Below are positions 1 to 41,681 of a stretch of DNA of 41,681 nucleotides, in pieces. The DNA is taken from NCBI GenBank assembly GCA_026988815.1, contig JALSKP010000703.1, positions 1 to 41,681 on the forward strand, in the 5' to 3' direction. Origin of the DNA: Myxococcales bacterium. GTDB lineage: Bacteria > Myxococcota_A > Bradymonadia > Bradymonadales > Bradymonadaceae. The notes beneath the pieces were generated by a model. That model had not been told where the DNA came from. It searched no databases and saw only the letters and a program-made list of their open reading frames with translations. The position numbers and the translations under genes were made by a program. Within the stretch, counting starts at the first letter, position 1, and every line of letters begins with the position of its first letter.

Positions 1-1
1 C

Positions 2-310
2 ATTGAAACCTGGCACTTGGACGAAATATCCCCCGCCAATGAAGCCTCGGGTGTTAATCTCAAAAAGCCTATAAAGACGTCGATGTTGGACGGAAAGGCC
101 ATCGTTGAATTAAAAAAAGGTAAACCTTGGCAGGTAGATATTCAACTGCTCGACGCCGAAGTTTCCCCGATCATGATCGGTCCCTTCAGTGAAGAACATT
201 TCTCCGAAATTCGAATTTTTGGTAATTTGAGCCCCGAAGGCGAAATGAAAAGCGCGCTTCCTGTCGCGCCGAACTGGTGGAAAAAATCCACTTCAAAAGA
301 GGAACCATGA
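2..310 (+). CDS. C-terminal part of an unidentified protein, truncated by window start
   Basis: Frame is open to the window edge (IETWHLDEIS...) and stops at 310, overlapping the thiS start by 4 nt. Confidence 0.6.
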   Translation: METWHLDEISPANEASGVNLKKPIKTSMLDGKAIVELKKGKPWQVDIQLLDAEVSPIMIGPFSEEHFSEIRIFGNLSPEGEMKSALPVAPNWWKKSTSKEEP

Positions 311-510
311 ATATTGAACTCAATGGGGAAACCAAGGTTTTGGAGAAGGAAGTCACCCTTGTTGTATTTTTGGAAGACCTTCTAAAAGAAAAAATGACAG
401 GACTGGCGGTTGCGATTAATGGCTCCGTTATCCCCAAAACAAAATGGGAAACAACATCGATAAAAAACGAGGATCGCGTGGAGTTGGTCCGAGCAACCCA
501 AGGTGGTTAA
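307..510 (+). CDS. thiS: Sulfur carrier protein ThiS
   Basis: About 67 aa ubiquitin-like protein MNIELNGET... ending in the diagnostic Gly-Gly (RATQGG), immediately upstream of thiG. Confidence 0.9.
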   Translation: MNIELNGETKVLEKEVTLVVFLEDLLKEKMTGLAVAINGSVIPKTKWETTSIKNEDRVELVRATQGG

Positions 511-1308
511 ATGAGTCAAGATATCCTCGTCTTAGGTGATCGAAAATTTTCGAGCAGGCTTCTCGTCGGTACTGCGCGCTACCCCAACAATGAACTTATG
601 TTGAACGCTTTGACTGAATCAGGGACCCAACTTGTGACCCTTTCAATACGCAGAATCGACATTAATGCAGCCCAGGAAGAGGGCGGAATTCTTGATTTAG
701 TCTCCGATGCCTTCACTCTCTTACCCAATACTGCGGGCTGTTATACCGCCAAAGATGCTATTTTTACCGCGCAATTGTCGCGAGAAGCGCTAGGTACCAA
801 TCTCATCAAACTTGAGGTCATCGGTGATGATAAAACCTTATTGCCCGATAGCGAAGAATTACTCCGAGCGGCAAGGGAGTTGGTCGCCGACGGGTTTGAT
901 GTCATGCCCTACTGTAACGACGATCCGATTCTATGCATGAAATTAGCGGACGCGGGGTGTATCGCCGTGATGCCCCTTGGATCCCCGATTGGCAGCGGAG
1001 CGGGGATTAGAAATCCTTATAATTTTCGGATTATCCGAGAACGTATTCAAATTCCGATCATCGTTGATGCGGGCATAGGCACTGCCAGCGAAGCCGCTTT
1101 TGCGATGGAACTCGGCTGCGATGGCGTTCTATTAAACTCAGCTATTTCAGGCGCAAACGATCCTATTCGGATGGCACGTGCCTTTAAAAATGGTGTTCTT
1201 GCAGGGCGCGATGCCTATCTTGCCGGACGTATTCCTATGCAATTTCACGCCACGCCCAGCTCGCCAACCCAAGGCTTGGTGTCATCTGGATCTTCTCATT
1301 CAAAATAA
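511..1308 (+). CDS. thiG: Thiazole synthase ThiG
   Basis: FSSRLLVGTARYPN, NLIKLEVIGDDKTLLPD, VMPYCNDDPILCMKLADAGC, VMPLGSPIGSGAGIRNP, IIVDAGIGTASEAAFAMELGCDGVLLNSAI are ThiG motifs. Confidence 0.95.
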   Translation: MSQDILVLGDRKFSSRLLVGTARYPNNELMLNALTESGTQLVTLSIRRIDINAAQEEGGILDLVSDAFTLLPNTAGCYTAKDAIFTAQLSREALGTNLIKLEVIGDDKTLLPDSEELLRAARELVADGFDVMPYCNDDPILCMKLADAGCIAVMPLGSPIGSGAGIRNPYNFRIIRERIQIPIIVDAGIGTASEAAFAMELGCDGVLLNSAISGANDPIRMARAFKNGVLAGRDAYLAGRIPMQFHATPSSPTQGLVSSGSSHSK

Positions 1309-1903
1309 GCTGCCCGCCGTATATGCCATTCTTGATTTCCAAGTATGCCAAGAGCGAGCATTGAATCCCTTAGACCTTGTTAGCGCTTGGATCGATGCAG
1401 GTATTTCTTTCGTCCAAGTTCGAGCTAAAACCTTAAGCGATTTGGAAACCTGGAATTTTGCCGAATCGGTTCGCAAGGTAACATGTGACGACGGGATTAT
1501 ACTTACGATTAATGGTCGTCTTGATATCGCCCTTGGGCTTGATTTTGAGGGCGTTCATTTTCCATCAAAGGGTTTACCGATCCAGAAGGTGAGAGAAAAA
1601 TACCCTCAGTTGGTCTTGGTTTCCTCTTGTCATAATGGCGAAGACATCAAAGCGAGCGGAGCCGCGGACGCGATCACTTTGAGTCCGGTATTCAACACCC
1701 TTTCCAAACACGATGATAGGCGGACGCCTCTCAGTTTAGAGCATTTTGACGCGTTACAGAAAACCTTCGAGGGTACCTGCTATGCTCTAGGCGGAATTGA
1801 GGAGGACAAGCTTGGCCTTCTTGGCCAACGTTCTATCGCCTCACTGGGATATTTGTGTTGTGAAAAAGCCTACGAACACGCAAGCGTTCTCATTCAGAGA
1901 TAA
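1211..1903 (+). CDS. thiE: Thiamine phosphate synthase ThiE (start uncertain)
   Basis: AILDF...ISFVQVRAKTLSD, GVHFPSKGLP, VLVSSCHN, AITLSPVFNTLSKHD, CYALGGI are TMP synthase motifs; overlaps the thiG 3' end in another frame. Confidence 0.85.
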   Translation: MPILPDVFLCNFTPRPARQPKAWCHLDLLIQNKLPAVYAILDFQVCQERALNPLDLVSAWIDAGISFVQVRAKTLSDLETWNFAESVRKVTCDDGIILTINGRLDIALGLDFEGVHFPSKGLPIQKVREKYPQLVLVSSCHNGEDIKASGAADAITLSPVFNTLSKHDDRRTPLSLEHFDALQKTFEGTCYALGGIEEDKLGLLGQRSIASLGYLCCEKAYEHASVLIQR

Positions 1904-2319
1904 TTGGTGGGAAGTGCTAGATTCAATGTGGGAGGTAGGTTGGCAATTTTTAATCCAGCTAACTCTAGGACTGGGGCTACCTTTCTGAGATCCATAACAG
2001 TTCCAACGCTTAAAAGTTCGGCAGGTGCTATCCAACGGGCATCAATACATTCACGAGGGCGCAATTTTAACTGGCTCCGTTCCGACACCAACCGACATAA
2101 AAAGAAATGGGCGCCGTCGAATTCGGCGAGTCCGTCTTGTACGGCAACGCGAAGACCGGTCTCTTCAAAAGCTTCTCTAACTGCTGCAACGTCAGGACGT
2201 TCGCCTCTCCACATCGTGCCACCAGGTGGGCACCACTGACCGGGTCGACCAATTTCAAAAGATCGCCTTATGATCAGAATTTCACCTTCATTTTCTATGA
2301 TTGCCCAAGCCGAACTCAT
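1894..2319 (-). CDS. NUDIX hydrolase
   Basis: Complete NUDIX box GTMWRGERPDVAAVREAFEETGL (GX5EX7REUXEEXGU). Confidence 0.93.
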   Translation of the reverse strand: MSSAWAIIENEGEILIIRRSFEIGRPGQWCPPGGTMWRGERPDVAAVREAFEETGLRVAVQDGLAEFDGAHFFLCRLVSERSQLKLRPRECIDARWIAPAELLSVGTVMDLRKVAPVLELAGLKIANLPPTLNLALPTNYL

Positions 2320-2535
2320 CGAAACCTTCCTCTTTCAAACTTCTCTAAACCTTAACGTTTAAGAACGCATATTTCTTCCATTGAATTTACAGATCTTTTT
2401 CCCGATAGCGAGAACTTTCCTTAAAGTTCGAATTTTCGATATGGAAGTGCGTTTTGGAATCTTCTTTTCGATGAAACATATTGCAGTTGATCCACATTCG
2501 CCGTAGAAATATTTAAATTCAATTCTTGGAGTTTT

Positions 2536-3063
2536 ATGAAAAAGAGAATCATCCTTTTGCTAAGTATCTTAATGTTTTCAGCCTCACCCGCTTTCGCACG
2601 CTCCCCCTTTTCAGGCAAGCCCATTAAAAAAGCGGGTAATTTCGGGGTTGGCGTCGGCGCGGGAACCCTCGCGACTGGCCTTTCCATGAAGTATTTTTTG
2701 TCCGACTCGACATCCGTCCAAGGCAATGTTGGATTCTGGCGAGGATGTTTTGGGTGCGGAAGATTCAGAGGGAATTTTTACAGCGACGCGCTTGCATTGA
2801 GCGTCGATTTCCTTCTCGAAAGAGGTCCCCTCGGTGGTGATAGCCAATTTTCTGTTGACTGGGAAATAGGAGCGGGTGGCGGCTTGGGCTTCAATGACAA
2901 CGCGAACCTTGGTTTAGGTGTTTCGGGAGTTTTAGGTCTTCAATTGAACATTCACGCGATTCCGATCGATCTTGTGATAGAATTTCGACCGGGAATAATT
3001 ATCGTACCTGATGTGTATCTTAACCTCGTCGATTTCACCGGACATGTGCGATACTATTTCTAA
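2536..3063 (+). CDS. Secreted outer-membrane beta-barrel-like protein
   Basis: N-terminal signal peptide (MKKRIILLLSILMFSASPAFA), Gly-rich alternating strands, C-terminal HVRYYF aromatic end. Confidence 0.6.
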   Translation: MKKRIILLLSILMFSASPAFARSPFSGKPIKKAGNFGVGVGAGTLATGLSMKYFLSDSTSVQGNVGFWRGCFGCGRFRGNFYSDALALSVDFLLERGPLGGDSQFSVDWEIGAGGGLGFNDNANLGLGVSGVLGLQLNIHAIPIDLVIEFRPGIIIVPDVYLNLVDFTGHVRYYF

Positions 3064-3073
3064 AGGACGATAG

Positions 3074-3433
3074 ATGATCAAACTTATTTTACGCCTGCTG
3101 ATCAATGCTGCCTCGATTTGGGTTGCCGCGCATTTCATTGATGGCATAACGCTGGATACCAATAATCTCGTCGGCGTTGCTATTGTCGCCCTCATTTTCG
3201 GATTCGCGAACGCGATCATAAAACCAATTTTGAAGTTTTTCAGCTTCCCTTTTATCGTTTTAAGTTTGGGATTATTCACCCTTCTCATTAACGCGGCCCT
3301 CCTCTGGGGAACGGCGGCCTTAACAAGCGCGTTGAGCGTTCAAGGTTTGATGCCCGCCGTTTTCGGTAGCATTATAATCGGTCTGGTGAGTTGGGTCCTC
3401 AGCATCTTTGTTGATGATAAAGACGACGACTAA
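3074..3433 (+). CDS. Phage holin family IV-like (4-TMS) membrane protein
   Basis: MIKLILRLLINAASIWVAAHFIDGITLD...ALIFGFANAIIKPILKFFSFPF pattern typical of this family. Confidence 0.85.
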   Translation: MIKLILRLLINAASIWVAAHFIDGITLDTNNLVGVAIVALIFGFANAIIKPILKFFSFPFIVLSLGLFTLLINAALLWGTAALTSALSVQGLMPAVFGSIIIGLVSWVLSIFVDDKDDD

Positions 3434-4626
3434 AAAGCGGTGTCGAGTACAGGAATGCTGTGAAAGGGATTATCGACGTGAAGTCCTTTTCCTTTTTCGA
3501 GTTGAAGCGCTTCAATCGCCTCCCTGGGGTGGTCAAATTGTTGAATATTCATGGCGTCTAACTCCCGCATTTTTGGTGCACCAACCAAAACGATTTGGCA
3601 TTTTTTCAGCGCCTGGGCAAGAACGTAGGCGCGTTGTTCTCCTCCTTCGCACGCATCATCTGGTCCCAAATTTAGGAGGTCATTTAAAAGTCGATCACGC
3701 CTTAAAAGCATGCGTTTTGCGCAGGCCTTTTCCCCTTTTCCCTTTCCTATTTTTTCAGGACAGGGTGCCTCTAAGACAATCGTTCCGCCTTTTTTTAACG
3801 CACAATGTTTTACCAAACTCAGATAGGTTGCCGCTCGACTGGCTTGATAAAAATTCTGAGCCTTGGCCTTTCCAGGTTTTACCCACATCCAATCAAAAAG
3901 CTCATCCACTCTGCGAAATTGCGTTTTTTGGGCGAGCTTGCTCGCTTGATCGAAGGCCAGCTCAGCCTTGTCGAAAAATATCTGAGATTGGCCAGGTACG
4001 CTGAGCAAGGCGTAGATATCCGGTAAGTCTTCTACCGCTTTCCAAAGGGCATCATGAAAAGGATTGCCTTCAAGAATACCCAGCCCGACATTTTTGTTTT
4101 TTAACAAGAAAGGATGATGCATTTTAGCTATCGATCTTGCATCGGCGCATCCAATTGCGAGGCCCTTCACGCCTCCCGAAAATCCTGCGTATTGATGGGC
4201 TTCCACCACACCAACATTGATAAGGAGATCTGCTCCGAGAATGGCTCGCCGATGAAAAGAAACGCCGCTCTGGGTGCGTTCTAATGCTCCACTTAGAGGA
4301 CGATGTTGCTTAATTTCAATACAAAAACGTTGGCTGATTAAAGTAAGTGGATTTAGTTCTTTTACGTTCATCATTCGATGAAGTCCCAGGGCGACATAGA
4401 TTCGAATCTCAGCTTTTAGATCTCGTAGATGTTCGATCAACGGAACCAAGGTAAGGATATAATCTAGGGACCGGGTTGCGTCCGGAACAACGATGGTAAC
4501 ACGTTTCTTTGTGAAGCGTTCGAGCTTTGATTTGGTAAAAACATCTGTCATACAGTACCGAGTTGGAATAGAGTAAACTGTAGTCTTTCGGAACCACCGA
4601 AGGTCGTCTCCAAGTAAATATGGCAC
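3430..4626 (-). CDS. LarA-family (DUF2088) protein, lactate racemase-like; start could be 4551
   Basis: VTIVVPDATRSLD, IRIYVALGLHR, EAHQYAGFSGGVKGLAIGCADARSI; His and Lys 10 residues apart in HQYAGFSGGVK, the spacing of the LarA H174/K184 motif. Confidence 0.78.
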   Translation of the reverse strand: MPYLLGDDLRWFRKTTVYSIPTRYCMTDVFTKSKLERFTKKRVTIVVPDATRSLDYILTLVPLIEHLRDLKAEIRIYVALGLHRMMNVKELNPLTLISQRFCIEIKQHRPLSGALERTQSGVSFHRRAILGADLLINVGVVEAHQYAGFSGGVKGLAIGCADARSIAKMHHPFLLKNKNVGLGILEGNPFHDALWKAVEDLPDIYALLSVPGQSQIFFDKAELAFDQASKLAQKTQFRRVDELFDWMWVKPGKAKAQNFYQASRAATYLSLVKHCALKKGGTIVLEAPCPEKIGKGKGEKACAKRMLLRRDRLLNDLLNLGPDDACEGGEQRAYVLAQALKKCQIVLVGAPKMRELDAMNIQQFDHPREAIEALQLEKGKGLHVDNPFHSIPVLDTAF

Positions 4627-4644
4627 TTTTTAGCAAATGAAGGA

Positions 4645-5022
4645 ATGTTTATGTCGTTGAATATACTCATCACGATCGCCTCCCTAGGATTTGTGTTATT
4701 GCTGATACTTCCCGTGCTCTTCAAAGGACTCAAGAACCGGGGTCTGCGAAGAAATGGGATTCCCGCCCAAGCTAAAATCGTTCAAGTGGTGCACACTCAT
4801 ACGAAAGTAAACCACAACCCGGTTCTCATTATCACCGCTCTGGTCATCAACGAGCATGAAAGTTTCAGGTGGTGATCAAAGAAGCGGTATCCTTGTCTCG
4901 TTCTCATCAACTTGCAGGCTGCGTAAATATCAGGAAGGAAAAAAATCTGGGTTAAATACGATCCTCAGCATCCAGAGAGTTGCAGTCTCGACCTTGGTAA
5001 AACGTCTTCCCGCATGTCCTAA
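4645..5022 (+). pseudogene. DUF3592-like membrane protein gene interrupted by two compensating frameshifts
   Basis: Frame 1 ...GIPAQAKIVQVVHTHTKVNHNPVLIITALVINEHE, frame 3 from 4863 FQVVIKEAVSLSRSHQLAGCVNIRKEK, back to frame 1 WVKYDPQHPESCSLDLGKTSSRMS*; together a continuous DUF3592-like protein. Confidence 0.7.
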
Positions 5023-5124
5023 TTATTTCGTTTTCGTAAAGATATCATTTCCTAAGTTCACATTGCATTTTACAATTTCTGCGTTAGATTAGCGACATCC
5101 ACATACTTCCGAAGGAGGGAGACA

Positions 5125-6852
5125 ATGAAAACGATTATGTTATTGAGCATACTATTATTGTTCGGTTGTGCATCAAAATTTGGCAGGAAGGTTGAGAACC
5201 GTTTTCCGTCAAAATCCGAACTTGTAAAATTAAAAAGTTCCACAACAACATCGACTTATCTTGAAGATCGAACGCCGGGAAAACGCGTTGAGACATGGAA
5301 GCTGACAGGACCCTTGCCGACACAAATCGGTGAGTCGACCGCCGTTGCCTCTAATCCCTTCGAAACTCTTTTGGCGCAAAATTTGGGATCCAACCCCAGC
5401 GTCAATATGACCGATTCGATGAATTGCGCTGCACGAGAAATTGCGATTTTTCAGTCCAAATACAACGCACCTCCTTTTCAATCTTTAAAGAGATTTATCA
5501 CCAGCCGTTGTGGATCCATAACCCCTAATACAAATACAATCACCTTTGATGGGGGAAAGGCGACCGAGGCGCAAGCTCTGGCAACCCTTGAACCCCAGCT
5601 CAAGCAGTACGTTGATCAATTCTCGGGTTTTTCGGGTCGCGTTAATATGGGAATTGCATTTGCAACATCTGATGCGCGATCGACGGTCATCATCTCCTAC
5701 GAACAACCTTCAGTTAAGATCAAGCCAACGTCCATTAATGTGCCCAGCGGCACCTTCGTTATTGAAGGGGTGATCGAAGACAAAAAGGTTCCTGAACGCT
5801 TCGCTGCGCGTTTCACTAAAGGCGAATTTGATACTGGAAAATGTTTAGCTCAACCGGTGGATTCGCCCGCGTTCAAGTTTGTATGCCGTTTGGATACCAC
5901 GGACGAATCAGCCTATCTCCAAATTTCATCCCAGAATAAAGACGATCTTTTTGCAACCTACGTTGCGCGGATTCTTCTTTTTCCGGGCTTGGCGACAACA
6001 ACAAATGCTGAAGGCGTGCAAACCCCTTCCCTTTACAATGTTTACACGCCACCTACAACGCGCCGTATTTTGAACGCCTCAACCAAAAACATCAAACAGA
6101 ATACGACTCTAGAAACAGTAAACGAGCTTATCAATCGCGTACGTTCAAGTGCGGGACGTCCTCCTATTGAAGGGCATGTAGCGCAATCAGAATCCATTCA
6201 ATCCCTCACACCTGTATTTTTCGAATCGATGAACGACTCTCAAAAAATGAACAAAACCGTGCTCGGTATGATGGCCGGTTGGGAGATTAATGACGAGATT
6301 GTGAACGCCGATTTTTCAAGCAATTACGTGGATAGTGAGGACCCCGCCGAGGTCATTGAGGCCTTTTTGGAAACACCAGGAGGAAGAAAAACTCTGCTCG
6401 ATAAGTCGGCCAGCGCCTTTGGTTTTGGCACCCTCAGCAAACCGGGATCGGGCATGGGTGCTATTTTTGTTTCCTATAATTTCGTGACCAATGAGCATTC
6501 CAATAAGCGTATCAAACGTGTGGTTGCCGCTTTAAATCAAGAGAGAAAAGCGCACGGAATGAAGCCGATTAAAGAAAATCGAACCACCCGTGCCAGAGCC
6601 GAGGGGTGGGCCAAAGAGTTAGAAAAAGGCGCCCTTATCGAAGACATTGCCCAAGAATTAATGCAGGCCTATCTTGATGAAACGGGTAAGCAGAATGTGC
6701 ATTCCTATATGATGCTTGTACCGAATTTAGATGATATTAGTTTCGACGCCACGCTTGTGAACAAACGTACCCTTAAACCATCGTTCGTTGTCGCCCCCTA
6801 TAAACCCCTCAATTCGCCATGGACCTTTTACGCGATAATCATCGCCTACTAG
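5125..6852 (+). CDS. Large lipoprotein with CAP/SCP-like repeats (degenerate)
   Basis: Lipobox LLLFGCAS; CAP-like NELINRVRSSAGRPPI...DPAEVIEAFLETPGGRKTLLDKSASAFGFGTL...GAIFVSYNF and RVVAALNQERKAHGMKPIKENRTTRARAEGWAKEL. Confidence 0.6.
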   Translation: MKTIMLLSILLLFGCASKFGRKVENRFPSKSELVKLKSSTTTSTYLEDRTPGKRVETWKLTGPLPTQIGESTAVASNPFETLLAQNLGSNPSVNMTDSMNCAAREIAIFQSKYNAPPFQSLKRFITSRCGSITPNTNTITFDGGKATEAQALATLEPQLKQYVDQFSGFSGRVNMGIAFATSDARSTVIISYEQPSVKIKPTSINVPSGTFVIEGVIEDKKVPERFAARFTKGEFDTGKCLAQPVDSPAFKFVCRLDTTDESAYLQISSQNKDDLFATYVARILLFPGLATTTNAEGVQTPSLYNVYTPPTTRRILNASTKNIKQNTTLETVNELINRVRSSAGRPPIEGHVAQSESIQSLTPVFFESMNDSQKMNKTVLGMMAGWEINDEIVNADFSSNYVDSEDPAEVIEAFLETPGGRKTLLDKSASAFGFGTLSKPGSGMGAIFVSYNFVTNEHSNKRIKRVVAALNQERKAHGMKPIKENRTTRARAEGWAKELEKGALIEDIAQELMQAYLDETGKQNVHSYMMLVPNLDDISFDATLVNKRTLKPSFVVAPYKPLNSPWTFYAIIIAY

Positions 6853-6934
6853 GTTTCATTTGTTGGGTTTCCTCGCTTTGCCTAATAAGCCCGAAGGTGC
6901 GTAGAATCTTACAAACCTAAAACAGGAATTAAAG

Positions 6935-7756
6935 ATGGTAGATTATCCTAAATGGCATCGCGTAGATCCGAAATCCTTCGTGTTATCTCAAGCCCCTACA
7001 AAGACTAAAGAAGATCTCGACGGCAATAAGATAAGTCGTAAAGATGCTTACAAAGTTTACTTGGAAAATATCGAGGCTCTCAAAGTTCTACAATTCAAAA
7101 TGTGGGTCGAGAAGAAGACAAGTTTGCTGATCGTTTTTCAGGCGATGGATACCGGTGGAAAAGATGGCGCGATTCGAAAGTGTTTTGGTCCGCTCAATCC
7201 TCAGGGCGTATTGACCCACGCCTTTAAGGTTCCGAGCGACGAAGAAGCCTCCCACGATTTCCTTTGGCGGATCCATAAATTTGCGCCCGCTAAAGGTATG
7301 ATTCAAATCTATAATCGAAGCCATTATGAGGATGTTCTGGTTGTTCGCGTTCACGACTATAAACCCGAAGCGGTCTGGAAAAAGAACTACCAACACATCG
7401 TAAATTACGAAGAGCTACTCGCCGATTCTGGAACGCTGGTTCTCAAGTTCATGTTGAATATTTCTTTGGACGAACAAAAAGAACGTCTGCAGGAACGTCT
7501 GGACGATGAAACGCGCCATTGGAAATTTTCATCGGGAGATTTGAAGGAAAGAAAATTATGGCCTGATTATATGGACGCCTTTCAGGAAGCATTGGTGAAA
7601 ACCTCAACGCCAAGCGCACCTTGGTATGTTATTCCGGCGGATAGAAAATGGTATCGAAATTATGCGATTACGACGATCGTTCGACAAACCTTAGAGAGTC
7701 TTGATATGTCATGGCCGAGTCCCGAAGAAGGTCTTTCAAAGATCGTCATCGAATAA
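6935..7756 (+). CDS. ppk2: Polyphosphate kinase 2 family protein
   Basis: Walker A FQAMDTGGKDGAIRKCFGPLNPQGV, lid/Walker B IQIYNRSHYEDVLVVRVH, FMLNISLDEQKERLQERLDDETRHWKFS. Confidence 0.93.
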   Translation: MVDYPKWHRVDPKSFVLSQAPTKTKEDLDGNKISRKDAYKVYLENIEALKVLQFKMWVEKKTSLLIVFQAMDTGGKDGAIRKCFGPLNPQGVLTHAFKVPSDEEASHDFLWRIHKFAPAKGMIQIYNRSHYEDVLVVRVHDYKPEAVWKKNYQHIVNYEELLADSGTLVLKFMLNISLDEQKERLQERLDDETRHWKFSSGDLKERKLWPDYMDAFQEALVKTSTPSAPWYVIPADRKWYRNYAITTIVRQTLESLDMSWPSPEEGLSKIVIE

Positions 7757-8021
7757 TGATGTAGACTCGTTTGGGTTATTCCATCGCTAATTTTTGTAAA
7801 TAATCCACAAGAACATGTTTGTGTGTTGTTGGATTTTCTTCTTTGGGTCCTGATCGTTTTCGTAGATCATGGGCGATTTTGTAACCTGTAGTAAACACAA
7901 AAACAACATGTGTAAATTTCGTAACTATCGACATAGACGTATTCTGTCCGTTGTTCGGGCCTTGTGTTTGGCGCACTAAATCCTTAAGTTGGCGACAAAC
8001 CAGACAAAAAGGAGTTCACCC

Positions 8022-9419
8022 ATGAGTGATATCGAAAACGCGTCTAAGCGCTGGATTGAGGAAGGGAAAATCTACAAAGATGCGATCAATGCATGGCTTG
8101 ATGTTATCTATCTTGAACAGAAAAGCCCTGAGGATCCTGAACCCAAAGAGACCAGAACAGACCTCGCTGCTTTCGTAAGAGACCAGATCATCGCCTTAAA
8201 CGCATCCGGGGAACACGAAAAATTGCGCGCTCTTTTTCCGCCCGATAACGAGCCTTTTGGGAGCTTATATGAGGAGGAGTTTACCCAAGTTGTATTCGAT
8301 GTTCTATACCTACCTGATAGCCGAATTCTTGCCACTGTGGGAGGATGGAATAGTAAACAAGTCTACCTTATAGATGACGATAGGACCACAAAACAGGAGG
8401 GCGTGATAGCCTTCGGTTCGTCGCATGATAAAAAATATTTCGCAAAAGCCGTCGCCGATCGTATCGATATTGTTGAGGGATGGGATGGGGAGGTCCAGTG
8501 TTCGCTTCTCTATCCTGAGCATTATGGGAGCGATTTCAATACACGTTTCCCCGGCCTTGAATCTCCAAGCGAGGGACAGGAATTTGGCATTGAGAGTATT
8601 GAGGTCTTTAACGATGGGGAGTCACTTCTTCTGTGTTCGAGTTCCGGTATTTATGTCATTGATAAAACCAAGGTTCAGCTTTTGCATCCCGACATAACGA
8701 CACCCTATTTCGCGGAGAGTATGGAGGATAATCCGGGGATTGACATGAGTTATGCAAATGCCGATCTCTCGCCTGATAACGTCTACATTTCTTTGGGAGA
8801 TAAAGATTCTTCACATCTTATTTTCAAGAGCGATCATCCAGAGGAGCATGTTGGGACGTGGCGACAGTTTTCCGATATCGACCCTCGTTCAGCCTATCCA
8901 CACCGAAGTAAATTCAACTATCTTCTCAACGATGAAGAGGACGAAAATAAGAAGAATCCGCATCTTGCTTTAAGCTCCTGTCATTTTTCATCAAGTGCGA
9001 CGATCGGTATTTCACTGTCCAAATTAAGCGAAGGATTTACCGCATCGGGATACGACGCTGATGAAGCATTGGACTTTATTGATGAAAGAAGTTGGATCTA
9101 TTCGATACTCCCAAGTGCGGTCGGTTATTACTTAGGCTCAAACAACGGTTACATTTGGTACAAATATTACCGTGGTGATTTTCAGATAGGCTACCTCCAT
9201 ATCGGTGGCACAATCATGTCGATGGATCTTTCTGAGGACCGAAAAACCTTGGTTGTAGGCACCTATAGCGGCCAAGTTGTCAAACTCGTATATGCGGGAG
9301 ACGATACAATGACGAGAGACAAAAACAATCGAAAAGATCCCTATTTGATAACCAACCTTGCTTGGGTTGATGAGAAACGATATTTATTTTGGCGAGGAAT
9401 GGAGCCAATGAAATGGTAA
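8022..9419 (+). CDS. Beta-propeller/WD40-like conserved hypothetical protein
   Basis: ATG at 8022 preceded by an AAGGAG-like RBS; repeated blade-like segments (VVFDVLYLPDSRILATVGG..., GGTIMSMDLSEDRKTLVVGTYSGQVVKLVYAGDD). Confidence 0.6.
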   Translation: MSDIENASKRWIEEGKIYKDAINAWLDVIYLEQKSPEDPEPKETRTDLAAFVRDQIIALNASGEHEKLRALFPPDNEPFGSLYEEEFTQVVFDVLYLPDSRILATVGGWNSKQVYLIDDDRTTKQEGVIAFGSSHDKKYFAKAVADRIDIVEGWDGEVQCSLLYPEHYGSDFNTRFPGLESPSEGQEFGIESIEVFNDGESLLLCSSSGIYVIDKTKVQLLHPDITTPYFAESMEDNPGIDMSYANADLSPDNVYISLGDKDSSHLIFKSDHPEEHVGTWRQFSDIDPRSAYPHRSKFNYLLNDEEDENKKNPHLALSSCHFSSSATIGISLSKLSEGFTASGYDADEALDFIDERSWIYSILPSAVGYYLGSNNGYIWYKYYRGDFQIGYLHIGGTIMSMDLSEDRKTLVVGTYSGQVVKLVYAGDDTMTRDKNNRKDPYLITNLAWVDEKRYLFWRGMEPMKW

Positions 9420-9442
9420 GTAGCGATACGATTTATCTTCTA

Positions 9443-9474
9443 TTAAGTTCCCTCTCTTAGGCGAGGGAACTTAA
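9443..9474. terminator. Perfect 12-bp stem hairpin in intergenic region, possible terminator without a clear T tract
   Basis: TTAAGTTCCCTC-TCTTAGGC-GAGGGAACTTAA. Confidence 0.5.
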
Positions 9475-9588
9475 GGTCAACCGTGCCGGCTTTGACTTTA
9501 TTATTCTTCGAAGGAGCACGAAGCGTTCTCTTTAATCGTCTTTATCCAAAAATAAGCTCGCCTTATGCTCAGATTTTGAGAGGTGAAG

Positions 9589-10035
9589 ATGGGCTTATTA
9601 CAAAACGGAAAATGGGTAGATCAGTGGTACGATACAAACAAAACCAAAGGTCATTTTAAACGTTCTGTATCTCAATTTAGAGATCGAATTTCAGAAAATG
9701 ATGAGACCTTTCCCGCAGAAAAGAATCGATACCATCTTTACATTTCCTATGCCTGTCCGTGGGCCCACCGAACGTTAATTTTTAGGAAAATAAAGGGATT
9801 AGAAAAGATGATTTCTTTTTCTTCAGTCCACTGGTTTATGGGTGACCAAGGTTGGACCTTTGCGTCCAGTCCGGGTCAGGTTGATGAAATTAACGGTCGT
9901 CGATTTTTGCACGAAATTTATACACAGGTTGAAGGTGAGTATTCGGGGCGGGTTAGCGTACCCGTGTTATGGGATAAAAAGACAAATTGAATCGTAAGCA
10001 ATGAGTCTTCGGAGATCGTTAGGATGTTCAACTCT
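9589..10035 (+). pseudogene. Truncated ECM4/YqjG-type glutathione S-transferase (glutathionyl-hydroquinone reductase)
   Basis: MGLLQNGKWVDQWYDT...ISYACPWAHRTLIFRKIKGL...VPVLWDKKTN then in-frame TGA (9988-9990), then the same frame continues IVSNESSEIVRMFNSA before homology ends. Confidence 0.8.
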
Positions 10036-10140
10036 GCTGCTGATCGCCGACTTTGCGATACCAAGTTGATCGGCTGCTTTGGTAATCGTTCCTGCTTCAA
10101 CGATTTTTACGAAGATTTTCATTTCTAAAAACTGGCTCAT
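10030..10140 (-). pseudogene. Truncated LysR-family regulator (N-terminal HTH only)
   Basis: MSQFLEMKIFVKIVEAGTITKAADQLGIAKSAISSRV matches the LysR HTH; downstream sequence is antisense of the GST fragment. Confidence 0.75.
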
Positions 10141-10335
10141 CTCATTCTCCAAAATATCAACAATTCCGATTCTATGCAGCTTATTGATTCCAAGGGGTAC
10201 GAATAATGTACTTATTGTGCTCCAAATAGGAACGAGGAGTTCCAAAACATAGGCTTTATTTATCAAAATTGTAAGGTTAGGGTGCGTTTGTTCACACATT
10301 CCAATCTCTGAGGTCGGAATACAAAAAGGAAAAAA

Positions 10336-11001
10336 ATGAAAGCATTAATAATTATCGCACTTGTCGGATTCTCAATGGGATGCAAGAGCGAACTTGACGG
10401 TAAAACGAAAGCCAAGGTTTCTGAAGCGAAAGAAATCGTAAAGAAGGTGGAGAAGAAAGTTGAAGAGAAAGGCACTACCGACGTTGCGTCAAAAACGATG
10501 GCCCTCGCTAAAACCTCCTATTTCGGATTCGTAGGCGCGAAAGCGGTCGGCGATCACGCAGGTAATTTCACGGATTTTAACGGGAGCATTTCCGTAAAAG
10601 GTAAGGTTGTAGAGAGTTTGAAAATTCAGGTTAAAACAAGTTCTTTGATCGTTGATAAAGGCGATATGACCGATGAATATCACAAGAAACTAGGATCCCA
10701 CTTAAAGTCGCCGGATTTCTTCGACGTTGCAAAGTTCCCAAAAGCGTCCTTCGTTTCGACGCAAATCAAGGAAGACAAGAAAGGCACAACAACTCATCTC
10801 GTTACAGGAAATCTTAATATCCGTGGCGTAAAGAAATCCGTGAGCTTCCCTGCGACAATTACCTTCGATAAGGGCGTCGTCAATGCTTCGGCTGAGTTCA
10901 AAATCAATCGTGGTGATTTTGGAATCGTCTACAAAGGGATGGCCGATAACCTCATCAAAGAAGAAGTTCTTCTCAAGGTTAAATTTTCATCTAAGGGATA
11001 A
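10336..11001 (+). CDS. YceI-family lipoprotein
   Basis: Lipobox GFSMGCKS; SLIVDKGDMTDEYHKKLGSHLKSPDFFDVAKFPKASFVST, GNLNIRGVKKSVSFPATI are YceI motifs. Confidence 0.88.
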   Translation: MKALIIIALVGFSMGCKSELDGKTKAKVSEAKEIVKKVEKKVEEKGTTDVASKTMALAKTSYFGFVGAKAVGDHAGNFTDFNGSISVKGKVVESLKIQVKTSSLIVDKGDMTDEYHKKLGSHLKSPDFFDVAKFPKASFVSTQIKEDKKGTTTHLVTGNLNIRGVKKSVSFPATITFDKGVVNASAEFKINRGDFGIVYKGMADNLIKEEVLLKVKFSSKG

Positions 11002-11113
11002 TTTCCTTGGGCGCCACATTTTCGAAACGCCAAAAAACATCTTCCTTCAAAAAAGATGCTTTATCTTTCATAAAGGGGCCCTATCTTCTTAGCGACGTAG
11101 GTGAGGTCCGAAT

Positions 11114-11965
11114 ATGCAAAGTGTTATAGATGTAAATCCAAGTAATTTTCAAAAAGAAGTCATCGATAGATCTAACGATGTGCCGGTTGTTGTGGATTTT
11201 TGGTCGCCAAGTTGTGGTCCGTGTATGGTTTTGGGTCCCCAGCTCGAAGAGCTTGCTGCCCAAGGTGACGGAAATTGGATTCTTGCGAAAGTAAATACGA
11301 GTGATCCACAGAATCAAAATTTAGCGATGGATTTTCGCATTCAGGGTATTCCCGCGGTGAAGGCGTTTAAGAATGGGAAAGTTATCGACGAATTCGTCGG
11401 AGCCCTCCCTCGACCTCAGGTGGAAGCGTGGTTGAAGAAATTTCTACCCAACGATCTTGATACCTTGTCAGTTGCGGGAAGAGAAGCGTTGGAAAAAGGC
11501 GAATTGGAAACAGCGAGTCAGATATTTACCGCGCTCAAAGAGATGAAGGGTGACGATCCTCGTGGCGCTCTTGGTCTTGCCGAAATTGCGTTGGCCAATG
11601 AAGACAAACCGACAGCTCTGCGTTTATTCGAAAGCATAGATGAGTGGAGAATTAAAGAGGTCAAGGCCTGGCATGCTAGGGTTTGGCTCCTTATCGAAGC
11701 GTTCGGAAAAGATATATCGGTTTACGAAAAAGCGATCCAAGACAATCCCTTGGATTACGACGCTCGTTACGAGCTGGCGATGCTTCACGCGACAGCCAAG
11801 GAATATGAGTCAGCCCTTGAGCAGTTGATCTATATCGTTTCAGTCAATCCGACATTTCGCGAAGAGGCCGCTCGCCTTGCCGCAATTCGCCTCTTTGAAC
11901 TCATCGGAGTGGATACGGAGATGGCGATGGAATGGCGAAAGAAATTGGGTAGAGCGATGTACTAA
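11114..11965 (+). CDS. Thioredoxin-TPR co-chaperone (CnoX/YbbN-like)
   Basis: VVVDFWSPSCGPCMVLGPQLEELA (CGPC), IQGIPAVKAFKNGKVIDEFVGALP, followed by TPR-like C-terminal half. Confidence 0.85.
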   Translation: MQSVIDVNPSNFQKEVIDRSNDVPVVVDFWSPSCGPCMVLGPQLEELAAQGDGNWILAKVNTSDPQNQNLAMDFRIQGIPAVKAFKNGKVIDEFVGALPRPQVEAWLKKFLPNDLDTLSVAGREALEKGELETASQIFTALKEMKGDDPRGALGLAEIALANEDKPTALRLFESIDEWRIKEVKAWHARVWLLIEAFGKDISVYEKAIQDNPLDYDARYELAMLHATAKEYESALEQLIYIVSVNPTFREEAARLAAIRLFELIGVDTEMAMEWRKKLGRAMY

Positions 11966-12027
11966 TTTCTTTTTTTTTGGATACAAAAAAAGCCCCTTGT
12001 CGGAGCGATTTCTTTCGTTTTTCGATT

Positions 12028-12459
12028 TTAGCTTTCTAAGGCTGAGATGACTTTCTCGCCTAATTTGTTGAGTGAATCAACCTGGTTCGATGTAATTCCA
12101 GCGAAGAATTTTTCGTCAGCTTTTGCAACAGCTACGATTGCAGTGTCAGCAACTTTTTTCCCTTTAGCGTAGAGCTCAAGATTATTTGCGCGCTTGTCAG
12201 TTTTTGATTTTTTGATCTTAACAAGTTTTTTGTCTTGGAGTCCGCGAACAGACTTCGAGATCGTCATCTTATCGATATTGGTTTGGGCAACAAGAAGGGC
12301 CTGAGTAACATCTTGACCATCTTTCTCAAATCCAATCATTGCTGCAAGAATGGCGAATTGTGTTTGAGTAATTTCGAATTCTCCAAGAACCTCAGCGAGG
12401 TTTCTTTGCCAAAGCGCAGTGAGTTTCCAAAGAGTGAATCCGGTCGTTGATTTAGCCAT
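12028..12459 (-). CDS. MarR-family transcriptional regulator
   Basis: FEITQTQFAILAAM...TNIDKMTISKSVRGLQDKKLVKIKKSKTDKRANNLELYAKGKKVA. Confidence 0.85.
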   Translation of the reverse strand: MAKSTTGFTLWKLTALWQRNLAEVLGEFEITQTQFAILAAMIGFEKDGQDVTQALLVAQTNIDKMTISKSVRGLQDKKLVKIKKSKTDKRANNLELYAKGKKVADTAIVAVAKADEKFFAGITSNQVDSLNKLGEKVISALES

Positions 12460-12596
12460 TATATTTCCTTTTGTTGGAGGTTATTATCAACTACTTACAC
12501 GTCTTTGCTTGGAAGGTAAAGAAAATTGTAAAAAAACCTACTAAGTTTCATAGATTATGAACGAAAGGAAGACGCTCGATTGGTCCCATTGGCTCC

Positions 12597-12770
12597 TTGT
12601 TTTCCGATTTGTGGATCTACCAAAAGGATATCGAAGATGGCCCAAGGTCGATTGTTTATAGGACTATAAGAGGTTTCGTTTTAAGGGAAGGCGAGGATTA
12701 TCAGTCAGGTTTTAGTCAGCGAGAGTGTCGTTCAAAAGAAGGGGAATGTTCTGTGATTTTATTATCGTAG
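12597..12770 (+). CDS. Possible small ORF (57 aa), TTG start, unknown
   Basis: Open frame LFSDLWIYQKDIEDGPRSIVYRTIRGFVLREGEDYQSGFSQRECRSKEGECSVILLS* in a large gap; no other support. Confidence 0.2.
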   Translation: MFSDLWIYQKDIEDGPRSIVYRTIRGFVLREGEDYQSGFSQRECRSKEGECSVILLS

Positions 12771-12822
12771 CGCGAAGCTATGTAACTTTCGTTACTAATC
12801 ATCTTAGTAAAGTAGCATATAT

Positions 12823-13443
12823 TTAGTGATTGTATCGTTTTTCTTTGAGTGTGGAGTCAAGATTCATGAACCATTGATCCTCTGCACCATCGGTACAACT
12901 ATAATTGAGCTCTGTTAGTTCTGGTTCTACAGTATCTCCTTCTTTGTTGACGTTCTTCTTTTTGTCTTTCTTCTTCTTTTTGGGACGCAAAATTTTCTTA
13001 TCGAATTCATCGAAGCAAAGACCACCACGACACGACCCGCCAATGGGACAATCGGGGTTTCTCTTCATAAAGTAGAGAATAATTTCCCCCTCTTCGGGTT
13101 TGTCTTTTACATTAAGGCGTTGGAATTTGACTTCCAGGTGGACGCGGGCTCTGGACCCGTCGACCTCGCTTTTGATAATCCTAAACTCGCGAATATCCAA
13201 CATTTCCGGTTTCATCAGAAATAGTTTTTCGATTGTTCGGCCGATATCAACACGGTCCCTTTCCAGCTTGTGGTGATAGAGCGAGGCCTGTCGAAAATCT
13301 TTAAACTGCACATCTGCTAAGAATTTTTCCGAGAGCTCATTGACCAATGCCGTCTTTCCAAACTTGGGGCCGTAATAAAGGGCGCCAAAAACACCGGCCA
13401 TGAGCAAGACGAGCGACAATGTGATGAGTGTTGTTTTGCGCAT
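12823..13443 (-). CDS. Hypothetical membrane-anchored protein
   Basis: N-terminal TM segment, Cys pairs (CPIGGSCRGGLCFDEFDKK), Lys-rich linker. Confidence 0.6.
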   Translation of the reverse strand: MRKTTLITLSLVLLMAGVFGALYYGPKFGKTALVNELSEKFLADVQFKDFRQASLYHHKLERDRVDIGRTIEKLFLMKPEMLDIREFRIIKSEVDGSRARVHLEVKFQRLNVKDKPEEGEIILYFMKRNPDCPIGGSCRGGLCFDEFDKKILRPKKKKKDKKKNVNKEGDTVEPELTELNYSCTDGAEDQWFMNLDSTLKEKRYNH

Positions 13444-13445
13444 GT

Positions 13446-14342
13446 CTACTCCAAGGGTCGCGTTCTTAAAAATTCGCCCATTTTTTTCAAAACAGGTTCC
13501 AGCATCGATGTACGTCTAAAAATAAGTCGAAAAGAATCGCTTTGTAAGTTCTCATCGTCACAAAGACGAACCAAGATTCCCTCCTCCAATTCGCGGTGCA
13601 CCATGTATTCGGGGACGACGGCGATGCCTTCCTGCCTGAGAAGAAGTTGAATAATCGCTGCACCGGCGCCGCAAGAGCGAATTCTTTTGAAGGAAATATT
13701 ACCAACCTTTGACGTGAGATAACGGGTCAAAGGAAGGGAGCTATTGATGTCGAGAAGGACGTGATCCTTAGCGTCGCTAAAGTTATCAAAAGGACATTGC
13801 TCAAGAAGCTCAGGCGTGGCCACGAAGACATAATATTCAGGATGCAAAAATTCAGATAACCACGAACTTCGAGCGATGGGTGCACTTGTGATAATCCCAT
13901 CTACCTGGCCCATCTGTAATTTGCTTTCGATATCTTGGCCGGAGCCAAAATACATATCAATATCCCAATTGGGGTAGAGATTTTGAAGTTCCAGGACGCT
14001 CGGAAGGACCCAAGACATCCCGAGTTCGTATCGCGTGGCGAGTGTAATGTGGGCTGGAGGTTCGCAATCTTCGACGACTGCGTTAATGCAAGCTCGCGAG
14101 TCCCGGATTGTAATTTCTGCCACAGGGACAAGACGCCGCCCAGCTTCGGTTAATTCCACATGACGAGTCGTTCTTACAAAGAGGCTCACCTTGAGTTGGT
14201 CTTCAAGTTGACGAATACGTTGACCAAAAGCGGCAGGGGTTAGGGCCATTTGTTGAGCTGCTTGACGGAAATTCAGATGCGTCGCCCCTGCGATAAAACA
14301 TTGTAGATTTTCTATAGAGGGAAGATGTCCGAGTCCGATCAT
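13446..14342 (-). CDS. LysR-family transcriptional regulator
   Basis: LQCFIAGATHLNFRQAAQQMALTPAAFGQRIRQLEDQLKVSLFVRTTRHVELTEAGRRLV and full-length LysR substrate-binding domain. Confidence 0.92.
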   Translation of the reverse strand: MIGLGHLPSIENLQCFIAGATHLNFRQAAQQMALTPAAFGQRIRQLEDQLKVSLFVRTTRHVELTEAGRRLVPVAEITIRDSRACINAVVEDCEPPAHITLATRYELGMSWVLPSVLELQNLYPNWDIDMYFGSGQDIESKLQMGQVDGIITSAPIARSSWLSEFLHPEYYVFVATPELLEQCPFDNFSDAKDHVLLDINSSLPLTRYLTSKVGNISFKRIRSCGAGAAIIQLLLRQEGIAVVPEYMVHRELEEGILVRLCDDENLQSDSFRLIFRRTSMLEPVLKKMGEFLRTRPLE

Positions 14343-14360
14343 GGGTCCCTCTCTAGTGGG

Positions 14361-14858
14361 CTATACTTCGAAAATTTGGTCTATTTCAGCGTCAACTTTT
14401 TCGGGTTCCTGACCTTTTACCAAGCCGATTTCTTGAACGAGCAGTCGCTTTGCGATCTCCAACATTCCTTTTTCGCCTGAGCTTAGGGTCTTTCGGGTTC
14501 GCAACATGTTTACATCTCGAATAACTTCGGCGATCCGGTAGGCGTCGCCCGAGTTAATTTCGATACCGTAGGCACGCTGTCTCCGATTCCAAGCTTGCAT
14601 GTCAATTTCAACATCCCGGATACGAAGAAGATCGTAAATTTCTTCGATTTGCTTTTCGTTGATAAGCGGTCGCAAACGGACCTCTTCAACATTACCAACC
14701 GGAATTTTCATTTTTGTATTTGTGGCCAATGTGAGTAACTCATAGAATTCTTGAGTTTCACCCATAATCGTCATGGTTAAAATATCACTAACCCGGGCAA
14801 CCCCAAATTTAGGGTAAACCATCAAATCACCAACTGAAAGCGCTTCTGATTCTGCCAT
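14361..14858 (-). CDS. CarD-family transcriptional regulator
   Basis: LSVGDLMVYPKFGVARVSDI...YELLTLATNTKMKIPVGNVEEVRLRPL and CarD C-terminal helical domain (NRRQRAYGIEINSGDAYRIAEVIRDV). Confidence 0.9.
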   Translation of the reverse strand: MAESEALSVGDLMVYPKFGVARVSDILTMTIMGETQEFYELLTLATNTKMKIPVGNVEEVRLRPLINEKQIEEIYDLLRIRDVEIDMQAWNRRQRAYGIEINSGDAYRIAEVIRDVNMLRTRKTLSSGEKGMLEIAKRLLVQEIGLVKGQEPEKVDAEIDQIFEV

Positions 14859-14956
14859 TTATATTGAGCCTTTTGTTTCGATAACTAACACCTAGCCTAT
14901 CGCCGCGATCAAGACGCGACAAATATTACAAGATTACACGATAAAAACAAAGTGGA

Positions 14957-15295
14957 TTATTTCTTTACCGCTTTAACTTTTTTACGTTCAAGATCGAGCA
15001 ACTTTGAGGTCGAAAAAGTTGCGATTTTTTTAGCGTAATCCGCGTTTCCACCAGAAAAATGCTTTTTTGTAATGACATCTACTAAAGCTTCTCTTGTTTT
15101 CCATTTGGAGATAAGGGTCTCGTTTGCAGCAAGCAAACGAAGAAGTTTAATATTACTCATCACGCTAATTCTGTTTTCAAAATGTTCTTTTTCTTCGTTC
15201 TCAGGGCAGGTCAAAAAAGCGAGAACTTTTTTAGCTAGCTTTTCTTTAGAACCATGAATTTCGTTTACTTTTTGAAGAGGGCTTTTTTTTGCCAT
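14957..15295 (-). CDS. Hypothetical basic helical protein (ORF opens at 15322)
   Basis: MAKKSPLQKVNEIHGSKEKLAKKVLAFL... with clean start and stop; no family recognised. Confidence 0.6.
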   Translation of the reverse strand: MAKKSPLQKVNEIHGSKEKLAKKVLAFLTCPENEEKEHFENRISVMSNIKLLRLLAANETLISKWKTREALVDVITKKHFSGGNADYAKKIATFSTSKLLDLERKKVKAVKK

Positions 15296-15433
15296 TTCGG
15301 ACTCCTGGATGTTCGCCGCCATGTGTTTCTAGCCCGGAGTGAGGTAGAAGACGTAGGCAACTTGTTTATTTTGAGAATCTAAATAAGATGCTCATCCGCT
15401 TTTGGCGGCGGCGATATATACCAAAGGTGACCC

Positions 15434-16945
15434 ATGAAAGCAAGCTTCGCATCCCTCCTCGTGATCTTCGCGCTCTCCTGCACGCAGGAAACCGAGGGTT
15501 CCAAATCCTCAAGCACAGACGAAGAATCGAAAATAGAGACGAAAAAACAACAAGAACCCAAACGTATTCCACCCAAAAACGTCGTTTATGAAGAAGGACC
15601 TCTACCATCCTCAGACGCTGTTATCGGCCACGCCGGCGAGGTTAGCGTTAACGTGGGCGACTTTGAGTTTGCGTCGAAATTAGCCCTCGTTGTCGCAGGA
15701 AAAAAAGATCCCACCCTTCCCGCAGATCGTATGGCTCTACCCCATGTTCATTTTACGATGACCCAATCTTTGCTCTCTCGCCGGATGGCGAAAAAAAAGG
15801 CCCTTGAGCGAGGCCTCAAGGTCAGTCGGGAGGAAGCCATCGCTTGGATCGCAAAACAAAAGCAACTTGCCTACCTAACCGAAAAAGATGCGAAGGCGGA
15901 TGAGATTCTCAAACCTTATGCGATCACTTACGACCAATTGATCGATTTTGCGAGCTATGAGGTCTTTGTCGAAAAGTTCGTTGAGTCGGAACTAAAAGCC
16001 GTCGAAAAAGATGAAATCTGGAAAGCTTATGCCGCGGAAAAAAATCGAGTTAAGGCACTTGTGGCCTCAGCTCATAATATTCCTAAAGGATCTGAGATCG
16101 ATGCCTTCGTTGAAAAAAACGAAAAACGAATCGTAACTTATTTTGAGAAAAATAAGAAAAAATTCAGAAATCCAAAACGTGTTAAATTGGACATTTTACA
16201 ACTTAAACCCAAAGATAAAGACAGGAAAGAAGAAATACTGAAAAAGGCCAGCGAGGCCCTCCGAAAGGGCGAAAGATTGGAAGATATCGCCAAAAAATAT
16301 GACCTCATAAAAAAAGAAAATAGTAAGCTCATTTACCAGGAGAACGCCAAAGCCTTTAAATCTAAGTTGGGGAGCGTAGGGTGGGAAAAGAAAGGACCCA
16401 GAGGAAGCTATGCTTGGATGGTGCGTGGATTCACTCCTTCTTCAGAGGGCGAGTTAAACCGCTCAACCCGGCGAGAAATCGCTGCTAAATTACTTCGCAA
16501 AGAAACGATAAGTCCAGCGTTAGTCGAACGTATGGAACTCGCCAAAGTTCGCGTTCTGAAAAATATGACGGTCAAAAATGCAAAGAAAAAGGGTACGAAA
16601 CTAACGGTTTTGGGCCTTCGATGGAGAGTGAGTGAGTTTACGAATCGAGGCGTTATTAAAGAATTTGGACTTGTTGAGAATCTCGTTAAAGACGCATTTG
16701 AGCACGAGGTGGGGTTTATAGGAGGACCGCTCAAATCTAGAGAATACGCATATATTTATAAAATCCTCAAAAAAGAACATGCCAATCGCGCCCTCTTTGA
16801 TAAAAAGTACGATGAATTTCGGGTCGCTTACCTGAACGCCAAGCGAAGCCAAGTGATGCCGATTTTTATGTCTCAGTTCACCAATACCAATATTGATACC
16901 AAAGCCCTACGCATTAAATGGGGCGTCTTACAAAAGAAGTCTTAA
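15434..16945 (+). CDS. SurA/PpiC-like lipoprotein (peptidyl-prolyl isomerase/chaperone fold)
   Basis: Lipobox FALSCTQ; SurA_N-like helical region; parvulin-like YFEKNKKKFRNPKRVKLDILQLK...ASEALRKGERLEDIAKKY...LGSVGWEKKG. Confidence 0.6.
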   Translation: MKASFASLLVIFALSCTQETEGSKSSSTDEESKIETKKQQEPKRIPPKNVVYEEGPLPSSDAVIGHAGEVSVNVGDFEFASKLALVVAGKKDPTLPADRMALPHVHFTMTQSLLSRRMAKKKALERGLKVSREEAIAWIAKQKQLAYLTEKDAKADEILKPYAITYDQLIDFASYEVFVEKFVESELKAVEKDEIWKAYAAEKNRVKALVASAHNIPKGSEIDAFVEKNEKRIVTYFEKNKKKFRNPKRVKLDILQLKPKDKDRKEEILKKASEALRKGERLEDIAKKYDLIKKENSKLIYQENAKAFKSKLGSVGWEKKGPRGSYAWMVRGFTPSSEGELNRSTRREIAAKLLRKETISPALVERMELAKVRVLKNMTVKNAKKKGTKLTVLGLRWRVSEFTNRGVIKEFGLVENLVKDAFEHEVGFIGGPLKSREYAYIYKILKKEHANRALFDKKYDEFRVAYLNAKRSQVMPIFMSQFTNTNIDTKALRIKWGVLQKKS

Positions 16946-16952
16946 ACATCGA

Positions 16953-17626
16953 TTACTTTATTTTTTCTTCAATCTTTACCCCATGAATAATGACTTTTTG
17001 ATCTGATTCACTACGATTGTTGGTCGCACCAATCTGAACAACATCAAATTGAATAGGCTCTCTGATAAACAGCATCGTTTCCGGGGATAATTCCTGAATC
17101 GCATCTCTAATGAGAACCGGATCCAAAATTATCGTTCCTTTCATGCGGAGCACATCTACAAATGTTCCTTGGTTAAGAACGCGAAGGATACAATAAGAGC
17201 TCGCCTGTTCGAGATCGAAGGTGGCCAAAGAAAGCGCCGACTTCTCGTTATCGACACCAAATTTGAATTCCACTTCAATGATCGTCCTACGATCGAGCTC
17301 AACGAAAAAATCTGATCGAAAGCTAGAAAGACGGGCTTTGATCGTTTCATTGTTGTCGCGACCGGGAAGTTCGCCGCGATCTAAAATCAGTCGACCATCC
17401 GCCGCAATCCCGCTCCTGTCCCTTTTCCGTCGATTTCAACATCGTCGGTATCCTCGATATCGAGAAGCGTACTGAAGCCAAGCGTTTTTTTTACGGTTAC
17501 ACTGAAGGTCATTTTGACAACATCCCCTGTAGCAAATTTAAACCGAATTTTCCTAACCCCATCTTCAACACCACTCCATTTGCTCGGCCGAGTACTAAAT
17601 TCCATGCCTCTCTCTGAGAGTTCCAT
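16953..17626 (-). pseudogene. Hypothetical protein gene split by a single frameshift near 17405
   Basis: MELSERGMEF...DVEIDGKGTGAG (17626-17387 frame) continues in another frame as IAADGRLILDRGELPGRDNNETIKARLSSFRSDFFVELDRRTIIEVEFKFGVDNEKSALS... to the 16953 stop. Confidence 0.7.
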
Positions 17627-17849
17627 TGAATTCGCGGGAGCATTAGGATGTGAATTTTGAATTTGACCCTATGCATTTAGACCAATCAGGCTGGCCGGTA
17701 CTTGATCGTAGAGGCTCACACGACAGTGACATAAGAAAAAAAACGTACCAAATAAAATAACGCTTACTTACACTCAAGTAGGGACCTTTTGAAGATAGGT
17801 TAATGTGATTTCTATTTAAACGATTTTCTTAAATTCACGATAAAAAACG

Positions 17850-17878
17850 AAAAAACCCCGCATAAGCGAGGCTTTTTC
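17850..17878. terminator. Rho-independent-like hairpin
   Basis: AAAAACCCCGC-ATAA-GCGAGGCTTTTT, imperfect stem flanked by A and T runs on both strands. Confidence 0.55.
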
Positions 17879-17906
17879 GGCGTTCCCATTTGAGGCGTCA
17901 CAAATT

Positions 17907-18035
17907 ATGTGCGTGTCCACCACCCATATCATCCAAGAAAGTTCGGTTTTAGTCAAAGCTTTGAAAAAAATTGCTCAGAAGGTGCGTTGGAACGAAACAA
18001 TTGGCGCTCGCTTTGCGCTAGGTCGCCATATTTAA
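17907..18035 (+). CDS. Possible small ORF (42 aa), unknown
   Basis: MCVSTTHIIQESSVLVKALKKIAQKVRWNETIGARFALGRHI*, ATG to TAA in the gap before the convergent DUF192 gene. Confidence 0.2.
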   Translation: MCVSTTHIIQESSVLVKALKKIAQKVRWNETIGARFALGRHI

Positions 18036-18041
18036 ATCCGA

Positions 18042-18650
18042 TTACTTTTCGATATCTTGCCACGCCTCAACATGTGTGAGCGCCATGCGATCACCGGCAT
18101 GGATCCCTAACGCTTTGGCCTGACCGGCTAGGAGCTCAAGGACGTACTTTGCGGGCTTATCAACGCCCCTAGCCAGTTCTGTCTTGGGTTCCGCGTTTTC
18201 GACGATGCCTTGCACAATGCCCTTTTCATCGATGAACAACATATCGAGTGGAATAAGTGTATTTTTCATCCAAAAACTACGGACGCGAACATCGTCATAA
18301 ATGAAAAGCATGCCCCAATCCTTCTTCATGGATTTTCGGTACATTAAGCCACGTGTCATTTCCTTCACGGAGACGGCGAGTTCCAAACTGAAGGTCACCT
18401 TTCCTTTTTTCGTTTGAAGGATTGCTTTAGGTGTGGATTCTGAGCCTTCTCCTGTTATCGCAGGTGGGGTCACGCATTTGGCGGCAATGCATCTATAATA
18501 AGTGTCACATTGATCGTCAATTTTACACGCAAAGGATTTCGCCTCTTCTGTAACGCTTTTACTCGGCGTTTCATTTGTCGAATTTTTTTCGGCCTTGGGA
18601 CTCTGGCAAGCGCATAAGAAGAGCGCCGCGAGGGCGAAGCGGTAACTCAT
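18042..18650 (-). CDS. DUF192-family lipoprotein
   Basis: Signal/lipobox LFLCACQS; VKEMTRGLMYRKSMKKDWGMLFIYDDVRVRSFWMKNTLIPLDMLFIDEKGIV is the DUF192 core. Confidence 0.9.
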   Translation of the reverse strand: MSYRFALAALFLCACQSPKAEKNSTNETPSKSVTEEAKSFACKIDDQCDTYYRCIAAKCVTPPAITGEGSESTPKAILQTKKGKVTFSLELAVSVKEMTRGLMYRKSMKKDWGMLFIYDDVRVRSFWMKNTLIPLDMLFIDEKGIVQGIVENAEPKTELARGVDKPAKYVLELLAGQAKALGIHAGDRMALTHVEAWQDIEK

Positions 18651-20905
18651 ATAAGCTTGAGGCTTTTAAGAAGGGCCTTTTTCACATCGCTATCTTTTTC
18701 GATTTTGGCGCGATTCTCAATCCCTTTCTTAGAACTTTTATCCTTAAGTTCGACAAGGGTTTTAATGGTCGTCAGACGTACGCGACGATTGGTATCGTCA
18801 AGCATATTTACCAGCAATTCTGTTGCGGCTGGATGTTTTGTCGCACCCAATGCCCGAATCGCGGCGAGCTGCAAAGGCTCGTGATCATCGTTAAGACGAA
18901 GCGCGATCGAGGTCACGGCCGACTCATCTTTAAAGGTACCCAGTTGTATAATCGCAGCTTCTTGAACAAATTTGGACGAGTCCGAAACGCGTCCAGAAAG
19001 CAGTGAGATTACATCGCGGACGCCACGTTTATCCTCTCTGGAGATTAAATTTCCGAGTGCCGTAAGGACAGCGGCACGTACGCCTTCATCTGATGAGGAG
19101 GCCAACGCTTTTATTTTATCCCATGCGAAGGTTTCGCCCCGTCGGCCCAAAGATGAAATTGCACCCGCTTGAACGGCGGGCGTTGTATCACCCAACATTT
19201 TTGTCAGTTCGTCCGTGAGAACGCCTTCCTTTAGAAAACCGATTGCATAGGCGACGTCGGCTCGTACGTTATTGTCGCGGTCTTTTAACATGCCTTTGAG
19301 GGCTTTTTCTGCATCTTTGTTCGCGTATCGACCGATTGCTCGCGCACTCGCGCCACGGATTCCAGAATCGGAATTTTTCAGACCCGTTTTGAGAACGGCA
19401 AATATTTTAGAACTCTTTCCTTCTTTGGACGCTTTTTCTCCAAGTGCGAGATAGGCCAAACGTTGGATGAATTTGTTCGAAGATTTTGTTTGTTCTGAAA
19501 TTATTTTTGAGTTTTGGGCGGTCATGATCGCATAGCCTGCATTATCGGTTTTGCGTGGATAGGATTTTGAAAGCTTGGCTATTGCAGGCAGGGACTCGGT
19601 TTTCTTCAAGGAAGATAACTGATTTAGCGCTTCTAATTGTCGTTTTACTTTTCTATTGGTGAGTAGTTTTTCCAAAGAAATTCTAGCCGATCCTAGCTTC
19701 ATAGCGCCGAGTTTTACGATAGCATCAAGAGCAATATCGTTGTTGGCGTTGTTGGAGAGGTAGGTAAGACCGACGACTTTGTTTTCTTTTTTCTTATTGG
19801 AAAGAAGACCAGCAATTTTCAGTTTGGTATCTGAATTTACTTTTTTATCGGTTAAGGCTTTAATAAGAGTCGGGTTTTCGTTCAATGCACTCAGCGCATC
19901 GGTTGCCGCAAAGGCGATTTTTTTCGTTTTGCTGCTCAGCTTAGTATTTAGAATCGCGATACTATCGGGTGAGGATTTTGATTTTCCTAACACACCCATC
20001 GCCTTGATCGCTTGGGCCTGGGTGCCTTTATTGATAAGATAGTAGGTTTTTTGAATGCTATATTTTTTATTTTTTGCGAGGCTTAAAAAATCAGCAGCTT
20101 GAAGCACAATTTTTGGATTTTTATCACTTTTCATGACACCCAAAACCGCATTTAAGACTTTGTCTTGGTTACGTTTTTTTTCTAGAACCTTCATCGCCGT
20201 TTTTCGAATCGAGGCGCTATTATGTTTTAGGAGAGGGAGCAGCTTTTCGACAAAGGGAAGACCTAAAGTCGGAAGAAGTTTTGCCACAGTACCGACCGTA
20301 TAGGGATCTGGGGAGTTGAGATATCCATAAACCTGTTTTCTGAGGGTGGGATCTTTGGTTGACCAAGACTTGATGATCTCATGACTGGACGCGATTTTCC
20401 CGTCAGGCAATTGAACCTGGATGGAATTACTTTTGATATTTGGAAGGACCTTCCAAAGCGGCATTATCAGGGTGTATGCGGAAAAGGGAACATCCTTACG
20501 TTTTAACAACGCGCTCGTATACCCGGGAAAGGAGACGCCACTGACGCCCATTTCTGTCAGCGTATACACTGTTTCTGCGATGATAATGACGGCATAGGGC
20601 ATTTTCGCGGCTGAAATTTTGATAGAAACGCGCGCATTGGAGGGACTGGATCCCGAAACTGAGATCGTTGAACTGCCGTAGGTTGATCGCTTTGCTTTTT
20701 TCAGCGCGTTGAAGGCAGTGATGATCGTACTTTTGGACGCATTTCCTTTGAGGGAAGCGTTAGGTTTGGGAACAAGGACCCAATCGGTTTTCGAGCCAAT
20801 TTCTACTTTCTGGTAGCTAAATAGAACGTTTCCAGCATCGGCATACAACGAGGTTGTCGCGAAGAAAACGAAAATGAAGGGGAGAATATATTTAGACATG
20901 ATCAC
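18647..20905 (-). CDS. Secreted HEAT-repeat protein
   Basis: Signal peptide; many HEAT repeats, e.g. IRGASARAIGRYANKDAEKALKGMLKDRDNNVRADVAYAIGFL, VQAGAISSLGRRG, LAAIRALGATKHPAATELLVNMLDDTNRRVRLTTIKTL. Confidence 0.88.
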   Translation of the reverse strand: MIMSKYILPFIFVFFATTSLYADAGNVLFSYQKVEIGSKTDWVLVPKPNASLKGNASKSTIITAFNALKKAKRSTYGSSTISVSGSSPSNARVSIKISAAKMPYAVIIIAETVYTLTEMGVSGVSFPGYTSALLKRKDVPFSAYTLIMPLWKVLPNIKSNSIQVQLPDGKIASSHEIIKSWSTKDPTLRKQVYGYLNSPDPYTVGTVAKLLPTLGLPFVEKLLPLLKHNSASIRKTAMKVLEKKRNQDKVLNAVLGVMKSDKNPKIVLQAADFLSLAKNKKYSIQKTYYLINKGTQAQAIKAMGVLGKSKSSPDSIAILNTKLSSKTKKIAFAATDALSALNENPTLIKALTDKKVNSDTKLKIAGLLSNKKKENKVVGLTYLSNNANNDIALDAIVKLGAMKLGSARISLEKLLTNRKVKRQLEALNQLSSLKKTESLPAIAKLSKSYPRKTDNAGYAIMTAQNSKIISEQTKSSNKFIQRLAYLALGEKASKEGKSSKIFAVLKTGLKNSDSGIRGASARAIGRYANKDAEKALKGMLKDRDNNVRADVAYAIGFLKEGVLTDELTKMLGDTTPAVQAGAISSLGRRGETFAWDKIKALASSSDEGVRAAVLTALGNLISREDKRGVRDVISLLSGRVSDSSKFVQEAAIIQLGTFKDESAVTSIALRLNDDHEPLQLAAIRALGATKHPAATELLVNMLDDTNRRVRLTTIKTLVELKDKSSKKGIENRAKIEKDSDVKKALLKSLKLI

Positions 20906-20964
20906 CTCGATTTGGATCTATGTTTATAACAGGTTTATTCAAGATCCCATTCCTGGAAGGGAGC

Positions 20965-20998
20965 TAAAAAAAATCCCGCCAATTTGCGGGGTAAAAAT
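20965..20998 (-). terminator. Rho-independent terminator for the zinc-ribbon gene
   Basis: Minus strand reads TTTTTACCCCGCAAATTGGCGGGATTTTTTT: GC stem plus T tract just downstream of the 21038 stop. Confidence 0.7.
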
Positions 20999-21037
20999 AG
21001 GGTGTAACTTCATAAAATCATATGAAATCAAGCGTGT

Positions 21038-21244
21038 TTAAAACTCAAGAACACCAGCTCTTGCACCGCTAATTGCGACAAGGGTATTGCATTTGCCATC
21101 CTGGCATAGCCAGAACATACCGCTTGCGCCTTTGTCTCTTAGGATTTTTGAAACGACCATGTCTGTTTCACATTCGGGACACAACTTTTTGTTGCGTGCA
21201 CCTTTTTTATTTGAAGCGATTTTTGCTGGTTTTTTAGTTGCCAT
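21038..21244 (-). CDS. Small zinc-ribbon-like protein
   Basis: LCPECETDMVVSKI...MFWLCQDGKCNTLV: CxxC and CxxxxC pairs. Confidence 0.7.
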   Translation of the reverse strand: MATKKPAKIASNKKGARNKKLCPECETDMVVSKILRDKGASGMFWLCQDGKCNTLVAISGARAGVLEF

Positions 21245-21357
21245 TCTTCACCTCGAACGTTGGCTTTTAAGTAAATAATGTTGGAGACTCGCTCCAAGGC
21301 CGACATGGGTACCCTAAGTAGATTCAATAGTCAATTATCCTATTGAGTAAGAGATTT

Positions 21358-21386
21358 TTGACACCAAGAATTTAAATCATTACAGT
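21358..21386 (+). promoter_or_regulatory. Sigma70-like promoter upstream of the 21421 gene
   Basis: TTGACA, 17-nt spacer, TACAGT, 34 nt before ATG. Confidence 0.6.
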
Positions 21387-21420
21387 CATTCCACCTTACA
21401 GACCACCGGAGATAAGAACT

Positions 21421-21603
21421 ATGAGCAAGAGTAACACTACGTTGAACACAGAAGATATCCGTTTTGAACACGAAGTTTTGGAAATTCGCCTCGGACAATT
21501 AGATAAACATCTTTCCCTTTCTCCAGAAGAAAAATACGAAAAACAAGTGATCAAGAAACGTAAACTTGCCCTCAAAGACCAACTTAACCAAAACCCCTCA
21601 TAA
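21421..21603 (+). CDS. DUF465/YdcH-like small protein
   Basis: FEHEVLEIRLGQLDKH...EKQVIKKRKLALKDQLNQ resembles the DUF465 hairpin (KKrKLalKDei). Confidence 0.65.
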   Translation: MSKSNTTLNTEDIRFEHEVLEIRLGQLDKHLSLSPEEKYEKQVIKKRKLALKDQLNQNPS

Positions 21604-21666
21604 TTTGAGCTAGGCACCTGCCTAAATTCTGGTTAAAACGCACCAACCCGACCTTAGGTTCAAGAA

Positions 21667-22125
21667 TTGAGCGATCTTACTCACCACTCCAAACTACATA
21701 TCCCTGACGATTGCACAGATCCGATTGGTGAAATTGAAATTTTCTTAAGGGTGAATGGATACACCATCACCGTTGATGGTGATGGACTCGTTGCACAACG
21801 AGGAGAGAAAGGTAGGGGATTTTGGACCAGCGATCTCACGATTTTGCCAACAACCCTGGAAGCGCAAAAATCTGATCAATACGTCGATATCAACTACACC
21901 GTCGATACAAGCGGGCAAATTTTAAATCAGATTGAAAAGCAACTTTGGAAACGCGAAGCTCTTGCTATTCAGACCTTTCTTGAAGGCGGTCCGATTGAGA
22001 ATTTTAAAGAATCTCAACGCCTTATGGCCGATGATATTCGTGCGCGATTTATGAAACGGGGATTTTATCTCTCTGTCGCTTTGGCTTTTATTCTGTTCAT
22101 TGTCGGATTCCTTATTCTGAAATGA
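21667..22125 (+). CDS. Hypothetical protein with C-terminal TM helix
   Basis: TTG start, ends FYLSVALAFILFIVGFLILK; overlaps the next ORF by 4 nt (ATGA). Confidence 0.65.
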   Translation: MSDLTHHSKLHIPDDCTDPIGEIEIFLRVNGYTITVDGDGLVAQRGEKGRGFWTSDLTILPTTLEAQKSDQYVDINYTVDTSGQILNQIEKQLWKREALAIQTFLEGGPIENFKESQRLMADDIRARFMKRGFYLSVALAFILFIVGFLILK

Positions 22126-23009
22126 AAAAAAAGCACATCCTAGAAATTGTAAAGGGATCTACTTCTTACTCCGTAGAAATAAGCCTCAATAAAGGTATTA
22201 TCGGGCGAGGACCTAAATCCGATATTCGTATTCCCTTTTCGACGATCAGCAGCTCCCATTTGGAATTTCAAAAACGAGCTGAAGGTTTCTTTTTTCGCGA
22301 TCTGGGCAGCACCAACGGAACATTTTTAGGAGGACAAAAAATCGTCCCCTTGGAATGGATAAAAATTGATCATGAAATAACCCTCAATATCGTTGATACG
22401 GTGTTGATCTTTCGGAGCGAATTTAATGAGGTCGCCCATTTCACAATGGTCCAATCGGGAACCCTTGCCCGCAAACTTCTCATGGATACTGTCGATGACG
22501 GAAGCGACGCATTCTTGGAAGCGGTATCTGGACCTAATAAAGGCGTCCGATTGGTGTTACATGATGGCATTGAACAAACGGAGTTGGGCGGCGCCACTGG
22601 CGACTTTTCTTTTCCTCCAATGACGCCCGCGGTTGTGGCGACCATTATTCGAGAAGGGGAGGGGTTTTCAATCCTGCCTGTTGATACAATCTTCATCGAT
22701 GCCTTTCCTACGCGCGTAAAAAGCAAACTCAGTCACGGTGATCGCATTGAGATGGGGAAAATCACCTTTCTTTTCCAAGATCCCCTTGAGGCCTATTTTA
22801 AGGAGCTTGCAAACGAAGGCGAAAAAAAGGAAGTGATCGCGCAATCTGAACCGATTGTTGGCGAAATTGATCTTGAGAAAGAAGCGCCAAAAAGTCGAGT
22901 GATGGGTGGACCCAAAGCTAAAAAGAAAAAAGATTTCTTTCTTATTTTTGTTGTTTTGGTGGTGGTCGGTGTCGCGATAGTCGTCGTTGGCGCCGTTCTA
23001 TCGCTTTAG
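22122..23009 (+). CDS. FHA-domain protein with C-terminal membrane anchor
   Basis: IIGRGPKSDIRIPFSTISSSHLEF...RDLGSTNGTFLGGQKI (GR, SxxH, NGT); tail FFLIFVVLVVVGVAIVVVGAVL. Confidence 0.88.
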   Translation: MKKKHILEIVKGSTSYSVEISLNKGIIGRGPKSDIRIPFSTISSSHLEFQKRAEGFFFRDLGSTNGTFLGGQKIVPLEWIKIDHEITLNIVDTVLIFRSEFNEVAHFTMVQSGTLARKLLMDTVDDGSDAFLEAVSGPNKGVRLVLHDGIEQTELGGATGDFSFPPMTPAVVATIIREGEGFSILPVDTIFIDAFPTRVKSKLSHGDRIEMGKITFLFQDPLEAYFKELANEGEKKEVIAQSEPIVGEIDLEKEAPKSRVMGGPKAKKKKDFFLIFVVLVVVGVAIVVVGAVLSL

Positions 23010-23010
23010 G

Positions 23011-23568
23011 TTAGATTTCGGTAATCTGGGCGACTTTTGCGTCGAGGTAGGCATCAATTTTCTTCGAATACTCCTCCGTTAAGCCGTTAATTTTTTCGTA
23101 GGCTTTGTGCTCATCGTCCTCAGAAATATCACCCTCTTTCTGGAGCTCCTTAATCATATCATTGGCATCACGACGCGAGTTTCTGAGCGAAATCTTGTGA
23201 TCCTCGCCGTGTCGCCTCGCTTGTTTTCCAAGTTCGATACGTCTTTCGCCCGTCAGTGAAGGGATGGGCACACGAATAAGGGTTCCATCATTGGATGGAT
23301 TGAGTCCCAATTGGGAGGACGAAATCGCGCGTTCAATATCGTTAATAATCGTCGATTCCCAGGGCTGTATCGTTATCATCCGAGGGTCGGGAGCACGCAA
23401 AGTTGCAACCTGACTTAATGGACTCATATTTCCATAATAGTCGATTCGAACATCATCAAGCATGGAAATATTTGCTCTACCTGTTCGGATTTTTGCAAGC
23501 TCTTTGCGCAGCCCTTGAATGGTCTTATCAAAGGACTCCCTGAGTTCGTTCACTACGTCATTCATCAT
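23011..23568 (-). CDS. frr: Ribosome recycling factor
   Basis: ELAKIRTGRANISMLDDVRIDYYGNMSPLSQVATLRAPDPRMITIQPWE...LTGERRIELGKQARRHGEDHKISLRNSRRDAND. Confidence 0.96.
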   Translation of the reverse strand: MMNDVVNELRESFDKTIQGLRKELAKIRTGRANISMLDDVRIDYYGNMSPLSQVATLRAPDPRMITIQPWESTIINDIERAISSSQLGLNPSNDGTLIRVPIPSLTGERRIELGKQARRHGEDHKISLRNSRRDANDMIKELQKEGDISEDDEHKAYEKINGLTEEYSKKIDAYLDAKVAQITEI

Positions 23569-23577
23569 ACAATTCTC

Positions 23578-24822
23578 CTATTCTTCTTCTTTGGGGGCGC
23601 GATGGTTTAAGGGCGCCGCTTGGTCCAAACGAGGATGATTATCTTTAAAGTCGTCGACACACGTTCCTTTGGCATCCATATGCTTAAGGAGAGCAACGGT
23701 GCCCCAAATTGCCGTTAACACATCTTTGGTATGACCCAATTCACTGATGGTATGCATATTTCGAATTGGAAATCCAATCGATGTGGTTGCCGCATCGATC
23801 GAGGCCAAGAAAGGTGCCATGGCGTCCGTTCCCGTATCTCTACCACCGTGGGTTTCCTGAAAAGGAATGCCCTCTTTTTGGCAGGCTTCTTTATAAAGAA
23901 GATTGAGATAGGGGGACGTTACCGACCCCGTTTTTACGGTGAAGCCTTCGGCCATTTTGATAGGTGTCATTCGTCGATCTCCGATTCCCGGAGCAGCTTT
24001 ATAGTCGTGGGTCACATCAGCGCCAATGACAGCATTGGGTCGTAATTCGCCCGCGGCAACGCGACTACCAAAACGTCCAATTTCTTCGTGAGAGGCCATC
24101 GTATAAAGAACGCGAATGTTTTTTAAGCCGCCGCCTTCTTCAATAATACGTGCGACCTCAGCTGCTACAAAACATCCTAAACCGTTATCAAGATAGGCAC
24201 CGTAGAAGGTGTCAGGAGAAAACCCCTTCTTAATGGGACGGTTGAGAATGATGGGATCTCCAGGTTGAATACCCAAAGCCTCGATTTGCGCTTTGGGCTT
24301 ATCGCCGTGAATTTGAAGCTCAAGATAAAGCATCGTTTTCTTTATGCCACGATCACCGCTTCTCAATTTTGCGTCGGCGAAATGGATTGCCCCAATGGCC
24401 TCGATCGTTCCACCTTCAATGATACGAAAGCTGCCTAATTTATCGGGATCTTCGGAAAAAAGTTGAACTTCATGTCCGATAAGCGTTGTTGGTAAAAAAG
24501 AATCGCTATCAATCCAGATTTTTCCGTCTTCTCCAATCGTTCTTACTTGCATCCTGATTTTATCGGCATGGCCAATAATCATCACTGTAAATGCATCCCT
24601 ATCATCTGGTTTTGAGTCAAACACAACACCGGCATTGCCAACAAAGCGATGGGTTTTCCAGCCTTTGGGCGCAAAGGTTTTGAAGTAGGGCTCTAAAATA
24701 CCATGCGTCATCGCGCCTTCTAATCCGATGGGACTCGGCGCGCTAAGAATCGATTTCATTAAATCGAATTGGGTCTGGGGCATGGATGCTTCCCAAGGTT
24801 TTTTTGTTTTTTCAGTACTCAC
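23578..24822 (-). CDS. M42-family metallopeptidase
   Basis: IIGHADKIRMQVRTIGEDGKIW, AYLDNGLGCFVAAEV, HEEIGRFGSR, IGADVTHDYKAAPGIGDRRM, GRDTGTDAMAP, IRNMHTISELGHTKDV. Confidence 0.85.
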   Translation of the reverse strand: MSTEKTKKPWEASMPQTQFDLMKSILSAPSPIGLEGAMTHGILEPYFKTFAPKGWKTHRFVGNAGVVFDSKPDDRDAFTVMIIGHADKIRMQVRTIGEDGKIWIDSDSFLPTTLIGHEVQLFSEDPDKLGSFRIIEGGTIEAIGAIHFADAKLRSGDRGIKKTMLYLELQIHGDKPKAQIEALGIQPGDPIILNRPIKKGFSPDTFYGAYLDNGLGCFVAAEVARIIEEGGGLKNIRVLYTMASHEEIGRFGSRVAAGELRPNAVIGADVTHDYKAAPGIGDRRMTPIKMAEGFTVKTGSVTSPYLNLLYKEACQKEGIPFQETHGGRDTGTDAMAPFLASIDAATTSIGFPIRNMHTISELGHTKDVLTAIWGTVALLKHMDAKGTCVDDFKDNHPRLDQAAPLNHRAPKEEE

Positions 24823-24896
24823 GTCGACTCCTTACAACTTTACGCATTAAATTCGCGACACCGTACCAACCTCTATTTAAATATGCATCTGAAAAA

Positions 24897-25277
24897 TCAG
24901 CTTTCTACACACGCACTAAGCTCAATTTCGATTTTCATTCTCTCATCGATCAAATCACAAATAATCGCCGTTGCCGCGGGTCGATTTTCTGAAAAATACT
25001 TACCAAAAAGAGGGCTTACCTTCTCAAAGATATCGCCGCTCTTCACATAATAGCGAACGCGTACAACATCATTCTTGTCCAAACCAAATTGGGAAAGCGC
25101 CTCATCTATGTTTTTAAAACACTGAGCAGTTTGTTCAATAGGATCTTCGCTGATGGTGTGCCTTTGATAATCAAATCCGGTCGTCCCAGACACGTAAACA
25201 ACATTGCCATGTTGAACCGCCCTCACGTACCCAGCGTATTTTTCCCACTTCGATCCGCTGTCATATTCACGTCTCAT
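24897..25277 (-). CDS. RidA (YjgF/YER057c/UK114) family protein
   Basis: AVQHGNVVYVSGTTG...EQTAQCFKNIDEALSQFGLDKNDVVRVRYYVK...FGKYFSENRPAATAI. Confidence 0.9.
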   Translation of the reverse strand: MRREYDSGSKWEKYAGYVRAVQHGNVVYVSGTTGFDYQRHTISEDPIEQTAQCFKNIDEALSQFGLDKNDVVRVRYYVKSGDIFEKVSPLFGKYFSENRPAATAIICDLIDERMKIEIELSACVES

Positions 25278-25879
25278 CTTAGACCCATCAGTTCGTCGAA
25301 GGATTCTTTGACTTCAATGCGTGGTAAACCGCCTGCATCTAGCAGGTCATCATCCAATTGTTGAATCCGTTCATAGAAAGCCAAACCCACCTCAAGGTAG
25401 GTTTCTTGGGAATTTGAAATGAGCTGAAAAACGACATCTTCAGCGTTGGCAAACCTTTGATTCTCTTCAAAAAGTTGCAAAAGTTTTTCCAAAGTTGGAC
25501 TATCCTTGATGCACACCAAATGGCGAGCGAGCAGGTCGAGGGCCTTTGTCTTCGTCTTTCCTTCAAGACATTTTATTGAAAAATCAACCGCCGTTATTTG
25601 GGAGGATTCCGAATATCGGTTGAGGCGATCCAAAGCTTGCATACGCAAAAACAGCAATTGGGCGACAGGGAAGGCAAGATCACGATCAATATTTTTTAAG
25701 ACCTCACTTAGATTTGCAAAAAGAAACATGGGGTCGATATTCAAGGCGCCTTTGAGAAGGGCGTCGATTTCCACAACCTCCTCATTGGCGGGCCGTGTTC
25801 CCTTTCCAGCCGCGATTTGAGCGATCGCTGCCGCTAATTTTTCGATTAAACCGAGGAGATAGTCGTTTTTAAAAGTCAT
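25274..25879 (-). CDS. Hypothetical protein, possibly DUF6483-like (ORF opens at 25906)
   Basis: MTFKNDYLLGLIEKLAAAIAQIAAGK...; overlaps ridA start by 4 nt. Confidence 0.6.
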   Translation of the reverse strand: MTFKNDYLLGLIEKLAAAIAQIAAGKGTRPANEEVVEIDALLKGALNIDPMFLFANLSEVLKNIDRDLAFPVAQLLFLRMQALDRLNRYSESSQITAVDFSIKCLEGKTKTKALDLLARHLVCIKDSPTLEKLLQLFEENQRFANAEDVVFQLISNSQETYLEVGLAFYERIQQLDDDLLDAGGLPRIEVKESFDELMGLR

Positions 25880-25916
25880 TTTTTTCCTAAATTTCGGATT
25901 TATCAATAACGTGAAA

Positions 25917-25946
25917 TTGACAAAGAAACAAAGGCAGCCCTACAAT
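25917..25946 (+). promoter_or_regulatory. Sigma70-like promoter upstream of the 25972 gene
   Basis: TTGACA, 18-nt spacer, TACAAT, 25 nt before ATG. Confidence 0.65.
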
Positions 25947-25971
25947 AAGCTGAATTCAATAAGGTTAAAGA

Positions 25972-27237
25972 ATGAAACGTCATATCCTAATGCTTGCCGG
26001 CCTCATGGCTCTTTCCTCCTGCGGAGAGGGTGGTGAAAGCATATTTTTGTATTTTATTAATGCGTATAGCGGCTCCGATAATGTGACAATCATTGGTCCA
26101 ACGGGGCCTGTCGTCCAAGGGGCAAAGTTCGGAGATCGCGTGGGCGTTGATACTTCCGGGGCAAGCGCGGTGTGCGCACCGGGCGATCCCTGTATTCCAA
26201 CTGAGTTTGACAGAAATCTAGGTGGGGACTTTATCGCCGTGTTAGACGGCGCGCCTCAGACCTTCGAATTCTCTTATCCGCTTTTTTCGCTCTATCCTCA
26301 AGAAACAGCGACCCTGCTTTTTGCGGGCAGAAACCAAAGCGGTACCTCCGTTGAAACCCATTTGGTGCGTCATACGCAAACAGTAAGTGAGGGTTGTGTG
26401 ATTACCTTCATCAATGCCTTGTCGCTCGATAGTACTCTGACGCTCGAAGACGCGGCCTATAATATCATTCCAGAATTCAAACTCACCCCAGCTCAGGGAG
26501 ATTTCGTCGACGAACGCAATCTTCCTTTCCCCACCCAATGCGGGATTATCGACGATACCTCTAATCCTACCCACATCGCCCTTACACGTGAAGTGATTGC
26601 AAGAGTTGAAGCCGACCCATGGTTTTTCTACTCAGCGTGTGAAGATACCAATCCAGGTTCGGATCAGTCGATTTGTCCGGTGTGGGCCGATCGCGGCGAT
26701 TCAAAACGCTCTAAAGTCTATGGAGGTCCGGCCGTTTCCGCGACACCAAACTCTATAGAATATTATAAATGTGTTCAGTCGGCCATTTCCTTCCAACAAC
26801 CGATGGGGGCCATGATGGGACAGGATGAGTGTCCGGAAAATCCAACTTGGGCAGACGTAAATGTTGATTTTGTGCAATTAGAAGAGTGCAAACGTCCAAT
26901 AAGTAAAGATGTTGAGAACGTTGAGCCTAGTGAGGAAAAACTCCATATTTTCACAATTTTCGCCGGCGAGTTTTGCGAGCCGACCTTCCGAATCAGAACC
27001 CCGCGCTTTGATTCCATCTTTGGACCAAAGAAAGGTAAGAAAGCAAAAGGGCGACACCAAAAAGGAGACCTTATCGAAATGTCTCTTAAAATTGGACCTG
27101 GTAACGAGTATTTCGTCTCTTTCATGGGACGACCTGTGAACCCAATCATCTGGAGATGGGAGTCAGGTACCAGTATCGCAAACCTCAACGATTTCCCTTA
27201 TTCAAACGGGCAGGATGCACGTATCGGCGACTATTAA
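25972..27237 (+). CDS. Hypothetical lipoprotein
   Basis: Lipobox LMALSSCGEGG; many Cys; no family recognised. Confidence 0.7.
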   Translation: MKRHILMLAGLMALSSCGEGGESIFLYFINAYSGSDNVTIIGPTGPVVQGAKFGDRVGVDTSGASAVCAPGDPCIPTEFDRNLGGDFIAVLDGAPQTFEFSYPLFSLYPQETATLLFAGRNQSGTSVETHLVRHTQTVSEGCVITFINALSLDSTLTLEDAAYNIIPEFKLTPAQGDFVDERNLPFPTQCGIIDDTSNPTHIALTREVIARVEADPWFFYSACEDTNPGSDQSICPVWADRGDSKRSKVYGGPAVSATPNSIEYYKCVQSAISFQQPMGAMMGQDECPENPTWADVNVDFVQLEECKRPISKDVENVEPSEEKLHIFTIFAGEFCEPTFRIRTPRFDSIFGPKKGKKAKGRHQKGDLIEMSLKIGPGNEYFVSFMGRPVNPIIWRWESGTSIANLNDFPYSNGQDARIGDY

Positions 27238-28477
27238 AGCCCTTTCCCTTTTTCTCTTGCTTGGGGGCATCCCTGCGTGTGAAAAAGAATCTCCACCCCC
27301 ACCTCTTCGCCCCCTCATTTTTACTGAGCAACAAAACAAAGATCCCAGACTTGCCAAAATTCGTGAAGAGCGCTTTTTAAGAACGCTGATGGGAAAAAAC
27401 ATCCAGGAAAAAATCTCACTCCCCGTACGAAGCGATGATGCTCAAGTTTTTGGTCAAGAGATCTTCCAAAGATTAATTGGTCGAGACAAAGTACTTTGGG
27501 AACACCTTTGGTTTGATGCTTTTGTCTTCGCCCAAGAATATGGAGAATCGATCGCCGATGCGAAAGAACATCGGGATCTGAGCATCGCAAAAACCTCCCC
27601 GCTTTGGGAACAATTTGATCCAGGACAACCTACCCAAGCAAGAAAAAAAGGCCTGGCTTCCTTACTCGAATTTCGAAAACTTGTGCTCGGTCATCCCGAA
27701 CAAGGCGTCGATGCGACACACTATTCTGACAATCTTCTCATCATGCAACTTCGAGAAGCACACATTGAAATCCGATTTAAGATTAAAACCATCGTCAGAA
27801 AAAATAACAAACTTGGATTGCTTTCCACGATTTCGGAAAACAGTTTGCTCTCTTTTATTCGTGTTCTAGGATTTCATCTAAGAGGTGATTTACAAGAACC
27901 TGAAAGCTATTTCATACCTTTAAAGGTCGGCAATTATTGGCGGTATAAACTGACCGAAAATGCCAAGGACCTTAGTGCAAGCGATATTTTTGAAGAAGGC
28001 TTATCCACCCAAAATGGCGCGTCTACAAAAACGATTGAAGTCAAATCGGTCGATAGAATAGAAGGACGACGACTGGTCGAATTTTTAATCTCCTACGACG
28101 ATCAAGAAAAAAAACAATATACCGAGAGATGGTTAACAACTCCGACCATGATCTTTCCTTGTGGTGATCGTTGTGTGAAAAACTTTTCCAATTTGAAGAA
28201 ACTTATTTTTAGCCTAAAAGACCTCCCTCCGCTTTTTTCCTTTGATAATGACGTTTTGGGAAAGAGGACAGAAGAAAGTCTAAATCTGGAATTACCCATG
28301 GGGCAGTTTGACGATGTCTTTGAGATTAACCAAAAAGCATCGCCGAATTCTGTCGATCCCTCAATGAACTATCCTCAGACGATTTATTTAAAACCTCATC
28401 TTGGTATTGTTCGTCGCTCCGTAGAACGCCCCGAAAAGAGGCACGAGCTGTTGATAGCCTATCGTTTACTACCTTAA
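27215..28477 (+). CDS. Hypothetical lipoprotein
   Basis: LFLLLGGIPACEKESPPPP lipobox; overlaps the upstream CDS by 23 nt. Confidence 0.7.
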   Translation: MHVSATIKALSLFLLLGGIPACEKESPPPPLRPLIFTEQQNKDPRLAKIREERFLRTLMGKNIQEKISLPVRSDDAQVFGQEIFQRLIGRDKVLWEHLWFDAFVFAQEYGESIADAKEHRDLSIAKTSPLWEQFDPGQPTQARKKGLASLLEFRKLVLGHPEQGVDATHYSDNLLIMQLREAHIEIRFKIKTIVRKNNKLGLLSTISENSLLSFIRVLGFHLRGDLQEPESYFIPLKVGNYWRYKLTENAKDLSASDIFEEGLSTQNGASTKTIEVKSVDRIEGRRLVEFLISYDDQEKKQYTERWLTTPTMIFPCGDRCVKNFSNLKKLIFSLKDLPPLFSFDNDVLGKRTEESLNLELPMGQFDDVFEINQKASPNSVDPSMNYPQTIYLKPHLGIVRRSVERPEKRHELLIAYRLLP

Positions 28478-28600
28478 TAAGAGTAGACATCTCTGGAATT
28501 TCAACTTAACGTTCTTTTTTTAAAAGGGGTTATCGAAATCAAGGGAATTTCACGAAAAAAAATAGAGGGTTTTGTTTACGTCATCGTTGCGCTTTCTCCT

Positions 28601-30850
28601 TTGCTTATTGGGTCGGTTCATCTTCCGGTCGTCTCAGGATTTCTTTTCGTCCTCTTTCTCCTCTTCATTCACCAGTACAGAGTCAAGGCCCTTAAAAGTT
28701 CTCAGATTGGCATCCTCGCGATAGGCCTTGCCTTACTCGCCTTTTTGCAACTTCTGCCCGCGCCACTCTCTTTTTCGGTCGAGGACCTTTCTCTTTTTCA
28801 ACTCGCTCAAGAAAAAAATCCAATCACGTGGAGGCCGCTTTCCACAGAACCTTACTTCACCGCAGATCGAGGTCTTCGATTTTTATGTCTAGGTCTGTTG
28901 GCTTTTGTCATTGCCAGTATTCAGAGTCGAAAATTCTACCAACGTGCTACCTTTTGGCTCCTCATCGGCGGATGGGTCACCTTGGCTTTCGGCGTATTTT
29001 TATGGATCAGTCAAATCACAGACCTTTTTGGATTCGAACAATCGGTGCGATTTCGAGGACCAAGTTCCTTCGTCAATACAAATCACGGCGCCTCCTATTT
29101 TGCTTTGCTTACCCTCGCGGCATTGATTTACAACGAAGACAACGAGACGCCCTATTTTTCGATCGTATCAGGGTTTACTTTTTTGATCGCATTTATACTG
29201 CACGCCAGCATGGGCGTGAATCTGGTTTTCTGCTTCGTATTTTCAGTCTACCTACTGTTAAAATTTAGGCCCTCCCGACGAACGCTATTTCTGTCTATTG
29301 GGCTTCTCTCCCTTCTTTTTTCGTCCTTTGTTCTGCTGACTAGCTTAGAGATTATTCCTTCAGAGTATTTTCAACGCTTTCTTCATCATTCCTCGTCACG
29401 ATGGGAACTCACCAAAGCAGGTATTGGACTCGCTGCCGAGTGGCCGATCTTGGGCGCAGGGTTAGGTTCAACGGATACCAGTATTCTGCCCCATATTAAC
29501 TGGGAAAATATGGCCCCTGCGTCGATCCCGACATTAGAGAACGAAATTTTAGAATTCTTTGGCACCGGTGGAATACTTGCCGGACTCATGATTCTGGGCG
29601 GTCATCTTTATATTCTGGCTTGTGCGATCAAAACCTTCGGTTCCCAAAATGCGAAAAGACGTCATCGATGGTACCTCTTGGTGTGGATTTTATTTCTCGG
29701 TATCGCAGTTCTACATTTCCCTTGGTTTACGATCGGTTTGGGTTTTCCTTTCATTCTTCTCATTCAATCGACCTCCACCCATTCGACCTTTTTGGTTCCA
29801 AAGCACTCAAAAGGAGAACAAAAAGAAACGAACAATCGTCCCCATATTCTCTTAGGACTCATTACACTATTTTTAGTGTTTTTTTCTGCAAATGCGTTCT
29901 TTTGGCATCAACGTGAAGACATTATTGCACGGCCTTTTTCATCCAAAGCGTGGATCAATCTGGCGACGAAAGAAATCAAAGAGAAGCATTTTGAGCTCGC
30001 ATTGTTGTATGCAGAAAAAGCAAATGCCGTCGATCCTCGCCCAAAAACGACACATTACCTCGCGAGAGTGGTCGCGAAAAACGCTAACTTTGATCGATCG
30101 ACAAAACTCTATACAAGGGCGTTTAAACGGGGCGCGATCAACAATCGACTCATTACCGATATGTTAGGCGATCTCAAGGAGCCGGAGATGAGAAATCGCG
30201 TTCTTGCCAACCAGGGAGCCCTGGTTTGGCGCCGAGCTGCGAAAATTACCCAGACCTATTTCAGTGTAGATCAAGCCGTCGAATTGGCCTTTGACGCGAT
30301 AAAAAATCACACCCATGAAAAAGAAGCGAAAGATTTCGTAGTCGCTCTTTTCATCGATCTCGATCAAATCGAACTTGCCAAAATTTGGACGCAGACCCAG
30401 AATTTGAATGAAGGAATCCTTGCAACGATTTATTTAAAAGAGGGCGATTTCGATTCTTTTTTTAAGTCTGTGAGTGTCGCAACCCAATCCGGACATCGCC
30501 CCGATGCCTATCTGCTTAAAAACCACGAAGCCATTCTAAAAGGCGGAAAACGTGGAATGGCGTTGATTAAAAAGCTCGTAGATCATTATTGTAAAAAACC
30601 GCTCAAGGGTGACCGACACGAGACCTGCTGGCGAGTGGAGGCAAGACTGAAAATAGAAGAAGGCGATGTGGCCGGCGCGAAGAAAATGTACCTAAGGATC
30701 TATCATCGCTCGGGAAATCCGCTTTCCCTCGCCAAATTTTACGCTGGACAAAAGGCCTGTTCTTCCGTTCAAGGCTTAATCGACGGACAAGGCAAAGAAA
30801 AATACAAAAAATCGCTTTCAAAACTTCTTCGTAGATGCTCGCAACATTGA
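28601..30850 (+). CDS. O-antigen ligase/Wzy-like polytopic membrane protein with C-terminal TPR-like region (start uncertain)
   Basis: Multiple TM helices, FRGPSSFVNTNHGASYFALLTLAAL and GAGLGSTDTSILPHI...LENEILEFFGTGGILAGLMIL typical of the O-antigen ligase family; helical repeats after 29900. Confidence 0.75.
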   Translation: MLIGSVHLPVVSGFLFVLFLLFIHQYRVKALKSSQIGILAIGLALLAFLQLLPAPLSFSVEDLSLFQLAQEKNPITWRPLSTEPYFTADRGLRFLCLGLLAFVIASIQSRKFYQRATFWLLIGGWVTLAFGVFLWISQITDLFGFEQSVRFRGPSSFVNTNHGASYFALLTLAALIYNEDNETPYFSIVSGFTFLIAFILHASMGVNLVFCFVFSVYLLLKFRPSRRTLFLSIGLLSLLFSSFVLLTSLEIIPSEYFQRFLHHSSSRWELTKAGIGLAAEWPILGAGLGSTDTSILPHINWENMAPASIPTLENEILEFFGTGGILAGLMILGGHLYILACAIKTFGSQNAKRRHRWYLLVWILFLGIAVLHFPWFTIGLGFPFILLIQSTSTHSTFLVPKHSKGEQKETNNRPHILLGLITLFLVFFSANAFFWHQREDIIARPFSSKAWINLATKEIKEKHFELALLYAEKANAVDPRPKTTHYLARVVAKNANFDRSTKLYTRAFKRGAINNRLITDMLGDLKEPEMRNRVLANQGALVWRRAAKITQTYFSVDQAVELAFDAIKNHTHEKEAKDFVVALFIDLDQIELAKIWTQTQNLNEGILATIYLKEGDFDSFFKSVSVATQSGHRPDAYLLKNHEAILKGGKRGMALIKKLVDHYCKKPLKGDRHETCWRVEARLKIEEGDVAGAKKMYLRIYHRSGNPLSLAKFYAGQKACSSVQGLIDGQGKEKYKKSLSKLLRRCSQH

Positions 30851-30900
30851 CCAAGCAGACTAAGAGCGCTAGGTTCATCATGAACACCGGTCGAAAATAT

Positions 30901-31980
30901 ATGCGTCAATTTATACTTCTATTTATTATCTCAATTGCGTTTAGTGCTTGTAAAAAACCTCAAGTCGCAACGTTAGGAAGCCCTCTCACAGAAGGTGGAA
31001 TTACATTCACCATCAAAGATTACGATATTCGATTTATCGAAGTCAGTGAAGGAAACAAAACCTTTGGATATGCGCGGCCTGTCCTGGCTATTCCTGTTGA
31101 AATAAAAAACGTTGGAAAAGATCCTTTTAGCTATGCACCGACGCATAAAACCCAACAAATGACAGAATCGTCAACGCCCTTGTTGTACGACGATCCGGGC
31201 AAAGAAGCCGATTTACCGCCTGAATCCAAGACCCCCATCATGGGGGTTTATCTGGAACGCGGAGCCCTACCCGGTCAAATTACAAGTACCAAAACGATGA
31301 AGGCCGGCGAATCTGTCGTGGATACCTTCCTTTTCGAAGTTCCAGACACGCAAAAAAATCTCGTCTTTTCTATCCCGCCGACGATGCATCGTGGAAAACT
31401 TCCAGTCTTGATTCGTATTCCCTTTACGCCCAAAGAGCCCATCGGTCCTAAAATTAGTAAAATGGGAGAAGCGCTCAGTTTTGGAGACATTGAATTTAAG
31501 GTTACCCACGCTTTCTTTGAAAAAATAAAATCAAAACACAGTGCTCAGGGGAAGGGCACCAGCACTGAAAAACTCTTAAAGATAAACTACAGCCTCACGA
31601 ATAAGGGAGACCGGGCGATTCTCTTTGATCCCGCTCACCGCGATCTTTCGGGAAAAGGCGCCAATCTATTTGGAGCCGATCGCGCTTACAAACGCGTGAA
31701 ATTTTCCTCCTCCATCGAGGTTACTGGCCAGCTGACCGGAAGCGTTAAAATCGATCCGGGAAAAAGTATCGAAGACTTTGTCCTTTTTGATGTCAACGAA
31801 AGCGATTTCAAAGGCGCGACCCTTGAATACCCTGCTAACCTTTTCTCAAAAGATGGTGTGGCCCGATTCAATATTACCTTGACCGGAAATAAAATTGAAA
31901 AAGCCATTCCCAAGAAAGTTGTTAAAAAAGAAATTGCTCCTGATATGGGAAACAGCAAACAGAAAGATGCCGGTCAGTGA
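30901..31980 (+). CDS. Lipoprotein with two DUF4352-like Ig-fold repeats
   Basis: MRQFILLFIISIAFSACKK lipobox; two parallel halves (GGITFTIKDYDIRF...VEIKNVGKDPFSY / GDIEFKVTHAFFEK...YSLTNKGDRAILFDP). Confidence 0.65.
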   Translation: MRQFILLFIISIAFSACKKPQVATLGSPLTEGGITFTIKDYDIRFIEVSEGNKTFGYARPVLAIPVEIKNVGKDPFSYAPTHKTQQMTESSTPLLYDDPGKEADLPPESKTPIMGVYLERGALPGQITSTKTMKAGESVVDTFLFEVPDTQKNLVFSIPPTMHRGKLPVLIRIPFTPKEPIGPKISKMGEALSFGDIEFKVTHAFFEKIKSKHSAQGKGTSTEKLLKINYSLTNKGDRAILFDPAHRDLSGKGANLFGADRAYKRVKFSSSIEVTGQLTGSVKIDPGKSIEDFVLFDVNESDFKGATLEYPANLFSKDGVARFNITLTGNKIEKAIPKKVVKKEIAPDMGNSKQKDAGQ

Positions 31981-32576
31981 GTAAAGATGAAAAAGATCTA
32001 GAACTTTTTCGAGCCGCTTTCGAAGATCTCGATGACGCAACACTTTTCGAAGGAAAATTTGGGAGCCCAGAAGATCTTATTTCTCGTCCCGATCTCTCTC
32101 AAGAAGAGGATATAGAAATCGTTAAAGAGGTCCGCGATCAACGCCTCATGGAAGATACCTTTGGATGGGTAGAAAAACGCGATCACTCCAAATATTGGGT
32201 ACCCAGCGAGGAGGGAGAAAAAGACCTTTTCTCGGCTTTGTTAAACGAACAAGAAAGTAAAAGTGAAGAAGCGCCTCAACAAACACAAGCTCCGGCCAAA
32301 GCGCGATCTCAATGGGATATCTTCGCCGAGGATTCCAAAGAAGCAAAGATTATCGATTTACGCGACTTTGGTGGAGCGAGCGCTGTTCGAGAACTCTCCC
32401 ATTCCATTTATGCGAAGGGCGTTTTTCGAGTCGTTTACGCGAGTCCTGATCGCGGACAATCAAGTGATGAGGCCACTAAAACGCGTCTTGAAAATTTTCT
32501 GAAGCAAGAAAAATACGCCTTTTCGTTTAGTCCCGACAGTAAGGATAAAGAAGGGCTCCTTATTTTTAAGACCTGA
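31977..32576 (+). CDS. Hypothetical acidic protein
   Basis: Overlaps the preceding CDS by 4 nt; MSKDEKDLELFRAAFEDLDDATLFEGKFGSPEDL... Confidence 0.65.
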   Translation: MSKDEKDLELFRAAFEDLDDATLFEGKFGSPEDLISRPDLSQEEDIEIVKEVRDQRLMEDTFGWVEKRDHSKYWVPSEEGEKDLFSALLNEQESKSEEAPQQTQAPAKARSQWDIFAEDSKEAKIIDLRDFGGASAVRELSHSIYAKGVFRVVYASPDRGQSSDEATKTRLENFLKQEKYAFSFSPDSKDKEGLLIFKT

Positions 32577-32578
32577 AT

Positions 32579-35500
32579 CTAGTTTTTAATATTGGGAAAA
32601 TGTTCGAACTTTCGCTTTCCGACTTCTGGTGGAATGAGCGCGCCGAGCGAGTATCCTTTTACGCTTTCTTTTAGCGAACCCGATTGGGTTGTTTTTTGAA
32701 TGAGAGCGATACGTCGTTGAATTTGTACAAAAGATCCGTAGTTGCGAATCTGCGCTGCACTAAGGCGCGCTTGGCTGAGGTATTCAAGAGATTGCGCCCA
32801 ACCGCCACGGGCGGCTTCGCTATCGGCCTTGAAAATACAAGCGATCGTCATTGCTCCAAGTAGCTTTCGGTCCCTCGCTTCGTTGAGAAGGGAGATGAAG
32901 GTATCGTCACGGTCTCGAAAACCGTGGAGCAATAACTGAATGTAAATCAAATGGGCGCGGATTTGTAATTCGGAATCTAAATTCCCCACCCGCCTTGCGA
33001 CCTCCATCGCGGTATTCAAGAATTTGAAGGCCTCACCTTCCTCATTCGTAAAAACGGCCGCGTAAGATAAACGGATGCGTGCAGCGATGACGGTGCGAAA
33101 GAGCCCGATTTTTTCTGCTAACGCAATGGCATTTTCGTAGTCTGCGACTGCAGCAGGAATGTCGTTTCGAGTGAGGGCTCGATCACCCAACAATAAATGG
33201 ATTTCGCTCATTTTAGTAGTGTCGTTTACTAAACTTGCATGCGTTAGAGCACTTGTTAACAGATCCTCTACTTCTTCACATTGATTGGTTGCCGCGAGAA
33301 CTCGTGCTGCTCCCACACGCGATTGATGGTTTTGGTGTCCTTCTGAGGCCAGACTAATTGCGCGTCGGAAGTAGCCGATACTACGATCATAATCGGCCGC
33401 CGCATAAGCTGAGTTTCCGATTTCATTTAAGGTTTCAATCAGTTCGTCTCGGCATCCCAACCTTTCAAAAATTTGCAGGGCGATGTCTAGATGTTGAACG
33501 GCTTCCGAAAAACGAGCCTTGAAGGCGAGGACAACACCTAAGTTGCGATTAATGCGTCCGAGTAACAAGGACTCAGAATCGGTACATAAGCCCAATGCTT
33601 CTCGACATAACTTTTCGGCTAAATCGGGGCGATTGACTTTAATCGCGCTTTTAGCCATCTCATTTGTTGCATTGGTAAACCCTACAACTTGTCCAACCGC
33701 GCCGAAGTTTTGGCGAGATTTATTGTAGAATTCTAAGGCATCGCTAAATTTATTGCCTGCGTGGGCGAGGGCGCCGAGTAACTTATTGGCTTGTCCAAGG
33801 ATTGCTTCATCTTCACCGGCAAACATCACAGCGTGCTGTAAGGCATCCTCCGCTGGACCATGTTCGCCCAATGCCCAGTGCACTTCACCGAGTTTTAAGC
33901 AAATACCTTCGCTACATTTGGAGGAATAAAGTTCCGGATATTGGTTGGCAATCTGTCGAGCTTGGAGGAAATATTCTCTCGCTGCATCGAGGTCCAATCC
34001 GCTGTACGCCACGTCTCCGGCGTGGGTTAAACGTTGAATCGCATTTTCGGGTTGTCCGCCCAGAACCCATTGCGTGGCGATCCATTTTAGCTGCTCGTGG
34101 CTCAAAGTTGGATAAAATTGTTCCAATAACTCGGCAATTTTTAGATGGGAATCCTTTGACCCACCGAGACGCTCAAATGAATCTCTAAGCATCTCCGAAT
34201 AACCCGATTGGGTGAAACGTATGAGGGTCTCATTCATGGAGATGATTCCAAACTTATCCGCTTGCTGGAGGGTCGTATCAACGGCTCCGATGAGATTGGT
34301 GCTTAGAATTCTTGCATGGGTGAGCTTCCATAAATCCATCGGAATTTCATCACCCAATTGCGCAAGATGTCCCAAGATGACATCAAAAGGAGACTCCGGA
34401 TCTGCGATCGTTTGAATACGCTCGGTTCGCAAATCTTCCAATTCTAGTTTCATCGTCGCGGGTTCAAGGCCATAATCGTCCTCTTCGTCGACGATAGGCC
34501 ACTCTCGAGATTGGCTTCTCATGAAGATCTGTCGATTCAAGGGTGTTTCTTCGAGAAGAGATTGGGTATATTTGGCAACTCCAGGACGTCTCTGAAGATC
34601 GTCAGAATAGACGGTCGCAACGATCAGAATCGGTGCAGGGTGGAAGCGAAGATCGCGGAAAAAACGTTCCAAAAATGCCAATGTGAGCGTATCCAATCGC
34701 TCTAAATTTTCGAGGGCCCAAATAACCGGGCGACGATTGGCGCTCTCTTTAAAAGGACTACCGATTTGAGAAAAGAGCGATTCGCGGATGTTAGAAAGGG
34801 AACCCAAGGGGCGCGATTCAGAACTCATCGCCTCGCCTTCGATCTCGCTTTCCTCGCCGTAAAGTTTCTTTAGAATTCGGCGAACCTCGTTCACACCTGT
34901 GCCTTCGAGTTTTTCTCCCGTCAAAAGAGAAAGCTCATATTCCATTCCGGAGATCGATAGAGAGCTGTCAAAACTGCGGTGGAGAACGGTAGCTCGAGGC
35001 TTAAATCGGACACGTCGATCAATAAATCCACGCAGGAGATTGCTTCGACCACTTCCAGGCGTTCCGTGAATGAGCACCAATCTTGGTTTTCCGGCTACCA
35101 CATCGTCAAAGGCGCGATTGAGAATGTCGAGTTCGTCTCCATATGCTGCCTCAAGATCATCAATCTCCATGTGCTCAGTGAACACGACCTCTTCTGTTGA
35201 AATTCTTGGATTGGTCATCGTTCGACGACGCTGTTCGAGCGGATCTGCCCATCGTGCAAACGCATCGCTTAGGAGATGATCCAATAAAACCGAGGCCGAC
35301 GCGAGACGATGCTCAGGATCTTTTTGGGTGCAAAGGGTAATCAAATCACTAAAGGGCGTTTTATCCCATGGATCGGGCAGCGCTAAAGGAGGATCGTTGA
35401 TCTGCTTCAACATCACATCCATCGCATTTGTTAGGCCATCATAGGCCGCATATCCGGTGATCATTTCGAACATAATATGCCCGAGCGCGTAAACGTCCAC

Positions 35501-36130
35501 GGCTGGCGAAATTCCCTCAGCCATCGCTTGTTCAGGCGCCATATAAAGTGGCGTTCCGAAAACGGTGCCCTCTTGGGTTAAGGGCGCCAAAGTCGAGGCA
35601 TCGCCGAATCCTGAAACCGCTTTTGATACGCCAAAATCAAGAACTTTTACAATTTCCTGGGCGCCTTCGTGTTGGGAAAGGAAAATGTTTTCTGGTTTGA
35701 GATCGCGATGTACGAGCCCCAATTTATGGGCTTCGGCCAAAGAGCGAGAACACTGAACCAGAATTCTCCAGACCCGTTTTAGATCCATTGGCTTGTGAGT
35801 TTGAACCACTGCGCTGAGATCCATTCCGTCCAAATATTCCATCGCGATAAAACAAAGATTGCCTTCAGTATGACCGTAATCATAAAGCGTAATGGTGTTG
35901 GGGTGCGATAAATGACTAGCGTACAAGGCTTCTCTTCGAAAGCGTTCTACAATCTTGGCGTCATTTGAAGCTTGGGGTTTTAGGATTTTTAGAGCGATAA
36001 AACGATTTAAATCTTCTTGGTGGGCACGGTACACCACACTAAATCCACCCGAACCGATCGGCTCAATGATTCTAAAACGTCCGGCAACCAAATCCCCTGG
36101 TTGCAGTTTGGGTAAGTTTTTTGCTCTCAT
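32579..36130 (-). CDS. Ser/Thr protein kinase with ATPase-like and TPR domains (1183 aa)
   Basis: GSGGFSVVYRA, IALKILKP, HRDLKPENIF, DFGVSK, GTPLYMAPEQ; P-loop-like IHGTPGSGRSNLL; long helical TPR array. Confidence 0.92.
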   Translation of the reverse strand: MRAKNLPKLQPGDLVAGRFRIIEPIGSGGFSVVYRAHQEDLNRFIALKILKPQASNDAKIVERFRREALYASHLSHPNTITLYDYGHTEGNLCFIAMEYLDGMDLSAVVQTHKPMDLKRVWRILVQCSRSLAEAHKLGLVHRDLKPENIFLSQHEGAQEIVKVLDFGVSKAVSGFGDASTLAPLTQEGTVFGTPLYMAPEQAMAEGISPAVDVYALGHIMFEMITGYAAYDGLTNAMDVMLKQINDPPLALPDPWDKTPFSDLITLCTQKDPEHRLASASVLLDHLLSDAFARWADPLEQRRRTMTNPRISTEEVVFTEHMEIDDLEAAYGDELDILNRAFDDVVAGKPRLVLIHGTPGSGRSNLLRGFIDRRVRFKPRATVLHRSFDSSLSISGMEYELSLLTGEKLEGTGVNEVRRILKKLYGEESEIEGEAMSSESRPLGSLSNIRESLFSQIGSPFKESANRRPVIWALENLERLDTLTLAFLERFFRDLRFHPAPILIVATVYSDDLQRRPGVAKYTQSLLEETPLNRQIFMRSQSREWPIVDEEDDYGLEPATMKLELEDLRTERIQTIADPESPFDVILGHLAQLGDEIPMDLWKLTHARILSTNLIGAVDTTLQQADKFGIISMNETLIRFTQSGYSEMLRDSFERLGGSKDSHLKIAELLEQFYPTLSHEQLKWIATQWVLGGQPENAIQRLTHAGDVAYSGLDLDAAREYFLQARQIANQYPELYSSKCSEGICLKLGEVHWALGEHGPAEDALQHAVMFAGEDEAILGQANKLLGALAHAGNKFSDALEFYNKSRQNFGAVGQVVGFTNATNEMAKSAIKVNRPDLAEKLCREALGLCTDSESLLLGRINRNLGVVLAFKARFSEAVQHLDIALQIFERLGCRDELIETLNEIGNSAYAAADYDRSIGYFRRAISLASEGHQNHQSRVGAARVLAATNQCEEVEDLLTSALTHASLVNDTTKMSEIHLLLGDRALTRNDIPAAVADYENAIALAEKIGLFRTVIAARIRLSYAAVFTNEEGEAFKFLNTAMEVARRVGNLDSELQIRAHLIYIQLLLHGFRDRDDTFISLLNEARDRKLLGAMTIACIFKADSEAARGGWAQSLEYLSQARLSAAQIRNYGSFVQIQRRIALIQKTTQSGSLKESVKGYSLGALIPPEVGKRKFEHFPNIKN

Positions 36131-36322
36131 AGGATTTGTCTCCTCGACAATCTAGTTTATGCCTTCCTCGCCTACAACCTGAATTCGCGATTTCCTTATT
36201 TATTTTGCGGATTTAGGACCTACTACTAAAACGTTTTTTCGTCGTGGCCGAAGAAGATGGGTCGGCATTTTACTTTCTCGCGTTGAGCCGACCTCCAACG
36301 CGTTAAAAAATAAAGGAAATCC

Positions 36323-37486
36323 ATGAAAACACACTTTTTTATCCTAGCAATCCTGCTCTCTTTTTTCTCCTGCGTTGAAGCCCAAGATGAACAATACGAA
36401 GATCAGAATGACGTTTTATTTACCCAGCAAGATTTAAAAGATTCACCAGCCGATCGCATCCAACAATGGCGAATTCGGCACTCTGATACAACCTTTTGGT
36501 TCGAATCAAAATTCCGCGAAAAAAATCGCCGTTGGACCCTTGTCGGCCGTTCTAGCCGAAATATCAAACACATTCAAAGCCACTTTCAATCGGGTGAAAA
36601 AATCGATGTTCGTACCATTTCACCACGAAAATTTGAAATAACCCTCGATGCAAATCAGGTTATCCGCGCCGCGATGGGCGAACCCATCCTAAGCGATGTT
36701 CAAAGCTCCGTCGGAACACGCTCGATTTTTACCCGCTTTGCACCGCGTATCCAATCCTTGCGCGGCGATCACCGTCTCTACGTTTTGTCTTCCATTAACG
36801 CCGTTTATGTCGGCGATAGCTTGATGTTTCGAGGGCGAACCAATACGGCCGCTGGCTGGGAACTCATTCAAAGCAACTTTAACCAACACGAGGCAAGGAT
36901 TCTTTCCGAACCTTCTTTAACCCCCTACGAATTTGATGCCGATCTTCTTCCCGAGATCCTAACCCACCAAAGCGAACTTATTTTCACCGCCTACGATGGA
37001 AACCAACAATTCATCAGCAAAAGAGTCGAGTTCGTTCTTAAACTTGTCAGTTTTGCCTCAGCAGATAAAAAAGCGGACCTTATTTGGCCCTCACTTTCTT
37101 GCGAACCCGAGGTCGCCCAGTGTTTGAAAAAATACAAAAAGTCGAACTTCGAAACCTGTGGTTATGCTCGCCAAGTTGAAGCCTGTTGGGCACCCAAAGC
37201 CGTAGATTTTTCACGGCGTCTGAAACGAGAAATCGAGGGTCAGTATAAGCAAAAGGGCCGGGAAATCGCCGCGATGGGAGGGCGCACAAAACGAGCGGCC
37301 TTGGCCAGAGTCTCGCCCAATAAAGTCGGATTAGACGACCCTTTTGAAGATGAGGATTATCTACCATCACCCAACGATGGATTTTCCGTCTACCATGCAG
37401 GCGTGATCTATCGTCGTTCTTCAGTTCTGTGGCAGGGTTTTTACAGTAAAAAAGGACGTTTTGAAGCACTGAAAAAAGTAAACTAA
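36323..37486 (+). CDS. Hypothetical secreted/lipoprotein
   Basis: MKTHFFILAILLSFFSCVEA signal/lipobox; no family recognised. Confidence 0.7.
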   Translation: MKTHFFILAILLSFFSCVEAQDEQYEDQNDVLFTQQDLKDSPADRIQQWRIRHSDTTFWFESKFREKNRRWTLVGRSSRNIKHIQSHFQSGEKIDVRTISPRKFEITLDANQVIRAAMGEPILSDVQSSVGTRSIFTRFAPRIQSLRGDHRLYVLSSINAVYVGDSLMFRGRTNTAAGWELIQSNFNQHEARILSEPSLTPYEFDADLLPEILTHQSELIFTAYDGNQQFISKRVEFVLKLVSFASADKKADLIWPSLSCEPEVAQCLKKYKKSNFETCGYARQVEACWAPKAVDFSRRLKREIEGQYKQKGREIAAMGGRTKRAALARVSPNKVGLDDPFEDEDYLPSPNDGFSVYHAGVIYRRSSVLWQGFYSKKGRFEALKKVN

Positions 37487-37495
37487 TCTACTTTA

Positions 37496-38713
37496 TTATA
37501 CAAAGTTCAAAAAGATAATAATCATGAGTGCAAGAACGACAATGCCTAAAAAGGCGCCAAGAAAAACCTCGGTCAAACCGTTATGGGTGGGCGTATGTTT
37601 TTCTACGCGGTGGTCAGGTTGGTCAGAAAAAGGTTCGCTAAATCGGTCAAGCTCGGCCGTGAACGCTGAGTCGGCCATGTCTAGAGTTGGCGGGATGTCC
37701 TCGATTTCGGATCGCTTATTCCCAAGATCCGGGCCTGCCTCCTTGCCGATAACCCGTTCCAATTCAGCATCGTCTGGGAGCCCCATTGCGCGAGGGACGG
37801 TGACCTCGTGATCTTCGATGCCCATGTTTCGATTCGGCACGGTGATGCTATTTTGTCGCGGCTCGGGGATGACGGGTAAGCCTCCAAGATCACCACCCAT
37901 CTCACGTGCACTTTTATAGCGCGTCTCCAAACTCTTCGTGACCGCGCGTTTGATGACCTGATTAAACTCCGATTCCACAACAGCTTTGGGCATTTCGATC
38001 GGCTTATAGGAGGCCTGAAACATGATCGTATCGTAGACAGATTCTATCTGCACTACTTTTTCGCCCGTGATCATCTCGGCAATAATCAATCCCATCGCGT
38101 AGAGATCTGCGGCCGGTCCGACGTTCTTTTTATGAACGAGTTCAGGCGCCATATAGGCCGGCGTTCCAACCAAGGTACCAACATTTGTAATTTCATCTGA
38201 GGCGCCCTCGGCGAGCGCTTTTGCGAAACCAAAATCGAGGACTTTCACGTGCCCTTTTCCGCCGTCTTTAACCAAAAATATGTTCGCTGGCTTTAGATCG
38301 CGATGGATGATTCCTAGCTCATGGGCCTTGTTGAGCGCAGATAAAGTCTCCAAAGTAATGCGTCGAACCAACTTGGGTTTGAGCGGACCGTGTTGTTTTA
38401 AAAGGGTGCGAAGATCGGTCCCTTTCAAATATTCCATTGCCATATAAGGCAACCCAGAGTTCGTTTCGCCGTAATAATAAACGCCCACAACATGCTTGTG
38501 TTTTAACGAATAAATGAGCCGGGCTTCGCGCTCAAAGCGGCGCCTTAATTCCTTTTCGTCATGGGGCCCTGGTCGAAGAACTTTTAGTGCCAGCTTACGA
38601 TCGCCAGCCATATCGTGGACCTTATACACAGATCCGAAGTTCCCACTATCGAGTTCTGCTTCGACTCGAAATGCGTCGTCGATGATCTCACCGACCTTTG
38701 GCATGCGTGACAT
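37496..38713 (-). CDS. Ser/Thr protein kinase with C-terminal TM anchor
   Basis: DSGNFGSVYKV, LALKVLRP, HRDLKPANIF, DFGFAKA, GTPAYMAPE; C-terminal FLGAFLGIVVLALMIIIFLNFV. Confidence 0.93.
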   Translation of the reverse strand: MSRMPKVGEIIDDAFRVEAELDSGNFGSVYKVHDMAGDRKLALKVLRPGPHDEKELRRRFEREARLIYSLKHKHVVGVYYYGETNSGLPYMAMEYLKGTDLRTLLKQHGPLKPKLVRRITLETLSALNKAHELGIIHRDLKPANIFLVKDGGKGHVKVLDFGFAKALAEGASDEITNVGTLVGTPAYMAPELVHKKNVGPAADLYAMGLIIAEMITGEKVVQIESVYDTIMFQASYKPIEMPKAVVESEFNQVIKRAVTKSLETRYKSAREMGGDLGGLPVIPEPRQNSITVPNRNMGIEDHEVTVPRAMGLPDDAELERVIGKEAGPDLGNKRSEIEDIPPTLDMADSAFTAELDRFSEPFSDQPDHRVEKHTPTHNGLTEVFLGAFLGIVVLALMIIIFLNFV

Positions 38714-38806
38714 AAAATCCGATTGTAAGAAAGTAGCTTAAAACGAGCATATTACTCGAAAAACTGGGATCGCGCTATAATATTATCTCCACAATCACGG
38801 GAATTT

Positions 38807-39148
38807 TTACTTTCCCGAAATCAGTTTTTCGAAGTTTTTCTTATCTTCTCCACGAAGATTTAAATGTTGGCAAGTCTTCGTATTTTTTTGGGCAAAACTT
38901 ACCACCAAACATTTTTGCGCCTTTTCGGGAAGAAGCACGCAGTTTTGGATGTAGGCTTTTTTATCAGGCACATGAATCGTGCCCTTTTCTCCTTTTGCCA
39001 CCGTTTCTTTTAACGCGCTCATCAGTTTTTCTAAATCTTGATGGGCCTCCGTGCACCATTTTTCGGAAGGTCCTGAAACACTATTTTCGCCCTTCTTTTC
39101 GCAAGAAAAAAGAAAAAAGATACTACTGAAAAAAATGATTTTACGCAT
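38807..39148 (-). CDS. Small Cys-containing lipoprotein
   Basis: IIFFSSIFFLFSCEKK lipobox; overlaps the pfk-like gene end by 8 nt. Confidence 0.65.
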   Translation of the reverse strand: MRKIIFFSSIFFLFSCEKKGENSVSGPSEKWCTEAHQDLEKLMSALKETVAKGEKGTIHVPDKKAYIQNCVLLPEKAQKCLVVSFAQKNTKTCQHLNLRGEDKKNFEKLISGK

Positions 39149-40442
39149 CGGCTGCCTCTAAAGCATCGCGAATATCGTCTTCAAAAGCCCACGCATCGGG
39201 CTCATCTTTCACGAGATCGCCAAAATAAGAAACGAACTCTTCTTCACTCACATTTCCCGCTTTTGCCAAGGCACGAATATGAGGGCGATCATCAAAATCC
39301 TTCGCACTTAAACGTTGCATGTACCGTCGAGCCACAATATAGGGCTGCGATCCCACATCAACATTTCGGACCTTTGTTTTACCCGTTTGGGGATTGCGCA
39401 TCTCGTGAAAAGGCTTCGATTCACGCTTGCCATTAACGATCATCACCATTCCCCGGGACCCACCCTCGGCTAGAAATTTAATCGCCGCATATCCCAAATC
39501 GCGGGTGTATTCGATGTCAAAAGGAACAGGGTCTGCACATCGTAATTCATAGCCCAAGGTGACTTCATTAAAACGAATCTTGATATTTCGATGAGATAAA
39601 CGTGTTTCTACTTCGCGGCAAAGTACCTCGCCGATGTTGACGTCGGCGAGTAAAATATGGCCGAAGTCGTCACGCCGAACGTGGGGAAAACGCTCAAAAT
39701 CTTCTCGGTTAAAGCGCTCAACAATCCCTTCAGCGACAACTGCCACTCCCCAACTTTTGCCAGCACTCAAACCCTTGAGAACCGAGCCTTCGATCGTTCG
39801 AATGACATCTTCTAAACTCACCTCATCGCCAAATTCTTCTGGAATAAGGGTGAGGGTTGCGCCAGCGGCTTTGCCAATACCTAAGGCCAAATGGCCTGCT
39901 TGTCGTCCCATACTAATAACGACATACCATCGGTTACAGGTACGCGCGTCGCGCATGAGATTCTTAACCAAGCCCACGCCAACGTGTCTAGCGGTCGTGA
40001 ATCCGAAGGTTGGAACACCTTCAGGAAGGGGCAAATCGTTGTCGATTGTTTTGGGAACGTGGACCGTCTTTATCGTCCCATTCATCGCGTCCGAAATCGT
40101 CGCCGCGCCAAAGGCGGTATCGTCGCCGCCTATGGTAAGAAGCATATCGATCTCTTGCTCTTTTAGGGTTGCAACGATTTTTTCGAGATTTTCCGGCGTT
40201 TTAGGATTCGTTCGCGACATTCCCAAGACCGCACCACCTTCGTAGTGGATCCAGGACACATCACTCATTTTCAAGATCTGCATGTCATTATCGACCAGGC
40301 CTCGGTAGCCATCGCGCACGCCCAAAACCTCCCAACCACGATTAAGTGCTTCAATCGTACTCGCGCTGATGACCGAATTGATGCCGGGCGCCGGTCCACC
40401 ACTGGCTAAAATCGCGAGACGCTTTATCTTATTCTCTTTCAT
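39141..40442 (-). CDS. 6-phosphofructokinase family, probably PPi-dependent
   Basis: SGGPAPGINSVI, GGDDTAFGA, VPKTIDNDLPLP, SMGRQAGHLALGIGKAAGATLTLIPEE; GGDD and PKTIDND are PPi-type signatures. Confidence 0.88.
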   Translation of the reverse strand: MKENKIKRLAILASGGPAPGINSVISASTIEALNRGWEVLGVRDGYRGLVDNDMQILKMSDVSWIHYEGGAVLGMSRTNPKTPENLEKIVATLKEQEIDMLLTIGGDDTAFGAATISDAMNGTIKTVHVPKTIDNDLPLPEGVPTFGFTTARHVGVGLVKNLMRDARTCNRWYVVISMGRQAGHLALGIGKAAGATLTLIPEEFGDEVSLEDVIRTIEGSVLKGLSAGKSWGVAVVAEGIVERFNREDFERFPHVRRDDFGHILLADVNIGEVLCREVETRLSHRNIKIRFNEVTLGYELRCADPVPFDIEYTRDLGYAAIKFLAEGGSRGMVMIVNGKRESKPFHEMRNPQTGKTKVRNVDVGSQPYIVARRYMQRLSAKDFDDRPHIRALAKAGNVSEEEFVSYFGDLVKDEPDAWAFEDDIRDALEAADA

Positions 40443-41251
40443 TTTCCACTACCTTCGATGTTCACCGGATTCAATTTTAACATGGGCTTAAGTTTGGGAA
40501 TGGTTAGAATACCAGGAGGATTCATGACCTTTTTTTTTCCAATATTAATCCCTTCTTTAAGACTCTTGGATTTGTTTTTTTTCTTGGACGCTTTTCGTAT
40601 CGCTTCTTTGGCCTTTCTTTCTTTACTTCTTTTTTCCCGCGCCTTTTTCTTTTTTTCACGTGAATCGCGACTTTGCTCGATCTTCTTCTTCAGGCCCGCA
40701 AGACTTTCTTCCATATTCTCAAGATTCTTATTGCTCACCAATGGCTCAAGAAAGCGCGTGTACCATCGGCCATAGGTCGCTTGGATGCGGTAGCTTACTT
40801 TGGTGTGGGTTTCATCGATCTTACTGAGTTCAATCCTAGACCTAAAAGATTGGGTTGCGTAATCACCACGTTTGACGGGCTTCATTTCCCCTCGTTTCAA
40901 CTTCATTCCCGATACATAGAACTCGGTTTCGATGATTTTATCTTTTTCCAAAAGAATAATTTCCCCGGTTAATTCGGCACTAGCATTAGGTATTTTTATG
41001 GTTTCTCTAATGAGCGATCCGACCTTGAGATCGCCCTTGGAGAGTTTTTTTGCTTTTTTTGAGCCCCGAATCCAACGGGTTGTGAATTTTGGGGAACTCA
41101 CCCACTTGAAGATTTCTTTGGGCGATTCCTCAATCGTGATGGAGCGTTGGGCCTGGCCTTGATTGTCGCCATCTCCCATTGTCCATAACACCGCGCCTAG
41201 CACACCAAAGCTGAGTAAAAAGAGGGCAACAAGAAAAAGGATCGATTTCAA
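40439..41251 (-). CDS. SRPBCC-like protein with N-terminal TM and Lys-rich tail
   Basis: QAQRSITIEESPKEIFKWVSSPKFTTRWIRGSKKAKKLSKGDLKVGSLIRET resembles the START/SRPBCC fold; overlaps pfk-like start by 4 nt. Confidence 0.6.
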   Translation of the reverse strand: MKSILFLVALFLLSFGVLGAVLWTMGDGDNQGQAQRSITIEESPKEIFKWVSSPKFTTRWIRGSKKAKKLSKGDLKVGSLIRETIKIPNASAELTGEIILLEKDKIIETEFYVSGMKLKRGEMKPVKRGDYATQSFRSRIELSKIDETHTKVSYRIQATYGRWYTRFLEPLVSNKNLENMEESLAGLKKKIEQSRDSREKKKKAREKRSKERKAKEAIRKASKKKNKSKSLKEGINIGKKKVMNPPGILTIPKLKPMLKLNPVNIEGSGK

Positions 41252-41428
41252 AATAAGTCTTGGCTTAAAGAGAGTCTCGTTTACACGTAAAAATGCGTGT
41301 CTGGCAAATATATCGGGGTTTTTAGATCCAAAAAAGAAAAACCTCGTATAAACAGAGTGAATGAGATTTGTGATTTCGTATTTATACCTTTATAGTCCTT
41401 AAAACTGTAATTCGTCGTGGAGACAACT

Positions 41429-41681
41429 TTGAAAGATAACTACGCTAAAGTGAACAACAATAAATGGGCTAGCGACGATGACGCCTCAGATCTCCTCGCC
41501 GGTATTCTCGATGAAACTGAAGACGAGGCGATTGCCGAGCAGCAACGTTTGGATGCCGAACTTCGTGCCAAACAAGAAAGAGAAAAACAAGCCTTAGTGT
41601 CGGCCGAAGAAAACAGAAAACGTGAAGCAGCGGATAAACTTTCAGCGGAAATGAACCGTTTAGAAGGCGTGAAACAAAAGC
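41429..41681 (+). CDS. N-terminal part of an acidic coiled-coil protein, truncated by window end
   Basis: TTG start, MKDNYAKVNNNKWASDDDASDLLAGILDETEDEAIAEQQRLDAELRAKQEREK... open to window edge. Confidence 0.55.
   Translation, partial: MKDNYAKVNNNKWASDDDASDLLAGILDETEDEAIAEQQRLDAELRAKQEREKQALVSAEENRKREAADKLSAEMNRLEGVKQK

Follow-up and report, generated by a model that had tools for sequence, protein, structure and literature searches.

Two pseudogene remnants are joined tail to tail at positions 9589–10140 of the window, by which we mean the whole 41,681-nucleotide stretch of Myxococcales bacterium DNA that was analysed. The first comes from a glutathionyl-hydroquinone reductase (GHR; ECM4/YqjG type), of which it keeps the N-terminal half, and the other is the beginning of a LysR-type regulator of the kind that is linked to GHR genes. 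The scar is a real and ordinary pseudogene remnant, if one with a slightly unusual history. On balance, the two pieces are probably what is left of a laterally acquired, proteobacterial-type LysR/GHR operon that has since been lost, its 5' halves having been brought together in permuted order by a duplication or circle join (or by several rearrangements) and its outer parts deleted. The features of the locus, with the evidence for each, are as follows.

7989–9419, plus strand: left-flank gene, a 476-aa ORF (without relatives in 18 related genomes)
9589–10038, plus strand: N-terminal half of a GHR (ECM4/YqjG type) pseudogene (reading frame, alignments, Pfam, tree)
9988–9990, plus strand: in-frame TGA inside the GHR homology (reading frame)
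10030–10041, no strand: junction zone, best breakpoint 10038/10039 (residue-by-residue comparison with relatives)
10039–10140, minus strand: LysR-type regulator of the GHR-linked kind, first ~34 codons with the HTH part (reading frame, Pfam, alignments)
10336–11001, plus strand: YceI-like protein, first right-flank gene (domain match; syntenic with congener)

The listed GHR ORF spans 9583–9990 (135 aa), with an ATG at 9589. The fragment carries YACPWAHR, which includes the active-site CPWAHR of the N-terminal GST fold part, and the Pfam family GST_N_2 matched it above the cut-off, in agreement with an earlier note on this DNA that had recognized an N-terminal ECM4/YqjG-like half with ACPWAHR on the plus strand. 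That note had also reported the TGA at 9988 and a frame continuing as GHR beyond it; past the stop the frame indeed reads IVSNESSEIVRMFNSA up to 10038, and full-length relatives carry ...WDKKTNTIVSNESSEIIRMFNSAFD... at the matching position. Identity to full-length GHRs (~310–335 aa) is at most 62%, or 63% when the fragment is read past the stop. With GHR, an Xi-class GST, the fragment shares the N-terminal thioredoxin-like part, the CPWAHR site and the xIVSNES region, but it has the in-frame stop and lacks all that follows MFNSA, including the C-terminal domain. The C-terminal helical domain that would complete a protein of ~310–335 aa is absent, homology stopping at 10038. This half was present in 99/99 GHR loci tested (relatives plus the GTDB collection), and no match to it was found in the genome itself (87.6% complete) or in the one congener covered, G001. 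Likewise, no second GHR was found elsewhere in the genome. A working GHR is not predicted here, because the C-terminal domain is missing and the frame contains an internal stop, and reductase activity on glutathionyl-hydroquinones would not be expected of a half protein. Recoding of TGA was considered and rejected, as 7 of the 31 window ORFs counted (the GHR ORF included) end in TGA and reading past the stop would gain only ~16 GHR residues.

On the minus strand, an ATG at 10140 opens MSQFLEMKIFVKIVEAGTITKAADQLGIAKSAISSRV, and 37 codons read as LysR. The Pfam model HTH_1 matched above its cut-off (E 2.3e-8) over positions 3–34 (or 3–35) of its 60, which bears out the antisense LysR HTH, read inward, that had been proposed for this strand. 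The complete winged HTH (HTH_1, 60 positions) is not there, nor is the LysR_substrate effector domain: beyond about codon 34–37 the minus frame is antisense GHR, in which the 57-aa ORF ends. A search of the same genome for an orphan LysR C-terminal half found none. The genome holds 10 other LysR HTH matches, but all lie in ORFs of ~300 aa or longer, so none of them is the missing half. With the remaining HTH and the effector domain gone, the piece is not expected to yield a working LysR. Chance origin of the two homologies is excluded by their E-values; both pieces are pseudogene remnants, and neither is predicted to encode a working product.

On the GHR side, the fit to relatives extends through N-S-A (10030–10038), and on the LysR side it extends from 'KSAIS' outward (S34 being 10039–10041). 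The switch is therefore best placed at 10038/10039, where ~10030–10036 had first been suggested. R36 and V37 might extend the LysR homology to 10030, an ambiguity of ~9 nt at most, and 'precise junction' was a fair wording. These ambiguous bases may represent microhomology. As in other pseudogene scars of illegitimate recombination, there are two pieces, one join point and a few ambiguous bases at most. The pieces, in contrast, stand in a permuted order when compared with the ancestral pair, and one deletion is insufficient to explain it.

The closest GHRs by identity are those of Alpha- and Gammaproteobacteria (up to 62–63%), compared with 47–55% for members of the bacterium's own family. In the tree, the GHR fragment falls among proteobacterial rows, apart from a supported group with the family rows (f1/f2). 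Its nearest GHRs by tree path are L044, L057 and L043, but support at the nearest fork is weak (93/0), for which reason no donor can be named. The end branch of the fragment is long (0.69, against a median of 0.18 in the tree), a length compatible with decay or with an unsampled lineage. A search of plasmid records for a closer relative found none, all matches being below 60% identity. Among GHR-adjacent regulators in the same collection, the LysR piece is best matched by L043, L087, L074 and L106 (59–62% identity over 37 aa). L043 is common to the nearest-GHR and nearest-LysR sets, and L074 is placed in that part of the tree as well. The nearest GHRs and the nearest LysRs come from one and the same type of proteobacterial locus.

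The order of genes at such loci is divergent, with LysR on one strand and pirin or DoxX, followed by GHR, on the other. When five such genomes were compared with the LysR piece at E ≤ 1e-3, the LysR linked to GHR was the sole match in each. Among 190 genomes drawn from the class to which G059 belongs, 4 had a match to the LysR piece at E ≤ 1e-5, and 3 of the 4 best LysR matches were GHR-linked and divergent, including that of G059 itself (L074). Beyond G059, L129 and L131 (the latter by a full-length LysR query) have pirin and GHR adjoining on the opposite strand, and L130 does not. Around the 99 GHR loci, 27/29 LysR hits were divergent, 1/29 was upstream on the same strand and 1/29 was downstream and convergent; the loci behind the 27 divergent pairs are mutually related and are not 27 independent events. 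The lone convergent LysR is a distant one (29% identity), ~3 kb away. The fragment of the present study matches the proteobacterial LysR divergent from (pirin or DoxX)-GHR over its first 37 residues (up to 59–62% identity), but it is cut within the HTH and stands tail to tail with GHR rather than head to head. No remnant of pirin or DoxX was found beside the two fragments, and neither YceI, thioredoxin nor the left-flank gene was found near GHR in relatives. A close relative with the intact or an intermediate LysR/GHR state was found in none of the collections searched, and a literature search on the GHR-LysR gene pair returned nothing. Within the family, one member (G011, L132, ~6200–7800) has a related LysR divergent from pirin, with no GHR within the 14 kb examined; a related regulator-pirin pair therefore exists in the family.

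The source assembly consists of 903 contigs. From the YceI gene (10336) to ~16937, the window is collinear with the congener G001 (L040) at ~68% DNA identity. The YceI gene is the left edge of this collinearity, and to the left of it G001 has a different gene; thus the remnant sits where synteny with the congener breaks off. The 476-aa ORF on the left (7989–9419) matches nothing in Pfam or NCBIfam and has no relative among the 18 related genomes. Further left, PPK2 (at 6935) is shared with G001 at 77% identity, on a different contig there. Judged from this identity and from the synteny, the left and right flanks are both native to the genus. No direct repeats or tRNA were seen at the scar, and the base composition of the remnant is unremarkable within the window (GC3 0.38 and 0.46). 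A perfect 12-bp hairpin, TTAAGTTCCCTC/GAGGGAACTTAA, lies at 9443–9474 directly after the left-flank gene; it occurs once in the window and has no clear T-run.

The earlier note had explained the scar by a deletion that joined a GST and a LysR gene in convergent orientation. Truncation of both genes, tail to tail and without their 3' portions, was confirmed, the GHR C-terminal half being present in 99/99 loci elsewhere and missing here. The convergent starting order found no support: the comparison with intact relatives that had been proposed did recover intact pairs, but these are divergent, and convergent order for this LysR subfamily beside GHR was not seen. A simple deletion between genes, perhaps widely spaced, that had turned convergent in this lineage is a tentative alternative, clearly less probable than the lost operon with its permuted join. 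One deletion is geometrically the simplest final step to the junction seen, and a scar at a synteny break suggests that local order was unstable. It would, however, require an earlier rearrangement to convergence, and the only convergent case is the distant LysR ~3 kb away. An assembly chimera joining two half genes is unlikely. The fragmented assembly and a junction at a single point would suit it, but the DNA on either side is native to the genus, which disfavours a two-organism chimera, the missing halves were not found on other contigs, and genuine decay is indicated independently by the TGA and by the length of the branch. A reading of the short ORFs as genuine small genes that are conserved is hardly credible: start codons are kept and the LysR frame is open, but the pieces hold half domains only, and the relatives found are full length, none with the short forms whose conservation would have spoken against a scar.

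The lost operon, then, is the preferred reading, and it was likely acquired and later lost. In a divergent pair, each 5' half has its mid-gene end on the side away from the other half, so neither a deletion nor one inversion can yield the adjacency seen; an inversion would give LysR3'/GHR5' and LysR5'/GHR3' joins. Barring a convergent order in the past of this lineage that was not seen, the gene order would require a duplication or circle join, or several rearrangements. We infer that a divergent operon of the proteobacterial type, LysR against (pirin or DoxX) and GHR, was acquired laterally. Tandem duplication or circularization of a segment running from the middle of LysR to the middle of GHR, by illegitimate and perhaps microhomology-aided recombination, would then have joined the two 5' halves. 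Neither of the outer copies predicted by a tandem duplication is present, so the scheme needs a further step, either a later deletion of the outer parts or a circle that was opened between the genes. Several successive rearrangements could have reached the same end result. The specific version in which a small circle, excised with its ends in mid-LysR and mid-GHR, was integrated after opening between both genes is improbable; if true, the join would be the fossil trace of a gene relocation that a circle had mediated in a bacterial chromosome.

The locus reveals no new function or system. It offers instead a clean, small example of the decay of what is likely a laterally acquired operon, and it shows that pseudogene fragments should have their order compared with that in relatives before a deletion is inferred.
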